From: Thermonema rossianum DSM 10300
GTDB taxonomy: Bacteria > Bacteroidota > Bacteroidia > Cytophagales > Thermonemataceae
DNA length: 64,000 bases
Assembly: GCF_000426825.1 (NCBI RefSeq)
Contig: NZ_AUGC01000001.1
Location: forward strand, 310,001-374,000
Reading direction: 5' to 3'
Below the pieces are notes generated by a model that had not been told where the DNA came from, made no database searches, and worked only from the letters and a program-made list of their open reading frames with translations. Positions 1-64,000 of this stretch are shown piece after piece. Within the stretch, counting starts at the first letter, position 1. Each line of letters begins with the position of its first letter. Made by a program: the position numbers and the translations under genes.

Positions 1-1
1 C

Positions 2-577
2 TATTCGCTCATAGACCAGCGTAAAGAAGAGGACGTAATGCAAAAGATAGAGAAGTTTCGTCGTGAAAAAGACGAAGCCTTCAAATACCGCGACGACTCG
101 CCCATAGAAAACAGGGAAGCCTTTTCTCACTTGAATTATTTTCCACCCAATGTGCAGTACCGTATCAAAGCCCGTTGGGTTCCCGTAGATGAAAACGAAG
201 CCGATTTTTTGGTGCAGATGACCGATAGCACCTTCGACCGCTTGCGCTCGGTAGCCTATGCTTTTTTTGAGTATGAAGGCAAAGAGTATCAGCTTTTATT
301 ATTTGAAAAAGAAGACAATGCCGGCTATTGGTTTTTGCCTTTTAAAGATGCTTCGAATGGCAAAGAAACCTATGAAGGCGGGCGTTATCTGGACGTGGAA
401 AAGCCCAAAGGCAACACTTTGATATTGGATTTCAACTTTGCTTACAATCCCTATTGTGCCTATAGTCCCGATTATAGTTGTCCCATTCCTCCGAAGCAGA
501 ACCATCTGGATTTTGCTATCTTGGCAGGCGAAAAGAAATTCGTAACAGCTGACAGCAGCAGTACTTCAAAGCCCTGA
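2..577 (+). CDS. DUF1684 family protein (5' end probably outside window)
   Basis: The protein carries the DUF1684 pattern: an N-terminal basic helix ending [14 protein letters not shown], then a YFPPN segment, a beta-rich core and a C-terminal block with [16 protein letters not shown] followed by a short segment ending in ILAGEKKF. The function of the family is unknown. The reading frame is open from base 2, and the residues ahead of the first ATG (base 38) look like a continuation of the basic helix, so the true start, perhaps with a signal peptide, likely lies upstream. If translation starts at 38 the product has 179 residues. It ends 4 nt before nuoC, so the two are probably cotranscribed. 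Family call good, start uncertain. Confidence 0.75.
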
Positions 578-581
578 GGAT

Positions 582-1112
582 ATGTTATTTCGCGATATAG
601 TTGCTTTGATTCGCCATTTGTTGGGCGATGACTATCTGGAAGAAGTCAACGAAGAGGCAATACAGCCCTACATAAAAGTGGCACCGGTGCGCCTGCCTAC
701 GGTTGCCCGCCTGCTCTATGAGCACAAAGACCTGTATTTCGATTATTTGGCTTGCATCACGGGCATCGACAACGGACCGGCAGCCGGCAGCATGGAAGTG
801 CTTTATCATCTTTTTTCCATTCCCTATGAACACGCTTTGGTGGTAAAGGTAGAAGTAGCACGCAACCGCGAGGGCGAGCCACTACCGGAGGTGCCCACGG
901 TCAGCGATATATGGCGCACAGCCGACTGGCACGAACGTGAAATTTACGACCTGTTGGGCATTCGCTTTACGGGGCATCCCGACTTGCGTCGCATCTTGTT
1001 GCCTGCCGACTGGCAAGGGCATCCGCTGCGCAAAGACTATCAGGCGCAAGAAACTTATCATGGCATTACGGTGAAGGCAGAAAACCCGCCGGAAGACCCA
1101 TTTCAAGCTTGA
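582..1112 (+). CDS. nuoC: NADH-quinone oxidoreductase subunit C (30 kDa)
   Basis: A 176-residue homologue of the 30-kDa subunit in the peripheral arm of respiratory complex I, which helps hold the iron-sulfur chain at the membrane. The diagnostic C-terminal signature is present at about residues 121-151: REIYDLLGI, then [10 protein letters not shown] and GHPLRKDY. The N-terminal fold (YLACITGID near residue 60) also fits. It is unfused; some bacteria fuse NuoC with NuoD. It starts 4 nt after the DUF1684 gene. The next gene downstream is an aminopeptidase and not nuoD, so the nuo genes are split here unless nuoA/B lie upstream of the window. Confidence 0.93.
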
Positions 1113-1175
1113 TTTTTTACCGAAGACCATCAAAAATTTGTACTTTGTTCTTTTCAAACCAAATACCTGTCTGTT

Positions 1176-2477
1176 ATGAGATACGAACGCATTGACAACC
1201 GGCTGTTTATAGAGAACCGCCGTCGTTTGGCGGAGCGCCTGCTTCCCAATTCCATAGCTGTTTTCAACTCCAACGATATTATGCCTACCAGTGCCGACGG
1301 CACCATGCCCTTCAAGCAGAATACAGACTTGTTTTATCTGACCGGTGTGGATCAAGAAGAGACCATTTTGTTGTTATATCCGGATGCCAAGGAAGAAAAA
1401 TACCGTGAAATTTTGTTTGTGCGTGAAACCAACGAGCACATAGCCATTTGGGAAGGGCATAAGCTCACCAAAGAAGAGGCTACCGAAGTTTCCGGTATCC
1501 GCACGGTCATGTGGACTTCGGAGTTCGAAAAGGTGTTCAACACCCTGATGGGCGATGCCGAACATTTGTATTTGAATACCAACGAACATCCGCGGGCAGA
1601 AGTAGTAGTGGAAACCCGTGATGCCCGTTTCATTAAATGGTGCAAAGAACGCTATCCATTGCATAGCTATCGCCGCTTGGCGCCTATCATGCGTGACTTG
1701 CGGGCTATTAAATCCGATATTGAAATTGCCCTGATACAGAAGGCTTGCAAAATTACGGAAGCCGGTTTCCGGCGCGTGCTTCAGTTCGTGAAGCCGGGCG
1801 TAAAAGAATATGAAATCGAAGCCGAATATGCGCATGAGTTTCTGCGCCGCGGCTCGCGTGGCTTTGCTTATACGCCCATTATTGCTTCGGGGGCCAATGC
1901 CTGCGTGTTGCATTACATAGACAACGACCAAGTGTGCCAAGATGGCGACCTGTTGTTGATGGACGTGGGGGCAGAGTATGCCAACTATGCCTCCGATATG
2001 ACCCGCACTATTCCGGTGAATGGACGCTTTACGCCCCGCCAACGTCAAGTATATGACGCGGTATTGCGCGTGATGCGCGGGGCTATGGATATGCTGCGCC
2101 CCGGCAACACCTTGGATGAGTACCATGCCGCCGTGGGCGAATTGATGACCAAAGAGCTCGTGGATTTGGGCTTGTTGACCATGGACGAAGTGAAAAACCA
2201 AAACCCCGATTGGCCTGCTTACAAAAAGTACTTCATGCATGGTACCTCGCACCACCTGGGCTTGGACGTGCACGATGTGGGCGACAAATACCGCAAGTTT
2301 GAACCGGGTATGGTATTTACCTGTGAACCGGGCATCTATATCCGTGAAGAAGGGCTTGGCATTCGTTTGGAAAACGATGTGGTCATTACCGGAAACGGCT
2401 TGCTTGACCTGATGGCTGACATCCCTATAGAAGCCGAGGAAATAGAAGAATTGATGAACGCTTCGGTGAAGGCATAA
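1176..2477 (+). CDS. pepP: Xaa-Pro aminopeptidase (aminopeptidase P, M24B)
   Basis: A 433-residue cytosolic metallopeptidase that removes an N-terminal residue preceding proline. Residues about 1-170 form the creatinase-like N-terminal domain and the rest is the pita-bread M24 fold. The five expected metal ligands are visible: D263 (MDVGAEY), D274 (SDMTRT), H359 (HGTSHHLGLDVHD), E384 (TCEPGIYI) and E399 (IRLENDVV). No signal peptide is seen. It is separated from nuoC by 63 nt and followed by its own hairpin terminator, so it probably ends the transcript. The length and motif order match PepP rather than the smaller methionine aminopeptidases. Confidence 0.95.
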   Translation: MRYERIDNRLFIENRRRLAERLLPNSIAVFNSNDIMPTSADGTMPFKQNTDLFYLTGVDQEETILLLYPDAKEEKYREILFVRETNEHIAIWEGHKLTKEEATEVSGIRTVMWTSEFEKVFNTLMGDAEHLYLNTNEHPRAEVVVETRDARFIKWCKERYPLHSYRRLAPIMRDLRAIKSDIEIALIQKACKITEAGFRRVLQFVKPGVKEYEIEAEYAHEFLRRGSRGFAYTPIIASGANACVLHYIDNDQVCQDGDLLLMDVGAEYANYASDMTRTIPVNGRFTPRQRQVYDAVLRVMRGAMDMLRPGNTLDEYHAAVGELMTKELVDLGLLTMDEVKNQNPDWPAYKKYFMHGTSHHLGLDVHDVGDKYRKFEPGMVFTCEPGIYIREEGLGIRLENDVVITGNGLLDLMADIPIEAEEIEELMNASVKA

Positions 2478-2499
2478 AACCTGATAAACACCGGAGGAA

Positions 2500-2530
2500 A
2501 GCGGCACAATCCAAAAGTGCCGCTTTTTTT
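2500..2530 (+). terminator. Rho-independent terminator after pepP
   Basis: The stem AGCGGCAC / GTGCCGCT (2500-2507 with 2517-2524) has a 9-nt loop and is followed directly by a run of T to 2530. It lies 22 nt after the pepP stop codon. Confidence 0.85.
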
Positions 2531-2589
2531 GTTCTTGAAAAGAAAATCTAAGCTAAAAGTAGATGAGGTTTTACACTTCCGGAACTCTC

Positions 2590-2682
2590 TTTATCATTTC
2601 GAACGTTAGCGAGAAATCTATTTGCTTTTTGTGGCATAGTTTGATGAGAGCTCTCACTCGCTTTGCTCGTTCGAGATGACAA
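2590..2682. repeat. REP/BIME-like palindromic intergenic element
   Basis: The left arm reads TCATTTCGAACG (2594-2605) followed by GAGAAATCT; the right arm, GCTCGTTCGAGATGAC (2665-2680), is its imperfect reverse complement. Outer flanks (GAACTCTC before, GAGGTTCGGAATGAT after) extend the symmetry. A related copy of the left arm (GTCATTTCGAAC, then GAGAGAAATC) occurs near 38716. Elements of this type are known as dispersed non-coding repeats in Bacteroidota genomes. It sits between convergent genes and contains no credible ORF; with the two flanking terminators it accounts for most of the 2478-2827 gap. Confidence 0.6.
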
Positions 2683-2771
2683 GCTGCGTGAGGTTCGGAA
2701 TGATAACCGGTGTTTTTCCCGGCATCTCTCATTGAGTAGTACTACCAAGCAAGTATATTGTTCTCTACAAC

Positions 2772-2805
2772 AAAAAAAGCTGCCCCCACAGAGGCAGCTT
2801 TTTTA
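2772..2805 (-). terminator. Terminator of the beta-barrel gene (bidirectional)
   Basis: AAAAAAGCTGCC pairs with GGCAGCTTTTTT around an 8-nt loop. On the minus strand the stem is followed by a T run, 23 nt after the stop of the beta-barrel gene. The A/T symmetry means it may also stop plus-strand transcripts. Confidence 0.85.
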
Positions 2806-2827
2806 AAGGATGGATGCTTTTCAGGGA

Positions 2828-3457
2828 TTATTGACCCAAAGGAATAGCATAACCTACGGTGATGGCAATGTTGCGGTTCTTAGAGAAGTTGTCGCTGTCG
2901 CCACCGGGCTGAATGTTAGACAAGCCCAAGCCATAGCGGGCGTCCAACACCAACTTGCCTGAACCTACTTCGAAGCCGTAGCCCAAACCAAAGTACATAC
3001 CGAAATCAGTGGGTTTTACGTCATCTTCTGCTTCGTCTGTACCGATGTTCAGGTCTGCTTCGATTGAGGCGCTGCCGTCATCAATTTTTGCTTTGCCACC
3101 CAAAGCAATACCCAAGTAAGGACCGGCACCTACATAGAAGCCGCCGAAATGAGCACGTGCCATCACAGGGATTTCCAAGTAGTTGATAGTGGCAGAGCTT
3201 GTGAGTCCATTGCTTTTTTCTTCACCACCTTTCTGGATGTAAAGCAACTCGGGTTGTACAGAGAACTGGTCAGATACGCTGATGGGAGCAGCTACACCAA
3301 AGGCAAAGCCGGTTTTCATGTCAGTCTTATCTGATTCCCCGGCAGATTTGTACGCAGTGCTGGCCAATGAAACGCCGGCTTTGGGCATGATAGAGATTTG
3401 TGCTTGTGCGCCAAAGAACAGGGCTCCGGCTGCGAGTGTCAACAATAACTTTTTCAT
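2828..3457 (-). CDS. Porin-family outer membrane beta-barrel protein
   Basis: A 209-residue exported protein. An ATG at 3457 gives a clean signal peptide (MKKLLLTLAAGALFFGAQAQ, cleavage after AQA). An upstream ATG at 3484 would add nine residues that spoil the signal, so it was not used. The mature part alternates polar and hydrophobic residues with glycine-rich turns (GAGPYLGIALGGKAK, GMYFGLGYGFEVGSGKLVLDARYGLG) and ends in a hydrophobic strand, typical of the small beta-barrel/PorT-like proteins of Bacteroidota. Ligand and role cannot be told from sequence. It appears monocistronic with its own terminator. Confidence 0.8.
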   Translation of the reverse strand: MKKLLLTLAAGALFFGAQAQISIMPKAGVSLASTAYKSAGESDKTDMKTGFAFGVAAPISVSDQFSVQPELLYIQKGGEEKSNGLTSSATINYLEIPVMARAHFGGFYVGAGPYLGIALGGKAKIDDGSASIEADLNIGTDEAEDDVKPTDFGMYFGLGYGFEVGSGKLVLDARYGLGLSNIQPGGDSDNFSKNRNIAITVGYAIPLGQ

Positions 3458-3639
3458 AGTTCTGATGAGTTTTAAGTGAAACATTAAAACTGACGCTCAT
3501 TAACGAACGCATGTAGTATCATTACAAAGTGCGTGCCAAACTGCAAGGGCTGAGGAGGGCTTTTGAGGGTGGATTTTACTGCGCAGTAGAGTCGTTTGTG
3601 TTACCTTTGATTTGCGAAATTAAATTTTAAAAAAACGGC

Positions 3640-3981
3640 TTATAGGCTTAACTCCCGGCTTGGGTCCCAAAAAACCATGTCGAAATTTTGCACGCGGTCG
3701 TTTTCTACTTGAATGCCTTCTTGGCGCAATAGTTCTGCCATACGGTCAGGGCTGCCAAAATAGCGCTTTCCGGTGAGCTCCCCACGGCGGTTGACTACCC
3801 GGTGGGCAGGTATGTCCGGCAAGGCTGCGGCGTGGTTGAGTGCCCAGCCTACCATGCGCGCCCCCGAACGCAGTCCCAAATAGTGGGCAATGGCGCCGTA
3901 GGTACTTACCCGGCCACGTGGGATACACCGGACCACTGCATACACATCGTTGAAAAATGAATGTTTTTCGTGCTGTTTCAT
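3640..3981 (-). CDS. Alkyltransferase-like protein (MGMT family, no catalytic Cys)
   Basis: A 113-residue protein with the C-terminal fold of O6-methylguanine-DNA methyltransferase: the helix-turn-helix RGRVSTYGAIAHYLG, the arginine finger GARMVGWAL and the active-site region. The methyltransferase PCHR box reads PAHR (residues 58-61), so the alkyl-accepting cysteine is replaced by alanine. Such proteins (ATLs; E. coli has PWHR) bind and flip alkylated guanines and hand them to nucleotide excision repair instead of repairing them. It starts 13 nt after the recR stop, suggesting a recR-ATL repair operon. The ATG at 3981 was preferred because upstream codons would overlap recR. Confidence 0.88.
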   Translation of the reverse strand: MKQHEKHSFFNDVYAVVRCIPRGRVSTYGAIAHYLGLRSGARMVGWALNHAAALPDIPAHRVVNRRGELTGKRYFGSPDRMAELLRQEGIQVENDRVQNFDMVFWDPSRELSL

Positions 3982-3994
3982 TGCGCAGTGTAGT

Positions 3995-4594
3995 TTAAAA
4001 CTCCACGCGCCCGAGCAGGCTGCGTGCCAAGGTGAGTTCATCAGTAAATTCCAGTTCGCTGCCTATGGGCACGCCACGTGCCAAGGCCGTTACTTTTACC
4101 TGCAGTTCTTTGAGACGCTTGGTCAGATAAAAAGCGGTAGTGTCTCCTTCCATGGTAGAGCTGAGTGCCAGTATGACTTCTTCCACCTTGTGCTTCTGTA
4201 CACGCTGTAGCAAGCTTTCTATGTGAATATCTTGTGGACCGACGCCATCAATAGGCGAAATCAAGCCGCCCAACACATGATATAAGCCTTGATAATGGCC
4301 GGTGCGCTCGATGGCGGCAATGTCTTTGAAATGCTCCACTACGCAGATGGTTTCGCGGTGGCGCCGCGGGTCGCTGCACAGGCTGCATATTGCTTCATCG
4401 GCAATGTTATGGCACTCTTTACAATATTGAATGTGGTCGCGCAGTTGAAGCAGCGCTTCTGCCAGCTGATGGGTTTGCCGGGGTTCTTGTTTGAGCAAAT
4501 GCAAAACGATGCGCAAGGCCGATTTTTTTCCTATGCCCGGCAGCTTGGCTATTTCCTCCACTGCACGTTCTATAAGCTTCGAAGAGTAATGCAT
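3995..4594 (-). CDS. recR: Recombination mediator protein RecR
   Basis: A 199-residue protein that with RecF/RecO loads RecA onto gapped DNA coated with SSB. An N-terminal helix-hairpin-helix (KLPGIGKKSALRIVLHLL, residues 17-34) is followed by a four-cysteine zinc finger (C58, C61, C70, C73) and a Toprim domain (ICVVEHFKDIAAIE, then YHVLGGLISPIDGVGP). Length and domain order are standard. It lies 93 nt downstream of clpS but beyond a strong hairpin, so it is probably expressed partly independently, together with the alkyltransferase-like gene behind it. Confidence 0.95.
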   Translation of the reverse strand: MHYSSKLIERAVEEIAKLPGIGKKSALRIVLHLLKQEPRQTHQLAEALLQLRDHIQYCKECHNIADEAICSLCSDPRRHRETICVVEHFKDIAAIERTGHYQGLYHVLGGLISPIDGVGPQDIHIESLLQRVQKHKVEEVILALSSTMEGDTTAFYLTKRLKELQVKVTALARGVPIGSELEFTDELTLARSLLGRVEF

Positions 4595-4623
4595 AAGGCA
4601 ATGTCTTTGGCATACAAAAATAT

Positions 4624-4661
4624 AAAAGCTTGGTTGAACGGAAGGGTTCAGCCAAGCTTTT
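4624..4661 (-). terminator. Hairpin terminator between clpS and recR
   Basis: AAAAGCTTGG (4624-4633) pairs with CCAAGCTTTT (4652-4661), and the inner arms GTTGAAC/GTTCAGC extend the stem. On the minus strand it ends in a short T run interrupted by A. It follows the clpS stop by 27 nt and probably reduces read-through into recR. Confidence 0.75.
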
Positions 4662-4687
4662 GCAGAATAAAACCGGCAGCGGCGTGG

Positions 4688-4975
4688 TTATACCACTTCG
4701 GCTTGAATGCCCCGGTCGCAAATGGCTTGCCGCATGGGCACCAGTTCGTCCCAACTGCCTTTCTTTACCGAGCATTTGCCTTTGAAGTGGATGATCCAAG
4801 TGCACTGCTCGGCTTGCTCGGGGGTATGTTTACATACTTCAATCAAGGTCTGAATGACATGGTCAAAAGTGTTTACATCGTCATTGAAAACGACCAAATC
4901 GTGCACCTCTTCTTCTACAATAACTGTGTCCAGCTCTTCAAATACGGCGGGTGTTTCTTTGGTTAAGCTACTCAT
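4688..4975 (-). CDS. clpS: ATP-dependent Clp protease adaptor ClpS
   Basis: A 95-residue homologue of ClpS, which delivers N-degron substrates to ClpA/ClpC-type unfoldases. The recognisable core is LVVFNDDVNTFDHVIQTLIEVCKHTPEQAEQ followed by a partner strand ending GIQAEVV; the NDD turn and the following helix correspond to the substrate pocket. The start ATG at 4975 is supported by the promoter: a TACATTTG -7 element at 5004-4997 puts the transcript start downstream of the alternative TTG at 4999. clpX and clpP are elsewhere in this window (24.5-26.5 kb); a ClpA/ClpC partner is not in the window. Confidence 0.9.
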   Translation of the reverse strand: MSSLTKETPAVFEELDTVIVEEEVHDLVVFNDDVNTFDHVIQTLIEVCKHTPEQAEQCTWIIHFKGKCSVKKGSWDELVPMRQAICDRGIQAEVV

Positions 4976-4996
4976 ATTCAATGTGTTTTTGTTAGT

Positions 4997-5027
4997 CAAA
5001 TGTAAAAAAAGCCGGCCATATATGCAA
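4997..5027 (-). promoter_or_regulatory. Bacteroidota-type promoter for clpS
   Basis: On the minus strand a TTG (5027-5025) is followed after 20 nt by TACATTTG (5004-4997), matching the -33/-7 consensus of the Bacteroidota primary sigma factor. The predicted transcript start near 4990 is about 15 nt upstream of the clpS ATG. Confidence 0.6.
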
Positions 5028-5094
5028 GCTTTTTATATGGAAACACAAAAGTGCGTATTTTTATTAGTTTAGTCCCTGCAAAAACAAGTTTTTT

Positions 5095-6546
5095 ATGAGT
5101 GCACACTGGATTTTACTGGTTTTACTACTGTATTTTGGTGTTTTGATGCTTATTGGTTATCTGACAGGCAAGCAAGCCGACAGCTACGATTTTTTTGTGG
5201 CACGCCGGCAGTCGCCTTGGTATGTGGTGGCTTTTGGCATGATAGGGGCTTCGCTGTCAGGCGTTACTTTTGTGTCGGTGCCCGGCTGGGTGGGTACTTC
5301 GGCATTCTCCTACTTTCAAATGGTACTGGGCTATTTGCTGGGCTATGCCGTGATTGCTTTTGTGCTTTTGCCGCTGTATTACCGCCTCAATTTGGTGTCT
5401 ATTTACAGTTACCTGCAAGAGCGTATCGGAGAGCGGGCTTATAAAACAGGGGCGGCTTTCTTCCTTTTATCACGTACTATAGGCGCGGCATTCCGCCTCT
5501 ACTTGGTTGCCTTGGTTTTGCATGTAGGCATTTTCCGGCAGTGGGGGCTTTCGTTTGGCTTGACCACGCTGGTAAGCTTGCTTCTCATTTGGCTTTACAC
5601 GGCACGGGGCGGCATCAAAACCATCGTGTGGACTGACACCCTGCAGACTACCTTCATGCTTCTGGCAGTGGTATTTACCATTTGGTTTATTAAGGAAGAT
5701 TTGGGATGGAGTTGGACAGAGCTAAGTGAACGCTTGTCGAAAGATGCGCGCAGTCAGGTCTTTTTTTGGGATAATTGGAAAGACGGCAAATTTTTCTGGA
5801 AGCAGTTCATTGCCGGGGCTTTCATAGCCATTGTCATGACCGGTTTGGACCAAGACATGATGCAGAAAAACTTGAGTTGCCGCACATTGCGTGATGCGCA
5901 AAAAAACATGATTACTTTTAGCTGGATACTGCTGCCGGTCAATTGGCTTTTTTTGACATTGGGCTTGCTGCTGTATGTGTATGCCGAAACGCACGGGCTG
6001 CCTATGCCTGCCAAGTCAGACATGTTGTATCCGACTTTAGCATTTAATCATTTTCATTGGACGGCAGCCCTCTTTTTTTTGTTGGGTATTACGGCAGCGG
6101 CTTATTCAAGTGCCGATTCGGCTTTGACTGCCCTCACTACTTCTTTTTGTATAGACATACTCGATTTTGAAAAAATAAAAGACAAGGACAAACAGGAGCG
6201 TCTGCGCCGTCGTGTACACATAGGCATTACGGCTTTGCTTTGGTTGGTGATTATGGTTTTCCACCGCCTGAACGACGAAAGTGTAATAAGCGCTATATTC
6301 AAAGCGGCCGGCTACACCTATGGACCACTCTTGGGAATGTATGCTTTCGGTTTGCTTACCCGCCGCCGTACCAACGACAAGCTGGTGCCGTGGATTGCCA
6401 TTGCCGCGCCTTTTATCACTTGGGGCATTGCCGAAAACAGCGAACGCTGGTTCAACGGATACCAGTTTGGCTATGAGTTGTTGTTGCTTAATGGTCTGCT
6501 TTGTTTTGTGGGTCTGTGGATGGCGAGTCGTCGAGCAGCTGTCTGA
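5095..6546 (+). CDS. Sodium:solute symporter (SSS family)
   Basis: A 483-residue polytopic inner-membrane protein with about 12-13 hydrophobic segments. The start (YFGVLMLIGYLTGKQADSYDFFVARRQSPWYVVAFGMIGASLSGVTFVSVPG) is the classic SSSF opening, with the unwound first helix and its serines that bind sodium. A conserved loop (TARGGIKTIVWTDTLQT) and the helix with AAAYSSADSALTALTTSF also fit. Substrate cannot be told; candidates are sugars, sialic acid, proline or other organic acids. Its last 59 bases overlap the 3' end of menE on the other strand. It is divergent from clpS across 119 nt. Confidence 0.92.
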   Translation: MSAHWILLVLLLYFGVLMLIGYLTGKQADSYDFFVARRQSPWYVVAFGMIGASLSGVTFVSVPGWVGTSAFSYFQMVLGYLLGYAVIAFVLLPLYYRLNLVSIYSYLQERIGERAYKTGAAFFLLSRTIGAAFRLYLVALVLHVGIFRQWGLSFGLTTLVSLLLIWLYTARGGIKTIVWTDTLQTTFMLLAVVFTIWFIKEDLGWSWTELSERLSKDARSQVFFWDNWKDGKFFWKQFIAGAFIAIVMTGLDQDMMQKNLSCRTLRDAQKNMITFSWILLPVNWLFLTLGLLLYVYAETHGLPMPAKSDMLYPTLAFNHFHWTAALFFLLGITAAAYSSADSALTALTTSFCIDILDFEKIKDKDKQERLRRRVHIGITALLWLVIMVFHRLNDESVISAIFKAAGYTYGPLLGMYAFGLLTRRRTNDKLVPWIAIAAPFITWGIAENSERWFNGYQFGYELLLLNGLLCFVGLWMASRRAAV

Positions 6547-7594
6547 GTATTTTGCCGGAAGGGCTCTGTGGAATATATGCTTGATAAAGCACGGCTTTGG
6601 GCGCTTTGTAGTGCTCCATACGCTGCCGCAGGGCTTGTAGCAATTGTTCTTCGGCAGCTTTGGTCAAGCTTTTCTCCGGGAACACCAGTACAAGTTTTTG
6701 ACCTAAGAGCGGGTCGGGAATGCCCGTCGCGAAGAAAGGGCACCGGATACTCATCTCTTCCAGCAGGCGGGCAGTGGCTTCTTCTACCTGTTCTATTTGT
6801 ATTTTGATGCCCCCGCTGTTGATGACATTGTCGATGCGCCCGAGCCACTCGAAGTGGGTAGCATCGTGCAGGCGGACGCGGTCATTAGTAACCAAAGGGG
6901 GGAGATGCGGCGTATGCACCACCAGGCACTGCCGTTTGTCGCAGCTGAAATGCACCCCGGGCATGGCTTCGTACAGAGGCTTTCCCAAAGGACGCAAAGC
7001 CACGTGCGAGGCTGTTTCAGTCATGCCATACGTTTGAACCATGCGGGCTTGTAGAGGCAATAGCTGCTTTTCCAAATGCTTCGAAAGCGGTGCACCGCCA
7101 ATCAATATGCCTTTGGCTTGTTTTAAAGAGGCAAGCAGCCGGGGGGCTTCGTGCAACATGCTTTGCAGCTGCATGGGCACAAAAGCGTAAAAGTCGAACT
7201 GCTTGCCGGGAATTTCACTCAAGGGCAAGCGCGAAGGGGCTTGCACATAGGCATGCAGCTGCCCTTCCATGGCGCGCACCAGCATCATGGCACCGCCCAC
7301 AAATGCAATATTCATATTGACCAGGAGGCTATCGCCTTTTTGTAGTCCGAAATATTGAAGTGTATTGCGGGCACTCCATGCCATGAGCCGGCGGGAGAGC
7401 TTTATGCGCTTGGGGGTGCCCGTAGAGCCCGAAGTGTGAAAAGTAAAATGGGCGGTGCCCTTCAGCCAGTGATGGCAAAAATGAATGGCTTGTCGTTCGT
7501 AATCATCAAGATCGCCGGGAAGGGAAGACAGGTGCCGGCAAGCCGCGAACGGAATAAAATGATGACGGATATGTAAGCCTCCTTCCGTAGTCAT
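6488..7594 (-). CDS. menE: AMP-binding enzyme, probable o-succinylbenzoate-CoA ligase (MenE)
   Basis: A 368-residue acyl-CoA synthetase of the ANL superfamily. The P-loop motif FHTSGSTGTPKRIKLS lies near residues 53-68, an adenylate-binding VQTYGMTETASHVALR near 185, and the C-terminal PSGKILR carries the catalytic lysine near residue 347. The short length and short linker fit MenE, which activates o-succinylbenzoate in menaquinone synthesis, better than longer fatty-acyl ligases; substrate is inferred. No other men gene is in the window. It begins 4 nt after the small gene upstream, and its end overlaps the symporter gene by 59 nt. Confidence 0.8.
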   Translation of the reverse strand: MTTEGGLHIRHHFIPFAACRHLSSLPGDLDDYERQAIHFCHHWLKGTAHFTFHTSGSTGTPKRIKLSRRLMAWSARNTLQYFGLQKGDSLLVNMNIAFVGGAMMLVRAMEGQLHAYVQAPSRLPLSEIPGKQFDFYAFVPMQLQSMLHEAPRLLASLKQAKGILIGGAPLSKHLEKQLLPLQARMVQTYGMTETASHVALRPLGKPLYEAMPGVHFSCDKRQCLVVHTPHLPPLVTNDRVRLHDATHFEWLGRIDNVINSGGIKIQIEQVEEATARLLEEMSIRCPFFATGIPDPLLGQKLVLVFPEKSLTKAAEEQLLQALRQRMEHYKAPKAVLYQAYIPQSPSGKILRQLLDDSPSTDPQNKADH

Positions 7595-7598
7595 GGGG

Positions 7599-7826
7599 TT
7601 AGTTGGGGTTGGCTATGGCGTAAATATAAAACCTGCTGGCATTGAATACCTCATCTTCGGCAAGAGGAATTTCCAACAGGCGGTACCCTACTACTTGCCC
7701 ATTGACCTCCAGTACTTTCACTACGGTGTACAGCTGATTGGGGGTTACACCGAATTCTTCCAGGTTGCGCAAGTCATGCATGCGCACAGTGAAAGGAACG
7801 GGGGGAAGTTCAGCAAGCTTTTTCAT
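7599..7826 (-). CDS. Small conserved-looking protein coupled to menE
   Basis: A 75-residue protein I do not recognise. Starting at ATG 7826 it reads MKKLAELPPVPFTVRMHDL and contains a likely small beta-rich fold (LYTVVKVLEVNGQVVGYRLLEIP) ending FYIYAIANPN. There is no signal peptide, membrane helix or cysteine. Its stop lies 4 nt before the menE start, so the two genes are almost certainly translated from one mRNA. A role alongside menaquinone synthesis is only suggested by position. A further ATG at 7835 would add three residues. Confidence 0.6.
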   Translation of the reverse strand: MKKLAELPPVPFTVRMHDLRNLEEFGVTPNQLYTVVKVLEVNGQVVGYRLLEIPLAEDEVFNASRFYIYAIANPN

Positions 7827-7985
7827 GATTCTCAAAAGTTATAGCAGTTTTCATCTTTTTGTTCCTCTAAATAACAAAAGGTTAGGGCTCTGTGTACCCT
7901 GTCCGCCCGGCGGGCAATGTAAGATTGACAGGCATAGACATTCGCCAAAAACGCAGGAACAAATGTGGGTAGTAGCAGCATAAGC

Positions 7986-8052
7986 CGCCCTGCCGATGGA
8001 CCAAATTTTTTAAGGGACGAACGGAAGCAGACAAACGACCAACGGCAGGGCG
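7986..8052. other. Long-loop inverted repeat upstream of the menE operon
   Basis: CGCCCTGCCG (7986-7995) is the exact reverse complement of CGGCAGGGCG (8043-8052); including flanks, 12 of 13 further positions pair (GCCCTGCCGATGG with CCAACGGCAGGGC). The loop of about 47 nt ends in an A-rich stretch. It could be a structured leader of the 7826-6488 transcript or a terminator for the gene at 8549-8097. No coding region is seen in 7836-8096. Confidence 0.4.
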
Positions 8053-8096
8053 CAAAAAATGTGTAAAAAGACTTTACACTTGTAACATTGGTTTCA

Positions 8097-8549
8097 CTAT
8101 TTCTCTGGTGCGAACACCCACCGGCTGCCGTCTTCATGGCTGATAACCAGTTGGGAAGGCGTAAGTGCCACTACCCGGTAGCGGTATGTTTTTCCGTCGA
8201 GCTCCATAAAGAGGGTGCGTCCATCGCCGCTGAGGCGCCACCGTCCGTCACGTTCTATATCGCCTTGGTTGCGGTAGCGAAGTTTGCCGGAGCGCTTAAA
8301 CTGCAATGTGGCAAAATCGAAATGCTCTACATGCTTTTGGCTTAACTCACTTTCAAGCTGCAGCTCGGTATCCGATTTGTCGAGTGCTTCTTTTTCCAAG
8401 AGCGAAGCAGGGGCTTGCGATAAAGAAGGCTCGTAGATCCATCGTTGGCAAAGCCATTTCTCTTGTACCTTCCGGGACTGTGCATGAGCACCTGCCCATA
8501 AGACAAGGAGCAAGGTGACGGTGAACAATAAAAACAACTTGGTATTCAT
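8097..8549 (-). CDS. Secreted lipocalin-like small protein
   Basis: A 150-residue protein with a clear signal peptide (MNTKLFLLFTVTLLLVLWAGAHAQ). The mature part has a helical linker and then a run of beta strands (FDFATLQFKRSGKLRYR, GRWRLSGDGRTLFMELDGKTYRYRVVALTPSQLVIS) in the style of the lipocalin-like or META-like domains common in Bacteroidota, in which the text 'GRWRLSGDGRTL' describes a baseline strand pair. The function is unknown. No cysteine lipobox is present, so it is likely periplasmic or secreted and not lipid-anchored. It starts 52 nt after the radA stop and may be read through from radA. Confidence 0.65.
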   Translation of the reverse strand: MNTKLFLLFTVTLLLVLWAGAHAQSRKVQEKWLCQRWIYEPSLSQAPASLLEKEALDKSDTELQLESELSQKHVEHFDFATLQFKRSGKLRYRNQGDIERDGRWRLSGDGRTLFMELDGKTYRYRVVALTPSQLVISHEDGSRWVFAPEK

Positions 8550-8601
8550 AATTTTGCTTTTTGGTGTACCGGATTTTCAAAGGGCAAAAAATAGACCAAG
8601 T

Positions 8602-9969
8602 TTAAAACAAAGCACGGAACACTTCATCCAATTGAGCCACACCACGGATTTCTATATTGAATTTTTTCAAATCAAGCCCCTTGAGGTTGTACTTGGAAGT
8701 AACGATGGTGCGAAAGCCCAGTTTTTCGGCTTCTGCAATACGCTGCTCTATTTTGGCTACCGCACGCACTTCGCCCCCCAGGCCCACTTCGCCGGCAAAA
8801 CAAATGGTGGGGGGCAATACAATTTCTTCGTAAGAAGAAGCTATGGAGCAACATACCGCCAAATCAATGGCGGGGTCTTCTACGCGCAGGCCGCCGGCTA
8901 TGTTCAAAAACACATCTTGGTCGCCCAGACGAAAACCGGCCCGTTTTTCAAGCACTGCCAACAACATGTTCATACGTTTGGCATCGAAGCCGGTGCTGCT
9001 GCGTTGGGGGGTGCCATAGGTGGCGTGACTCACCAGCGATTGCACTTCTACCAACAAGGGGCGGTTCCCTTCTATGGTGGAGCCGATGGCTACGCCGCTC
9101 AGCTCTTCTTCGCGCTGTGAGAGCAGTATTTCGGAGGGGTTGCTTACTTCGCGCAAGCCGTCGGCACGCATCTCATAAATGCCCAGTTCGGAGGTGGAGC
9201 CAAAGCGGTTTTTGATGGTGCGCAGAATGCGGTAGGTCATGTGGCGGTCGCCTTCGAACTGAAGCACCGTATCGACCATGTGCTCCAGCACCTTAGGACC
9301 CGCCAGGCTGCCTTCTTTGGTGATATGCCCCACCAAGAACACAGGCGTATTGCTTTCCTTGGCAAACTTCATTACTTCGGCGGTGCATTGGCGCACTTGT
9401 GACACGCTGCCTGCTGCCGAATCGAGCAATGCCGAATGCAGGGTTTGTATGGAGTCAATAATGACCAAATTGGGCTCTATGGCTTCTATTTGCTTGAATA
9501 TGTTTTGAGTAGATGTTTCTGCCAAAATAAAACACCGATCACTATGTACAGCCAAGCGTTCTGCCCGCATTTTTATCTGCTGTTCGCTTTCTTCGCCCGA
9601 AACGTACAGTACTTTGAGTTGCGCAAGCGAAAGCGCCAATTGCAGCATGAGCGTTGACTTGCCTATGCCCGGTTCGCCGCCTATAAGCACCAATGAGCCC
9701 GGAACGATGCCGCCGCCCAGTACCCGGCTCAGTTCCCGGTCGGCCACTTCTATGCGCCGGCGGGATTCATAGCTTATTTCTTGCAGCTTGCGAGCCTTGT
9801 TGGCTATTTGCTTGCTGCTGCTTTGGCGCCATTCGTTTTTTTCTTGAGTGGTTGTGGTAATCTCTTCTACAAAAGTGTTCCATTCGCCACATGAAGGGCA
9901 ACGCCCCATCCACTTAGGTGAGGCATGTCCGCAGTTCTGACAGAAGTATTGGGTTTTGGGTTTTGCCAC
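8602..9969 (-). CDS. radA: DNA repair protein RadA/Sms
   Basis: A 455-residue branch-migration ATPase acting on recombination intermediates. Visible in order: a four-cysteine zinc finger (C10, C13, C24, C27), the Walker A GGEPGIGKST near residue 98, the RadA-specific KNRFGSTSELGIYEM, and a C-terminal Lon-protease-like domain with GLRVEDPAIDLAVCCSIASS. The start is GTG at 9969; an in-frame stop lies just upstream, and no ATG gives the zinc finger. It is preceded by a TAATTTTG promoter element at 10027-10020. Confidence 0.95.
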   Translation of the reverse strand: MAKPKTQYFCQNCGHASPKWMGRCPSCGEWNTFVEEITTTTQEKNEWRQSSSKQIANKARKLQEISYESRRRIEVADRELSRVLGGGIVPGSLVLIGGEPGIGKSTLMLQLALSLAQLKVLYVSGEESEQQIKMRAERLAVHSDRCFILAETSTQNIFKQIEAIEPNLVIIDSIQTLHSALLDSAAGSVSQVRQCTAEVMKFAKESNTPVFLVGHITKEGSLAGPKVLEHMVDTVLQFEGDRHMTYRILRTIKNRFGSTSELGIYEMRADGLREVSNPSEILLSQREEELSGVAIGSTIEGNRPLLVEVQSLVSHATYGTPQRSSTGFDAKRMNMLLAVLEKRAGFRLGDQDVFLNIAGGLRVEDPAIDLAVCCSIASSYEEIVLPPTICFAGEVGLGGEVRAVAKIEQRIAEAEKLGFRTIVTSKYNLKGLDLKKFNIEIRGVAQLDEVFRALF

Positions 9970-10019
9970 GATGCTCTACAAGGCTTAGGTTTGCACATGA
10001 TACATGAAACGAAGATAAG

Positions 10020-10027
10020 CAAAATTA
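10020..10027 (-). promoter_or_regulatory. Candidate -7 element for radA
   Basis: The minus strand reads TAATTTTG, an exact TAnnTTTG match, about 50 nt upstream of the radA GTG. The region 20 nt further upstream is T-rich (the tail of the preceding terminator) but has no clear TTTG. Confidence 0.4.
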
Positions 10028-10041
10028 TTAGGCAGGCATTG

Positions 10042-10070
10042 AAAAAAGCCCTTTGCCAAAAGCAAAGGGC
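10042..10070 (-). terminator. Terminator of the ankyrin-protein gene
   Basis: On the minus strand GCCCTTTGC, a 5-nt loop and GCAAAGGGC are followed by TTTTTTC. It lies 28 nt after the stop of the 667-residue protein and just ahead of the radA promoter. Confidence 0.88.
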
Positions 10071-10097
10071 GTACAAGTGCTGGGCATGCACAAAGCT

Positions 10098-12101
10098 TTA
10101 TTGAGGACTGTAATATTTTTTTACTACTTCTTCCAGCTCTTGTGCCCGCTCTAAGGAGATTTGCAGGCGCTCGCGCCGGCGGTCCAGCACTTTTCGAATA
10201 TCTGCCGATATTTCGCCGTCTTGATAGGCGTGTTGCAGCATTTCAAAGTAGAATTTTTCTTCCTGCGTCAGGCTCTGAATAAAATTGCCGGGGTGTGTCT
10301 GCATTTCTTCTGTTGGTTGGGCGTTGTTGTTCTTATTATTGGAGCCTGCTGCGTCTTTTTTGTCGCCGTTTTCTTTTGCTTTTGCCTTTTTTTGAGCGAG
10401 CACATCTTCCACTTCGGGGCGGTCGCGACGAATGGGCGGCGGCACAAGGGGTTCTTCTGCTTTCTCTTCTACTGTTTTTACCGGGGGGGCGGGCGCACTC
10501 TCGGTGTCTTCTTTGGGCACAATGGGCTCAACACGGGTGTCTTTGCCGGAGACAGGCGTGGGAGCATCCGTCTCTTTTCTTTCTTCTTTGAAAGAGGTGG
10601 TCACATCGGGGGGCGTGAGTTGCCCTTGGCGCAACAGCTGCACATCGATGGTGGGTATCTCTTCCATTTTTATGTCGGCGGTGAGGGCATCGAGTGGGCT
10701 AAAGTGTACGCGGATGCGATATTGCAGGGCAGGACGATGTATTTCGGCTTTGGGGATGGACGCCTTACTGCTTCGTTTGCCTTTTTTGCGTTTGCTTGCA
10801 TGCTCTTGTTCCTGCATGAGCATTGCGAGGTCCTTGTCTATTGCATCCAGTTCTTCGTCGCTCAAAGTGGGAAGGGTTTCTATGCTGCACACAAACTCAG
10901 CAGAGAAAATTGCCCCCTGCATTCGTTGTTTGACCATACGTTGCCACTCTGTTTCGTAGGGGTACCACACCACGTCAGAAGGAATGTGTGGGCGCTGGGT
11001 GGGATGCAGTTCATACAAGAAGTCGGCCGGCCGGTCGCTGTCGGCAGCCGGGTCGGGGGGCAGGGTTTCATGGAAGATTTCAATTTTTTGAGCGCCCAAA
11101 TGTTGCAAGATACGCACCAGCTCATTGACTTTGTCTTCAAGCAAGGCACCGTAGGCATGCTTGAACGGATAGGCAACGTGGCGGCGATAGGGGTGCAACA
11201 AGTAAAGATTTCCTTTTTGCGGGGCTTCGTGCAGAAAGCGAAAGATGCCGGTAGCGCCTTCTATAAGAGGTAAAACGATTTCCGGCTCTTCAAGCGGAAG
11301 GTCATCGGTAAGGAAAGCGGCTTTTTTGTCATTCAACCGGAGGGCACTGTTTACAAAGCGCCGGTATAGCTCATCTCTTTTTTCCCGCATTTCGAAACGA
11401 AGCTCCGGCTCTTCGGCCAGGTGGTAAGCTTCGTTGTAAAGCCACATATTTTCATAAATGGCTTCGGCCTGCAAGCTGGCTTTGAGGCGTATGATTTGTA
11501 TGTACAGTTCTTTGACTTCCTTGCGCCAATGCGCGGCTTGGGTAGCGTCGCCATAGGCTTCTTTGAAGGTCTCGAAGGTGATGTGCAGAAGCTTTTGCGC
11601 TTCGTGGCGCCTGCCCATCTGCAAGTACACCGATGCCTTTTTGAAATAAATGAAAGGGTTTACTTCGGGGTGTAAGCCTTTCAGTTCGTCGCATACTTGT
11701 AAAATGGCTTCGAGTACTTCGGTTGAGGGGGCTTTTGCAGCGTTGTTTTTATCCATGCTTGAAGTGTTTTCGTTGGTTGGCAATGGGTTGGCAGAAGGGG
11801 CCGGCTTCTTTGGGTAGCCTTGAAGCAAACGCAGGCTTTCCTGCGCCTGTGCTTGTGTTGCATAATCGATGGCGGTGCGCCCTTCTTGGTCTATGAGTGC
11901 CGGGTTGGCACCGTATTCCAGCAGAAGGGCAACCAGCTCCGGCGTATCGCCTTGCATGCAGGCGAGCATCAAAGCCGTGCGTCCGAGGTTGTCGCGTGTA
12001 TTGGGCGGAACGCCTGCTTTCAGCAAGGCTTCGGCCTCGGCAACTTGCCCATTCAGGCAGTAGTCCAAAAAAAGTTGTTGTTGAGCAGTCAGGTTTGCCA
12101 T
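10098..12101 (-). CDS. Large cytoplasmic protein with N-terminal ankyrin repeats
   Basis: A 667-residue protein without signal peptide or membrane helix. Residues 1-95 form about three ankyrin repeats (DNLGRTALMLACMQGDTPELVALLLEYGANP, DQEGRTAIDYA). After a low-complexity linker, residues 125-250 are alpha-helical and TPR-like (FIYFKKASVYLQMGRRHEAQKLL). Residues 270-400 form a compact unknown domain (GNLYLLHPYRRHVAYPFKHAYGALLEDK). Residues 420-450 are strongly basic; 500-620 are a charged, proline/glutamate/lysine-rich linker; the end is a helical segment (LTQEEKFYFEMLQHAYQDGEISADIRKVLDRRRERLQ). I do not recognise the central domain. The gene stands alone between acylphosphatase and radA, with hairpins at both ends. 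A scaffold role is inferred only from its repeats. Confidence 0.75.
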   Translation of the reverse strand: MANLTAQQQLFLDYCLNGQVAEAEALLKAGVPPNTRDNLGRTALMLACMQGDTPELVALLLEYGANPALIDQEGRTAIDYATQAQAQESLRLLQGYPKKPAPSANPLPTNENTSSMDKNNAAKAPSTEVLEAILQVCDELKGLHPEVNPFIYFKKASVYLQMGRRHEAQKLLHITFETFKEAYGDATQAAHWRKEVKELYIQIIRLKASLQAEAIYENMWLYNEAYHLAEEPELRFEMREKRDELYRRFVNSALRLNDKKAAFLTDDLPLEEPEIVLPLIEGATGIFRFLHEAPQKGNLYLLHPYRRHVAYPFKHAYGALLEDKVNELVRILQHLGAQKIEIFHETLPPDPAADSDRPADFLYELHPTQRPHIPSDVVWYPYETEWQRMVKQRMQGAIFSAEFVCSIETLPTLSDEELDAIDKDLAMLMQEQEHASKRKKGKRSSKASIPKAEIHRPALQYRIRVHFSPLDALTADIKMEEIPTIDVQLLRQGQLTPPDVTTSFKEERKETDAPTPVSGKDTRVEPIVPKEDTESAPAPPVKTVEEKAEEPLVPPPIRRDRPEVEDVLAQKKAKAKENGDKKDAAGSNNKNNNAQPTEEMQTHPGNFIQSLTQEEKFYFEMLQHAYQDGEISADIRKVLDRRRERLQISLERAQELEEVVKKYYSPQ

Positions 12102-12112
12102 AGAAAAAGTAA

Positions 12113-12147
12113 GCCATCGTTCTTTTTAAATTTAAAAAAACGATGGC
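12113..12147 (-). terminator. Perfect inverted repeat between acylphosphatase and the ankyrin gene
   Basis: GCCATCGTT (12113-12121) and AACGATGGC (12139-12147) are exact reverse complements, and the AT-only centre (TTTTTAAATTTAAAAA) also pairs, giving a hairpin of about 35 nt. It follows the acyP stop by 45 nt on the minus strand, with a T-rich tail, and sits 12 nt ahead of the ankyrin gene start. It could terminate the upstream operon or structure the leader of the next gene. Confidence 0.6.
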
Positions 12148-12192
12148 ATTTGTGAAAGGGAAACGACTAAAAAACAGAGGATTTCTGCCGGT

Positions 12193-12468
12193 TTAGCGAC
12201 GAATAGCAAACTCTTGATAGCCGGGGGGCGGTTCCAAAGGTTCTATTTCCACACGTTCTACTTTTGCCAAAGGCGAGCCTTCGTGGCACCACTCAATGAA
12301 TGCTTGTAAGGCTTGCTCTTCGCCTTCGGCTTCTATGTACACACTACCGTCTGCTTCGTTGCGTACGAACCCTTTGATACCCAGTTCTTCGGCTTTGCGT
12401 TGGGTGTAGGCCCGGAACCACACCCCCTGCACCCGGCCATAGACTCTTATTTTACAGGCTTTTTGCAT
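12193..12468 (-). CDS. acyP: Acylphosphatase
   Basis: A 91-residue enzyme that hydrolyses carboxyl-phosphate mixed anhydrides. The signature VYGRVQGVWFRAYTQRKAEELG (residues 9-30) contains the catalytic arginine R19, and GFVRNEADGSV contains the catalytic asparagine N37. Length and motif spacing are standard. It starts 5 nt after the stop of the lipoprotein gene at 13061-12474, which itself follows the TolB-like gene by 19 nt, so the three form an operon. No link in function is evident. Confidence 0.95.
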   Translation of the reverse strand: MQKACKIRVYGRVQGVWFRAYTQRKAEELGIKGFVRNEADGSVYIEAEGEEQALQAFIEWCHEGSPLAKVERVEIEPLEPPPGYQEFAIRR

Positions 12469-12473
12469 GCTGT

Positions 12474-13061
12474 TTATTGTTCTTTTGGTCCCATGTTTTT
12501 ATACACGATATGTGGAGTTTCAAACCAAATACGCCCTTTCACTTTTTTTCCGTTTTGATAAAGGCTGTCGCGCAGGGTATAGGCAGTACCTTCGAAGGTA
12601 GCCTGTAAGCGCCCTTTGCCCAGCTCTTTTACATGGATGCTTCCTTCTTGCAAGGCTAAGTTGTCAAGAAAAGAGTAGTGGTCGGTGCCGTGAAAGATAA
12701 AGACTAAAAAGCTTTGCGGTTTGAGCGTATCCATGAATTGCTCTTTGCGTAAATGGAATACGGTGTCGGTCAGGTAACGGGTCGTGTCTTTTACAAAAAA
12801 GTTGGCAATAATGCGATGGTAAGGAGCCAGCGAGTCCACAATGATGGCCGTTACGAGCGGAAACTTGCCATTGTATGGATACTGAAAGCGGCTGTCGGAG
12901 TGCAGCAAGCTGTCCTTGTAAACAGTATCGCCCAGTGCCACTTCGTAATAGCCTTGTTGCTTGACCGGCACGGGCGGCATTTCTTGCTTTTTGCTTTCCT
13001 TGCATTGCCATAATATGAGGCCTGCTACCAGGCTTGCTAAAAGTGGATACAATTTTTTCAT
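12474..13061 (-). CDS. Putative lipoprotein, unknown function
   Basis: A 195-residue protein. ATG at 13061 gives a lipoprotein signal with the lipobox LWQC (cysteine near residue 20), MKKLYPLLASLVAGLILWQC. An earlier ATG at 13106 would add a polar extension overlapping the upstream gene and was rejected. The mature part is beta-rich (GYYEVALGDTVYKDSLLHSDSRFQYPYNGKFPLVTAIIVDSL; FIFHGTDHYSFLDNL) and has no recognised domain. It is the middle gene of the TolB-like / lipoprotein / acyP operon. Likely anchored to the outer or inner membrane facing the periplasm. Confidence 0.7.
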   Translation of the reverse strand: MKKLYPLLASLVAGLILWQCKESKKQEMPPVPVKQQGYYEVALGDTVYKDSLLHSDSRFQYPYNGKFPLVTAIIVDSLAPYHRIIANFFVKDTTRYLTDTVFHLRKEQFMDTLKPQSFLVFIFHGTDHYSFLDNLALQEGSIHVKELGKGRLQATFEGTAYTLRDSLYQNGKKVKGRIWFETPHIVYKNMGPKEQ

Positions 13062-13080
13062 AACACGGTTGCTTTTTTGG

Positions 13081-14205
13081 TTAGTTATTTTCCACCCAAT
13101 CTGCAATAAATAAATTGGTGTCGCGGGTGCCTTGATTGTTGCGATTGGAGCTGAAAATCAGTTTTTTGCCGTCGGGCGAAAACATAGGGAAGGCATCAAA
13201 CACACTGTCGTAGGTGATTTGTTCCAAGCCGCTGCCGTCAAGGTTGATCATGTAGAGGTTGAAACGGAAGCCTTGCGGGTAGGCATGATTGGAGCTGAAT
13301 ATGATTTTTTTGCCCGAAGGATGAAAGAAAGGCGCCCAGTTGGCTTTGCCCAAATGCGTAACCTGCTGCAGGTTGCTGCCATCGGCATCGCAAACAAATA
13401 TTTCCATTTCAGTAGGTTGCACCAGCCCTTGTGCCAACAGCTCTTTGTATTCTTTCATTTCGGCCTCTGTTTTGGGGCGCGAAGCCCGGAACACAATCTT
13501 ACTGCCGTCGGGCGAGAAGAAGGCGCCCCCGTCATAGCCCGGCTCGTGGGTGATTTGCTTGGGGTTACTGCCGTCGATATTCATGACCCACAGTTCCAAG
13601 TCGCCCGAACGCATGGAAGTAAACACAATTTTATCGCCACGGGGCGAAACGGTGGCTTCTGCATCATAGCCGGGTGTGTTGGTGAGTTTCTTCACTATGT
13701 TGCCTTGCAGGTCGGCAACGTAAATATCGTAGCTGTCATAAACGGGCCATACATATTTACCTTTGAGGCGTGGCGGGGGCGGAGGACAGGCACTGTCGGC
13801 CTTAAAAGTGGAGGCAAAAACAATGAGGCTATCGCCGGGCAGGAAATAGGAGCAGGTCGTGCGCCCGAGGTTATTGCTGATGCGCCGGGGCATGTGCTCT
13901 TTCATATTGCCCTGCTGCAGGTCGAAATAAAAGATTTGGTCGCAGTTGACGCCCCAGGCTGCATAGTCGGACTGAAAAACTATCTTTTGCCCGTCGAAGC
14001 TGAAATAGGCTTCTGCATTGTTACCACCGAAGGTGAGTTGCCGGACATTGCGCAGGTGGTGTTCTTGTGGATAACGCAAGCTGTCATGCGATGCTGTTGA
14101 GCGGCTCTCTTGCTGCTGTGTGGTGTTCTGTGTATGGTGGCGGCTATCACCGCAGCTGCACAGACACATTGCCAGTAAGGCGGAAAAAACGGCATATGTT
14201 TTCAT
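13081..14205 (-). CDS. TolB-like beta-propeller lipoprotein (PD40 repeats)
   Basis: A 374-residue lipoprotein: signal peptide with lipobox LCSC (cysteine at residue 18), a short Q/H/S-rich linker, then five to six WD40-like PD40 blades, each with a variant of SPDGSKIVFRASR, SPRGDKIVFTSMR, SPDGKKLIFSSNR followed by an ELWVMNIDGSNPKQIT-type strand. This is the TolB C-terminal type of propeller, usually a periplasmic protein-interaction platform. It lacks the TolB N-terminal domain, and no tol/pal genes are nearby, so it is not called TolB. First gene of the operon running to acyP. Confidence 0.85.
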   Translation of the reverse strand: MKTYAVFSALLAMCLCSCGDSRHHTQNTTQQQESRSTASHDSLRYPQEHHLRNVRQLTFGGNNAEAYFSFDGQKIVFQSDYAAWGVNCDQIFYFDLQQGNMKEHMPRRISNNLGRTTCSYFLPGDSLIVFASTFKADSACPPPPPRLKGKYVWPVYDSYDIYVADLQGNIVKKLTNTPGYDAEATVSPRGDKIVFTSMRSGDLELWVMNIDGSNPKQITHEPGYDGGAFFSPDGSKIVFRASRPKTEAEMKEYKELLAQGLVQPTEMEIFVCDADGSNLQQVTHLGKANWAPFFHPSGKKIIFSSNHAYPQGFRFNLYMINLDGSGLEQITYDSVFDAFPMFSPDGKKLIFSSNRNNQGTRDTNLFIADWVENN

Positions 14206-14237
14206 TCTTCGATAGGTTTAGGCTGCTTGTATGCAAT

Positions 14238-14262
14238 AAAAAAGGGGCTGCTTACAGCCCCT
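14238..14262 (-). terminator. Terminator of the small membrane protein gene
   Basis: On the minus strand AGGGGCTG, loop TAAG and CAGCCCC are followed by TTTTTTAT. It lies 35 nt after the stop at 14297. Confidence 0.88.
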
Positions 14263-14296
14263 AAATTTAGAAATTTATAGAAAAGAACTATGGACC

Positions 14297-14740
14297 TTAG
14301 CCAACCAAGCCTAAAATAAGGAATACCAAGCCTACAATCAAAAGAATAATGCCTATGATGCCTACTACCGGCAAGAGTGCCAGAATCAAGCCCACAGCCA
14401 TCAGTATGATGCCGATGAGCACATAGTTGTTCATGTATGCTTTCTTGGCTTTGTCGGCTTTCTTGTTGACCTTTTTCTCCAGTTTCTTTTGAATGCGCTC
14501 AAAACGCTTTTGTTGTTTTTCAGTTAACTGCACGGATTCGGGGGCTTTCACTGCCGGTGCTTCTTTTTGAATATGGGCGGGTGCCGTACGCACATCTGCC
14601 ACCGGAGCCGTTGTTTGCTCTTCTACCAAAGCGCTGTTCAGCGGTGAAGGGTCTTCGTAGCTTTGGGCTTTTTGCTGTGCACAAACGGCAAAAACGTTTA
14701 GAAAGACCAGCAAGAAGGCAAGGGTAAATACATTTTTCAT
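14297..14740 (-). CDS. Small secreted or membrane protein with Gly/Ile-rich C-terminal helices
   Basis: A 147-residue protein with a signal peptide (MKNVFTLAFLLVFLNVFAVCAQ), a polar Pro/Ala/Glu linker to about residue 70, a lysine-rich coiled-coil-like helix (EKQQKRFERIQKKLEKKVNKKADKAKK), and two closely packed hydrophobic segments (NYVLIGIILMAVGLILALLPVVGIIGIILLIVGLVFLILGLVG). Similar tails occur in many uncharacterised Bacteroidota proteins. I infer an inner-membrane hairpin; the role is unknown. It has its own terminator and stands alone. Confidence 0.7.
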   Translation of the reverse strand: MKNVFTLAFLLVFLNVFAVCAQQKAQSYEDPSPLNSALVEEQTTAPVADVRTAPAHIQKEAPAVKAPESVQLTEKQQKRFERIQKKLEKKVNKKADKAKKAYMNNYVLIGIILMAVGLILALLPVVGIIGIILLIVGLVFLILGLVG

Positions 14741-14872
14741 ATGGGTGCTTGTTTTAAAGGTGGGTGATTCCTTTCAAAAATAACTTTTCCCTTTAAAAAA
14801 GCAAAGGAAAAAGCCTGTTTTGTTGTGTTTAGCTTACGAACAGGCGTGGAATTATGTTGCTTATCCGGGCAA

Positions 14873-14899
14873 GAAAAAAAGCGGAAGAAAAACTTCCGC
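14873..14899 (-). terminator. Terminator of the prohibitin-like gene
   Basis: GCGGAAG (14881-14887) pairs with CTTCCGC (14893-14899) around a 5-nt loop; on the minus strand a run of T follows. It is 12 nt past the stop at 14911. Confidence 0.88.
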
Positions 14900-14910
14900 C
14901 GTGTAAGGGG

Positions 14911-15714
14911 TTATTTACGCCGTGTGCGGGCAAATTGGGTAACATCGAGGAAGGCGCCGTCGCTGCTGCCCATGACGATGGGCAATTCGCCGTTCCATTT
15001 TTCAAGAAAACGCAGCGTAAGCACCTTATCGTCAATAGACTGCTGCAGTAAGCGTTGAGCTTCGGCTTGGGCACGGGCACGTTCTATTTCCTGTTGCGCC
15101 TGCATTTTGACACGCTCCAGGCGATTTTTCTCTGCCAATGCTTCTTGTTCGGCGATTTGCTTTTGCTCAATGGCACGCGTAAAATCGGGTGAGAAGGCAA
15201 AGTCGATGATAGAAAAGTCGGTAACAATGATATGGTTTTTACCCAAACGCTCGCGCACATAGTCAAAGGCTACCTGCTTTATCTCCGGGCGCTTGGTGAT
15301 AAGTTCTTCGGCGGTATAGCGCGAAGTAGCCGATTTCATGGACTCTTGAATGGTAGGGTCGATAATGGTGCTCAAATAGCCCAGCCCCAACTCCCGATAA
15401 ATGATTGATGCCGCTTCTTTGTCTATGTAAAAGTTTACTGCCACACGGGCGGTTATGGGCTGCAAGTCTTTGGAAGAAGCGGTGGCGTCCACCTCATATT
15501 TTTGCACTCTTACATCCATGATGACCACATCGGTAATAAAGGGGTTGACAAAGTGAAGCCCCTCTTGAAGGACTTCTTCTTGCACGGCACCCAGTTTTTT
15601 GACTACCCCTACGGTGCCTGATTCAATTTGCACAAAGGTGTTGGAAATCATGCCCAAAATCACAAGGCCTATAACGACACCTACAAAAATGGTAATGATG
15701 GTTTTCGATTTCAT
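14911..15714 (-). CDS. Prohibitin-like SPFH/band 7 membrane protein
   Basis: A 267-residue protein with one N-terminal membrane helix (TIITIFVGVVIGLVILGMI) followed by an SPFH domain: VQIESGTVGVVKKLGAVQEEVLQEGLHFVNPFITDVVIMDVRVQKYEV at residues 27-75 and a prohibitin-type segment near 145-200 (VRERLGKNHIIVTDFSIIDFAFSPDFTRAIEQKQIAEQEAL). A coiled coil rich in E/Q/A/R follows. Prohibitins form large ring or cage assemblies and often scaffold FtsH-type proteases. The protein appears monocistronic; a 286-nt intergenic region separates it from the divergent cytochrome b5-like gene, in which I see no further feature. Confidence 0.9.
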   Translation of the reverse strand: MKSKTIITIFVGVVIGLVILGMISNTFVQIESGTVGVVKKLGAVQEEVLQEGLHFVNPFITDVVIMDVRVQKYEVDATASSKDLQPITARVAVNFYIDKEAASIIYRELGLGYLSTIIDPTIQESMKSATSRYTAEELITKRPEIKQVAFDYVRERLGKNHIIVTDFSIIDFAFSPDFTRAIEQKQIAEQEALAEKNRLERVKMQAQQEIERARAQAEAQRLLQQSIDDKVLTLRFLEKWNGELPIVMGSSDGAFLDVTQFARTRRK

Positions 15715-16000
15715 ACTTTTCTATTGTTTGGTTTTACAAATGAGTATTTTTGTTTTTGTGCATGATGCCTGTTGGAAGTTAGTAAATTTTTGGGTTTTTC
15801 CCTTGCCCTGTCTGTTCATTTACATGTGTTTTTGGGAAAAATATGCTTTTAGCAGCTGTTGGTGTTGGCAGTGAGGCTTGTACGAATAAAAAGCATAAGC
15901 TGCGCAGGCAAAAAATAGCGATGCTCAAACCTCTGTCAGGCGAAAAATACATGCCTTTTTTGCAACTTTACGGACTGCCGTTCAATGTCAATAGTATTGT

Positions 16001-18273
<2,273 letters not shown>

Positions 18274-18319
18274 TTCTGTTCATGCTATATCGCCTGTTTG
18301 ACCGGACGGCAAGAGGAAG

Positions 18320-18352
18320 AGCAGCAGTACTTAAAAAAGTCTGCTGCTTTTT
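18320..18352 (+). terminator. Terminator after ligA
   Basis: AGCAGCAG (18320-18327) pairs with CTGCTGCT (18341-18348) around a 13-nt loop and is followed by a short T run. It ends the cytochrome b5-ligA transcript. Confidence 0.7.
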
Positions 18353-18686
18353 GCTTGATGAGAAAAACCGGGTGGGCTTAGTGTGTCAATTATGTAATTT
18401 TTTATCGACTTAAGTCCCAAAAAAGATACTTGTTTTAATTTTTTTTGATTGATAGTGAATGCGTTATGCATGAGGTGGATTTTAAGAGAAGACAAACTAA
18501 GATACCGCCTTGTTTGAGGTAAAAAGAAAGATATAGAGCTGTTCTTCAATTTTTATAACTGCTTTTTTGGCAATGAGCAGAGCTTGACCAAACAACTTTC
18601 CGTGTAAGCGCTTGCTTTCAAAGGAGGGGGTAATAAAAAAAACTAAAAAATATGAACAACTCTGCGATTGTTAATAATGTCTTAAC
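18353..18686. other. AT-rich intergenic region without recognised feature
   Basis: About 330 nt between the ligA terminator and the receptor promoter. It is clearly richer in A and T than its neighbours. Only short ORFs without recognisable protein character are present, and no hairpin as strong as the flanking terminators was noticed. Confidence 0.5.
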
Positions 18687-18715
18687 ATTGAACTGCTTTG
18701 ATAATGATAACTTTG
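18687..18715 (+). promoter_or_regulatory. Bacteroidota-type promoter of the Oar-like receptor gene
   Basis: TAACTTTG at 18708-18715 is an exact TAnnTTTG -7 element; ATTG at 18687-18690 lies 17 nt upstream, slightly short of the usual 19-21. The predicted transcript start is close to the ATG at 18741, leaving a short leader of about 20 nt. Confidence 0.6.
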
Positions 18716-18740
18716 CGCCAAACAAAATGGAGTTTTTGTC

Positions 18741-21700
18741 ATGAAAAACTGGTATCTATCAATTTTGGTATTCCTGCTGGGAGGGATGCTCACCGCAGCC
18801 GCCCAGGGTGTAACTACTGCCTCTATGAACGGGCAGGTAGTCGATGAAAACAAACAGCCCCTTCCGGGCGCCGTGGTATTGGCTATTCACGAGCCTACCG
18901 GTACTGAGTATGGTGCCGTGACCAATGAAAACGGTATTTTCAACATCCGCAACATGAACGTGGGTGGTCCCTACAAAGTGGAAATCTCTTTTGTAGGCTA
19001 CAAAACCTTTACCTTGGAGAACATCTACTTGCAGCTGGGACAGACTTTCCGTATCGATGCCCGCCTGCAAACCGAAGAGTATGAATTGGCTGCCGTTGAG
19101 GTAACTGCCAAAAAAGATGACCTCTTCGACGGCAACCGCACCGGTGCCAAAACCGTGGTAGATGAAACCATCATCAACTATGTGGCACCTACAGCCTCGC
19201 GTAACCTGACTGACTATCTGCGCTTTACGCCTCAGTCGTCTGTGTTGGAAACCAACGACGGTCCTGCCATTTCGTTTGCCGGTCAAAACAACCGTTTCAA
19301 CTCTATCTTTATCGATGGTGCCGTAAACAACGACGTATTTGGCTTGTCGGGTAGTGGTACCAACGGTGGGCAAACCGGTATTCAGCCCATCAGCCCGGAC
19401 GCCATCGAGCAGTTGAGCGTATCGCTTTCGCCCTATGACGTAACCATTGGTGGCTTTACCGGTGGTGGCATCAACGCCGTAACCCGCAGCGGTACCAACA
19501 ACGTGGAAGGGTCGGCTTACTACTTCTTCCGAAACCAGGAGCTTGCCGGCTTGACACCTACCAACGACCCCAATGCCGAGCGCACCAAACTGAACGATTT
19601 TACCTCTCAGACCTATGGTTTCCGTGTGGGTGGTCCTATAGTGAAGAATAAACTCTTCTTCTTCATCAATGGCGAAATTCAGCGCGACCGCATTCCGCAG
19701 CCTTTCGACCAAAACTATCAAGGAAACGCCACCCAGCAAGACTTAGACAACCTGCGTCAATACCTCATTACCCAGTATGGTTATGACCCCGGTGACTACC
19801 GCGACAACACCCGTGAGCAAAACGGCAACAAGTTGTTCGTGAAGTTGAACTGGAACATCAACAAGAAGCATCAGTTGTCGCTGCGTCACAGCTACTCTTA
19901 TGCCGAAGAGTTGGAAGCCAACCGCAGTACTTCGCAAGAAATTAACTTCTTCAATACTGCCGAATTCTTCCCCAGCACTACCAACTCTACTGCTCTGGAG
20001 TGGTCCTATAATGGCAACAACACTGCCAATAAGATGATCCTCGGTTATACCGCAGTACGCGACGACCGTGGCTATACGGGCAATCCTTTCCCCTTCGTGA
20101 CCATCATTGACGGCAATGGCGAAATCAACTTCGGTTCAGAGCAGTTCTCAATAGGCAACGAACTGAATCAGGATATACTCACCTTGACCAACAACTTCTC
20201 TATTTACAAAGGCCGCCATACCATCACTTTGGGAACTCACAACGAATATTACAATATCTATAACTTGTTTATTCGTCAGAACTTCGGTTCATATACTTAC
20301 AGCAGCCTGCAAGACTTCTTGAACGATGCCGGTCCTTCGTTCTATACCCGTACCTATGTGCTAAAGCCCAGTATCGATGCGGCGCAAGGCGATGCTGCCA
20401 AAGATGTAGCTGCCCAGTTCCGCGTATTGCAAACCGGCTGGTATGCACAAGACGAATTCCAAGTAAACAACCGCTTGAAAATCACCGGTGGCTTGCGTAT
20501 CGACATTCCTTTCTTCTTGGATAAGCCCGAAGCCAACGAAAACTTCAACCAAAACACCTTGCCTTTGCTCGAAGCCGAATGGGGTGACTTGAAAGGAGCC
20601 AAGAGCGGCAACATGCCTTCAGGTGTGGTGATGTTCTCGCCCAAAGTAGGTTTCAACTACGACGTGAAAGGCGATCAAACCCTGCAAATACGTGGTGGTG
20701 CAGGTATCTTCACCGGTCGCATTCCTTTTGTATGGCCCGGTGGTGCTTACACCAACAACGGCGTATATCTGGCAACCATCAATGCCTCGAATCCTACTTT
20801 GGCATCGAATGGTCAGCCCTTGCCTTTCAATCCCAACCCCAAAAATTACGTAGGTAGTGACATCGCCGGTGCAGGTTCTTCGCCCAGCCAGATAGACCTG
20901 TTTACCGATAACTTTAAGTTCCCGCAAGTGTTCCGCACCAGCTTGGCAGTGGATTACAAACTGCCGATGGGTTGGGTAGCCACCGTAGAGGGTATCTACA
21001 CCAAAAATATCAACTACGTGTATTACCGCAACCTGAACATTCAGAAGCCTACCCAGTTCTTGAATACACCTTATGGTGACAACCGTCCCATCTACAACGG
21101 CCAGAAAGTGGACCCCGCTTATGACCGTGTGATTTGGGCAGACAACACCAACGAAGGTTACACCTACAACCTGACCGCTTCGTTGAGCCGTCCTTTCTCA
21201 AACAACTGGACTGCCGGCCTGTCTTATACCTTTGGGCGCGCCATGTCTTTGCATGACGGCTTGTCTTCGCAAAACTCTTCGAACTGGCGCCGTGTGGAAT
21301 CGACCGACAAGAACAACCTCGACCTTGGTTTCTCCGATTTCGACCTCGGCTCGCGTATCAACGCCTACGTAGCCTATCGCTTCGAATACAGCAAGTATGC
21401 TTCTACTATGATTTCGCTCTTCTACAACGGGCAATCGGGCGACCGCTTCTCTTACACTTACAACGGTGCCATTGGTGGCAACGACCAATCAGGTGGCACA
21501 GAGCGTAGCCAATATCACTTGATTTACGTGCCGCGCGATGCCAGCGAAATCAACTTGGTTGACTACGTAGATGGCAATGGCAACACCATCACGGCAGCAC
21601 AACAGTGGGAGGCACTGAATAAATTCATCGAAGACGATCCTTACTTGCGCAAATACCGTGGTGAAATTGCGCCGCGCAACGCCGGTCGCACCCCCTTCAC

Positions 21701-22010
21701 CCACATCGTAGACCTGAAGTTGATGCAGGAATTTAAGTTGAAGATGAACAACGGCAAGGAAAACCGTCTGCAAATCACCTTCGATGTATTCAACTTTACC
21801 AACTTGTTGAACAAAAACTGGGGTAGAAGATACTTCATCTCACGCTACCGTGTTATCAACTTCGCAGGCTATGAGTCTGACGGCGTGACCCCGCAGTTTA
21901 CTTTCGATGTGAACACCAAGAAAGTAAAAGATTTTGCTACCATTGATGATAGCGGTATTAACAGCTCACGTTGGCAAGCCCAACTGGGTATCCGTTATAT
22001 CTTCCAATAA
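18741..22010 (+). CDS. Oar-like TonB-dependent receptor with carboxypeptidase-regulatory domain
   Basis: A 1089-residue outer-membrane protein. After a signal peptide (MKNWYLSILVFLLGGMLTAAAQ) comes a carboxypeptidase-D regulatory-like beta-sandwich (GQVVDENKQPLPGAVVLAIHEPTG, near 30-110), a plug (LTDYLRFTPQSSVLETNDGPAISFAGQNNRFNSIFIDGAVNND; the SPYDVTIGGFTGGGINAVTRSGTN turn near 235) and a large barrel ending in WQAQLGIRYIFQ, with the aromatic last residue of outer-membrane barrels. The order matches the Oar/OmpA-related receptor group. Codon use is strongly biased to C-ending codons (AAC, TTC, ACC), unlike most neighbours, suggesting high expression. It has its own promoter and terminator. 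Substrate unknown; DPP IV next door hints at peptides. Confidence 0.92.
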   Translation: MKNWYLSILVFLLGGMLTAAAQGVTTASMNGQVVDENKQPLPGAVVLAIHEPTGTEYGAVTNENGIFNIRNMNVGGPYKVEISFVGYKTFTLENIYLQLGQTFRIDARLQTEEYELAAVEVTAKKDDLFDGNRTGAKTVVDETIINYVAPTASRNLTDYLRFTPQSSVLETNDGPAISFAGQNNRFNSIFIDGAVNNDVFGLSGSGTNGGQTGIQPISPDAIEQLSVSLSPYDVTIGGFTGGGINAVTRSGTNNVEGSAYYFFRNQELAGLTPTNDPNAERTKLNDFTSQTYGFRVGGPIVKNKLFFFINGEIQRDRIPQPFDQNYQGNATQQDLDNLRQYLITQYGYDPGDYRDNTREQNGNKLFVKLNWNINKKHQLSLRHSYSYAEELEANRSTSQEINFFNTAEFFPSTTNSTALEWSYNGNNTANKMILGYTAVRDDRGYTGNPFPFVTIIDGNGEINFGSEQFSIGNELNQDILTLTNNFSIYKGRHTITLGTHNEYYNIYNLFIRQNFGSYTYSSLQDFLNDAGPSFYTRTYVLKPSIDAAQGDAAKDVAAQFRVLQTGWYAQDEFQVNNRLKITGGLRIDIPFFLDKPEANENFNQNTLPLLEAEWGDLKGAKSGNMPSGVVMFSPKVGFNYDVKGDQTLQIRGGAGIFTGRIPFVWPGGAYTNNGVYLATINASNPTLASNGQPLPFNPNPKNYVGSDIAGAGSSPSQIDLFTDNFKFPQVFRTSLAVDYKLPMGWVATVEGIYTKNINYVYYRNLNIQKPTQFLNTPYGDNRPIYNGQKVDPAYDRVIWADNTNEGYTYNLTASLSRPFSNNWTAGLSYTFGRAMSLHDGLSSQNSSNWRRVESTDKNNLDLGFSDFDLGSRINAYVAYRFEYSKYASTMISLFYNGQSGDRFSYTYNGAIGGNDQSGGTERSQYHLIYVPRDASEINLVDYVDGNGNTITAAQQWEALNKFIEDDPYLRKYRGEIAPRNAGRTPFTHIVDLKLMQEFKLKMNNGKENRLQITFDVFNFTNLLNKNWGRRYFISRYRVINFAGYESDGVTPQFTFDVNTKKVKDFATIDDSGINSSRWQAQLGIRYIFQ

Positions 22011-22040
22011 GAAACCGTCTCAATAGACAGAAAAGAAAAA

Positions 22041-22067
22041 AGCCTACCCCAAAGGGGTAGGTTTTTT
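22041..22067 (+). terminator. Terminator after the Oar-like receptor gene
   Basis: CCTACCCC pairs with GGGGTAGG around AAA and is followed by TTTTTT (22062-22067), 32 nt after the stop. Confidence 0.92.
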
Positions 22068-22228
22068 CGGTAACAATTAAACAACATAAACAAACAGAAA
22101 CTACGGCTATCTTATTGTATATCAACTTCTATGCCACAAGTGCCCGTTAAGTCGTCTTGGCTTTTCGGGCTTTTTCTTTTTATATTGTTCAAACCAAAAA
22201 CAATGTGCAAACAAATAAAGTTCTGAAA

Positions 22229-24415
22229 ATGAATAGATTAACTGTTTTCCTGACTGCCCTTTTGTGTTTGGGCGCTTCGTTTATATATGCGCAGGAGCGT
22301 CAGAAGGTAAGCGTCGAAGATGTATGGCGCTATTATCGTTTTTATCCCAAATCAATTGGGAGTATCAACTGGATGAAAGACGGCAAGTATTACACCGCCT
22401 TGGTGGATGGCAAAATTTTGCAGTATGACATCACCACGGGGCAGGTAGTGAAAACACTTGCCGGTGACCAACCTTTGGTGCCCGAAGGCGAAAGCCGTGC
22501 CATAGAAATAGAAGACTACGAGCTGAACGCCACCGAAGATAAAATATTGATTAAAACGGACATAGAGCCTATTTACCGGCGTTCCTACAAGGCTGAATAT
22601 TTTATTTATGACCTGAAAGACGGCTCTTTGAAGCGCCTTTCGAAAAACGGAAAACAATCGTATGCTACCATCTCGCCCGATGGCAAGAAAGTGGCTTTTG
22701 TGCGCGACAACAACCTGTTTGTAGTGGACCTGGCCAGCATGCAAGAGCAAGCCATTACCACCGACGGCCGTTTCAATCATATCATCAACGGGGCAGCCGA
22801 CTGGGTATATGAAGAAGAGTTTTCTTTTGCTAAAGCCTTTTACTGGGCACCCGATAGCAAGAAAATTGCGTTTTACCGCTTCGACGAAAGCGAAGTGCCC
22901 GAGTACAATATGCAAATGTGGGGCGACTTGTATCCCAAAGACTACCGCTTCAAATATCCCAAAGCAGGCGAAAAGAATTCAGTAGTCAGCATTCGCGTCT
23001 ATCATCTCGACACCAAAGAGACCAAGACTATCGACTTGGGCGCCGAGACAGACATCTACGTGCCCCGTGTAAAGTGGACCAAGCATCCCGACCTGCTGTC
23101 GATTCGCAAGCTGAACCGCCTGCAAAACCGCCTTGAGTTGATTCATGCCAATGTGGCGACCGGAAAACAACAAGTGGTGCTTACCGAAACCGCCGATACT
23201 TATGTAGATATTGACTTCAACGACGATTTGACTTATTTAGACAACGGAAAAGAGTTTTTATATAGCAGTGAGCGTTCCGGCTACAAACATCTCTACTTGT
23301 ATGACATGAGCGGAAAGCTCAAAAAGCAAATTACTTCGGGCAACTGGGAAGTGGATGAAGTGGTGGGCATTCACGAAAAAAGCAGCAAAGTGTACTTCAC
23401 CGCCACCAAGGTGTCTTCTATTGAGCGCCATCTGTTTGTAGTGGACTGGCGAAAAGGGAAGCTGACACAGCTCACGCAAGCCGCCGGCGTGCACCGCATC
23501 GACATGAGCCCCGATTGCAGCTACTATATCGACAATTACAGCAGTGCCCAAACACCGCCCCGTTATAGCCTGCACACCGGCAACGGTAAAGAAATTGCCG
23601 TATTGGAAGACAACGCACAGCTTGCCAAAACAGTGAGCCGCTATGCCATCAGTCCCAAGGAGTTCTTTACCATCAAAAACAGTGAAGGAATAGAGCTCAA
23701 TGCTTGGCGCATCAAGCCCTTGAATTTCGACGAAACAAAAAAATATCCTGTATTGATGTTTGTGTATGGTGGACCGGGCTCGCAGCAGGTTATGAACCAA
23801 TGGGACAGCTTCAACTTCTTTTGGTACCAACACTTGGCAGCCGAAGGCTACATGGTCGTGTGTGTAGATAACCGGGGCACCGGTGGGCGTGGGCGCGATT
23901 TTAAACATGCCACCTACAAACAACTGGGCAAGCTGGAAGTAGCCGACCAAATCGATGCGGCAAAATATTTGACAACACTACCTTATGTAGATGCCAACCG
24001 CATCGGCATTTGGGGGTGGAGCTATGGCGGCTACATGTCTTCGCTTTGTATTCTTCTGGGCAACGATGTGTTCAAAGCAGCCATTGCCGTGGCACCGGTT
24101 ACTTCTTGGCGCTATTATGATACCATTTACACAGAGCGTTATTTGCAGCGTCCGCAAGACAATCCCGGAGGTTATGATGAGTATTCACCGCTCACGCATG
24201 CAGCGCGCCTGAAGGGTAACTATTTATTGATTCATGGCACCGGCGACGACAACGTGCATTTCCAAAATGCCGTGATGATGGTGGATGCCCTCATTAAAGC
24301 AAACAAGCAGTTCGAAGTCTTTTTCTATCCGAACCGCAACCATGGTATCTACGGCGGCAATACGCGCCTGCATCTTTACAACTTGATGACGGATTTCATC
24401 AAAAGAAAGCTTTAA
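22229..24415 (+). CDS. Dipeptidyl peptidase IV (S9B prolyl peptidase)
   Basis: A 728-residue exported serine peptidase releasing X-Pro/X-Ala dipeptides. ATG 22229 gives a signal peptide (MNRLTVFLTALLCLGASFIYAQ); an upstream in-frame ATG at 22157 would bury it. An eight-bladed propeller with the substrate-binding Glu-Glu motif ADWVYEEEF (near residue 190) precedes the alpha/beta hydrolase domain: nucleophile in WGWSYGGYMS, aspartate in HGTGDDNVHFQ, histidine in YPNRNHGIYGG at the end. The Glu pair and length separate it from other S9 families. In Bacteroidota such enzymes work in the periplasm on imported peptides. It follows the receptor gene by 218 nt, beyond a terminator. Confidence 0.94.
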   Translation: MNRLTVFLTALLCLGASFIYAQERQKVSVEDVWRYYRFYPKSIGSINWMKDGKYYTALVDGKILQYDITTGQVVKTLAGDQPLVPEGESRAIEIEDYELNATEDKILIKTDIEPIYRRSYKAEYFIYDLKDGSLKRLSKNGKQSYATISPDGKKVAFVRDNNLFVVDLASMQEQAITTDGRFNHIINGAADWVYEEEFSFAKAFYWAPDSKKIAFYRFDESEVPEYNMQMWGDLYPKDYRFKYPKAGEKNSVVSIRVYHLDTKETKTIDLGAETDIYVPRVKWTKHPDLLSIRKLNRLQNRLELIHANVATGKQQVVLTETADTYVDIDFNDDLTYLDNGKEFLYSSERSGYKHLYLYDMSGKLKKQITSGNWEVDEVVGIHEKSSKVYFTATKVSSIERHLFVVDWRKGKLTQLTQAAGVHRIDMSPDCSYYIDNYSSAQTPPRYSLHTGNGKEIAVLEDNAQLAKTVSRYAISPKEFFTIKNSEGIELNAWRIKPLNFDETKKYPVLMFVYGGPGSQQVMNQWDSFNFFWYQHLAAEGYMVVCVDNRGTGGRGRDFKHATYKQLGKLEVADQIDAAKYLTTLPYVDANRIGIWGWSYGGYMSSLCILLGNDVFKAAIAVAPVTSWRYYDTIYTERYLQRPQDNPGGYDEYSPLTHAARLKGNYLLIHGTGDDNVHFQNAVMMVDALIKANKQFEVFFYPNRNHGIYGGNTRLHLYNLMTDFIKRKL

Positions 24416-24445
24416 TTTTGGGCATCCTTGCCCGCAAAAAAAACA

Positions 24446-24478
24446 GGCCGTGACAGGAGTTTACCGTCACGGCTTTTT
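24446..24478. terminator. Bidirectional terminator between DPP IV and clpX
   Basis: GCCGTGAC (24447-24454) pairs with GTCACGGC (24466-24473). TTTTT follows on the plus strand and a run of A precedes, giving a T run on the minus strand too; it serves both convergent genes. Confidence 0.88.
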
Positions 24479-24499
24479 CCTTTTCAGAAGGAAAATATT

Positions 24500-25729
24500 T
24501 TAAGCTACTTTCAAGTTGGCAAGCTTCGACTTTTCGAACTTCTCTTTGGCGTATGCCAAATCAACGACCAACTCTTTGACCGGTGAAGAAGGAAGCTCAA
24601 ACATGGCGTCGGTAACGATGGCTTCGCAGATAGAGCGTAAGCCCCGGGCGCCCAAATTGAGATTGATGGCTTGCTCTGCCATGTAATCAATGGCTTCGTC
24701 GGTAAAGGTGAGTTGTATGCCTTCCATTTCAAACAGCTTTTGATACTGCTTGATGAGGGCATTTTTGGGCTCTTTTAAAATGCGCACCAAAGCGGCTTTG
24801 TCGAGCGGGTCCAGATGGGCAATGACCGGCAAACGCCCAATAAGTTCGGGTATCAGACCGAAGGTCTTGAGGTCTTGTGCCGACACATAGCGCAGCAAGG
24901 ACTGGCGGTCGTCCACCAAGTCTTGCTTTTGTGGGTGGAAACCAATGGGGTTGGTATTCAGGCGACTGGCTATGATTTTCTCGATGCCGTCGAAGGCGCC
25001 CCCGCAGATAAACAAAATATTTTCCGTGTTGACGGGTATCATTTTTTGCTCGGGGTGTTTGCGCCCGCCTTGTGGGGGCACATTCACAATAGAGCCTTCC
25101 AGCAGTTTCAGCAGTGCCTGCTGCACACCTTCACCGCTCACATCTCGTGTGATGGAGGGGTTATCGCCTTTGCGGGCGATTTTGTCGATTTCGTCGATAT
25201 ACACAATGCCACGCTCGGCAGCTTCCACATCGTAATCGGCAGCTTGGAGCAGGCGTGTCAAAATGCTTTCCACATCTTCGCCCACATAGCCGGCTTCGGT
25301 CAATACGGTGGCATCGGCAATGCAAAAAGGCACATCCAACAGGCGTGCGAGTGTGCGCGCCAAGTAGGTTTTGCCGGTGCCGGTTTGCCCTACAAGGATG
25401 ATATTTGATTTTTCAATAACTACATCGTCTTGCCGTGGGGGCTGCATGATGCGCTTGTAGTGGTTATATACGGCCACTGAAAGCACTTTCTTGGCTTCGT
25501 CTTGCCCGATGACATACTGGTCCAGGTGTTTCTTTATCTCAATGGGCTTAATCAGATTGATTTTAGGACGCTTTTTATTTTGAAGGTGCTTGAGTTCTTC
25601 TTGTACAATCTGATAGGCTTGCGTGGCGCACTGCTCGCAGATATGCGCTTTGATGCCACTGATTAATACCGCCCCGTCTTTCTTACTTCTTCCGCAGAAC
25701 GAGCAGCTCAAATTGTGATGGTTAGACAT
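24500..25729 (-). CDS. clpX: ATP-dependent Clp protease ATP-binding subunit ClpX
   Basis: A 409-residue AAA+ unfoldase feeding ClpP. The N-terminal zinc-binding domain has C9, C12, C31 and C34; Walker A is GQTGTGKT (114-121), Walker [11 protein letters not shown] near 180, and the ClpP-docking IGF loop is in TNPIGFHPQ near 262. The C-terminal sensor-2 segment [13 protein letters not shown] is present. It lies 134 nt downstream of clpP on the same strand but has its own TAACTTTG promoter, and its leader would begin with a perfect hairpin. Confidence 0.97.
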
Positions 25730-25767
25730 ATTTCTTTGCCGGTTTTTTTAGGTAATAACAATAACAC

Positions 25768-25796
25768 AAGTAGCCACTTTGTTCCGGTGGCTACTT
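25768..25796 (-). other. Hairpin at the predicted 5' end of the clpX mRNA
   Basis: On the minus strand AAGTAGCCAC, loop CGGAACAAA and GTGGCTACTT form a perfect 10-bp stem. It lies a few nt downstream of the start predicted from the TAACTTTG element (25813-25806) and 38 nt ahead of the clpX ATG. No U-run follows, so it is a poor terminator for clpP. A stabilising 5' stem or regulatory element is plausible. Confidence 0.5.
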
Positions 25797-25805
25797 GATG
25801 CGTTG

Positions 25806-25813
25806 CAAAGTTA
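25806..25813 (-). promoter_or_regulatory. -7 promoter element for clpX
   Basis: The minus strand reads TAACTTTG, an exact match to the Bacteroidota -7 consensus, between clpP and clpX. The -33 region about 20 nt upstream is T-rich but has no exact TTTG. Confidence 0.5.
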
Positions 25814-25863
25814 CAAAATTAAGTGTAAAACAGAAGGAAAAGCCTTGTTTATTAACTACTTAG

Positions 25864-26547
25864 TTAGCTTCGCTTTCCCAATACTTCATCGATAATGCCG
25901 TATTCTACGGCCTGCTCGGCTTTCATCCAGAAGTCGCGGTCAGAGTCCTGCTCTATCTGCTCGATGCTTTTGCCGGTGTGTTCTGCCAGGATACGGTGCA
26001 GCTCTTCTTTGAGTTCGAGGATATGACGGGCAGTAATTTCAATATCGGATGCTTGTCCGCCGGCACCGCCCATCGGTTGGTGAATCATGATGCGGGCATG
26101 CTGCAAGGCAGCGCGTTTGCCTTGGGTGCCACCGGCTAAAAGCACGGCGCCCATCGAGGCGGCTAAGCCTGTACAGATAGTAGCTACGTCGGGCTTCACG
26201 AGCTGCATGGTGTCATAGATGCCCAAGCCGGCATATACCGAACCGCCGGGACTGTTGATGTAAAGCAGAATGTCTTTTTTGGAATCGACCGACTCCAGGA
26301 AAAGCAGCTGAGCTATGACCACATTCGACACATAATCATCGATGGGCACGCCCAGGAAAATGATGCGGTCCATCATCAAACGGGAGAAAACGTCCATGGC
26401 TACGGCGTTCATACGACGCTCTTCGATGATATTGGGGGTCAGGTTGGTGACGGTCTCTACATATTTGTCAAAAGCAAGGCTGCTAATGCCTTGGTGTTTT
26501 ACGGCAAAGTCACGGAATTCTTTACTGAACTTTTCGTTACTTGACAT
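25864..26547 (-). CDS. clpP: ATP-dependent Clp protease proteolytic subunit ClpP
   Basis: A 227-residue serine peptidase forming the tetradecameric chamber served by ClpX. The triad is visible: S131 in [15 protein letters not shown]156 in [11 protein letters not shown], and D205 in DSDRDFWM. The oxyanion-loop region [18 protein letters not shown] is intact. The N-terminus carries about 35 extra residues relative to E. coli ClpP, possibly a propeptide. Sits directly upstream of clpX on the minus strand. Confidence 0.97.
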
Positions 26548-26651
26548 AGGTATGTTGTTTTTTAATTGTTGATTGCTTTATTGATTACTTGGCAACCAAT
26601 ATAACCAAATTTGCCGGCAGTAGCGTTCCTTTTCTTCAAAATGTTGGGCTA

Positions 26652-28253
26652 TTACCATCTGATTTGTGTGCCCTTGGGATATTTCACTTTGAAGCGTACT
26701 ACCTTTTTGATTTCTTGTCCGGGGGCAAGGGTTAGCTGCCAGCGAACAATGCCGTTGGATGCATCGAGCTGCCCGCCGCTTAGTTCGGTGGCTTCTACCT
26801 GAATGCGATTTTGTTTTGAAACAGGTATTTGGTCTTCTATTGTCAAGGTGATGCTTTCCTTCCGGTTGTTTCGCACACTGATTTCGTAGGCGCGCTCTTC
26901 TTCTATGTCGTTTTTCAAAAAACGTTTGCTGGTAAAGTCCTTGATTTCTTTCCGCTTGCATACAATGCGTGCGTCACGCCCCAAAGAAAAAGTGAGGGTA
27001 TCGCCGGTGACTCCCGGGTCAAGCGAGGTGGTGCCTACGTAATTGCCGGCAAAATATACGTTGGCTTCGCCGGATAATAAGTTGAGCGCTGCCCAATCAT
27101 AAATTTTTGCCATCAGGAAGGCTTCCGGGGCGGCTTTGGGTACGGCCGCATAAGTATAAACGGCGTCCACTTCGTGTTTTTGTATGTCCACAAGCTGCTC
27201 TTTGCCGTCGCCGGGGATACTGACCGGTATGCCTATTTCGAACAGGACCTGCAAGCCGCTTTCGTTCACCTTTGTGAAGTCGGCAACCGTGGTGGGCTCG
27301 AATTCTGCCATGGGGGGCGGGGCAACTTCTTCGGCTACGGCGTCCACTTCTTCGTAGTTTCGTCTGCTCTTTTTGTCATGACGCTTTTGGTAAGCGTAGG
27401 TATTGATGAAATCAACAAACCAGGGACTAAGCTCAGGCTTGGTTCCGCTTATCGAAGGGTTGCCGGTGGAAAGCGTGAGGCTTATGTTGTCCCAGTCGGT
27501 GCCTGTGTTTTGCATCACCATGGCTTTGTAGCTCAGCTCCACAGGGGCGTTGGCATCGGCCACGCGCAAGTCGTACACCGGATACCATGCAGCCCCCCGT
27601 ACCAAATAGCGCAGTGAGAGTTGCAGGGTAGCCGGTGCCGTGCAACGTACGATGGCTTTCACCTCGCCGGTAGGCTTTTGTCGTGCCCGTGCGTGTAGTT
27701 GGGCTTTCAACCGCCGGTGCTCTTCTTGAGCTTCTTTTAGCGCGCGCTCGGTATCAAAAAGGCGGTTCTTCAAAGAGAGCAGCCGCTGTCCGTAAAAGTC
27801 TGCCATTTGGCGTAGTTGCTCGGCAGTGAGTCCGGTATTGGCGCCCCCAATTTGTTTGTTCGATAACAGTAAGTTCTGCTCTTCTTCTATACTTTCTTTA
27901 CTTGCCTGCAGGCGCGCCACCTTGGTTTCGGCTGCAAGCATCTGTTGGCGCAAGGCTTCTATTTCGGCTTTCTGGACATTGTTTTGCAAGAAGTTTACCT
28001 CATATTTCACACTGAGCAGGGTGGCATTGCCTTGCATTTGAAGCTGTACGCTGTTTTCAAAGACTTCCAAAGGCAATTGTTCGAATACGAGTACATGTGT
28101 GCCGGCAGTCAGGCGCACCTTCCCTTCATGTATTAGCTCGGCATTTTTCAAGTAAACAGTTGCTTTCTTGAGTGTGTGGCTAACGGATATAGTGTCCTGG
28201 GCATAAGCAGGCAGCATGCCCGCCCACAATAGTAAAACAAATAAAGTACGCAT
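26652..28253 (-). CDS. DUF4139 (MuiA-like) secreted protein
   Basis: A 533-residue protein with a signal peptide (MRTLFVLLLWAGMLPAYAQ). The N-terminal part (VSHTLKKATVYLKNAELIHEGKVRLTAGTHVLVFEQLP) is the DUF4140 type, followed by a coiled coil (residues about 90-190) and the DUF4139 beta-rich domain (CTAPATLQLSLRYLVRGAAWYPVYDLRV; VMQNTGTDWDNISLTLSTGNPS; RNNRKESITLTIEDQIPVSKQNRIQV). This layout is called mucoidy inhibitor A-like; the real function is unknown. It is divergent from sufS and stands alone. Confidence 0.88.
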   Translation of the reverse strand: MRTLFVLLLWAGMLPAYAQDTISVSHTLKKATVYLKNAELIHEGKVRLTAGTHVLVFEQLPLEVFENSVQLQMQGNATLLSVKYEVNFLQNNVQKAEIEALRQQMLAAETKVARLQASKESIEEEQNLLLSNKQIGGANTGLTAEQLRQMADFYGQRLLSLKNRLFDTERALKEAQEEHRRLKAQLHARARQKPTGEVKAIVRCTAPATLQLSLRYLVRGAAWYPVYDLRVADANAPVELSYKAMVMQNTGTDWDNISLTLSTGNPSISGTKPELSPWFVDFINTYAYQKRHDKKSRRNYEEVDAVAEEVAPPPMAEFEPTTVADFTKVNESGLQVLFEIGIPVSIPGDGKEQLVDIQKHEVDAVYTYAAVPKAAPEAFLMAKIYDWAALNLLSGEANVYFAGNYVGTTSLDPGVTGDTLTFSLGRDARIVCKRKEIKDFTSKRFLKNDIEEERAYEISVRNNRKESITLTIEDQIPVSKQNRIQVEATELSGGQLDASNGIVRWQLTLAPGQEIKKVVRFKVKYPKGTQIRW

Positions 28254-28397
28254 AGAATTGGCTACATTTTAGGTTTTAGAAGAGTCTTTTTTAAGGTTTT
28301 AAGAGTGCAAATATCTTTCCACAAGGGGTAGTCAGCAGCTTGTTGTTGGTGTTTTTGTTCCTTAAGCTACTAAAAAAGACGTATTCGCAAACTTTCT

Positions 28398-28429
28398 TTT
28401 TTTAGAATAGTTCTAAACTTGTAACTTTG
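28398..28429 (+). promoter_or_regulatory. Promoter of the suf cluster
   Basis: TAACTTTG (28422-28429) is an exact -7 element; a T-rich -33 stretch ends about 20 nt upstream. The predicted transcript start lies near 28436, about 20 nt before the sufS ATG. Confidence 0.6.
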
Positions 28430-28455
28430 CATAAACAGAAGAAACACCAACAGCT

Positions 28456-29694
28456 ATGTCTTCACTTACAAGTTCATCGATTGATGTGCGCGCCCTTCGC
28501 GAAGAATTTCCCGTATTGCATCAGCAGATCAACGGAAAACCTTTGATTTATTTCGACAATGCGGCTACCTCTCAAAAGCCACGTGTGGTCATCGAGGCGC
28601 TCAAACAATACTACGAACAATACAATTCAAACATACACCGCGGGGCACACCATCTGGCAGCCAAAGCAACGGAAGCCTATGAGCAAAGCCGCGAAGCAGC
28701 CCGCCGCTTTTTGAATGCTTCTTCTATAGAGGAGGTCCTGTTTGTACGTGGGGTTACCGAAGCCGTGAATCTGGTGGCAGACTGCTTGTCGCGGGCCTGG
28801 CTTCAGGCAGGCGATGAAGTGGTGATTTCTACCATGGAGCACCATTCGAACATAGTGCCCTGGCAGATGGCTTGTGAGCGTACGGGGGCAGTCTTGAAGG
28901 TCATTCCCCTGAATGACTTGGGCGAGCTGGATATGGCACAGGCAGAGGCACTGATAACGCCCCGTACAAAGGTGCTGTCGGTTGTGCATATATCCAATGC
29001 CTTAGGCACCATCAATCCCGTGAAGGAACTGGTTCGCAAAGCAAAAGCCGTAGGGGCTCTTACTTTCATCGATGGGGCGCAGGGGGCCGTGCATTTGCCG
29101 GTGGACGTGCAAGGCTTGGATTGTGACTTTTATGCCTTTTCCGGACACAAGGTGTATGCGCCCACAGGCATCGGTGTATTGTATGGCAGGCGTTCGGTGT
29201 TGGAAAAGCTGCCGCCCTACCATGGTGGGGGTGAAATGATTAAAGAGGTTACCTTCGAAAAAACCACCTACAACGACTTGCCTTTTAAGTATGAAGCCGG
29301 CACGCCCAACATTGCCGATGCCATTGCGCTGCGTTACGCTCTTGAGTTTGTGGAACAGATAGGCAAAGAGGCTATGTTGCGCCATGAACAGGCGCTGCTT
29401 ACGTACGCTACCGACCTGGTCAGCCGCATCGATGGCTTGCAGGTGATAGGGCAGGCAAAAGAAAAAGCCGGCATCCTTTCGTTTGTGATAGAAGGGGTGC
29501 ACCATCACGATGTTGGCGTATTGCTCGACAACATGGGCATAGCCATTCGCACGGGGCACCACTGCACGCAACCATTGATGCGTTATTTGGGTTTGGAAGG
29601 AACAAGCCGCGCTTCTTTTGCTGTTTACAATACACCGGAAGAAGTAGAACGCTTTGCCGAAGCCTTGCAAAAGGCTGTCAACATGCTTCGTTAG
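28456..29694 (+). CDS. sufS: Cysteine desulfurase SufS
   Basis: A 412-residue PLP enzyme that takes sulfur from cysteine as a persulfide for Fe-S cluster assembly. The PLP lysine is K232 in FSGHKVYAPTGIGVLYG and the persulfide cysteine is C370 in IRTGHHCTQPLM, the type II (SufS) pattern. Opening motif YFDNAATSQKP (32-42) is standard. First gene of a four-gene run with sufE, sufT and a bacilliredoxin; sufBCD are not in the window. Confidence 0.96.
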   Translation: MSSLTSSSIDVRALREEFPVLHQQINGKPLIYFDNAATSQKPRVVIEALKQYYEQYNSNIHRGAHHLAAKATEAYEQSREAARRFLNASSIEEVLFVRGVTEAVNLVADCLSRAWLQAGDEVVISTMEHHSNIVPWQMACERTGAVLKVIPLNDLGELDMAQAEALITPRTKVLSVVHISNALGTINPVKELVRKAKAVGALTFIDGAQGAVHLPVDVQGLDCDFYAFSGHKVYAPTGIGVLYGRRSVLEKLPPYHGGGEMIKEVTFEKTTYNDLPFKYEAGTPNIADAIALRYALEFVEQIGKEAMLRHEQALLTYATDLVSRIDGLQVIGQAKEKAGILSFVIEGVHHHDVGVLLDNMGIAIRTGHHCTQPLMRYLGLEGTSRASFAVYNTPEEVERFAEALQKAVNMLR

Positions 29695-29725
29695 TGAATC
29701 ACACTTATTTTATACCTGTTTGACA

Positions 29726-30145
29726 ATGACCATTGAAGAAATACAACAAGAAATAGCCGAAGACTTTGCCCTGTTCGATAACTGGGAAGACAAATACGCC
29801 TATTTGATAGAGCTGGGCAAGCAGTTGCCGCCCATGCCCGAAGAACTGAAAACCGACGATAGGCTCGTGAAGGGCTGCCAGTCGAAAGTATGGCTGCATG
29901 CCTACATGAAAGATGGAAAACTCTACTTCCTGGCAGACAGTGACGCGCTTATTGTCAAAGGCATTGTCAGCTTGCTGATTAAAGTGCTTTCAGGGCACAA
30001 GCCTGAAGAAATAGCACAAGCCCATTTGCATGTGATTGAAGACATAGGCTTGAAACAACACCTGTCTATGACACGTGCCAACGGCTTGGTGTCCATGATT
30101 AAACATATGAAAGCCTACGCCGAAGCTGTCAGCAGTCAATCATAA
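29726..30145 (+). CDS. sufE: SufE family sulfur acceptor
   Basis: A 139-residue partner of SufS that accepts persulfide sulfur at the conserved cysteine C51 in LVKGCQSKVWL and passes it to the scaffold. ATG 29726 was chosen since it gives the usual SufE start (TIEEIQQEIAEDFALFDNWEDKY); an earlier in-frame ATG at 29654 overlaps sufS. It is 31 nt after sufS. Confidence 0.95.
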   Translation: MTIEEIQQEIAEDFALFDNWEDKYAYLIELGKQLPPMPEELKTDDRLVKGCQSKVWLHAYMKDGKLYFLADSDALIVKGIVSLLIKVLSGHKPEEIAQAHLHVIEDIGLKQHLSMTRANGLVSMIKHMKAYAEAVSSQS

Positions 30146-30158
30146 AAAAGCCATTGTT

Positions 30159-30500
30159 ATGAGCGAAGAAAATAAAAGCAAACATTTGGAGAACATCCCT
30201 GACTTGAAAGAGCGGGTTATTGAAGCCATCAAGACAGTGTATGACCCCGAAATACCGGTAGATATTTATGAATTGGGCCTGATTTACGATATCAAAATTT
30301 ACCCGGTCAATAATGTGTATATCTTGATGACGCTTACCTCGCCCAACTGTCCTTCGGCGGAGTTTATCCCCGACGAGGTGAAACAAAAAGTAGCTGCCGT
30401 AGAAGGCGTGAACGAGGTGGAAGTGGAGCTTACCTTCGACCCGCCTTATTCTATGGATATGATGTCGGAAGCTGCGCGCCTTGAATTGGGACTGCTTTAA
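30159..30500 (+). CDS. sufT: SufT-type DUF59 (MIP18) Fe-S assembly protein
   Basis: A 113-residue MIP18/DUF59 protein that helps mature Fe-S proteins. Signature: VYDPEIPVDIYELGLIYDI (residues 28-46) and LTSPNCPSAEFIPDEV, with the conserved cysteine of the MIP18 family at C64. It sits 13 nt after sufE and 32 nt before the bacilliredoxin gene. Its exact role (cluster carrier or insertion factor) is inferred from the family and the Suf context. Confidence 0.92.
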   Translation: MSEENKSKHLENIPDLKERVIEAIKTVYDPEIPVDIYELGLIYDIKIYPVNNVYILMTLTSPNCPSAEFIPDEVKQKVAAVEGVNEVEVELTFDPPYSMDMMSEAARLELGLL

Positions 30501-30532
30501 TTTTTGTTTAGGTTTTAAAAAAAGAGAACAAT

Positions 30533-30952
30533 ATGTATCCGGAAGAATTAGTGGCACCCATGCGTGCCGACCTCACCGAAGTAGGATTCCAAGAATGTAA
30601 AACGCCCGAAGAGGTAGTTGATTTGTTGGAAAACAACAACCAAGGCACCATTCTGATGGTGGTCAACTCTGTGTGTGGCTGTGCTGCCGGGGCTGCGCGT
30701 CCGGCCATCAAGCTGGCGCTTTCGATGAGCCAAAAACGCCCCGACAAGCTGGCAACTGTCTTTGCCGGCGTGGATAAAGAGGCAACAGCCAAAGCACGTG
30801 AGTATATGTTGCCTTACCCACCCTCTTCACCTTCTATTGCTTTGTTTAAAGACGGCGAGCTGGTGCATTTCATTGAGCGCCATCATATTGAAGGCCGCAC
30901 GGCACAAATGTTGGCCGACCATCTGGTAGCAGTATTTGAGGAATTTTGCTGA
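30533..30952 (+). CDS. Bacilliredoxin, BrxA/BrxB (YphP/YqiW) family
   Basis: A 139-residue thioredoxin-fold protein with the family motif NSVCGCAAGAARP; C48 and C50 form the CGC redox site that removes bacillithiol from mixed disulfides. Further conserved text is PPSSPSIALFKDGELVHFIERHHIEGR. It closes the suf cluster, consistent with thiol redox support of Fe-S assembly, and is followed by a terminator. BrxA and BrxB are not separated by eye; the presence of bacillithiol is inferred. Confidence 0.92.
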   Translation: MYPEELVAPMRADLTEVGFQECKTPEEVVDLLENNNQGTILMVVNSVCGCAAGAARPAIKLALSMSQKRPDKLATVFAGVDKEATAKAREYMLPYPPSSPSIALFKDGELVHFIERHHIEGRTAQMLADHLVAVFEEFC

Positions 30953-30977
30953 TTCCTTTTGTCATATCTCAGCAGAA

Positions 30978-31002
30978 AAGGCACCGCCCGGTGCCTTTTT
31001 TT
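30978..31002 (+). terminator. Terminator of the suf cluster
   Basis: AAGGCACC pairs with GGTGCCTT around a 4-nt loop and is followed by a run of T to 31002, 26 nt after the bacilliredoxin stop. Confidence 0.92.
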
Positions 31003-31105
31003 GTTTGTTGAAAAAGGGAATATGCAGGAAGTTAAAAAACAAGCTTGCTTGAACTGTAGATTTTTATTTTTTGTTTCATAAAGAATATCTAAACTTAAAG
31101 CGGCG

Positions 31106-31453
31106 ATGAGCAGCGAACTACAATCCCGGGAACCCCAAGCTTTGATGGAAACAACCGAGCGTCTGTTTCATCGTGATTTCGATGTGCCGGCCATTCGCTC
31201 GCACGACTGGGACGCCTTGCGTCAGGCGGTGTTCGAAGTGGTGGATTACTACCTGAAGCGTGCTCCCGAGCGTTTCTTTCAAATTATGTACCGCCTGGAT
31301 GTAGATGAGAACAAGGTGCGGGCCTGCTTAAACAAAGGCGACTTGATGGCTTTGGCAGAAATCATTATCGAACGGGAGAAAAAAAAGGCACAGTGGCGCC
31401 TGCGTTATGCGTCCCGTTCCATATGGGACGATGAAGAAGACCACGGCAATTGA
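31106..31453 (+). CDS. Small conserved-looking cytoplasmic protein
   Basis: A 115-residue soluble protein, probably all-helical, that I do not recognise. Notable segments are DWDALRQAVFEVVDYYLKRAPERFFQIMYRLDVDENKVRACLN and LMALAEIIIEREKKKAQWRLRY. The gene has ordinary codon use and stands between two terminators. No operon partner is evident. Confidence 0.7.
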   Translation: MSSELQSREPQALMETTERLFHRDFDVPAIRSHDWDALRQAVFEVVDYYLKRAPERFFQIMYRLDVDENKVRACLNKGDLMALAEIIIEREKKKAQWRLRYASRSIWDDEEDHGN

Positions 31454-31492
31454 AAAAGCCTTATGCCCGTTTTTTTGAAATCAAGGCTTTTG
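31453..31492. terminator. Likely bidirectional terminator between convergent genes
   Basis: AAAAGCCTT (31454-31462) pairs with AAGGCTTTT (31483-31491) around a 20-nt loop that contains a run of seven T. It spans the 3' end of the lipoprotein gene on the minus strand. Confidence 0.5.
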
Positions 31493-32395
31493 CAAAAGAT
31501 AGTTGCGTAAACGTTCCGTTTCTTCTTTAATCTGCAAGATACTCTCTTCGGGCATACGGAAACTCATAATGTCATTTTGTTTTACAACCAACACATTGCC
31601 CTGTATTTCAGTAGTAGGGTGTTGGTAGTCGTAGGTGATGGTGATGGGCTCAAAACCTTGCATGAGCTTTTCAAATTCTTTTTGAAGTTGTTGCAGCTGC
31701 TTGTCCCGGTCAAAGAAAGACAAATACATCATCAGGTTGCCGAGATAAATTTTTTGTTCTGCCAAAAGCTTTTTGGTAGAGGGCTTTGGATGGGCTTCGA
31801 AAACCAAACAGCTAAGGTACAGCTGCTCCAGCCACATGGACAGCACATAGCGGCTTGCCGGGTAGGCCGAACGATAATGATTGAGCAAAAATTGCTGCGC
31901 TGTTTCGAGGCTCAGTGAGCGGCGGCTCAATATGAGCAGTGAGTCAATGGAGGTGCTTTCTATGGAAGCACCGGCAATAGGGCGCAGAAAGTCAAGCTGC
32001 ATGCTTTCCACATGGCTTTGCAATGCTTTTTGGTACACCAGCGCTTGCGACTTGTTTTGTTGTGCCAAGGCAAAATGCAAACGGCAGGCAAGGGCAGCAG
32101 CACGCGACAGACGCGCGTTTTCCGGAACAGATACTTTTTGAAGCAGCTCGTCGGCATCCTGCAGTTGGGTAGGGTACTCGATAAGCTGCTCTATCAACAA
32201 ACTGACTTCGGGAATAAATTCACTAATCAATGGTTGAAAATGGTCGTTGTCATCGCCGGCTGCTGTTTGCTCTTCTTCTGAAGAAGACACATCTTGTCTG
32301 TTGGCAGACAGCTCTTGCCCCTCTTGCTGTGTAGTGCCTTCACAGGCAGTCAACAGCAACAAAACAGCCATGGCATACAGGTAGGTAAGTTTCAT
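31481..32395 (-). CDS. Putative lipoprotein, unknown function
   Basis: A 304-residue protein. ATG 32395 gives a lipoprotein signal (MKLTYLYAMAVLLLLTAC, lipobox LTAC, cysteine 18). After an acidic Q/E/S/D linker the mature part is a long helical domain with many Q, L and S residues (LLIEQLIEYPTQLQDADELLQKVS; QLQQLQKEFEKLMQG) that may be TPR-like. It ends with a short strand pair. Its start codon overlaps the stop of the DUF3109 gene by 4 nt (ATGA), so the pair is cotranslated. An upstream ATG at 32464 lies inside the DUF3109 gene and was rejected. Confidence 0.75.
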   Translation of the reverse strand: MKLTYLYAMAVLLLLTACEGTTQQEGQELSANRQDVSSSEEEQTAAGDDNDHFQPLISEFIPEVSLLIEQLIEYPTQLQDADELLQKVSVPENARLSRAAALACRLHFALAQQNKSQALVYQKALQSHVESMQLDFLRPIAGASIESTSIDSLLILSRRSLSLETAQQFLLNHYRSAYPASRYVLSMWLEQLYLSCLVFEAHPKPSTKKLLAEQKIYLGNLMMYLSFFDRDKQLQQLQKEFEKLMQGFEPITITYDYQHPTTEIQGNVLVVKQNDIMSFRMPEESILQIKEETERLRNYLLQKP

Positions 32396-33003
32396 GATTG
32401 TGATGTTTTTTGACCGGAGTCTTCGGTATGTGAAGCGCCAAATTGAAGCTCGATGATTCGGCACAGCTCGTCATACCATCGTTTGCCATACTTCCTTATC
32501 AAAGGTTCTTTCAAAAAGCGGTAGAGCGGCACACGCAGGGCACTGCCATGTGCACACGCCGGTTTGCATATTTCCCAACGATGGTAATTGACCGCATCAA
32601 ATTCATCGTAACGAGTAATCCGGATAGGATAAAGATGGCAGGAAACCGGCTTTTTGAAGTCGCTCTTTCCTTCATAATAAGCTTGTTCGAAAGCGCACTT
32701 CAACTGCCCTTTTTCATCACGGAAGGCATACACACATTCGCCCGTGGGCAGGATAGGAGTTGACAGGTCGCCTTCTTGGTCAATGGTATGGGTGCCCTGC
32801 GCTTCTATTACTTCAAGCGCCTCTTGCGAAAGGTAAGGGCGCACCGTAGGCAACAATTGGGCTATGGTTTCACACTCAGCCTCTTCCAAAGGGGCACCGG
32901 CGTCGCCTTCCACACAGCAAGCCCCTTTGCAGGCAGAAAGTTCACATACAAAATATTGCTCTGCAATATCGTCTGACAGATATACATTCCCTACAATAAT
33001 CAT
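32392..33003 (-). CDS. DUF3109 cysteine-rich protein
   Basis: A 203-residue protein that matches DUF3109: CELSACKGACCVEGDAGAPL near residue 20-39, then GECVY, LKCAF, KPVSCHLYPIR and WEICKPAC. The CxxxxCxxxCC cluster resembles the YkgJ-type putative metal/Fe-S-binding cysteine box. Function unknown. No signal peptide. ATG 33003 preferred over 33012 (three extra residues). Translationally coupled to the lipoprotein downstream, a pairing not explained by known function. Confidence 0.85.
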   Translation of the reverse strand: MIIVGNVYLSDDIAEQYFVCELSACKGACCVEGDAGAPLEEAECETIAQLLPTVRPYLSQEALEVIEAQGTHTIDQEGDLSTPILPTGECVYAFRDEKGQLKCAFEQAYYEGKSDFKKPVSCHLYPIRITRYDEFDAVNYHRWEICKPACAHGSALRVPLYRFLKEPLIRKYGKRWYDELCRIIELQFGASHTEDSGQKTSQS

Positions 33004-33094
33004 AATCCACAAAAAGCCAATGGAAGTCTAAAAGGTGTTACTCAAAAGTACGACGAAAACCGCCAATATCAAACTAATATCTTGCAAAATTTCT

Positions 33095-33102
33095 TACATT
33101 TG
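33095..33102 (+). promoter_or_regulatory. -7 element upstream of the PLP enzyme
   Basis: TACATTTG is an exact TAnnTTTG match 44 nt before the ATG. No clear -33 was found at the expected distance. Confidence 0.4.
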
Positions 33103-33146
33103 AGCGTGTATAAATGCTATTTTTTCAATAAAAAATTCAAAAAATT

Positions 33147-34400
33147 ATGAACAAGCCGGACCTTCATCCCGAAAGCTTAATGATGTCTTACGGCTATCGC
33201 CCCGAGTGGTCGGAGGGGGCAGTCAAATGTCCTATCTTCCAGACTTCTACTTTTGTGTTTAAAACAGCCGAAGAGGGCAAAGCACATTTTGAACTGGCGT
33301 ATGGCCTACGTCAGCCGAAAGAAGGCGAACAGGTAGGCTTGATTTATAGCCGTATCAACAACCCCGATTTGGAAATTCTTGAAGACCGTTTGGGACTGTG
33401 GGATGAAGCTGATGATTGCGCCGTATTTGAAAGCGGCATGTCGGCTATTACGACGGTGCTGCTCGAGTTTTTGCAGCCTGGTGACGTGGTCCTGCATACC
33501 AATCCGCTGTATGGTGGTACAGACCACTTCATTTCCGAGATATTGCCCAAATATGGCATAGAATCGGTGGAGTGGAACAGCTGCGACAGCTACGAAGCCT
33601 TGCAGCAGCGGCTTGAAGCCAAATTGCAAGGCAAGCGCTTGGGCGTGGTTTATATAGAAACGCCCGCCAACCCTACCAATACGCTTTATGATATTGAGTG
33701 GGGCAAGCGCCTGGCAGAGCATTTCAGCAGCGACGCGCACAAGGCAGTGGTGGTTGTCGATAACACTTATTTGGGTCCTCTTTGGCAGCACCCGCTCAAG
33801 CATGGCGCCGACCTGGTGGCTTATTCGGCAACCAAATATATTGGCGGGCACAGCGATGTGATTGCGGGGGCTGTGTCCGGAAAAGCCGATTACATGCAGC
33901 GCGTAAAAGTATTGCGTACGTTTTTAGGCAACATGGCAGGTCCATGGACGGGCTGGCTGCTGCTGCGCAGCCTGGAAACGCTGCAGTTGCGTATGGAACG
34001 CCAAGCCAAAAACGCCCGCCTGGTTGCCGAGTTTTTGCGCGGGCATCCCAAGGTGGAAAAGGTGCATTATTTAGGCTTCTTGGATGAAAACACGCCCGAA
34101 CAATACGCCATTTTCCGCAAGCAGTGCAAAAATGCCGGTGCCATGCTCTCTTTCGATGTGAAAGGCGGTGAGCCGGCTGCTTTCCGCATGCTCAATAGCC
34201 TGAAATTGGTGAAGCTGGCGGTGAGTTTGGGCAGCACCGAGTCTTTGGCGCAGCACCCTGCCAGCATGACACACGCCGGTGTGCCGCCACAGCGAAAAGC
34301 CGAAATGGGTATTACCGATAAGATGGTGCGTCTGTCGGTAGGTGTGGAGCACCCCGATGACCTCATCTGGGACCTGAAGCAAGCACTCGAGCAGGCATGA
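33147..34400 (+). CDS. Cys/Met metabolism PLP enzyme (cystathionine gamma-synthase family)
   Basis: A 417-residue PLP enzyme of the trans-sulfuration family (cystathionine gamma-synthase/lyase, methionine gamma-lyase). Evidence: YSRINNPDLEILEDRLGLWD, the FESGMSAI cofactor region near 94-101, VVVDNTYLGPLWQHPLKHGADLVAYSATKYIGGHSDVI with the Schiff-base lysine K230, and SLGSTESLAQHPASMTHA near the end. The insert AYGLRQPKEGEQVGL at 51-65 and the unusual 'EWSEGAVKCPIFQTSTFVF' start fit the methionine gamma-lyase-like subgroup, but the specific reaction is not settled by sequence alone. Monocistronic with own terminator. Confidence 0.88.
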   Translation: MNKPDLHPESLMMSYGYRPEWSEGAVKCPIFQTSTFVFKTAEEGKAHFELAYGLRQPKEGEQVGLIYSRINNPDLEILEDRLGLWDEADDCAVFESGMSAITTVLLEFLQPGDVVLHTNPLYGGTDHFISEILPKYGIESVEWNSCDSYEALQQRLEAKLQGKRLGVVYIETPANPTNTLYDIEWGKRLAEHFSSDAHKAVVVVDNTYLGPLWQHPLKHGADLVAYSATKYIGGHSDVIAGAVSGKADYMQRVKVLRTFLGNMAGPWTGWLLLRSLETLQLRMERQAKNARLVAEFLRGHPKVEKVHYLGFLDENTPEQYAIFRKQCKNAGAMLSFDVKGGEPAAFRMLNSLKLVKLAVSLGSTESLAQHPASMTHAGVPPQRKAEMGITDKMVRLSVGVEHPDDLIWDLKQALEQA

Positions 34401-34432
34401 GTTTTTTAGTTTTTGTTTGAAGTGAGAAAATG

Positions 34433-34460
34433 ACGGGGCAAGCTTGATTGCCCCGTTTTT
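34433..34460 (+). terminator. Terminator of the PLP enzyme gene
   Basis: ACGGGGCAA (34433-34441) pairs with TTGCCCCGT (34448-34456), followed by TTTTG. Confidence 0.9.
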
Positions 34461-34498
34461 GTTTTGTAATCTAAAAAAATACATTGTAAGTTTTGGAT

Positions 34499-34519
34499 AT
34501 TATTATTATTATTATTATT
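34499..34519. repeat. (ATT)7 trinucleotide tract
   Basis: Seven perfect ATT units upstream of the small secreted protein gene, about 95 nt before its ATG. It lies outside any credible reading frame. Confidence 0.9.
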
Positions 34520-34564
34520 GCTTTTGCAGTCCCTTAAGTGCACCCGGGAACTTTAGGGGATTGC

Positions 34565-34576
34565 CGTAGCGCTACG
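34565..34576. promoter_or_regulatory. 12-bp perfect palindrome, candidate operator
   Basis: CGTAGCGCTACG is a perfect palindrome 38 nt upstream of the ATG of the small secreted protein gene. No regulator gene is adjacent; a chance occurrence is possible. Confidence 0.3.
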
Positions 34577-34614
34577 AAAGTATCAAATGCTTAACAATTA
34601 AAAATGAGCAAAAT

Positions 34615-34908
34615 ATGGAAAATATAAAAAAGACTTTCGCATTTTTGTTGATGCTGCTGTTTGCAACCAACATTTATGCAAGCAATATTGATGAGCCGCA
34701 GTCTTTAATAGATTCATCAGTTAAAGAGCAAAAAGAAGTTTATCAAGATATTGATTTACAAATACTTAGCTCAATACCACCAGAAGATGATGTAATAACA
34801 ATAACAACATCCTGTGGTGTAACCGTATGGGTGTCCGCAGATGCTTTTGAAGATACCGGACAGGTAATACGGTTTGCATTAGTTGTGGATGCATTCTTCT
34901 GTGGGTAG
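34615..34908 (+). CDS. Small secreted protein with C-terminal cysteines
   Basis: A 97-residue protein with a signal peptide (MENIKKTFAFLLMLLFATNIYAS). The mature part of about 74 residues is acidic and beta-prone and ends with two cysteines: TTSCGVTVWVSADAFEDTG and the C-terminal FFCG. No known domain recognised. The gene is clearly AT-richer and uses more A/T-ending codons than its neighbours, a sign of transfer or high divergence. It is followed by a 16-bp perfect hairpin and then GLPGLI and receptor genes, an arrangement expected when a small product is made in excess over its partners. Confidence 0.65.
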   Translation: MENIKKTFAFLLMLLFATNIYASNIDEPQSLIDSSVKEQKEVYQDIDLQILSSIPPEDDVITITTSCGVTVWVSADAFEDTGQVIRFALVVDAFFCG

Positions 34909-34920
34909 TAATTGAAAAAT

Positions 34921-34961
34921 AGAAGACAGCTTACAAGAGTTTGTAAGCTGTCTTCTTTATT
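34921..34961 (+). terminator. Strong hairpin between the small secreted gene and the GLPGLI gene
   Basis: AGAAGACAGCTTACAA (34921-34936) pairs perfectly with TTGTAAGCTGTCTTCT (34941-34956) around GAGT, then TTATT. It lies 13 nt after the small-gene stop and 36 nt before the GLPGLI start. It probably limits read-through. Confidence 0.88.
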
Positions 34962-34997
34962 ATTTTATGTTTAAGCTTGATTAAATAAATACGTAGT

Positions 34998-35900
34998 ATG
35001 AAGAAGTTGTATTTACTTGTTATTGCACTTTTTTTTGTGCGTGTTGTTTCGGCGCAAATTGCCGTAGATACGGCTCAGTGGCATATAGACTATGCCTTTG
35101 AACATAAGGCAGACTCTGCCGAAGCCACTTTTTCGCGCTATGAGGTAATGCGTTTGGAGGTAGGCAGGCGGGTATCTAAGTTTTATAGCTTGGATTATGA
35201 AGCCTGTGTGGAAAAGAAACGCTCGGCTACCCCGGCTATGATATTGGCTAATCCGGGCGAGTACCGGTGTACGGCATCCCCTTGGATTCTTTTTACGAAC
35301 TATCCGCAAGCCGGCAGTTATACATGGCAAAATGAGGTGCTGACGAATGCCATAGGTTATAGCGAAGAGATGGAAGTACCCCAATGGACCATTACAAATG
35401 AAAGAAAACAATTGGCAATAGCCGACAGCAGCCGTCTGTTGCCATGTCAAAAAGCAACTACTTTTTACCGGGGGCGCCATTGGGAGGTTTGGTTTACCAC
35501 TGCCTTACCTTTACCCGAAGGTCCTTGGAAGCTTAAAGGCTTGCCGGGGCTGGTTGTGGAAGCCGGCGACAGCAAGCATAATTTCCGCTTTTCATTGCTG
35601 AAGGTGAGCCCTGTCAAAGACAAAGCAGAGGCAATCACTTACTCTGAGCTCACTCCCTTTGAAAGAAAACCCTACCGTATGATGCCCTATGAAGAGTATG
35701 CAGAACAAGAACAGCGCATAAGCACCGACGTGGAGTATGCTTTGAACAGTGGGATAGGTATTACATCTGACCAAATTCAAATAGGCACTCCGGATGGCGA
35801 AAGACTCAGTTTAAAAGAATACGTGAAAAAGTACCATAAACAAGCTTCCTATAATCCTTTAGAACTGTTTTATGTCAATAAAAAGCAAAAGAACAGGTAA
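34998..35900 (+). CDS. GLPGLI family secreted protein
   Basis: A 300-residue exported protein with a signal peptide (MKKLYLLVIALFFVRVVSAQ). The family signature LPEGPWKLKGLPGLVVEAGDSKHNFRFSLLKV lies near residues 174-205. Family function is unknown; members are usually encoded beside outer-membrane receptor genes in Bacteroidota. Here the receptor gene starts within the last 29 bases of this gene in another frame, so the two are tightly linked. A QWTITNERKQLAIADSSRLLPCQKATTFYRGRHWEVWFT stretch precedes the signature and is typical of the family. Confidence 0.88.
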   Translation: MKKLYLLVIALFFVRVVSAQIAVDTAQWHIDYAFEHKADSAEATFSRYEVMRLEVGRRVSKFYSLDYEACVEKKRSATPAMILANPGEYRCTASPWILFTNYPQAGSYTWQNEVLTNAIGYSEEMEVPQWTITNERKQLAIADSSRLLPCQKATTFYRGRHWEVWFTTALPLPEGPWKLKGLPGLVVEAGDSKHNFRFSLLKVSPVKDKAEAITYSELTPFERKPYRMMPYEEYAEQEQRISTDVEYALNSGIGITSDQIQIGTPDGERLSLKEYVKKYHKQASYNPLELFYVNKKQKNR

Positions 35901-38550
35901 TTGTTGTTGGGGACTTTTGTTGGGATTGTACTTGTTGGGGGTTCGTGGCTTGTGGGCACAGAATTTGAACGGGCAAGTGCTGGATGACAGCAGCTCTGTT
36001 CCTTTGCCAAGTGTTGCTGTCTTGCTGCTTGATTCAGCAAATACGGTCGCTGCCTATGCCATCACTGATGCTGAGGGGCGGTTTGTGCTAACCCTGCCGG
36101 ACGGACTGCCTGCCGGAGCACGCCTCCAGGCAAGCCTCATGGGTTATGAGCCCCTCGAGTTGCCTTTAAATAAACTGCCTTCGCCTTTGATTTTGCGCTT
36201 GCGTCCAGCTGCCTTTGCCCTCGAAGAGGTGGTTATTCGCGATGCCGCCGTGCAACGCCGGGGCGATACCCTTGTTTATGATGTGGCGTCCTTCACCAAA
36301 GCGCAAGACCGCACTTTAGCTGATGTGCTGCGCCGCATGCCCGGTATAGAGGTGAGTGACGACGGACGCATATTTTACCAAGGTGAAGCCATACGGAAGT
36401 TTTACATCGAAGGTGACGACTTTTTGGGAGGGCGCTACGGCATTGCTACAAAAGCGTTGCAAAGCAAAGATGTGGATAAGATAGAGATATATGAAAAGCA
36501 TCAGCCCTTGCGTATGTTGCAGGGGGTAGTCCAAGGGGAAGGGGCAGCACTGAACGTGAAGCTGAAGGAAGAAGCCAAAATGCAGCTGAAGGGTACTGCC
36601 AAAGTAGAGGCAGGCATGCCGGCAAAAGCCTACAGAGGGGAGATGAACAGCCTGTCGGTCAATCAAAAGTGGAAGTTGATGGGCAGTGCCTACTACAATA
36701 CTTTGGGTGAGTCACTGTCGCAATATTTGATAGACCATACCGCTGATGTATTGACGCAGGTAGAAAGACAACTTGAACAACAAGGCTATCTCAACAAGCT
36801 GTCTTTGCGTTTTCCTACACCTTCGGCAAATATTTTACCGAAGGCTTACTATCCGCTCAACGAAAGCGCTTTGCTTTCTTTAAACCTTTCACGTGCTGTA
36901 AGCAAGCAGGCTACTTGGCGGGGCAATGTGTATGCATGGCGTCATACTGACTGGCAGCAATACAAGGCAGATTATAGCTACTTTTTGCCTACCGATACGC
37001 TGCGGCAGCAGGAGTGGCAGCAGCTTGGGCAAGGACAAAACCGTCTGCTTGCTTCTGTGGGCTATCAAGATAATGCCCAAAACTATTTTCTTTCCAATCA
37101 TTTGGAACTGGAATATGCCGGAGACACAGGTGCCGGACACTTACAAGCCGAAGTGCCTGTGCAACAACAAGAGATTTCACGTGAAGGCTATCGCTTGAAT
37201 AACACCTTTCGGCAAAGCAAGCTTGCCAAAGGGGGCTTTTGGGACTTGCATCACCATTTGCAGTTCCGCAGGCGCAGCGAGCAGTTGCAGGTGCGTCCCG
37301 GTATATATGATGCACTGCTCAATCGTGGGGAGGCATTCGAGCAGCTCCGACAGCACTGGCAAAGTACCTATGCCCAAAGTGACTTGGGATTTGACAGGCA
37401 GTGGCAATGGGGGGCATGGCAATTGACTTCGCAGGCAGCCCACCGGCTGGAATATGCCGGAATTTATTCGGACCTGTACGCCGAAGCACGCCGCATAGAT
37501 AGTGCTGCTTTTATCAATTCATTTACTTTTTTCAAACAGCAGGGCGAGCTCGCACTGAAGTGGCAACGGCAGCATGGGCGTTGGAACTTCAAAGGGACTT
37601 TGCCATTGAGTTACATGGGCGGCTGGTACCGCAACCACCCCATAGAAACACAAAGGCAACAGCTGGCTTTTTTGCTATTCATGCCCCAACTACACATAGC
37701 CTATAGGTGGGGCGACTGGAGCGGTGTATTGTCGTGGCAGCGCAAGCAAGAAATCACTGACTTGTGGCAGCTGCCCACGGGCTATGTGCTTACCGATTAT
37801 CGCACTTTGACAGCTAACGGAATGGAGGTGCAGCTGCTGGAAAGGCAAAATACCAGCTTGCGCCTTGATTACAAATGGTTGTCTGAAGGTTTATTTTTCC
37901 ATTGGCGGGCAACATACGAGCGGCAGCATAGCCCTTTCTTGACAAAAGTTGTTTTTGAAAATGGACTTCTGCGCAGCCGTCAACAGACTTTCGACAATCA
38001 AAGCGAGCATTACATGCTCAACGGTGGTTTGGATAAACGCTGGAGCTTTTGGGATTTGCTGCTTACTTTAAACCTGTATTACAGTCATATACGCAACTGG
38101 ATATGGCAACAAAGTACGCCGCAAGCTGTGTATCAGCGGAGGTGGCAGTACGTCGCACGCTTGCAGCTGTCACCTTTAAAGTGGCTGGATATGGATGCTA
38201 ACGTACAATACACAAGAAATGATGTTTATGATGCGAGCCGGGCGCAACGCTTGGGCACCCCTGTCAACAGCCTAAGCATAGAAGCGAAAGTAAACATGAA
38301 AGCGGGGAAGTGGTCTTTGCAGCTGACAAACAAGTATTACTATCTGCAAACGGGGCAGGCATATGAGTTCTTGCAAACCGATGGGCGCTTGCAATACAGG
38401 CTTCCAATGGTCGATTTGTTTTTTAGTTGCCTGAACTTATGGAATGAAAAGCAGTGGGTAGAGCAGTCTATCGAGCAGAACCGTCTGTTGCAAGCCGTTT
38501 ATTTTTTACGTCCACGCACCCTGACAGTGGGCGCATATTTCAACTTCTGA
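35872..38550 (+). CDS. TonB-receptor-like outer membrane protein paired with GLPGLI
   Basis: An 892-residue protein: signal peptide (GNCCWGLLLGLYLLGVRGLWAQ), carboxypeptidase-D regulatory-like domain (LNGQVLDDSSSVPLPSVAVLLLDSANTVAAYAITDAEGRFVLTLP, near 32-110), a plug-like domain (TLADVLRRMPGIEVSDDGRIFYQGEAIRKFYIEGDDFLGGRYGIATKALQSKDVDKIEIYEKHQP) and a large barrel rich in W, Q and Y that ends FLRPRTLTVGAYFNF with a terminal aromatic residue. It is TonB-dependent-receptor-like but no TonB box is evident by eye. The 29-nt overlap with the GLPGLI gene implies coupled expression. Substrate unknown; the small secreted protein upstream is a candidate partner. Confidence 0.85.
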   Translation: MSIKSKRTGNCCWGLLLGLYLLGVRGLWAQNLNGQVLDDSSSVPLPSVAVLLLDSANTVAAYAITDAEGRFVLTLPDGLPAGARLQASLMGYEPLELPLNKLPSPLILRLRPAAFALEEVVIRDAAVQRRGDTLVYDVASFTKAQDRTLADVLRRMPGIEVSDDGRIFYQGEAIRKFYIEGDDFLGGRYGIATKALQSKDVDKIEIYEKHQPLRMLQGVVQGEGAALNVKLKEEAKMQLKGTAKVEAGMPAKAYRGEMNSLSVNQKWKLMGSAYYNTLGESLSQYLIDHTADVLTQVERQLEQQGYLNKLSLRFPTPSANILPKAYYPLNESALLSLNLSRAVSKQATWRGNVYAWRHTDWQQYKADYSYFLPTDTLRQQEWQQLGQGQNRLLASVGYQDNAQNYFLSNHLELEYAGDTGAGHLQAEVPVQQQEISREGYRLNNTFRQSKLAKGGFWDLHHHLQFRRRSEQLQVRPGIYDALLNRGEAFEQLRQHWQSTYAQSDLGFDRQWQWGAWQLTSQAAHRLEYAGIYSDLYAEARRIDSAAFINSFTFFKQQGELALKWQRQHGRWNFKGTLPLSYMGGWYRNHPIETQRQQLAFLLFMPQLHIAYRWGDWSGVLSWQRKQEITDLWQLPTGYVLTDYRTLTANGMEVQLLERQNTSLRLDYKWLSEGLFFHWRATYERQHSPFLTKVVFENGLLRSRQQTFDNQSEHYMLNGGLDKRWSFWDLLLTLNLYYSHIRNWIWQQSTPQAVYQRRWQYVARLQLSPLKWLDMDANVQYTRNDVYDASRAQRLGTPVNSLSIEAKVNMKAGKWSLQLTNKYYYLQTGQAYEFLQTDGRLQYRLPMVDLFFSCLNLWNEKQWVEQSIEQNRLLQAVYFLRPRTLTVGAYFNF

Positions 38551-38664
38551 AGTGTACTGCTCAAAAAACAGGCGCCATATCAAAAGAATGCCGGTGGCAG
38601 CGCAATACAAGTCCAAGCTGTTACGGTAAACACCAAACGGAGAGAGCATTGCCTTCAGCCGCTT

Positions 38665-38752
38665 ATGCAGCATGGAGTGACGAACCAAGCCTGTCACTTC
38701 TCGATCCTCGAAACCTGTCATTTCGAACCCCATGTGGTGAGGAGAGAAATCG
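38665..38752. repeat. Second REP-like element copy (degenerate)
   Basis: GTCATTTCGAAC (38717-38728) followed after a short spacer by GAGAGAAATC (38742-38751) repeats the left-arm pattern of the element near 2594. Upstream text (GGAGTGACGAA, CTGTCACTTC) provides partial pairing. The copy is less symmetric than the first. It lies between the receptor gene and arsR; the rest of 38551-38855 shows no gene. Confidence 0.5.
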
Positions 38753-38855
38753 CAAGTCCATATTTTCAAAATAAAAAGAATCGGCACTTTCTTGCTTGTG
38801 CCCGAAAAGACAAAGAAGAAAAGCTTGGCTGTTTTTAGAAGAGTTTTTAAAAATA

Positions 38856-38875
38856 TTCATCGTAATATTGCGATA
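38856..38875. promoter_or_regulatory. ArsR-type operator 1 (upstream of arsR)
   Basis: TTCATCGTAATATTGCGATA is a near-perfect palindrome (ATCGTAAT/ATTGCGAT). A second copy differing at two positions precedes arsI. It covers the -33 region of the arsR promoter, the position expected for repression. Confidence 0.8.
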
Positions 38876-38898
38876 TTAAAAAATAGTAACTACCTTTG
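38867..38898 (+). promoter_or_regulatory. Promoter of arsR
   Basis: ATTG (38867-38870), 20 nt, then TACCTTTG (38891-38898) match the Bacteroidota -33/-7 consensus. The -33 lies inside operator 1, and the predicted start is about 10 nt upstream of the GTG at 38914. Confidence 0.65.
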
Positions 38899-38913
38899 TA
38901 AAAAAGCAAAGCA

Positions 38914-39225
38914 GTGGGGATTACCAAGAGCAACCTGTTTAGTGAAGAGCAGAATCGTCTGAGTACGCTGTTGAAGGTGTTGGCGCATCCGGCACGCATT
39001 GCCATCTTGCAGCATTTGGCAAGTACACCCGGTTGTATCAACACCGATTTGGTGCAGGAGTTGGGCTTGGCTCAAGCAACAGTTTCACAGCATTTGAAAG
39101 CACTGAAAGAAGCCGGCATTATTCAAGGAAGCATCGAGGGAAATTGCTTGTGCTATTGTATTGACACGGAACGCTGGCAGGAAGTGAAGCAGCAAATCAT
39201 GTCTTTTTTGTCTGAAATAGCTTGA
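38914..39225 (+). CDS. arsR: ArsR/SmtB-family metalloregulator
   Basis: A 103-residue winged-helix repressor that binds its operator until arsenite, antimonite or another thiophilic ligand releases it. The HTH reads DLVQELGLAQATVSQHLKALKEAGIIQG (45-72). Cysteines lie at C41, C78, C80 and C82 (GNCLCYC); the usual first-helix pair CxC is reduced to C41-I-N, so the sensor site is either the C-terminal cluster or differently built. The start is GTG at 38914; no ATG fits. Two matching operators flank this gene, one before it and one before arsI. Confidence 0.93.
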   Translation: MGITKSNLFSEEQNRLSTLLKVLAHPARIAILQHLASTPGCINTDLVQELGLAQATVSQHLKALKEAGIIQGSIEGNCLCYCIDTERWQEVKQQIMSFLSEIA

Positions 39226-39268
39226 AAAGCAAGAAAAGGGCTATTAAAATCAAAAGTGATTTTATTTA

Positions 39269-39288
39269 TTCATCGCAATATTGCAATA
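39269..39288. promoter_or_regulatory. ArsR-type operator 2 (upstream of arsI)
   Basis: TTCATCGCAATATTGCAATA repeats operator 1 with two changes (T to C, G to A), between arsR and arsI, 18 nt before the arsI ATG. Confidence 0.8.
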
Positions 39289-39306
39289 ACTAAAAATTAA
39301 AAAATC

Positions 39307-39765
39307 ATGAATCAGTTAACCGTATCACCCAAAGTACACATCAGTCTTTACACACGAGATATTGAAGCAATGACTGACTTTTACAGCCGGTTTTTGGGTC
39401 AGCAGCCCGACAAAAGACGGGAAGACTATGCCAAATACGACTTGGACGTTCCGCCGTGGGTGTTGTCGTTTGTGTTGAAACCGGAAATGGCAGCTGCCGT
39501 ACCCGGACACTTGGGCATAAGGGTGAGCTCCCCACAAGAGGTCGAAGCTTGGAAAAAGCATTGCTTGGCACAGAACATAGCCGTGCGTGAAGAAAAGGGG
39601 GTGAACTGCTGTTATGCCATTCAAGATAAGTTTTGGGTGCAGGATCCGGAGGGAAATTGGTTGGAAATTTACTATTTTCATCAAGATGCCGAGTGGTCGG
39701 CACCGGAGCAAACAGAAGGCGAGGGCGAGGCGATTACTGCGGCAAGCAGCTGTTGTAAATCGTAG
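39307..39765 (+). CDS. arsI: ArsI/CadI-family vicinal-oxygen-chelate dioxygenase (probable C-As lyase)
   Basis: A 152-residue glyoxalase-fold protein of the ArsI/CadI family, whose characterised ArsI members cleave methyl or aryl groups from trivalent organoarsenicals. Features: KVHISLYTRDIEAMTDFYSRFLGQQPDKRREDYAKYDLDVPP, H68 in PGHLGIRV, the vicinal cysteine pair C101-C102 in VNCCYAIQDKFWVQDPEGN, and E120 in WLEIY; H11, H68 and E120 fit metal ligands. The tail ends SSCCKS, a second cysteine pair. With arsR it forms a two-gene inducible unit. Related heavy-metal CadI proteins cannot be excluded. Confidence 0.88.
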   Translation: MNQLTVSPKVHISLYTRDIEAMTDFYSRFLGQQPDKRREDYAKYDLDVPPWVLSFVLKPEMAAAVPGHLGIRVSSPQEVEAWKKHCLAQNIAVREEKGVNCCYAIQDKFWVQDPEGNWLEIYYFHQDAEWSAPEQTEGEGEAITAASSCCKS

Positions 39766-39866
39766 AGCAGGGGGAGCGGGGGCAGGCGGCTGTCCCTGTA
39801 TATGCCTTTTGCTTTGCTCGAAATAGTTCTGCTTACTGAGGTGTTCAATGTTTTAATATTCGAGGC

Positions 39867-40466
39867 ATGAAAATTTTAGTCATAGGCGCCACGGGCACTA
39901 TTGGTAGCGCTCTGGTGCATGTATGGAAAGACAAGCACGAAGTGCTGGAAGCTTCTTATGCACGCAGCTCATTGAAGGTTGATTTGCGCTCCCGTGATTC
40001 CATTGAGCAGTTGTTTGCACAGACCGGTGCGCTCGATGCGGTAGTATGCACGGCGGGGGAAGCGCGTTGGGCGCCTTTTGAAGAAATGAGCGAAGAAGAT
40101 TTTCGGATAGGGCTGGAGTCCAAATTGATGGGGCAGGTGCGAGTGGTGCAGATAGGCGCCCGCTATGTAAAAGCCGGTGGTTCCATTACGCTTACTACAG
40201 GTATTTTAGCCGATGATCCGGTTTATCAGACCACTTCGGCGGCGATGGTCAATGGTGCGTTGCACAGCTTTGTGAAGGCAGCATCTTTGGAAATGCCTTA
40301 TGGGGTGCGTTTGAACGTGGTATCACCCGGCTTGGTGGAGCCGGCAGCCGAACGCTATGCCTCTTATTTTCCCGGACATGTGCCCGTATCTATGGAGCGG
40401 GTGATACAGGCTTATACCAAGAGTGTAGAAGGACGCATACATGGGCAAATTGTGCGGGTGTATTAA
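39867..40466 (+). CDS. Short-chain dehydrogenase/reductase (short form)
   Basis: A 199-residue Rossmann-fold SDR. The NAD(P)-binding turn GATGTIGSAL (8-17) is present, and the short sequence VCTAGEARWAPFEEMSEEDFRIGLESKLMGQVRVVQIGARYVKAGGSITLTTGIL fits the atypical/complex SDR group. The usual catalytic YxxxK is not obvious; the equivalent region reads TTSAAMVNGALHSFVKAASLEMP, with lysine K136 and no tyrosine. Substrate unknown. About 100 nt separate it from arsI and no operon link is clear. Confidence 0.78.
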   Translation: MKILVIGATGTIGSALVHVWKDKHEVLEASYARSSLKVDLRSRDSIEQLFAQTGALDAVVCTAGEARWAPFEEMSEEDFRIGLESKLMGQVRVVQIGARYVKAGGSITLTTGILADDPVYQTTSAAMVNGALHSFVKAASLEMPYGVRLNVVSPGLVEPAAERYASYFPGHVPVSMERVIQAYTKSVEGRIHGQIVRVY

Positions 40467-40471
40467 AAAAA

Positions 40472-40499
40472 CATGGGTAGTGGATGGCCACTACCCATG
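40472..40499. terminator. Bidirectional hairpin between SDR and DJ-1 genes
   Basis: CATGGGTAGTGG (40472-40483) pairs perfectly with CCACTACCCATG (40488-40499) around a 4-nt loop. On the minus strand a T run follows, terminating the DJ-1 gene; plus-strand T13 occurs 12 nt downstream. Confidence 0.85.
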
Positions 40500-40526
40500 A
40501 AGTGTAAACGCTTTTTTTTTTTTTGC

Positions 40527-41102
40527 TTAGGCAGGGATTTCTTCCCGCATGAGCTTCAAAAATTCACGAATGAAAGCCGGATGAGCAGGCCATGCAGGCG
40601 CTGTTACCAGATTGCCATCTACCACGGCCTGGTCGGCAGGCACTTCTTTGAAAGTACCACCGGCAAGCGTTACTTCCGGACCCACTGCCGGATAGGCGGT
40701 CAAGGTGCGCCCTTTTACCACGCCCGCAGCCGTAAGGATTTGTATGCCATGGCAAATGGCGGCTACCGGCTTGTCGGCTTCGAAGAAGTGGCGCACGATG
40801 TCGAGCACGCGTTTATTGAGGCGCAGGTATTCGGGCGCCCGTCCACCGGCAATGACCAGGCCGTCGTATTGTTCGGGCTGCACCTCATCGAAAGAATAGG
40901 ACAGGGTAAACCAGTGTCCCGGCTTTTCGCTGTAGGTTTGCTCGCCTTCGAAGTCGTGAATGGCCGTACGCACTTTTTCCCCTTTCTTTTTGTCGGGGCA
41001 GACGGCATGCACTTCGTAGCCTACCATCAGTAGCATTTGGTAGGGTACCATGGTTTCGTAGTCTTCGGCGTAGTCGCCGGTAAGCAGCAGTACTTTTTTC
41101 AT
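40527..41102 (-). CDS. DJ-1/PfpI family protein
   Basis: A 191-residue flavodoxin-like domain protein of the DJ-1/PfpI superfamily. The nucleophile elbow [10 protein letters not shown] carries C117 and H118; [19 protein letters not shown] matches the PfpI-like GGxxP loop; a Glu (E15-containing DYAEDYE) near the start may complete the site. Members act as chaperones, glyoxalase III-like or amidohydrolases; which applies here is unknown. Monocistronic. Confidence 0.9.
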
Positions 41103-41210
41103 GATTGTAAAGATTTAGTTGAACATGTCATGATGTTAGTTTTTTTGTCTTTGAAAATCAAGTATTTAATGTTGTTTTTCCGTGAATTTTTTGTGTTTTT
41201 AGTATGAAGG

Positions 41211-42446
41211 TCAGGGGGCTTGGGGCGCGGCGTCGGCTTCATCCCAAAACTCGGCACCGTGCAAGCCCACATAGCCGGTTTTTCCATTGAACAGCTTCAC
41301 TTCAGCCATTTCTTTCGACACCAGGTAAGCTTCTGCGTATTTCAAAGGGAGAATGGCTTGTCCCTTCCGGTTGATGAACCCATACTTGCCGTTTTGTGCA
41401 ACCCATGTGTATTCCGGAAACTGAAAATGCCATGCATCATCAAAAACAGGGGGAATCACCATCTCGCCTTGGTGGTTGATGAAGCCGAAGTGCCGGCCTT
41501 GGCGTATCATTGCCAAGCCGTTGATGAACTCAAAAGCCACCTCAAAAGGTCCGGGAATTACGACTTCGTTGCGGCGATTGATATAGAAATAACCACGCTT
41601 GTCATGAACTACGGCCAGCCCTTCGTGAAATCCGCCCCCGTAGTCATATTGTGGGGCAATGACCCATTTGCCCTTTTTATCGATAAAGCCCACCAGTGCA
41701 TCGGTGACTACCAGTGCCAAGCCCTCACGAAAAAGATCGACCTCTTCATACTGCGGGGGAATCACTTCTTTACCTTTTCGATTGATGAAACCATACAGCT
41801 CGTTGCGGCGTACAGGGGCTAAGCCTTCCCGGAAAGGACCCACTTCTTCATAAACCGGTGGCACTATTTCTTCACCTTTCGTATTGACGAACCCCCATTG
41901 GCCGTTGCGCAACACCGCAGCCCTTTTTTCGTGAAACGGCTCTATTTGTTCATAGCGTGCAGCCACTATTTCTCTTCCTTGCCGGTCGATGATGCCTTGT
42001 TTCCCGTGCAGGCTAACGACGGCATAACCATTTCGAAAAGAAGAAGCCGCCTCATAGCGGGGCGCAATAACCCACTGTCCTTGCCGGTTGATAAACCCCC
42101 ATTTTCCCTTGTGTTTCACCTTGGCCAGTCCTTCACTGAAAGCATCGGCATCGTCATACAGCAGGGCAATCACTTCCCTGCCTGAGGTGTCTATAAAACC
42201 CACACTGCCATGACGTATTACTTTGGCTAAGCCTTCGCTAAACGGCTGCACATAGTCGTATTGGCAGGGAATGCTTATTTGCTTTTGCCGGTCGCAAAAG
42301 CCCCAGCGCTCGCCTTGGCGATAAGGAAAAAGCCCCACACTCTCATCCGGGCTTCGGGAAACCGGTCGTTTGGCGCAGCCGCCAAGCAGACATAAGAGCA
42401 AAAAGCCCGTGGGCAATAGCAGGCTTAGCAAGTAGTGTTTCTTCAT
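41211..42446 (-). CDS. WG-repeat lipoprotein
   Basis: A 411-residue lipoprotein (signal ending LLGGC, cysteine 24) with about 11 WG repeats, each containing a variant of GKWGFINRQGQWVIAPRYEAASSFRNGYAVV. The repeats tile from residue 40 to 405. WG repeats form beta-rich solenoids of unknown general function and are common in Bacteroidota envelope proteins. Gene stands alone; a second protein with the same layout is encoded at 63520-62291. Confidence 0.88.
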   Translation of the reverse strand: MKKHYLLSLLLPTGFLLLCLLGGCAKRPVSRSPDESVGLFPYRQGERWGFCDRQKQISIPCQYDYVQPFSEGLAKVIRHGSVGFIDTSGREVIALLYDDADAFSEGLAKVKHKGKWGFINRQGQWVIAPRYEAASSFRNGYAVVSLHGKQGIIDRQGREIVAARYEQIEPFHEKRAAVLRNGQWGFVNTKGEEIVPPVYEEVGPFREGLAPVRRNELYGFINRKGKEVIPPQYEEVDLFREGLALVVTDALVGFIDKKGKWVIAPQYDYGGGFHEGLAVVHDKRGYFYINRRNEVVIPGPFEVAFEFINGLAMIRQGRHFGFINHQGEMVIPPVFDDAWHFQFPEYTWVAQNGKYGFINRKGQAILPLKYAEAYLVSKEMAEVKLFNGKTGYVGLHGAEFWDEADAAPQAP

Positions 42447-42550
42447 GAGGCTTCTTTTTTTAAAAAAAGATAAAGACTATTGTTTTCAAAAGCAAGGCAG
42501 TCACTTATGGCGGGCGGTTTGAAGTGCCTTGTTTTTCGTAAATTGCCCCC

Positions 42551-44818
42551 ATGAATTCACAAGACAGCATGGAGCAATATTTAGCCACACTGAACGAGCC
42601 CCAGCGGCAGGCAGTAGAGCATGTAGAAGGTCCCTTGATGGTGATTGCCGGTGCCGGTTCCGGCAAAACGCGTGTGCTTACCTTTCGCATTGCCCGTTTG
42701 ATGGAGTTGGGCGTGGAGCCTTTTCAAATATTGGCACTTACATTTACCAACAAGGCGGCCGGTGAGATGCGCGAGCGTATTGAGCGCATTGTGGGCACCG
42801 AAGCACGCAGCTTATGGATGGGCACCTTTCACTCGGTGTTTGCCAAAATTTTGCGTATCGAAGGCCAACGTTTGGGCTATACCCGTGACTTTACAATTTA
42901 CGATACCGACGATTCGCGTTCGCTCATCAAAAGCATCGTGCGGGAGCTGAAACTGGATGATAAGCTCTATCGCCCGGCTTATGTGCACGGGCGTATCTCT
43001 TTGCTCAAGAACAGCCTGATTTCTTACCGTGAATATTTGTCAAATCCTATTTTTTTGGCAGAAGACGAAGCGGCGGAACGCCCCCACATAGGCACCATTT
43101 ACAAAATGTACCAGGAGCGCTGCTTCAAAGCCAATGCCATGGATTTTGACGACCTGCTGTTCAATACCAATGTGCTGTTTCGTGACCACCTCGACGTGCT
43201 GAACAAATACCAGCACCGTTTTCAGTTTATTATGGTCGATGAGTTTCAAGATACCAACCTGGCTCAATATTGGATTATACGGAAGCTTGCCAATGTGCAT
43301 CGCAACATAGGCGTGGTGGGCGATGACGCCCAAAGCATTTACGCTTTTCGCGGTGCCGACATACGCAATATATTGAACTTTCAGAAAGATTACCCCGAAG
43401 CGGTGGTGGTGCGTTTGGAGCAAAATTACCGCTCCACACAGGTGATAGTGGACGCAGCCAACGAAGTGATTGCCCACAACCTGAACCAGCTGCCCAAAAA
43501 AGTATGGACAAGCAATCCCAAAGGCGAGCTTATCAAGGTGATAGAAGCATGGAGCGACAACGAAGAAGCACGCCTGGTGGTAGATGACCTGCAAGAGCAG
43601 AAACTAAAAAAACAACTGCCCAATGGCGAAATTGCCATTCTGTATAGAACCAACGCACAGTCGAGGGCTTTTGAAGAAGCCTTGCGTCGTGCCGGCGTCA
43701 AATACCGCATCATCGGCGGCATTTCATTCTATCAGCGCAAAGAAATCAAAGATATTTTGGCTTATTTGCGTCTGACTCTCAACCCCAACGACGAGGAGGC
43801 ATTTAAGCGTATTGTAAACTTTCCGAAGCGAGGTTTGGGCAATGTAACCATAGATAAAGTATTGGTGGCTGCCCGCACCGAAGGACTGGGCTTGTGGGGC
43901 GCTTTGAAGCAGGCAAACCGTTATCTGAAAGGCAACACGCTCAGTGCCATCGAAGAGTTTACGCTGATGATAGAAGCTTTCAGGCTGATGATTCAAGAGC
44001 GGGATGCTTACGAGGTAGCCACCGAAGTGGTACGGCGCTCGGGCTTGCTCAAAGAATATTATGAAGATAAGAGTGTGGAGGGCATCGTCCGTTACGAAAA
44101 CATACAAGAGTTCTTGAATGGTGTGCAGGCGTTTGTGCAAGACCCCAACAGGGAAGATAAAAGCCTGAGTGCTTTCCTGCAGGAAGTGGCGCTGCTTACT
44201 TCGGTGGACGAAGCCGAAGACGACGAAGAAGCCGTGTCATTGATGACCGTGCACGGTGCCAAAGGGCTTGAGTTCCGGCAGGTATATGTTGTAGGCATGG
44301 AAGAAGAGCTTTTCCCGTCCTATATTTCATCGGGCACAGCCGAAGAGCTCGAAGAAGAGCGCCGCTTGTTTTATGTAGCCATGACACGGGCGAAAGAGCG
44401 CCTTACGCTTTCTTTCGCCAAAAAACGTTATATTTACGGTAACTTAAAAGACCGCACCCCCAGCCGTTTCTTACAGGAGATTCCTCCGGCTTATCTTGAC
44501 TGGCGGGGCAGCATGGCAAGCAGCCGCCCCAATGGTGACGATACCAAAGCGCACTTGGCAAGTGCCATCCGGCAGTACAAGCAAAACCAAATGCCGCCAA
44601 AGGCGACAAGCTATCGCCCGCCGGCAGATTTCCAACCCAGCGACATTGGCTTGGTGGTGGAAGGCGCGCGAGTAGAGCACAAAAAGTTCGGATTTGGACG
44701 CGTGTTGACCGTAGAAGGCAGCGGCGACGGCAAGAAAGCCACCATTCAATTTGATGAAGTAGGGCAAAAAACCCTGCTGCTGAAATTTGCCAAATTGAGA
44801 GTACACCCCAACGATTAA
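42551..44818 (+). CDS. uvrD: UvrD/PcrA-type DNA helicase (superfamily 1)
   Basis: A 755-residue 3'-5' helicase. Motif I AGAGSGKT (33-40), Q motif LNEPQRQAVEH (14-24), motif II DEFQDTN near 234, motif III GDDAQSIYAFRGAD near 258, motif IV region RLEQNYRST near 288, motif V VSLMTVHGAKGLEF near 567, motif VI FYVAMTRAKERL near 609. The C-terminus ends with the PcrA-type Tudor-like segment VEHKKFGFGRVLTVEGSGDGKKATIQF. Used in excision and mismatch repair. The DUF4290 gene follows 14 nt downstream. Confidence 0.96.
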   Translation: MNSQDSMEQYLATLNEPQRQAVEHVEGPLMVIAGAGSGKTRVLTFRIARLMELGVEPFQILALTFTNKAAGEMRERIERIVGTEARSLWMGTFHSVFAKILRIEGQRLGYTRDFTIYDTDDSRSLIKSIVRELKLDDKLYRPAYVHGRISLLKNSLISYREYLSNPIFLAEDEAAERPHIGTIYKMYQERCFKANAMDFDDLLFNTNVLFRDHLDVLNKYQHRFQFIMVDEFQDTNLAQYWIIRKLANVHRNIGVVGDDAQSIYAFRGADIRNILNFQKDYPEAVVVRLEQNYRSTQVIVDAANEVIAHNLNQLPKKVWTSNPKGELIKVIEAWSDNEEARLVVDDLQEQKLKKQLPNGEIAILYRTNAQSRAFEEALRRAGVKYRIIGGISFYQRKEIKDILAYLRLTLNPNDEEAFKRIVNFPKRGLGNVTIDKVLVAARTEGLGLWGALKQANRYLKGNTLSAIEEFTLMIEAFRLMIQERDAYEVATEVVRRSGLLKEYYEDKSVEGIVRYENIQEFLNGVQAFVQDPNREDKSLSAFLQEVALLTSVDEAEDDEEAVSLMTVHGAKGLEFRQVYVVGMEEELFPSYISSGTAEELEEERRLFYVAMTRAKERLTLSFAKKRYIYGNLKDRTPSRFLQEIPPAYLDWRGSMASSRPNGDDTKAHLASAIRQYKQNQMPPKATSYRPPADFQPSDIGLVVEGARVEHKKFGFGRVLTVEGSGDGKKATIQFDEVGQKTLLLKFAKLRVHPND

Positions 44819-44832
44819 AAAACAATACAATT

Positions 44833-45468
44833 ATGTTTGAATACCAACAGAAAAAACCCCTTAAGTTGCTCGAATATGGGCGTAATATACAAGGGCTGGC
44901 AGAATATCTGCTCACCATTGAAGACCGGCAGAAGCGTACCGATTACGCCCATGCGTTGGTGGAGCTTATGAAAGACATGCTGCCCAACTATGGCGACGGC
45001 GAGGATGTGTATAACAAACTGTGGGACGACTTGTTTATTATGACGGACTTCCGCTTGGATGTGGATGCCCCCTTTCCCATGCCCGACCCGGAGCAGCTCA
45101 ATCGCCGCCCCGACCCCGTACCTTATCCACAAAAAGATTTGAAATACAAGCACTATGGGCGCAACATAGAGCGCTTGATTGCGATGGCAAAAACCATAGA
45201 AGACGAAGAAGAGCGCAAAATAACTTTCGCATACATCGGCAGCCTGATGAAAATGCAAAGCCTGTCGTGGAATCACGACAGTGTGGAAAATGCCGTGATT
45301 TATCAACACCTGAAAGAGATGACAGGCACCGACTTGCCTTTCTCTTTGGAAGAGGCAGAGTCATTGGGGCTTTTCGATAACCTGAGCGTGCGCAGCAGTA
45401 AAAACCGCAACGGCAACGGACACAGCAACGGCAAGCAAAATAAAAAGAAACGCAAGCGCCGCTCGTAG
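44833..45468 (+). CDS. DUF4290 family protein
   Basis: A 211-residue soluble, mostly helical protein that I recognise as DUF4290: YGRNIQGLAEYLLTIEDRQKRTDYAHALVELMKDMLPNYG and DFRLDVDAPFPMPDPEQLNRRPDPVPYPQKDLKYKHYGRNIERLI. The tail is a highly basic, N/G/K/R-rich stretch (KNRNGNGHSNGKQNKKKRKRRS) of nucleic-acid-binding character. Function unknown; family is largely restricted to Bacteroidota. Starts 14 nt after uvrD and probably shares its transcript. Confidence 0.85.
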   Translation: MFEYQQKKPLKLLEYGRNIQGLAEYLLTIEDRQKRTDYAHALVELMKDMLPNYGDGEDVYNKLWDDLFIMTDFRLDVDAPFPMPDPEQLNRRPDPVPYPQKDLKYKHYGRNIERLIAMAKTIEDEEERKITFAYIGSLMKMQSLSWNHDSVENAVIYQHLKEMTGTDLPFSLEEAESLGLFDNLSVRSSKNRNGNGHSNGKQNKKKRKRRS

Positions 45469-45492
45469 TCCGCTGCATGCGCCTTGGCATTG

Positions 45493-45527
45493 AAACCGGC
45501 ACTCTGTAAAGATGAGTGCCGGTTTTT
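45493..45527 (+). terminator. Terminator after the uvrD-DUF4290 operon
   Basis: ACCGGCACTC (45495-45504) pairs with GAGTGCCGGT (45514-45523), followed by TTTT. The remaining 200 nt to the next gene show nothing recognisable. Confidence 0.9.
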
Positions 45528-45732
45528 CTATTCGTGCGATAAGAGCAAGCGAGGCGCCCCTTCGGTTGGCACAGCACAAGCTACCTTCTAAACGGTGAAA
45601 GGCGCAAGACAACACCAATCCGGCAAGCCGGGCGGCTTCCTTTTTCCTGAAAAAGACAAACTGACTGAATGTTTTACGTCAAATATTAGGTCTATTACTC
45701 GGTTTTTTTTAAGTTCATGAAAAAGTATAACC

Positions 45733-46614
45733 ATGAAAAGCATACTCCGGGCGCAAAAAGCTGCCAAGGTCGTGGAAGACCTGTTGAGCCCCTACCGGGA
45801 GGGCAACCACTTGTATATCCAAAACCTGCCTCTTGACGACTTGCTGAAGCTACTGGCACAAATACGCGAACAAGATGAGTTCATCGATAAAGGAAGGAAA
45901 GGGCTAAATATTTTATTAGCGGTGTTGATAATCCTTTTGGTGGGATGTGTTTTTCTAATGGCCGCTGTGTCGGTAGTTGCCGGCATTATAGGTTTTGTAC
46001 TGCTTATTGCTCTCACTGTTTTTTACTTCGTTGCCGATTCACAATTGAAGCGTGCCGACGTAAACAATACACTTTCGCAGTATGTACCTGAATTGCTGGA
46101 GCGTTTGCGTTTCGACCTCGCCGAAGAGGCACCTCTTGCGTTGACAGCCTTTGTGGCTGAGCGATACTCCAAAGAGGCATTTAAAAAGAAAACTAAACGG
46201 GGAAGAACACGCACCAAGTATTACGAAATATCCCCTTCGGTACAAATAGACGCCGTTCTGGCAGATAAGTCGCGCCTGCGTGCCATCATCCATGAATACC
46301 CTTATGAAAAGACCGTAACCCGGGTAAACTATCGTGGTAAGGTTAAAACCAAAACGAAGTACGGCTTGCGTTTTGTGCATGAGGTGAACTTGGCAATTCC
46401 CACCGAAATGACCTTGACGGCTTCACCGGTTGCAGGTATCAAAACAAAAATCAAAGAAGGCGAGAAGCGCGACAAAGTGCGTCTGGCAAAAAAAGAGAAG
46501 CACAAAACCGGCACAGACAAGATAGCGCTTATACACTTGGCCCCTTCGGTCGATATTACCATGGAACTGCTCTACCGGGCTTATCAGATGCTGAAGCCCG
46601 GGCAGGCTGCATAA
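45733..46614 (+). CDS. Tandem-paralogue membrane protein A
   Basis: A 293-residue protein with no family I recognise. It shares its layout with the next two genes: a 30-residue helix ending near Y21 and HLYIQ; a conserved motif NLPLDDLLKLLAQIREQDEFIDK; two membrane helices (residues about 58-100); a helical NNTLSQYVPELLERLRFDL; a C-terminal domain with YYEISPSVQIDAVLADKSRLRAIIHEY, GLRFVHEVNLAIP, and IHLAPSVDITMELLYRAYQ. The tail has a lysine-rich insert (KIKEGEKRDKVRLAKKEKHK). No signal peptide; the two helices suggest a membrane hairpin with both ends cytoplasmic. Confidence 0.8.
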   Translation: MKSILRAQKAAKVVEDLLSPYREGNHLYIQNLPLDDLLKLLAQIREQDEFIDKGRKGLNILLAVLIILLVGCVFLMAAVSVVAGIIGFVLLIALTVFYFVADSQLKRADVNNTLSQYVPELLERLRFDLAEEAPLALTAFVAERYSKEAFKKKTKRGRTRTKYYEISPSVQIDAVLADKSRLRAIIHEYPYEKTVTRVNYRGKVKTKTKYGLRFVHEVNLAIPTEMTLTASPVAGIKTKIKEGEKRDKVRLAKKEKHKTGTDKIALIHLAPSVDITMELLYRAYQMLKPGQAA

Positions 46615-46743
46615 GCCGCCTCAATCACAGGGAAGCCCACAGGCATCTGCACAACGAGGCTGCCTTTTCACTGTCATGTCAGTTTTGGGTAGTTACCATC
46701 TGTGGGCTTTCGCTTCTCACCACGTCTTTGCAAAGAGAGTACC

Positions 46744-47733
46744 ATGGCATCAATGAAAGAAATTAGAGAAATGATCAAAGCCGGCTTTGCCAACCTTGCG
46801 CTCTTGAGCCTCTACCGCACAGGCGACCAAGTACACATACAGGAAATGCCGCCGGATGAGTTGTTGACTTTGTTGAATAAGGTGCGTAAGCAGGATGTGC
46901 GATTTAAAAATCTCTATGATGCCCCTGTAAGTAATTTCATCATTACGGTGGGGACAATAGGTGTGTTCATATTATTGCTGCCGCTTGCATTTATTTACTT
47001 TAACCCGCTTTCCTATAAAGGGATGAGTGCAGCGGCAACGATATTGGTAGTGTTTCTTTGCGCAATACTTGCCATTTATGCAGGATGGGTGCTTGCATCG
47101 GCAGTTACAAATCTTCTGATGAATCTTAGCATAAACAACACGCTTTCGAAGTATGCCCCCGCTTTGATGAAGCGTTTGCATACTGAGCTGCACAGGGATG
47201 CAACCATCGACCTGAGTGCTTCGGTTATTCCATTGTATAGCAGCAGTCGTAAGAAAAGGTTCCGTTCGGAAACATACGGGCAGTTGCCCGTCCCCTTGCA
47301 ACAACTATTGGATACGGAAGAGAAAGTCGAAAACGAAGGCTGGCGTTATTACTATGAATGGTCGCCTTCTTTGCAGTTGCATGTTACTCTTTCAGACAAT
47401 ACACGCCTGTGTGTTGCCATTCATGAGTTCGGGCGTGAGCATTGCATAGTAATCGGAACCGGTAAGAACGCAGAGAGGACTTACATTTATTTTTCTTTTT
47501 TTGTCCATGAAGTTGTATTGCTTCCTGCCGGTGTGCCGGATGCGTTCAATCAGCTGACCGGTGAAGAGATAGAAGAGCTGGTAAGGAAGGGGCAGGCAGT
47601 GCGCCTGTTCGAATTGGAAGAAGTAGAGTCTGATAAGAATACAATTCATCTTGAAGCGGCACCGTCGTTGGAGGTTACCGAAAAGCTGCTGTATGAGGCG
47701 TATCATCGCTTTCATAGTCCGCAGAACTATTGA
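46744..47733 (+). CDS. Tandem-paralogue membrane protein B
   Basis: A 329-residue paralogue of the preceding gene, aligned by eye: VHIQEMPPDELLTLLNKVRKQD (A: LYIQNLPLDDLLKLLAQIREQD), a membrane pair near 62-120, SINNTLSKYAPALMKRLHTEL (A: NNTLSQYVPELLERLRFDL), YYYEWSPSLQLHVTLSDNTRLCVAIHEF, FFVHEVVLLPAG, and IHLEAAPSLEVTEKLLYEAYHRF. It carries an extra segment (RKKRFRSETYGQLPVPLQQLLDTEEKVENEG). ATG 46744 was used; ATG 46753 would give exactly the same 30-residue N-terminal spacing as A and C, so it may be the real start. Function unknown. Confidence 0.78.
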   Translation: MASMKEIREMIKAGFANLALLSLYRTGDQVHIQEMPPDELLTLLNKVRKQDVRFKNLYDAPVSNFIITVGTIGVFILLLPLAFIYFNPLSYKGMSAAATILVVFLCAILAIYAGWVLASAVTNLLMNLSINNTLSKYAPALMKRLHTELHRDATIDLSASVIPLYSSSRKKRFRSETYGQLPVPLQQLLDTEEKVENEGWRYYYEWSPSLQLHVTLSDNTRLCVAIHEFGREHCIVIGTGKNAERTYIYFSFFVHEVVLLPAGVPDAFNQLTGEEIEELVRKGQAVRLFELEEVESDKNTIHLEAAPSLEVTEKLLYEAYHRFHSPQNY

Positions 47734-47860
47734 ATAAATGCTTTTTGGCAGCTGCTCTGTCTTGCTTAAACTAAACACGATTTGCTTCGAAGATACCTTA
47801 TGTGATGATGGTTATTTCATGAGGAAAGTATGTTAAATTTTAAAGTAAAAAAATAAGTCT

Positions 47861-48718
47861 ATGATTAACATTACAAAAGCCGGCAACGCAAGAAGAGCTA
47901 TTCTGAATATGATAGAACCTTATATGCAGGAGAACTATTTTCATTTACATGCTGTGCCCCTGCGACGAATTATGTCCATCTTGGAAGAGGTCAAACGAGA
48001 AGATGAAGTGGTATCAAAAGCCAAGCGGGAGCTTTCTTTTTTAGGAATGCTCACAGTTGCACTTTTTATACTGGCTTTAATTATAATAGGCGTCTATCCT
48101 ATTGATAAGGACATGGAGGGATTCACGCTTGTCATGTTCCCCCTTGCTTCTTCAGCAGTTATATGCTTGATTCTATATGTCTCCTTATCATGGAGTGTGT
48201 ACAAGTCACTCGGTTTCAATTACTTGCTGATGTTGTATGCATACGACTTTTTGAGTCATTTCCGCCACGAGCTTAATCAAGAAGCACCCGCCGGGCTTCA
48301 GGTTTACACAGACTTTTACGACAGCCCGGATTTGGAAAAGGAGAAGCAGCGTGCCGATGGATACAATATCACGAAATACTTCATTTCGCCGGCAGTGAAA
48401 CTTGAAGCTTCTTTTACAGATGGCTCAAAGCTTGTTGCCTGTTTGAATGCCTACCCGATTGTGATGATGGGATACAAGAAGGAGACGAAGCATCGGTTGC
48501 TATTTGTGCATGAGGTGACATTGAACACAACGGATGGGTGGAAATACGAAATAGCAAGCGAAGACCGGTCAAAAGAAGTGACTCTAAGCAAAGAGGAAGA
48601 AATAAAAGTGCCTAAAAGACCCAATCAATACTTTCTTTTCATAAGCACCCTGCCTTCCGCAGAGTATGCCATAGAACTAACCTTGAAAGCCCGCGAGAAG
48701 CAAAAAGCAGCACAATGA
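47861..48718 (+). CDS. Tandem-paralogue membrane protein C
   Basis: A 285-residue third paralogue: FHLHAVPLRRIMSILEEVKREDEVVSKAKR, two membrane stretches near 56-115, NYLLMLYAYDFLSHFRHELNQEAPAGL, YFISPAVKLEASFTDGSKLVACLNAY, LLFVHEVTLNT and LPSAEYAIELTLKAREKQK. It is the most diverged and AT-richest of the three; the motif HEV and the SPS/SPA element are kept. The lead spacing to the conserved motif is again 30 residues. About 127 nt separate it from B, equal to the A-B spacing. A terminator follows. Confidence 0.8.
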   Translation: MINITKAGNARRAILNMIEPYMQENYFHLHAVPLRRIMSILEEVKREDEVVSKAKRELSFLGMLTVALFILALIIIGVYPIDKDMEGFTLVMFPLASSAVICLILYVSLSWSVYKSLGFNYLLMLYAYDFLSHFRHELNQEAPAGLQVYTDFYDSPDLEKEKQRADGYNITKYFISPAVKLEASFTDGSKLVACLNAYPIVMMGYKKETKHRLLFVHEVTLNTTDGWKYEIASEDRSKEVTLSKEEEIKVPKRPNQYFLFISTLPSAEYAIELTLKAREKQKAAQ

Positions 48719-48719
48719 A

Positions 48720-48744
48720 AAAAGCCCGCTTTTTGGCGGGCTTT
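48720..48744. terminator. Terminator shared by paralogue C and tRNA-Asn
   Basis: AAAGCCCGC pairs with GCGGGCTTT around a 6-nt loop. On the minus strand a run of T follows just after the tRNA 3' end; on the plus strand it lies right after the paralogue C stop. Confidence 0.85.
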
Positions 48745-48747
48745 GTG

Positions 48748-48821
48748 CTCCTCAGGCTGGGCTCGAACCAGCGACCCCCTGATTAACAGTCAGGTGCTCT
48801 AACCAGCTGAGCTACTGAGGA
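48748..48821 (-). tRNA. tRNA-Asn (GUU)
   Basis: A 74-nt cloverleaf on the minus strand: acceptor TCCTCAG/CTGAGGA, D loop AGCTCAGCTGGTTAGAGC, anticodon stem CCTGA-CTGTTAA-TCAGG with anticodon GTT, variable loop GGTCG, T arm CTGGTTCGAGCCCAG, discriminator G. The CCA end is not encoded. Anticodon GTT reads Asn. Confidence 0.97.
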
Positions 48822-48975
48822 GTGTTGCTCTTTGTTCCTGAATTCTGATGCAATATTAATAGCTTTGAAAAAACTATGCAAGCATTTGTGTGAAAATTTT
48901 TTTGGTAAAACCAACAACTAATTGTTTGTCAAATTGTTATAGAGTTAAAATAAAGCCATGTTTTCTTGCATGCTT

Positions 48976-49007
48976 TTTGCTGTTTTTATGAAGCCGTGCT
49001 AACTTTC
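48976..49007 (+). promoter_or_regulatory. Promoter of the DegP-like protease gene
   Basis: TTTG (48976-48979), 20 nt, TAACTTTC (49000-49007): a good fit to the Bacteroidota consensus, 24 nt upstream of the ATG. The 150 nt between it and the tRNA are AT-rich without other features. Confidence 0.6.
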
Positions 49008-49030
49008 TAAAAAAAAACGAACAGGAGACA

Positions 49031-50503
49031 ATGAGCAATAAAATCAAAAATATACTCTTAAGCCCTTTTGCAGGGGGAGCGGCGGGTGCCGTGGTGGTCT
49101 TGCTTCTCTTTCAATGGTGGAGTTCGCCCTCCAAGCCCGAGGCACTCAAGCATCAGCCCGACTTTTCGTCCCGGCCCGTGGCAGCGGTGAAAGGTAAGGT
49201 AATAGAAGAAGGGGTTTTCCTGCAAGCAGCCAACAAGGCGGCACCGGCCATTGTGCATATCAAGTCGCGCATGCGTCCCCCACAAGAAGACGAAGATTAC
49301 CACATTTACAGCTTCCATGACCGCAGCTTCAACGTGCCGCGCACAACCACCGGCTCGGGTGTGCTTATCAGCGAAGACGGATATCTTATCACCAATTACC
49401 ATGTAGTAGAGGGCGCTTATGAAATACAAGTTCTTTTGTGGGACCAGCGCTATTTTGAAGCCGAAGTCATAGGCATAGACCCCAGTACCGACCTCGCATT
49501 GCTCAAAATAGATGCCGACGGCTTGGCTTTCCTGCCCTTTGGCAATTCCGACCAAGTGCAAGTAGGCGAGTGGGTGCTGGCATTGGGCAACCCTTTTGAC
49601 CTGAGCTTCACCGTAACGGCCGGCATCATCAGTGCCAAAGCAAGAAACATCAACATTATACGAGAAGAAGACGGCCTGCAGATAGAATCTTTTCTGCAAA
49701 CCGATGCGGTAGTAAACCCGGGCAATAGCGGAGGGGCTTTGGTCAACTTGCGGGGCGAGCTCATTGGTATCAATACAGCCATAGCCAGCCAAACGGGCAG
49801 TTATTCGGGCTACTCTTTTGCCGTGCCTTCCAACTTGGTGCGCAAGGTAGCCTATGACTTGCTTGAGTATGGTGAGGTACAGCGTGCCATCTTGGGCGTG
49901 CAAATCCAAGATTTGGACATAGAAACGGCGCGTGCCTACAAACTGCCCCACTTGAATGGTGTGTTGATAAGGGCGGTGAATGCCAACAGTGGTGCCGAAG
50001 AAGCCGGACTGAAGGCCGGCGACATCATTCTGATGGTGGACAGCCTGCCGGTGCGCAATATGTCGGAACTGCAAGAGCGCATTGCTTTGCACTATCCGGG
50101 CGAAGTGGTGAAAGTGACCTTTTTGCGTGATGGAAAAACGTTGAGCGTATCGGCAAAGCTACGCAACGTAAAGGGCGGCGTGACAGTGGCCAAGAAAGTC
50201 AACAATGTACACACCTTTGCTTTGGGCGGTGAATGGGCCAACCTCAGCCGTGAGGAGCTCAGCCGCTACGAGTTGGAGAGCGGTGCCCGTCTTTTGCAGC
50301 TGCGCCCCGGTCCTTTGTTCAATGCCGGCCTGGAAAAGGGGTTCATTGTAACAGACCTGAGCATCAACGGAAAGAAAGTAAAGGTAAAAAGTGCCACCCA
50401 ACTGGCAAAACTGCTGCGGAGCGCCGAAGCCCACCGTCATGTGCTGTATATGGAGGGAATTTACCCGAACGGCAGCCGGCAATACTATCCTATTGAGTGG
50501 TAG
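49031..50503 (+). CDS. degP: DegP/HtrA-like periplasmic serine protease
   Basis: A 490-residue trypsin-fold protease/chaperone with an N-terminal membrane or signal helix (GGAAGAVVVLLLFQWW). Catalytic triad: H124 in ITNYHVVEGAY, D154 in PSTDLALLKI, S233 in NPGNSGGALVN. The first PDZ domain (AILGVQIQDLDIETARAYKLPHLNGVLIRAVNANSGAEEAGLKAGDIILMVD) follows; a second C-terminal PDZ-like segment is more diverged. It acts on misfolded envelope proteins. The gene has its own promoter and no obvious operon partner. Confidence 0.94.
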   Translation: MSNKIKNILLSPFAGGAAGAVVVLLLFQWWSSPSKPEALKHQPDFSSRPVAAVKGKVIEEGVFLQAANKAAPAIVHIKSRMRPPQEDEDYHIYSFHDRSFNVPRTTTGSGVLISEDGYLITNYHVVEGAYEIQVLLWDQRYFEAEVIGIDPSTDLALLKIDADGLAFLPFGNSDQVQVGEWVLALGNPFDLSFTVTAGIISAKARNINIIREEDGLQIESFLQTDAVVNPGNSGGALVNLRGELIGINTAIASQTGSYSGYSFAVPSNLVRKVAYDLLEYGEVQRAILGVQIQDLDIETARAYKLPHLNGVLIRAVNANSGAEEAGLKAGDIILMVDSLPVRNMSELQERIALHYPGEVVKVTFLRDGKTLSVSAKLRNVKGGVTVAKKVNNVHTFALGGEWANLSREELSRYELESGARLLQLRPGPLFNAGLEKGFIVTDLSINGKKVKVKSATQLAKLLRSAEAHRHVLYMEGIYPNGSRQYYPIEW

Positions 50504-50543
50504 CCGCCGCGCAGCCGTGCGCACAACTTAGCACACCGGCTAC

Positions 50544-52442
50544 CTACTCAAACATAGCGGCAATTTGCTGTGCATCCAAAATTACCAAGATGCGCTCGCC
50601 ATAGGGCGAAAAGTTGGGATTGCTGGAAGCAAACAGCTGCGCAATCATGCTTTGCATTTCTTCCTGCGACAAGCGCTTGGGCAGGCGGTGAGCAGCCCGG
50701 GCAGCCAAGGTGCGTGCCACCTTTTCATCCTGTGCCAAAGAAAGGTCGGTATGCATTTGCTTGTATTGCTCCAGAAAGGACTCAAGAATATGCTGTGGTT
50801 CATCTTGCAGGTCGGAAGGCACACTGCGCACCAATACCTCGCCACTTTGCAGGAATTCCAGTTCGAAGCCCACTTGCTGCAGTTGAGGGCTTATTTCTTG
50901 TAATAAAGTGCGGTCGGCAGCCGGCAGGCTGACACGCGCCGGGAAAAGCACCTGTTGGGCAAAGCGTTTGCCGGAGCGTATCTGTTGCAGGAAGCGGTCG
51001 TAAAGAATACGCTGTTTGGCTGCTTTGATGTTGATAAGCAGCAAGCCCGATTTTACCTGTGATACCAAATATTGCTCGTGCAATTGAAAGACAGGCTCAC
51101 TTTCCGGACTGAAAGCTTGCTTGCTGCTCTCTTCTTCATCGTCGATTTGGTTGAGGCGGCTGCTTACCTTGATGACTTTGCCGCTCTGTTGTTCCTGCTC
51201 GCGCTTTTGTATTTTTTGAAACAGCTCCAGCTCTTCGCCTTCCAGTGGTATATTCAGTGTCTGCTCTGCTTCGAAGTCTTCGAACAGGCGTTTCCAGTCT
51301 TTAGTTGATTGTTTAGGCAATTTCGATTGAAAACTGCCACTACCACTGCTTTTGCTGCCCGTGCCCCCTTCGCCTTGTGTGTGAATGCTGCGCACATCGG
51401 AAAGCGACTCCGGAAAGTTAATGTTTACCTCGAAGTCAAGCGAAGGTTTGATATGGTGGGTAGCCAAAGCACGCTGCACGGCCGTAAGCATAAAGGCATA
51501 GAGGGTGCGCTCATCTTCAAATTTCACTTCGGTTTTGGTGGGATGTACGTTTACGTCCACCTGTTCGGGGTCAATGTCAATGAAGATACAATAAAAGGGA
51601 TAATTCCCTTCGGGGAGCGTATCGGCATAGGCTTGCATGACTGCATGGTGTAAATAACCATGCTTGATGAAGCGCTTGTTTACAAAGAAAAACTGCTCGC
51701 CCCGTGTCTTTTTGGCTTGCTGGGGCGTGCCTATATAACCGTGGATTTTGACCGTAGGGGTTTCTTCTTTGCAAGGGATAAGCTGTTGGCGGTACTGCTT
51801 GCCAAACAAATCAACGATGCGGCGACTTAGTTTGCTTGGGTGCAGGTTGTACACCTCCACTTGGTTATGGTGCAGTTCGAAGTGAATGTTGGGGTAGGCC
51901 AAGGCTACCCGGTAAAACTCTTGAAAAATATGCTGCATTTCCACCGCATTCGACTTTAGGAATTTGCGGCGTGCCGGCACATTGAAAAACAAGTTTTTGA
52001 CGGCGATGGAGGTGCCTTCCGGGCATATGACCTCTTCTTGGGCTATCAATTCCGAGCCCTCGATACGCAACAGCGTGCCCAAGTCGGCACCTTTGAGGCG
52101 TGTCTTCATTTCCACTTGGGCAACGGCGGCAATAGAAGCCAAGGCTTCGCCCCGGAAGCCCATGGTGCGAATGCGAAAAAGGTCTTCGGCCTGTTTGATT
52201 TTGGAGGTAGCGTGCCGCTCAAAGCTCATGCGCGCATCATTGGGCGACATGCCCACCCCGTTGTCTATTACTTGAATCAAAGACTTGCCGCCATCCTTTA
52301 CAATCAGCTTGATATGTGAGGCTTCGGCATCGATGGCATTTTCAAGCAGCTCCTTTACCACCGAGGCAGGGCGCTGTACTACCTCGCCGGCAGCTATTTG
52401 ATTGGCTATATTGTCCGGTAATAGTCGAATACGGTCTGTCAT
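50544..52442 (-). CDS. mutL: DNA mismatch repair protein MutL with degraded endonuclease motif
   Basis: A 632-residue MutL. The GHKL ATPase part is intact: LLPDNIANQIAAGEVVQRPASVVKELLENAIDAEA (E31, N35), DNGVGM and GFRGEALASIAAV. ATG 52442 starts right at MTDRIRLLPD. The C-terminal dimerisation domain is present, but the usual metal-binding endonuclease motif DQHA(x)2E(x)4E reads NIKAAKQRILYD (near 471-482), lacking the aspartate, histidine and first glutamate. The end SPYGERILVIL likewise departs from the CPHGRP box. Gene order with the 111-residue gene upstream (4 nt apart) is common in Bacteroidota. Confidence 0.95.
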   Translation of the reverse strand: MTDRIRLLPDNIANQIAAGEVVQRPASVVKELLENAIDAEASHIKLIVKDGGKSLIQVIDNGVGMSPNDARMSFERHATSKIKQAEDLFRIRTMGFRGEALASIAAVAQVEMKTRLKGADLGTLLRIEGSELIAQEEVICPEGTSIAVKNLFFNVPARRKFLKSNAVEMQHIFQEFYRVALAYPNIHFELHHNQVEVYNLHPSKLSRRIVDLFGKQYRQQLIPCKEETPTVKIHGYIGTPQQAKKTRGEQFFFVNKRFIKHGYLHHAVMQAYADTLPEGNYPFYCIFIDIDPEQVDVNVHPTKTEVKFEDERTLYAFMLTAVQRALATHHIKPSLDFEVNINFPESLSDVRSIHTQGEGGTGSKSSGSGSFQSKLPKQSTKDWKRLFEDFEAEQTLNIPLEGEELELFQKIQKREQEQQSGKVIKVSSRLNQIDDEEESSKQAFSPESEPVFQLHEQYLVSQVKSGLLLINIKAAKQRILYDRFLQQIRSGKRFAQQVLFPARVSLPAADRTLLQEISPQLQQVGFELEFLQSGEVLVRSVPSDLQDEPQHILESFLEQYKQMHTDLSLAQDEKVARTLAARAAHRLPKRLSQEEMQSMIAQLFASSNPNFSPYGERILVILDAQQIAAMFE

Positions 52443-52446
52443 AGGC

Positions 52447-52782
52447 TTATGCATTTGAGCTACGACGACGCCACCAGTCCGCAGCAATCACTATACCGGC
52501 AAACAAGTATGCCCACAAGCCAATATACAGAAAGCCCAGAGTGCTGATGGCTATAGCACCAATGTAGAGGCCGCGCGTCTTGACCGGCGGCGCACTGCTT
52601 GCCTGACGACGGCGGTAAAAAGCTCTGATTGACTCTTTGATTTCTTCCGGGTCGCGTTCCGGACGGGCTGCCCGTAAAATGCGTTCATAACGTTGCGCTC
52701 TTTCTTCTTTTTCGGGGTCGTAGTAGCGGGTAATAAAATGAAAACGCTTGTATTTGGGTAATTTAAACAGGAAAAAGCGCAT
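52447..52782 (-). CDS. Small membrane protein upstream of mutL
   Basis: A 111-residue protein: a basic N-terminus (FFLFKLPKYKRFHFITRYYDPEKEERAQRYERILRAARPERDPEEI) and one or two C-terminal hydrophobic stretches (LYIGAIAISTLGFLYIGLWAYLFAGIVIAAD) before an RRR tail. Short proteins starting with such a P-K-x-x-x-F...YYDPEKEE stretch are familiar beside mutL in Bacteroidota and have sometimes been misnamed as riboflavin synthase subunit. Role unknown. It ends 4 nt before the mutL ATG, so the two are coupled. Confidence 0.7.
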   Translation of the reverse strand: MRFFLFKLPKYKRFHFITRYYDPEKEERAQRYERILRAARPERDPEEIKESIRAFYRRRQASSAPPVKTRGLYIGAIAISTLGFLYIGLWAYLFAGIVIAADWWRRRSSNA

Positions 52783-52846
52783 GGTATTTGTGTATTTAGA
52801 AAAATAACGATGCCTTTTGCTTCAAAAGTTGCAAAGTATTTGCTTT

Positions 52847-52875
52847 TTTGCAAAAGTACTAAAGTTTTACCTTTA
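52847..52875 (+). promoter_or_regulatory. Weak candidate promoter of the GH3 fusion gene
   Basis: TTTG-like text at 52847-52850 and TACCTTTA at 52868-52875 approximate the -33/-7 elements with a short 17-nt spacer, 50 nt before the ATG. Confidence 0.3.
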
Positions 52876-52927
52876 TCTACATCTTGTAGCCAAGGGCAAT
52901 GACCATCTTAAAACCGGGTACACTTCA

Positions 52928-55900
52928 ATGATTCGAACACTTGCGGCACTTCTGCTGACTTTATGGATACCTGCACTTATACCACCCGCACCGCCCCGGC
53001 CGGAGGCGCCGCCCGGGCAGATCAATAAAGCACGCTGGGTCGATAGCGTCATGCGTAGCATGAGCTTGCGCGAGAAGATTGGACAGCTGATGATGGTGGC
53101 CGCTTATTCCAATAAAGACGAGCGCCACGTGCAGGATTTGGAGCGTCTTGTGCGCGACTACCATATTGGCGGGGTCATCTTCTTTCAGGGTGGACCGGTG
53201 CGGCAAGCCCTTATCACCAACCGTTTACAGGCGGCAGCCAAAATACCCTTGTGGATAGCCATCGATGGTGAATGGGGGTTGGGCATGCGCCTGGACAGTA
53301 CGCTTTCCTACCCACGCCAAATGACCTTGGGCGCCCTGCGCGATAATGCCTACATTTATGAAATGGGCAAGCAAATAGCCGAGCAGTGCCGCCGCATTGG
53401 CGTGCATATCAACTTTGCACCGGTGGTCGATATCAATAACAACCCTGCCAATCCGGTAATAGGCTATCGCTCTTTTGGGGAAAACAAATACCGGGTGGCA
53501 GCCAAGGGGCTGGCATATGCCCGTGGCATGCAAGAACATGGTTTGATAGCTTGTGCCAAACATTTTCCCGGCCATGGCGACACCGACACCGACTCTCATT
53601 ACGACCTGCCCGTAATACCTCACAGCCGTTTGCGCCTCGACACACTCGAACTATACCCCTTCAAAGAATTGATTTTGGGGGGGGTGCAAAGCATGATGGT
53701 AGCCCACCTTTATATTCCGGCCTTGGATAAGCGCAAGCGCCCTACCACCCTTTCAAAGCCCGTCGTTACCGACTTGCTGCGCAAGCGCCTTGCTTATGAC
53801 GGGCTGTTGTTTACCGATGCCTTGAATATGAAGGGGGTGAGCGCCTATTTTAAAGCCGGTGAAATAGAACTGATGGCCCTACAAGCCGGCAACGACGTAC
53901 TGCTTTTTCCGCAGAGCGTGCCGCAGGCAGTAGCTTTCATAGAAGAAGCTGTGCAAAAAGGCGAATTGAAAGAAGAAGACTTGGATGCCCATGTGCGCCG
54001 TATCTTGTCGGCAAAATATGACTTGGGGCTTACAGCCCCCCAAGAAGTGGCGATTGAAGGAATAGCACAAGACTTGCACAAGCCCGTTTATAGGGCACTC
54101 ATAGAAGAATGCTACCAAAAAGCCTTGACGCTCGTGCGCAATGAAGACGACCTGTTGCCCCTTCGCCATATAGAGCTCGAAGAGATGGCTTCGGTGAGCA
54201 TTGGCTTGCCCGATGGAAACGATTTTCAGGACTACCTCGACCTCTACGCTTCGTTTACGCATTACGCCATAGACAAGGAAGAAAAAAACAATACCTACCT
54301 CTACAATGAGATACTGGCCAACGCATCGCGCCATTCTCTGGTAGTGGTAGGGATTTTTGACATGAGCTGGCGCCGCAAGCCCTCTTTTGGCATCCCGGCC
54401 GAAAGCATCCGCTTTTTGAAAGAGTTGCAGAAAAAGACCAAGGTAGTCGTGGCTGTTTTCGGCAGCCCCTATGCATTGAAACAACTCGAAGACATCGAAC
54501 ACCTCATTTGTGCCTATGAAGAAACGCCGCAAACCTTGCAGGCAGTGCCGCAGGCTATTTTTGGCGCCATTGCCTTCGAAGGGCAACTGCCGGTGTCGGC
54601 AGGCAAGTTCCGGCAGGGAACCGGCATTGTCACACAAAAACTGCAGCGCCTGCAGTATTCGCAGGTACCGGAAACCGCCGGGCTGGACAGCCGTCTGCTT
54701 GCACAGGTAGATACACTCATGCAGCAAGCCATAGACATGCAAGCCATGCCCGGGGGGCAGCTGTTGGTGGCGCGCAACGGGCGGGTGGTATGGCATAAAG
54801 CCTATGGTCACTTTACCTACTTTGGCGAGCGCCCGGTTACTACACGCGACCTGTACGACATCGCCTCGGTATCGAAGGTGGCCGGCACCCTCTATGCCAT
54901 ACAGTTTCTTTATGAGCAGGGCTTCATTGATTTGCGCACCCCCATTAAAAAGTACTTACCCGAGCTGGAGGGCAGTTCAAAAGGCGAAGTCACCATTTAT
55001 GATTTGCTCTTACATCAAGCCGGCTTGAAAGCATTCATTCCTTTCTGGCAACGCACGCTTTCCCCCGATGGCCAATGGCTGCCCCGGTTCTATTTGAATA
55101 GCTTTTCTGTCAATTATCCTATAGAAGTGGCCGCCCGCATGTATGCCCACCGTTCCTTACCCGACTCTTTAAAAAAATGGGTGATTGAGTCAGAAATGCT
55201 TAAAAAGCGGAAGGGCAAATATCCTTATGTGTACAGCGACTTAGGGTTTTATTTGTTAAAAGAAATTGCGGAGCGTTTGCTCAACCAACCAATGGACCGT
55301 TTCCTGGCGCAAAATCTTTACGAGCCTTTGGGGGCTTACCGTTTGATGTATCGCCCCACTTTGCGCTATCCGAAAACCTTGATTGCCCCTACCGAAGACG
55401 ACCGGGAGTTTCGCAAACAGATGTTGCAGGGCTATGTGCATGACCCGTTTGCTGCCATGGAAGGGGGCGTAGGGGGGCATGCCGGTCTCTTTTCTAATGC
55501 CAACGATCTGGCAAAGGTCATGCAAATGTATTTGCAGATGGGATATTATGGAGGACGCCGTTACTTAATGCCCCAAACCGTCACGCTCTTTTCGGCACGG
55601 CAGGAGCGTACCAACCGCCGCGGGTTGGGATGGGACAAACCGCCCAAAGGCGACCTGTATAGTTATATTTCGCGCTATGCCTCGCCCTTGTCTTATGGTC
55701 ATTCGGGTTTTACGGGCACGGTCGTATGGGCAGACCCTTCCTATAATTTGTTGATTGTTTTCCTTTCGAACCGGGTGCACCCCACAGCCGACAATAAAAA
55801 GCTGATTACCGAGCATATACGGCGCAAGGTGTCGGATGTGGTTTACCGCTCTTTGATGGAACATGCCTTCTTTTTTGCCACTCAAAAGCTGGAGGAGCAG

Positions 55901-55930
55901 CTGGAGCAAGAACTCAATCTGCGCCGCTAA
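52928..55930 (+). CDS. GH3 glycosidase fused to a beta-lactamase-like serine hydrolase
   Basis: A 1000-residue exported protein. ATG 52928 gives a signal peptide (MIRTLAALLLTLWIPALIPPAPP). The N-terminal GH3 (NagZ-like) domain has KHFPGHGDTDTDSH (211-224, with the acid/base histidine H224) and nucleophile D297 in LLFTDALNMKGV; the GH3 C-terminal domain follows to about 580. The C-terminal domain is beta-lactamase/AmpH-like with SVSK (S647-K650), near KYLPELEG and HSGFTGTVVWADPS. This bifunctional layout is known in Bacteroidota and suggests processing of peptidoglycan N-acetylglucosamine and muropeptides in the periplasm. It ends overlapping the next gene's stop by 4 nt. Confidence 0.92.
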   Translation: MIRTLAALLLTLWIPALIPPAPPRPEAPPGQINKARWVDSVMRSMSLREKIGQLMMVAAYSNKDERHVQDLERLVRDYHIGGVIFFQGGPVRQALITNRLQAAAKIPLWIAIDGEWGLGMRLDSTLSYPRQMTLGALRDNAYIYEMGKQIAEQCRRIGVHINFAPVVDINNNPANPVIGYRSFGENKYRVAAKGLAYARGMQEHGLIACAKHFPGHGDTDTDSHYDLPVIPHSRLRLDTLELYPFKELILGGVQSMMVAHLYIPALDKRKRPTTLSKPVVTDLLRKRLAYDGLLFTDALNMKGVSAYFKAGEIELMALQAGNDVLLFPQSVPQAVAFIEEAVQKGELKEEDLDAHVRRILSAKYDLGLTAPQEVAIEGIAQDLHKPVYRALIEECYQKALTLVRNEDDLLPLRHIELEEMASVSIGLPDGNDFQDYLDLYASFTHYAIDKEEKNNTYLYNEILANASRHSLVVVGIFDMSWRRKPSFGIPAESIRFLKELQKKTKVVVAVFGSPYALKQLEDIEHLICAYEETPQTLQAVPQAIFGAIAFEGQLPVSAGKFRQGTGIVTQKLQRLQYSQVPETAGLDSRLLAQVDTLMQQAIDMQAMPGGQLLVARNGRVVWHKAYGHFTYFGERPVTTRDLYDIASVSKVAGTLYAIQFLYEQGFIDLRTPIKKYLPELEGSSKGEVTIYDLLLHQAGLKAFIPFWQRTLSPDGQWLPRFYLNSFSVNYPIEVAARMYAHRSLPDSLKKWVIESEMLKKRKGKYPYVYSDLGFYLLKEIAERLLNQPMDRFLAQNLYEPLGAYRLMYRPTLRYPKTLIAPTEDDREFRKQMLQGYVHDPFAAMEGGVGGHAGLFSNANDLAKVMQMYLQMGYYGGRRYLMPQTVTLFSARQERTNRRGLGWDKPPKGDLYSYISRYASPLSYGHSGFTGTVVWADPSYNLLIVFLSNRVHPTADNKKLITEHIRRKVSDVVYRSLMEHAFFFATQKLEEQLEQELNLRR

Positions 55931-56496
55931 GGCAGGCGTACATAGCCCGGATAGGCAATGGAGCGGTTGAGTATGCGTATGTACGGTTTGATGCGCAACT
56001 CGACCGCCCCGGTGGCTTTGCCGTCGGCTTGGCGCAAGCGAAAGCCTTTCTCTGCAACTTCTTTCGCGCCTTGCCCTTGGAATAGTGCCCACAAGTCGCT
56101 GTCTATGCTCATGGAAAAAGAGGCCGTTTGCCCGCCTTCTATTTCCATGCGTTGCCCGGAGCTGCCTGTAGCTGCCTTTTTACCGAACAACCACAGTTCG
56201 TAGTCGATGCGGTTGAGTGCGGCGCGCGCTTGGTTGGGGTTATACACTGCCAGGCGGAAGGTGAGTTGTAAAGGCAGTTGTTTTTGCTGCATGGCATGGC
56301 GCAAAATGTGGCCGGCTTGAAGCATGTTGAGTTCTTTCCAGCTTTGCAAGCCGGTGATGTCCTGTCCTGCCAATTGAACCGCTTCGATACGTTCCAAACG
56401 AAACTCACAGCGGGAGAAGTTTTTCATGTCGCGCAGGCTGCGGCAACCGGCAAGTAACAACACGCAAACACAAGCAATAAGAGGGCGGTATTTCAT
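55927..56496 (-). CDS. Putative LEA-like lipoprotein
   Basis: A 189-residue lipoprotein (lipobox LAGC, cysteine 18). The mature domain reads like the LEA_2/WHy beta-sandwich: MKNFSRCEFRLERIEAVQLAGQDITGL, LQLTFRLAVYNPNQARAALNRIDYELWLFGKKAATGSS, GQTASFSMSIDSDLWALFQ. LEA-type domains in Bacteroidota lipoproteins have no known role. Its stop codon overlaps the stop of the GH3 gene (55927-55930, CTAA read both ways). Monocistronic. Confidence 0.75.
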   Translation of the reverse strand: MKYRPLIACVCVLLLAGCRSLRDMKNFSRCEFRLERIEAVQLAGQDITGLQSWKELNMLQAGHILRHAMQQKQLPLQLTFRLAVYNPNQARAALNRIDYELWLFGKKAATGSSGQRMEIEGGQTASFSMSIDSDLWALFQGQGAKEVAEKGFRLRQADGKATGAVELRIKPYIRILNRSIAYPGYVRLP

Positions 56497-56550
56497 GGGG
56501 CAATCTTGTTTTAAAACTTATGAACCTCTACACAAAGCTTAAAAATACAC

Positions 56551-56578
56551 AAAAAAACCGCCCCTTTTAGCGGGACGG
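56551..56578 (-). terminator. Terminator of the alcohol dehydrogenase gene
   Basis: On the minus strand CCGTCCC, loop GCTAAAA, GGGGCGG (with one G-T pair) are followed by TTTTTTT. Confidence 0.8.
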
Positions 56579-56607
56579 TGCAAATGCATATGAGCAGCAG
56601 TGTTTTT

Positions 56608-57756
56608 TTACGCCATCAACTGCAAGATGGCTTTATGATCTTCTTCGTTCATATCGAAGTGCATGCCCCGTACACGGTTTTGCTTGAATACTTCCAAAAT
56701 CAGGGGGTGTTTGTCTTCACCTATACCTACTTCGCTAAGGCGTATGGGGGTGCCTATTTCCTTGAAAAAGTTTTCGAGATAATCGATGAAGGCTTCTGCT
56801 GTGGTGCCTTTGCCCAAGGTACGCTCTGCCATAAAAGTGAGCTTGTCTTTGATTTTGGGCAGGAAGTGCTTGAGCCATGCCGGATAAGCAATGGATAAGC
56901 CCGCCCCGTGGGGGATGTCGAACAAAACACTGAGCGCATGCTCGATGGCATGCACGCCCCAATCGCCCCCGCGTTTACCGGCATTCAGGGTGCCATTGAG
57001 GGCAGTGGTGGCCAACCACATGATGTTTGCCCGTACATCGTAGTCTTGCGGTTTCTGTATGACCGCCCGCCCATAGTCGAAGGCAAGTGCGATGATGTCG
57101 GTAGCAAAGTAGTTGGAGAGCGGTGCGTCGGAGGGGTCGAAATAAAGCTCAAAAGTGTGTGCCATGAGGTCGGCTACGCCATAGGCGGTATAGTTCAAAG
57201 GTACCGAAAGGGTATAGGCGGGGTCAAGGAACGACACTTTCGGATACATGCCCGGGTGCCCAAATCCTTTTTTGATGCGTGCTTCGTCGTTTTGCAGCAC
57301 CGCAAACATGTTCATTTCGGTGCCGGTGGCTGCCAAAGTAAGCACACACAAGAGGGGAAGGGCTTGTGCCGGGGCTTCCACTTGGCGCATGTAAATATCC
57401 CAGATGGAGGCATTGCTGTAGTGGCCTAAGGCTACTGCCTTGGCGGTGTCGATAACCGAGCCGCCCCCTACACCAATGATCATGTCGGCTTTGAAGGCTT
57501 TGCTTTGTGCTATGGCACGGTCGGCGTCTTGGTAAATGGGATTGGACTTGATGCCTTCAAACACTTCGTAGGCAATACCGGCTTGGTCCAATTGGCGGGT
57601 GACGTCATCCAAAATGCCATTTTTCTTGACCGAGCCCTTGCCAATGAGAATGAGGGCGCGCTTGCCCCATACGCTTGCTTCTTGAGCGAGCTTTTCGCTC
57701 ACACATCCTTTTCCGAAATGCAGACGGGTGGGGTTGTAAACACTAAAGTTTTCCAT
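56608..57756 (-). CDS. Iron-containing alcohol dehydrogenase (BDH/YqhD-like)
   Basis: A 382-residue group III alcohol dehydrogenase. ATG 57756 gives ENFSVYNPTRLHFGKG, the usual family start; an upstream alternative (57792) adds 12 odd residues. The cofactor region GVGGGSVIDTAKAVALG (near 93-109) is present, and the metal ligands are visible in GVADLMAHTFELYF and GVHAIEHALSVLFDIPHGAGLSI. Text resembles the NADPH-dependent butanol dehydrogenase/YqhD group that reduces aldehydes, though the substrate is open. Divergent from fmt. Confidence 0.92.
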   Translation of the reverse strand: MENFSVYNPTRLHFGKGCVSEKLAQEASVWGKRALILIGKGSVKKNGILDDVTRQLDQAGIAYEVFEGIKSNPIYQDADRAIAQSKAFKADMIIGVGGGSVIDTAKAVALGHYSNASIWDIYMRQVEAPAQALPLLCVLTLAATGTEMNMFAVLQNDEARIKKGFGHPGMYPKVSFLDPAYTLSVPLNYTAYGVADLMAHTFELYFDPSDAPLSNYFATDIIALAFDYGRAVIQKPQDYDVRANIMWLATTALNGTLNAGKRGGDWGVHAIEHALSVLFDIPHGAGLSIAYPAWLKHFLPKIKDKLTFMAERTLGKGTTAEAFIDYLENFFKEIGTPIRLSEVGIGEDKHPLILEVFKQNRVRGMHFDMNEEDHKAILQLMA

Positions 57757-57813
57757 GATGAATACGGCTGTTTGGTTTATGTTGTTGTGCATTCATAACA
57801 TGGGAGAGCCGCC

Positions 57814-57845
57814 TTTGGTTCTCAAGCCGGGCTTGCGTACTTTTG
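57814..57845 (+). promoter_or_regulatory. Promoter of fmt-folA
   Basis: TTTG (57814-57817), 20 nt, TACTTTTG (57838-57845): exact matches to the Bacteroidota -33 and -7 elements with optimal spacing, 48 nt before the fmt ATG. Confidence 0.8.
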
Positions 57846-57893
57846 CAGCTGTTGACAGTCATGATGTTCAAACTTTAAACATACACGTAGCTT

Positions 57894-58811
57894 ATGCGCA
57901 TTGTATTCATGGGTACGCCCGATTTTGCGGTGGCTTCTTTGGCAGCATTGGTAGAAGCCGGTTATGAAGTGGTGGGTGTGGTGACCGTGCCCGATAAGCC
58001 CGCCGGGCGGGGGCGTAAGCTGCAAGCCTCGGCCGTGAAGCAGTATGCCGAAAGCAAAGGGCTGCCCATCTTGCAACCGGAGCGCATGAAAGAGCCCGCC
58101 TTCTTGGAAGCCTTGCAGGCACTGAAGCCCGATGTGCAGGTGGTCGTGGCTTTTCGTATGCTGCCTAAGGAAGTGTGGCAGCTGGCACCTACTTTTAACC
58201 TGCACGCTTCGCTCTTGCCCAAATACCGAGGGGCGGCGCCCATCAACTGGGCAATCATCAACGGGGAAAAAGAAACAGGCGTGACCACTTTCTTTATTGA
58301 TGAACAGATAGACACCGGCAACATTATTTTTCAAGATACGGAGCCTATCGACGACTACGACACAGTAGGCACACTCTACGAGCGTTTGAAGCATAAAGGC
58401 GCTGCTTTGGTCTTGCGCACGGTGCAAGCCATCGCATGGGGGCGCTGCCCGTCTGTTCCGCAGCAGGGCGAAGCAACCCAGGCGCCCAAGATATTCAGAG
58501 ACACCTGCCGTATCGATTGGCAGCGTTCGTCAGAAGCACTTTATAATTTTATTCGTGGCTTGTCGCCCTATCCGGCAGCATGGACTGAATGGCAAGGAAA
58601 GAACTTGAAAATATACTGGGCACTGCGCCCTGACCAAGAGCCATACGCTCCGGACTTGTGGCAGCACTTGAAGCCCGGGGAATGGGCTACTGACCAAAAG
58701 CGTTTTGCGCTGGTGCGTACGGGCGACGGCTATCTGTCTGTAAAAAAACTACAGCCCGAAGGCAAGCGTGTCATGGATATTGAAGAGTTTTTAAGAGGGC
58801 ACACAATATGA
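57894..58811 (+). CDS. fmt: Methionyl-tRNA formyltransferase
   Basis: A 305-residue enzyme that formylates initiator Met-tRNA using 10-formyl-THF. The catalytic Asn-His-Asp set is N102 and H104 in TFNLHASLLPKYRGAAPINWAI and D140 in DEQIDTGNII. FMGTPDFAVASLAAL at the start and the C-terminal OB domain are present. The folA start overlaps its stop by 4 nt (ATGA), pairing formyltransferase with its folate supply. Confidence 0.96.
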   Translation: MRIVFMGTPDFAVASLAALVEAGYEVVGVVTVPDKPAGRGRKLQASAVKQYAESKGLPILQPERMKEPAFLEALQALKPDVQVVVAFRMLPKEVWQLAPTFNLHASLLPKYRGAAPINWAIINGEKETGVTTFFIDEQIDTGNIIFQDTEPIDDYDTVGTLYERLKHKGAALVLRTVQAIAWGRCPSVPQQGEATQAPKIFRDTCRIDWQRSSEALYNFIRGLSPYPAAWTEWQGKNLKIYWALRPDQEPYAPDLWQHLKPGEWATDQKRFALVRTGDGYLSVKKLQPEGKRVMDIEEFLRGHTI

Positions 58812-59329
58812 AACGAATAGCTATAGTAGCAGCTGCCCTCAATGGGGTAATTGGCAAGGAAGGAAAGATGCCATGGCATCTGCGCGACGACTTGCAGCTG
58901 TTTAAAAAACAAACAATGGGCGCCCCCTTACTCATGGGGCGCAAAACCTTTGAATCGCTGCCCGGCATCTTACCCGGGCGCCCGCACATTGTGCTCACAG
59001 GGCAGAAAGATTATGCCCGCGAGCTGATAGAGGCAGGCAAGCCGCTTTGGGTGGCCCACAGCATCGACCAAGCCCTGCAGTTGGCAGAAGAACTCACCAG
59101 CGGGCATGTGTTTGTGATAGGCGGGGGCGAACTCTATCAACAGATGTTCAAGCGTGATTTAATAGATGAACTGATGCTTTCGTTGGTGCAGGTAGCCCCA
59201 CAGGGCGACACTTTCTTTCCTTTACATGTGGTGGAGGGGTGGCACCTGCTCGAAGAGCGCTTTTTTGAAGCCAATGAACACAACGATTATGCTTTCGTGT
59301 GGCAGCATTGGCAAAAGCCTACCACATGA
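58808..59329 (+). CDS. folA: Dihydrofolate reductase
   Basis: A 173-residue enzyme reducing dihydrofolate with NADPH. Motifs: IAIVAAALNGVIGKEGKMPWHLRDDLQLFK with the catalytic acid D28, MGRKTFESLPGILPGRPHIVLT, and VIGGGELYQQM. Translationally coupled to fmt. Its last 11 bases overlap the end of the convergent LysE-type gene. Confidence 0.96.
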   Translation: MKRIAIVAAALNGVIGKEGKMPWHLRDDLQLFKKQTMGAPLLMGRKTFESLPGILPGRPHIVLTGQKDYARELIEAGKPLWVAHSIDQALQLAEELTSGHVFVIGGGELYQQMFKRDLIDELMLSLVQVAPQGDTFFPLHVVEGWHLLEERFFEANEHNDYAFVWQHWQKPTT

Positions 59330-59960
59330 GGTGGTCAGTGTATTTGGTGAGGGCATCGTAGAACAGCTTACTGCCAATAAGCAGGAAAACAAGGCCGCTC
59401 AACCGGCTGATGCGAAGAAGCGTACGCTCATTGAAGACTCTTTTGAGGCGTTGTGCTGAAAGGGCGATGAGGCTTTCGGTGCTGAAGATACCCAAGAGGG
59501 CAAAACAAAAAAACAGCCAATTGTAGCTGTCGGGGAAGTAGCCTTTGGCTTCGAGCTGTGCGGCTATGCCCACCCAGATAAAGAAGTTCACGGGATTAAG
59601 TGTATTGAGCAAAAAGCCGTTTACAACAAAATAAACCTTCTTTTGAAACTGCATGCGCTTGACGGGGCGCTTTTTAATATGCTTTTTGAGCAACGAAGCC
59701 AATCCCAGCCCCCATAGAAGCAATGCGCCCGCGAGGCTCACATAAAATTCCCAGTTGTGGTTGTTTTCCGGAATGAAACGTGCGCTAAAGTAAGCCAGCA
59801 AAATGAACATGGTATCGGAGAGAATCACGCCGCCGGCTATCATCATGCCGCTTTTAAAGCCGTTTTCAATGCTGTTTTGAATAAGCGAAAAAAAGACAGT
59901 TCCCAAGGTGCAGCTAAGCACTATGCCGGTGAAAATCCCTGCTACGATGGCCAGTATCAT
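59319..59960 (-). CDS. LysE-family transporter
   Basis: A 213-residue inner-membrane protein with about six helices in the LysE/RhtB pattern: SCTLGTVFFSLIQNSIENGFKSGMMIAGGVILSDTMFILLAYFS and the loop GFLLNTLNPVNFFIWVGIAAQLEAKG. LysE-type proteins export basic or small neutral amino acids; the substrate is unknown. Overlaps folA at their 3' ends by 11 nt. Confidence 0.85.
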   Translation of the reverse strand: MILAIVAGIFTGIVLSCTLGTVFFSLIQNSIENGFKSGMMIAGGVILSDTMFILLAYFSARFIPENNHNWEFYVSLAGALLLWGLGLASLLKKHIKKRPVKRMQFQKKVYFVVNGFLLNTLNPVNFFIWVGIAAQLEAKGYFPDSYNWLFFCFALLGIFSTESLIALSAQRLKRVFNERTLLRISRLSGLVFLLIGSKLFYDALTKYTDHLMW

Positions 59961-60018
59961 AAAGTTGCATTGGTTTTGAAATTGCTATTTTAAATAAAAA
60001 AGCAGGCATCAGGCAAGT

Positions 60019-61575
60019 TTACTCAAAAGGTGCGGGGGCTACCATTATCACTTCTTCCTTATCTACAATCACCTGCCCGGGTGCCAGCCCTTTCGGTTTG
60101 CGCACATATTTTTTTTCTGTGACAATCACGGGGCACAGGCTGTCGGTTTTGCGTTTGGAATAGTAGGCGGCCAGTGAAGCCGCTTTTTCTATCACATCCC
60201 GGGGTATTTGCTTTTGTCCGCTGCGTTTGATGACCACATGAGAGCCGGCGACGTCCTTGGCATGTAGCCAAAGGTCATTTTTATGGGCAAAGCGTTGAGT
60301 AAGCAGGTCATTGCTTTTGGCATTTTTGCCCACCCATATTTGAAATCCTTTGTATTCAAAGCGCTTGAAGGGCAGGCTTTCATCTGCTTTGCTTTGACCG
60401 GCAAAACCATGCTGTTTTGCCCAACGGCGCAGACTTTTGAAATCATGGCATTCGTCAAGACTTTGGAGCAGCGTTTGAAGACGCAACCATTCGTTTTCTT
60501 TCGTTTCGATGGTTTGCAATAGCTTTTGTTCTTCTATTTTTTGATTTTTTGCCTTACGGTAAAAACGTTCGGCATTCTGTTGCGGACTTAGCTGTGGGTT
60601 GAGCTTGATGCGCAAAGGCGCTTCTTTGTAAAAATCGAATACTTCCACTTCTTCGCTTCCCGGCTCTATGGCGTGCAGGTGAGCCATAATCAAGTGTCCC
60701 AGCTCTTCGAAGCGTGCGTTCCGGAGGGCCTGCAGGCGCTCCTTGCTTTTTTGCAGGGTGTTTTCGCAGCGCTTAAGCTGCTGCTCAAGCTGCTTGGTGT
60801 ATTGCTGTTTTTCTTGTAAAAAAACAACCTCATGTACATACAAGCGGTGCAGCTCGTTGGCGGCCTCTATGGGCGAGGTAGTCACGTGCCGCACTTGCAG
60901 CTCGGAATGCTCGACAAGCGACAATAGCGGTTTGTTCTTCCACGTGCCTATATAGTAAGCGCCGGGATGGAGAAGCTGCTCGTGGAGGGTCAATAACTTT
61001 TGCCATTGCTCACTTAAGGGCAGCTGCAACCAACCTTGCAGTTCTATGTAGCGCATCACGAAGCGGTCGAAAGCCGGAAAGAATGCCTGTATGTTACCGC
61101 CGGATGCTATGAATGCCTGTGCTGAGTGTTCAATAGGGCGGTGCAGGCTGTCAAGTTCAAGATGGTGGTCTTCTTCCATTTTTTTGTGAAACAACTCGAT
61201 GACCTGCCCGCCTTGGTAGGCAACCAAATTGGAGCGGTTGCCGAAGAGCTTAAACAACAAGCTGTAGTCTTGTTCAAAATGCAGGCAAAAAGCGCGTTCA
61301 TTATGAAACTGCTCTACACGCAACAGACGCCGCCCATGGAGGGCTTCGAACAATTCCACCGCATTGGCTTTGGCTTTGGCGTAGTGTGTGGGGAAGGAAA
61401 GGCTTGCCCATTGGGGGGTGAGCTGTGCCCGGATAAAGAACTCCCGTTCACCAAGATGAAAGCCCAATATCAATTCGTCTTTTTCTTGGCTAAAAGCAGT
61501 GCCCAGTTGCCAGTCGCAAATTGTTTCTGCCAAATATTGGCTTATTTGCCGTATGAAATAGTAGGAGAGATGCAT
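60019..61575 (-). CDS. rqcH: NFACT protein, RqcH/Rqc2 homologue
   Basis: A 518-residue NFACT family member of the ribosome-associated quality-control pathway, which binds stalled 50S subunits and adds C-terminal alanine tails to blocked nascent chains. An NFACT-N domain (LFKLFGNRSNLVAYQGG; FAFCLHF near 110) is followed by HhH and a coiled coil (residues about 260-330; KQLEQQLKRCENTLQKSKERLQALR) and the NFACT-R/DUF814 domain at the end (GFQIWVGKNAKSNDLLTQRFAHKNDLWLHAKDVAGSHVVIKR; ASLAAYYSKRKTDSLCPVIVTEKKYVRKPKGLAPGQV). The NFACT-N active aspartate/arginine set was not verified residue by residue. Confidence 0.88.
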   Translation of the reverse strand: MHLSYYFIRQISQYLAETICDWQLGTAFSQEKDELILGFHLGEREFFIRAQLTPQWASLSFPTHYAKAKANAVELFEALHGRRLLRVEQFHNERAFCLHFEQDYSLLFKLFGNRSNLVAYQGGQVIELFHKKMEEDHHLELDSLHRPIEHSAQAFIASGGNIQAFFPAFDRFVMRYIELQGWLQLPLSEQWQKLLTLHEQLLHPGAYYIGTWKNKPLLSLVEHSELQVRHVTTSPIEAANELHRLYVHEVVFLQEKQQYTKQLEQQLKRCENTLQKSKERLQALRNARFEELGHLIMAHLHAIEPGSEEVEVFDFYKEAPLRIKLNPQLSPQQNAERFYRKAKNQKIEEQKLLQTIETKENEWLRLQTLLQSLDECHDFKSLRRWAKQHGFAGQSKADESLPFKRFEYKGFQIWVGKNAKSNDLLTQRFAHKNDLWLHAKDVAGSHVVIKRSGQKQIPRDVIEKAASLAAYYSKRKTDSLCPVIVTEKKYVRKPKGLAPGQVIVDKEEVIMVAPAPFE

Positions 61576-61654
61576 CTTGAATGAATGGTTGGCTTCAAAA
61601 ATAGAAAAATGCTTTTATTGCATGACTAAAAGTTTTATTATCTAAACAAAAAGT

Positions 61655-62272
61655 ATGATTACTCAAAATCTGACAACAGCCGCCCTGATTGGTCTTATGG
61701 TGATAGTAGCCGGCATTGTAAACTTTGTGCCCCGCCTGCGTGCGCGCTTGGCTTTCAATCCCTATGTGGTGTGGCACAAGGGCGAATGGTACCGCCTCAT
61801 AACTGCCGTCTTCGTGCATGTGAATACCTTGCATCTTTTATTCAATGCCATCACGCTGTTTTTCTTCGGGCGTGCCTTGGAAAAGTACTTTCGCTATTTC
61901 TTTGGAACTGCCTATTGGGGGTGGTATCTGGCTCTTTTTCTGTTGAGTGCCATCGGTGGGCAGCTTTTCAACCTGTGGCGCCATAGAAACAACCGCTATT
62001 TTCAGTCGGTGGGGGCATCGGGTGGTGTAGTAGGCGTTTTGTTTTCCTTTATTCTCATATCGCCCGACGCCGTTTTGTATTTGTTCTTTATTCCGGTGCC
62101 CATTCCTGCCTATCTTTTTGCGTTGGGCTTTGTGGCTTACTCACTGTATGGATTGTTTTCCCGTAAAGGAAACATAGACCATGCGGCACACTTAGGCGGT
62201 GCTGCCATAGGGGTGCTGTTTACATTGATTGCCGTGCCCGGAGCATGGCAGCATTTTTTTAATGCTTTTTAA
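61655..62272 (+). CDS. Rhomboid family intramembrane serine protease
   Basis: A 205-residue protein with six or seven membrane helices. It has the rhomboid WHKGEWYRLITAVFVHVNTLHLLFNAITLFFFG, the serine nucleophile S122 in GASGGVVGVLF, and the catalytic histidine H179 in NIDHAAHLGGAAIG. Substrates unknown. Divergent from the NFACT gene across 79 nt; the WG-repeat gene converges on it with an 18-nt gap. Confidence 0.92.
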   Translation: MITQNLTTAALIGLMVIVAGIVNFVPRLRARLAFNPYVVWHKGEWYRLITAVFVHVNTLHLLFNAITLFFFGRALEKYFRYFFGTAYWGWYLALFLLSAIGGQLFNLWRHRNNRYFQSVGASGGVVGVLFSFILISPDAVLYLFFIPVPIPAYLFALGFVAYSLYGLFSRKGNIDHAAHLGGAAIGVLFTLIAVPGAWQHFFNAF

Positions 62273-62290
62273 AGAGCGGAAAGCCGCCTT

Positions 62291-63520
62291 TTATTTCCAA
62301 TATTGCCTGCCGGCAGCATCGATGTATCCTTCATTGCCCTGAAAGCGCACTTTGGCAAGCCCATGCCGGAAGGGGGCGGCTTCCTCATATTGAGGGGGGA
62401 TTTGCCATTCGCCTTTGCGGTTGATGTATCCCCATTGGCCTTTGTGTTTGACGGCCGCCAGCCCCTGACTGAAGGCCCCGGCTTGTTCTGCTTCGAAAAA
62501 CGCAATGGCATTGGCGCCTTGCGAAGTGATGTAGCCCCAGCGCCCCTGATATTGAACCGGGGCAAGCCCTTCCGAGAAGTTGCCCAGTATGGTGTAAAGG
62601 AACTCAACCACCGCTTGCCCTTGTGTGTTGATGATGCCCCAATAGCCGTTTGATTGTACGCTTGCCCGTCCTTGCTTGAAGTCGCGTACTTGTTCGTAGC
62701 GGGGCGGAATGTGCCACTGCCCGGTGGTGTCCACAAAGCCCCACTTGCCGGTAGCCGCATCTTGGGCGGCAGCCAATTGTTCGCTAAAATTATGCACCTC
62801 CTTAAACTGCAAAGGGATGACCAAATGACCATGCTTGCCGGCAAAACCATAGCGGTACTCGCCATTGACTATGTTTGCAACTGCTATGCGTCCGTCGCGG
62901 CATTGCCGGATGCGCCGGTAGCTTTCTTCTGAGAGCAAATGCCCTTGGGCGTCATAAAAGAACCATTGCCCCTTTTTTTTCGCTGCGAGCAGCCCTTCGC
63001 CACACAGGGCAGTGGCTTCGAAAGCGGGGGGTAGCAACCATGTGCCGTTGCGGTGAATAATGCCCCATTGCCCACGGTACAAAGCCGTTGCTTGTTGGGC
63101 TTCGTTTGGTTCGCTTAGGCGCTCGAAGCGGCAGGCAAGCACTTCATTGCCCAATGAGTCGATAAACCCCCATTTGCCTTGTTTGTTGCAAGCCGGTGCT
63201 ATGCCGTTCCGGAATGCCCCAATGGCTTTGAATTGAGGTGGAATCAGAAACTTGCCCTGTGGGTCAATATATCCCCAAAGGCCGCCTTTTTTGACTTTTG
63301 CCCGTTGAAACAAGCTGTCGAAAGGCTCGGCAGCTTCATATCCGGTCTTGATTGCAATTTGCTTGCTTGGTGTGCAGTAGCCCCAGCGCACTTTCCAATT
63401 TTGACTTATGCGGTAGGGGATAAGCGAAGGCGGTGGCGGGTGTATGTCGTTCTCTTGACTTCGACAGCCATCGAACAGGCATAAGCAAAGAAAAGCGAGC
63501 AAAGCAACAAACGGGCGCAT
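62291..63520 (-). CDS. WG-repeat lipoprotein (second)
   Basis: A 409-residue lipoprotein. ATG 63520 gives a signal peptide with lipobox FDGC (cysteine 19). About 11 WG repeats follow (GKWGFIDSLGNEVL; GQWGIIHRNGTWLLPPAF; GRWGYITSQGANAIAFF; GQWGYINRKGEWQIPPQYEEAAPFRHGLAKV). Length, repeat number and lipid anchor match the protein encoded at 42446-41211, but the repeats are well diverged. Function unknown. Confidence 0.88.
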   Translation of the reverse strand: MRPFVALLAFLCLCLFDGCRSQENDIHPPPPSLIPYRISQNWKVRWGYCTPSKQIAIKTGYEAAEPFDSLFQRAKVKKGGLWGYIDPQGKFLIPPQFKAIGAFRNGIAPACNKQGKWGFIDSLGNEVLACRFERLSEPNEAQQATALYRGQWGIIHRNGTWLLPPAFEATALCGEGLLAAKKKGQWFFYDAQGHLLSEESYRRIRQCRDGRIAVANIVNGEYRYGFAGKHGHLVIPLQFKEVHNFSEQLAAAQDAATGKWGFVDTTGQWHIPPRYEQVRDFKQGRASVQSNGYWGIINTQGQAVVEFLYTILGNFSEGLAPVQYQGRWGYITSQGANAIAFFEAEQAGAFSQGLAAVKHKGQWGYINRKGEWQIPPQYEEAAPFRHGLAKVRFQGNEGYIDAAGRQYWK

Positions 63521-63547
63521 GATTATACGAGTTGGTTGATTCAATAT

Positions 63548-63580
63548 AAAAAAACGCTGCCTTTATGGGGAAAGGCAGCG
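63548..63580 (-). terminator. Terminator after the cytochrome c assembly gene
   Basis: CGCTGCCTTT (63555-63564) pairs with AAAGGCAGCG (63571-63580); on the minus strand TTTTTTT follows. Confidence 0.92.
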
Positions 63581-63607
63581 CCGGAATGTGCTTGTTTTTA
63601 AAAAACA

Positions 63608-64000
63608 TCAGGCGATACTTTCTACCACCGGCTTGCCTTTGGCAGCCCGCAGGCGCCGGTAGGCGCTCACGCCAAAGCCGGCTATCATCAACAAACTGCC
63701 TATCCACAGCAAGTTGATAAGTGGCTTTTCAATGGCTTTTAAAATGATATAATCTCTTTGGGTGCGCTGTGTTTCAAAAACGAATGTGCCCTTGTCAGGA
63801 TTCACACGCACGAAAGCCATCTTCAAGCCTAAGGCAGGCTCTATTTCTGCCGGTGAGGCAATCATGCCATCCTGTATGTTGAGCATGAACACAGGGGATA
63901 AATGGTATTCTTTTGTTTTGCTCAGAATACGCCAGTGCGCTTGTAGCGCCATTTCATGGTCTTTCAACGCCATTTGCTTATACACACGCACCTGTTTCAC
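63608..64000 (-). CDS. C-terminal part of a CcmF/CcsA-like cytochrome c assembly protein (partial)
   Basis: The 3' 130 codons of a gene running off the window. The fragment contains a periplasmic segment (SPVFMLNIQDGMIASPAEIEPALGLKMAFVRVNPDKGTFVFETQRTQRDYIILKAIEKP) and one membrane helix (LINLLWIGSLLMIAGFGVSAYRRLR), the usual C-terminus of CcmF-type heme-lyase proteins. The frame is open to base 64000 and no start codon can be placed. It is followed by its own terminator. Identity inferred from the tail only. Confidence 0.7.
   Translation of the reverse strand: MKQVRVYKQMALKDHEMALQAHWRILSKTKEYHLSPVFMLNIQDGMIASPAEIEPALGLKMAFVRVNPDKGTFVFETQRTQRDYIILKAIEKPLINLLWIGSLLMIAGFGVSAYRRLRAAKGKPVVESIA

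Follow-up and report, generated by a model that had tools for sequence, protein, structure and literature searches.

The GtfA-GtfB system is an adhesin-glycosylating pair in which a GT4 enzyme (PF00534/PF13439) acts with an accessory partner subunit. The C-terminal catalytic site of GT4 enzymes carries a glutamate motif, E-x7-E. To our knowledge, neither a zinc-finger protein ending in Asp-Ser (DS) nor a membrane hairpin forms part of the GtfA-GtfB system. A further group of these enzymes, the GT4-conflict family (PF20706), is described in PMC8195603.

The window considered here, a stretch of 64,000 nucleotides from the genome of Thermonema rossianum DSM 10300, contains three consecutive genes, A, B and C (Table 1). 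They belong to a family that we term M, a name defined here for these three proteins and their operon-located homologues, and this family probably helps to organise an undescribed sugar-attachment system.

Table 1. Coordinates, within the window, of the three genes, the spacers between them and the features of protein A.
Feature	Position	Strand	Description
Gene A	45733..46614	+	M-family protein, 293 aa; canonical copy, GKxKxKxK present, short tree branch
Membrane hairpin of A, about residues 57-103	45901..46041	+	From hydropathy and AlphaFold model
C-terminal domain of A, residues 109-293	46057..46611	+	Predicted helix, antiparallel beta meander, helix (AlphaFold2)
Asp178 of A	46264..46266	+	Sole invariant column in a 16-row family alignment
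Lysine ladder of A (GKVKTKTK), residues 202-209	46336..46359	+	Second strand of a long beta hairpin
A-B spacer	46615..46743		129 nt
Gene B	46744..47733	+	Diverged paralogue, 329 aa from ATG; no lysine ladder
B-C spacer	47734..47860		127 nt; homology to the A-B spacer not clear
Gene C	47861..48718	+	Diverged paralogue of 285 aa with a shortened hairpin region; no lysine ladder

A sequence-only reading had taken A, B and C to be diverged paralogues of an unrecognised two-helix membrane protein, and this description holds. For the C-terminal parts, compared without the membrane hairpin, the local BLOSUM62 score of each of the three pairs lies above all 500 shuffles (z of 31.4, 23.3 and 8.2), placing the homology well above chance, and the three proteins form a single clade with 100/100 support in a tree of 34 M-family members. 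With A as the query, tblastn recovers C at 7.9e-21 and B as two pieces (4.6e-12 and 1.2e-9), while the A2 profile, of which all three are rows, scores A, B and C at 2.6e-88, 3.2e-80 and 3.8e-70, respectively. Hydropathy reveals two hydrophobic segments in each protein, and the motifs picked out earlier are seen in the alignment, namely SPS/SPS/SPA, FVHEV and, in A and B, PS..LL..AY. The reading frame of gene B would also permit a GTG start, at 46702. The best reading of B and C is that they are diverged copies of M.

The similar gaps between the genes had also been taken as the mark of a duplicated unit, which the evidence does not support. The two spacers align with a local score of 15 (shuffled mean 9.1, sd 1.7; equalled by 3 of 200 shuffles), and since they are not clearly homologous their near-equal lengths may be a coincidence. 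Promoter-like sites number 5 against 4.8 expected, and terminator-like sites 6 against 3.3. A tRNA-Asn lies just past C on the minus strand (48747-48821), and a hairpin after C was rejected as the end of the A-B-C group, as it was reported solely on that strand, where the tRNA runs.

Database searches with A, B and C returned nothing from Pfam or NCBIfam except matches below the curated cut-offs. Across 16 family members (A6), Pfam at E <= 0.01 yielded four families, each in 1/16 members: DUF2207_C (5e-5), LPG_synthase_TM (1e-4), Phage_holin_3_6 and 7tm_7. These we read, tentatively in the case of the first two, as matches to hydrophobic segments and rejected as the identity of M. PHROGs gave two weak matches, to A and C, and a profile search of the PDB with M reached E 0.5 at best. 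The AlphaFold2 model of A (pLDDT 86.7, pTM 0.80) confidently predicts a helix-beta-meander-helix domain, to which Foldseek assigned no structural relative at E <= 1e-3 and the PDB no confident match. The order of elements is identical in models with and without the hairpin, both of which were built on one alignment of 16 proteins and so are not independent. The membrane hairpin, although present in A, B and C as had been proposed, is not the defining part of M. Among the Bacteroidota and Acidobacteriota, M has hydrophobic segments and is membrane-bound, but the hairpin is an insert that is missing from the actinomycete members, where no hydrophobic segment is found in 15/15 proteins (L100-L113) or in a further 2/2 (L065, L068).

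Beyond the window, M belongs to an operon with a conserved order: GT1, a GT4 glycosyltransferase; M; a small zinc-finger protein, here called the zinc protein; GT2, a second GT4 enzyme; and GT3. This GT1-M-Zn-GT2-GT3 arrangement is found in Bacteroidota, Acidobacteriota and Actinomycetota. In all 14 of the actinomycete regions that were read, of 56 matching genomes (one region nearly repeats L068), the five genes lie in order on one strand, with the M-Zn pair doubled in one. GT1 stands immediately upstream of M at 10 of 12 loci in a scan of the collection, in both further Bacteroidota from a phylum-wide search and in 6 of 14 related genomes. A tandem array of fixed spacing, named earlier as what would mark a system, is thus not borne out as the unit, as M elsewhere mostly occurs in one or two copies inside the operon. 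The idea of an undescribed system fared better, for the literature searched holds no description of this five-gene system, although its unit is the operon and not the array. None of the accessory parts of the operon is above any curated family cut-off. Within the genome of T. rossianum, homologues of GT1 (43%, 1e-104) and GT2 (46%, 2e-101) are located away from A, B and C, with a zinc protein gene directly upstream of GT2, and M is linked to neither enzyme.

The distribution of these genes ties M to the glycosyltransferases even where they lie apart. A first search matched 10/98 relatives, including G051 and G064, whose matches were dropped as transporter ORFs, peptide-transporter-like by eye. 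Searching with the A2 profile places M in 14/96 relatives, and a single-sequence tblastn with A, independent of the profile, matched G002, G007, G084 and G054 at 2e-19 to 1e-8. With a cut-off of E <= 1e-40 fixed beforehand, GT1 occurs in the identical 14 genomes, in 8 of which it sits on a different contig from M. GT2 is found in 13 of the 96, all within the M-positive set; the one M-positive genome without it is 81% complete. The zinc protein is found in 8, also all within that set, by a single-sequence query that undercounts, as G080 has the protein by profile. Hypergeometric p values with M, which ignore kinship, are 4e-17 for GT1, 3e-15 for GT2 and 2e-8 for the zinc protein. In each of the five families where positive genomes occur beside negative ones, M and GT1 show the same pattern.

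The zinc protein ends in Asp-Ser in 32/32 distinct tails found, where the last 30 residues include 4 to 14 acidic ones, although the zinc profile includes the tail and could favour tail-bearing proteins among those found. M, for its part, carries the lysine ladder GKxKxKxK in 17/18 copies adjoining GT1 versus 5/16 unlinked copies (p 2e-4, ignoring kinship). Because B, C and most unlinked copies are without it, the ladder cannot be the whole function of M. Each copy may have a different partner, as was proposed earlier; B and C have lost the lysine motif retained in A and in most operon copies. In two genomes whose GT1-M-GT2 order lacks an intervening zinc gene, M carries an FDS tail at its own end; in G054 the zinc-protein profile aligns with this tail right up to the final residue (E 4e-4, 0/200 shuffles as good), and in G039 the match is weaker (E 0.02, 5/200 shuffles). 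In G078 and G003, M and GT1 are present, the zinc protein was not found and M has no ladder, and in G037 the zinc protein was not found with the single-sequence query and M keeps its ladder; eight stretches searched of these three genomes contain no Asp-Ser-ended ORF. A hand tally over 14 genomes, counting G021 as near-canonical and G037 as without a tail, gives an association between ladder and tail of p 0.033, too weak to lean on. Acidic tails and basic strands are both common features; charge and the fusions nevertheless suggest that tail and ladder may be in contact.

Our main reading, to which we assign a probability of about one half, is that a glycosyltransferase system, widespread but uncharacterised, includes M as a non-catalytic scaffold subunit that grips the tail of the zinc protein, with B and C as diverged copies. 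M would be held at the cytoplasmic membrane, on its inner face, by a two-helix hairpin inserted in an otherwise soluble domain, and would be soluble in actinomycetes, where the hairpin is absent. The helix-beta-meander-helix domain would act as the scaffold, with the lysine ladder on its long beta hairpin gripping the acidic, Asp-Ser-ended tail and so bringing the zinc protein together with GT1 and GT2, enzymes that would share a common product. In T. rossianum, the unit would have been split over the genome and M triplicated, A retaining the ancestral features and B and C diverging fast. A five-gene order across three phyla, the strict co-occurrence of its parts and the unvarying end of one protein together argue strongly for a real pathway, and three anonymous membrane proteins thus lead to the question of what GT1 and GT2 target and why the zinc protein ends in Asp-Ser.

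The unit could instead build an envelope glycolipid or polysaccharide, with GT1, GT2 and GT3 decorating a membrane lipid carrier with sugars one after another, M anchoring the glycosyltransferases, the ladder binding anionic lipid or phosphate and the zinc protein acting as a regulator. We consider this doubtful, although it is the alternative that survives best. In its favour, both GT1 and GT2 clear the Pfam thresholds of Glycos_transf_1 and Glyco_transf_4 (for the L057 pair, PF00534 gives 85.3 and 72.4 bits; cut-off 26.4). In 22 GT1 and 17 GT2 rows, the last Glu of the E-x7-E site is at least 90% conserved, and the first position is G in GT1 and D in GT2. GT3 may also be a glycosyltransferase, judging by a weak family match (16.4 bits; cut-off 195.9). 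The membrane segments of M in Bacteroidota and Acidobacteriota would suit such a role, as would a predicted secreted protein or lipoprotein at 9 of 30 operon loci. However, no flippase, polymerase or ligase gene recurs among the clustered operon neighbours, M has no membrane segment in actinomycetes and the DS with which the zinc protein invariably ends is left unexplained.

That end is the starting point of a reading that we hold to be less likely again, namely a protein-modification system in which the zinc protein is the putative acceptor. Two or three glycosyltransferases would act on its Asp-Ser tail, GT1 and GT2 modifying the C-terminal Ser or a nearby Ser/Thr, and M would be the platform that binds and presents the tail; a widespread bacterial system of this kind, with the platform at the membrane or, in actinomycetes, in the cytosol, seems to us equally unlikely. 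The uniform tails, their transfer to M in two genomes and the strict association across genomes between M and the enzymes GT1 and GT2 are consistent with this proposal, but a conserved end could equally be a docking peptide, and the other Ser/Thr residues of the tail are not obviously conserved. Were it true, extra copies of M such as B and C would retarget or regulate the system.

A system for phage defence or another kind of conflict, with a GT4 enzyme as its effector, is very improbable. GT2 does come close to GT4-conflict, at 24.3 bits against a cut-off of 26, and M is patchy in the phylum, being found in at least 3/395 genomes, the window's own included, in a search that scored the best five or fewer candidates per genome and whose count may be low. 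Against this, no PADLOC model matches A, B, C, GT1, GT2, the zinc proteins, GT3 or the lipoprotein-like protein at E <= 0.01, a search of 72,556 plasmid records for GT1 found none at E <= 1e-40, the clustered neighbours include no recurring NTPase or toxin gene, and the operon has enough vertical stability for its order to persist in every actinomycete region read. The least probable reading of all, and one strongly disfavoured, is that an unrelated membrane protein without any link to glycosyltransferases was duplicated within this lineage to give A, B and C: no glycosyltransferase adjoins them within the window and M is unlinked to GT1 in 8/14 related genomes, but the presence of M and GT1 is identical over the 96 relatives and the two are adjacent in several phyla.

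Several described systems resemble parts of this one. The predicted helix-antiparallel beta sheet-helix arrangement of M recalls the actin capping protein beta subunit (7ds4_B; Z 8.6, rmsd 4.3, 129 residues aligned with the model of A) and type III secretion chaperones (SycT, 2bsi; Z 6.7, 107 aligned). For the hairpin-free model, the best match is OmpA (Z 5.1), with the secretion chaperone VecA at 4.7, and capping proteins are absent among the matches listed. The resemblance may be just a common arrangement. In G273 and G189, the gene directly upstream of GT1 has MamQ as its best NCBIfam match (E 1e-20, below cut-off); this gene, which we take to be LemA-like, recalls LemA neighbourhoods, but it is not seen at other operon loci, and M matches no LemA-associated family above cut-off. 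With GT4-conflict, the likeness is confined to the near-threshold match of GT2, and no STAND NTPase, TIR or caspase partner appears among the recurring neighbours. As for GtfA-GtfB, the fold of M is not glycosyltransferase-like, yet both systems set GT-B/GT4 enzymes beside a partner that is, or in the case of M would be, non-catalytic.

The open reading frames of A, B and C lie where the sequence-only reading had placed them, and a homology search and a shuffle test put their mutual homology far beyond chance. Each protein contains two hydrophobic segments, and none has a Pfam or NCBIfam assignment above cut-off; their family is here called M. The three form a single clade in a 34-row tree (support 100/100), with a short end branch for A (0.32 changes per column) and long ones for B (1.8) and C (1.99). 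Of the idea that similar gaps reflect a duplicated unit, the lengths (129 and 127 nt) stand, but the spacers bear no clear relationship to one another. With A as query, no further copy was found in the window's genome. Two other features of the window were seen by eye: a hairpin followed by T's, directly after the 44833-45468 gene and absent from a scan with a loop limit of 8, and a 411-aa, WG-repeat-like protein with repeats of the type 'GFINRKGQ-VI-P-Y'.

Positions of the genes and features discussed (G, genome; C, contig; L, fetched locus; G000, the window's genome)
Feature	Location	Strand	Remark
A	window 45733-46614	plus	
B	window 46744-47733	plus	
C	window 47861-48718	plus	
Hairpin then T's	window 45502-45540		
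WG-repeat-like protein	window 41211-42446	minus	
GT1	G000:C5:17022-18173		
GT2	G000 C1:67925-69049	minus	
Zinc protein	G000 C1:69079-69477		directly upstream of GT2
Second M homologue of G003	L051 1498-2427	minus	
469-aa M-family protein	L087 (G052:C81) 6154-7563	minus	
LemA-like gene of G273 and G189	L074 5567-6121; L075 8927-9481		directly 5' of GT1
Lipoprotein-like gene	L074, L075, L017, L019, L059, L060, L061, L064, L066		between GT2 and GT3

A single-sequence search of 98 relatives yielded true M homologues in seven genomes beyond the window's own; two further matches were false and were dropped. With a 12-row profile, M is found in 14 of 96 genomes, the window's own included. A pattern scan of a named genome collection gave 12 loci, hosted by Cytophagales-type MAGs, Raineya orbicola, one Bacteroidales MAG, two Acidobacteriota MAGs, one 'Erysipelotrichia' MAG and two Actinomadura species, and M occurs in 56 of 297 genomes of the order around Actinomadura oligospora. 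One 469-aa member carries a C-terminal extension that looks helix-hairpin-helix-like by eye ('TTIGGIGRATEAKLYGAGVFTFAQLANM'), and adjoins a 278-aa gene that looks phosphatase-like.

M is usually found between two GT4-type glycosyltransferases, GT1 and GT2, both of which exceed Pfam cut-offs. The operon runs GT1 - M - (M) - zinc protein - GT2 - (lipoprotein-like) - GT3. All or part of this arrangement occurs in G002, G054, G039 and G052, in 10 of the 12 scan loci, and in G273, G189, G080 and G037. In all 14 actinomycete regions fetched, out of 56 M-bearing genomes, the genes for GT1, M, the zinc protein, GT2 and GT3 share a strand and follow this order. In L110 the arrangement is GT1-M-Zn-M-Zn-GT2-GT3, a doubling which indicates that tandem duplication recurs. 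GT3 is named from a weak match to the MJ1255/VC2487 family and from its GxGLGHLtR start, which is similar to the starts of MurG-type enzymes. ORF clustering of 30 operon loci found no other neighbour common to phyla besides the lipoprotein-like gene (9 of 30), whose 200-220-aa product has a signal-peptide-like start and a conserved core, 'FKlR...LLWKVK...KisdNEEn.NPY'; the L066 protein matches no Pfam family at E <= 1. In G273 and G189, GT1 is preceded by a gene that we take to be LemA-like, with MamQ as its best NCBIfam match, below cut-off.

At a cut-off fixed in advance (E <= 1e-40), GT1 occurs in 14 of the 96 relatives, the identical set that carries M, and in eight of these (G000, G003, G004, G005, G007, G021, G078, G084) the two lie on separate contigs. 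GT2 occurs in 13 of 96, G003 (81% complete) being the only M genome without a match, and the zinc protein, searched with a single sequence, in eight, all inside the 14. In the five GTDB families that show both states, M and GT1 agree in each genome; the co-occurrence p-values take no account of kinship. We consider it highly probable that M is linked in function to GT1 and GT2. In the window's own genome, no M homologue was found in the 18-kb stretches read around GT1 and GT2. By eye, the genes beside its GT1, one like a dehydrogenase E1 and the other phosphatase-like, resemble those of G002, which fits the split of an older cluster.

The AlphaFold2 model of A, from a 16-row alignment, has a pLDDT of 86.7 and a pTM of 0.80. 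It begins with a helix (2-21), a strand (26-32) and the membrane hairpin (helices 34-78 and 81-107), followed by a helix (112-124), a long antiparallel beta meander and a final helix (273-287). A hairpin-less Actinomadura M, modelled from the same 16 proteins, shows the same element order (91.6 and 0.86). Neither model matches a PDB structure at E 1e-3. Structure comparison of the A model points to a likeness with actin capping protein beta, at Z 8.6, and with secretion chaperones, at Z 6.7; as the hairpin-free model reaches only 5.1, the likeness may be a common arrangement. By hydropathy, no membrane segment occurs in actinomycete M (15 of 15 in L100-L113; two of two in L065 and L068), and some Cytophagales members have four. 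The short uncharged inter-helix loop, basic flanks and soluble relatives suggest that both ends of A, B and C face the cytoplasm. The second M homologue of G003, with a degenerate lysine motif and no obvious membrane hairpin, suggests that the hairpin has been lost in Bacteroidota too.

The zinc protein has the consensus C....GfFvl..C...a...C..Cgr..C..H......C.eC, then an aromatic stretch and an acidic tail, and each of the 32 distinct tails has Asp-Ser as its last two residues, although the search profile contains the tail and may favour such ends; that of the window's genome ends GGFFDS. The lysine ladder of M, GKxKxKxK, occupies residues 202-209 of A, after the turn of the longest hairpin (strands 181-198 and 204-223 of the model), so that the lysines fall at alternate positions of a single strand. 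The motif is present in 17 of 18 GT1-adjacent M but in only 5 of 16 non-adjacent ones; A is among these five, and B and C lack it. A looser form, G[KR]xKxKxK, is found in 14 of 15 actinomycete M, and neither ladder nor zinc protein was found in G078 and G003, which have M and GT1. In G054 and G039, GT1-M-GT2 has no intervening zinc gene and M itself ends FDS. Against the zinc profile, the tail of G054 aligns right up to the final residue (E 4e-4; 0 of 200 shuffles did as well), and that of G039 gives a weak match (E 0.02; 5 of 200 did as well). We read these as putative natural fusions of the zinc-protein tail to M.

Direct support covers the M family, its gene order and co-occurrence, the conservation of tail and ladder, and the predicted fold. 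On the reading we favour, at a probability of about 0.5, M would sit at the inner face of the membrane as a scaffold: the ladder would grip the acidic DS tail of the zinc protein, and M would bring the enzymes GT1 and GT2 to the zinc protein or to a substrate shared with it. This role would be preserved in A, and the ladder-less B and C would be altered copies. That the tail is itself glycosylated is a bolder reading, and an unlikely one.

No description of the operon was found in searches of open-access journal papers; PADLOC gave no match for its proteins, and a plasmid search none for GT1 at E <= 1e-40. According to PMC8195603, GT4 domains act as effectors in conflict systems; GT2 scores just below the cut-off of the GT4-conflict family of that source.
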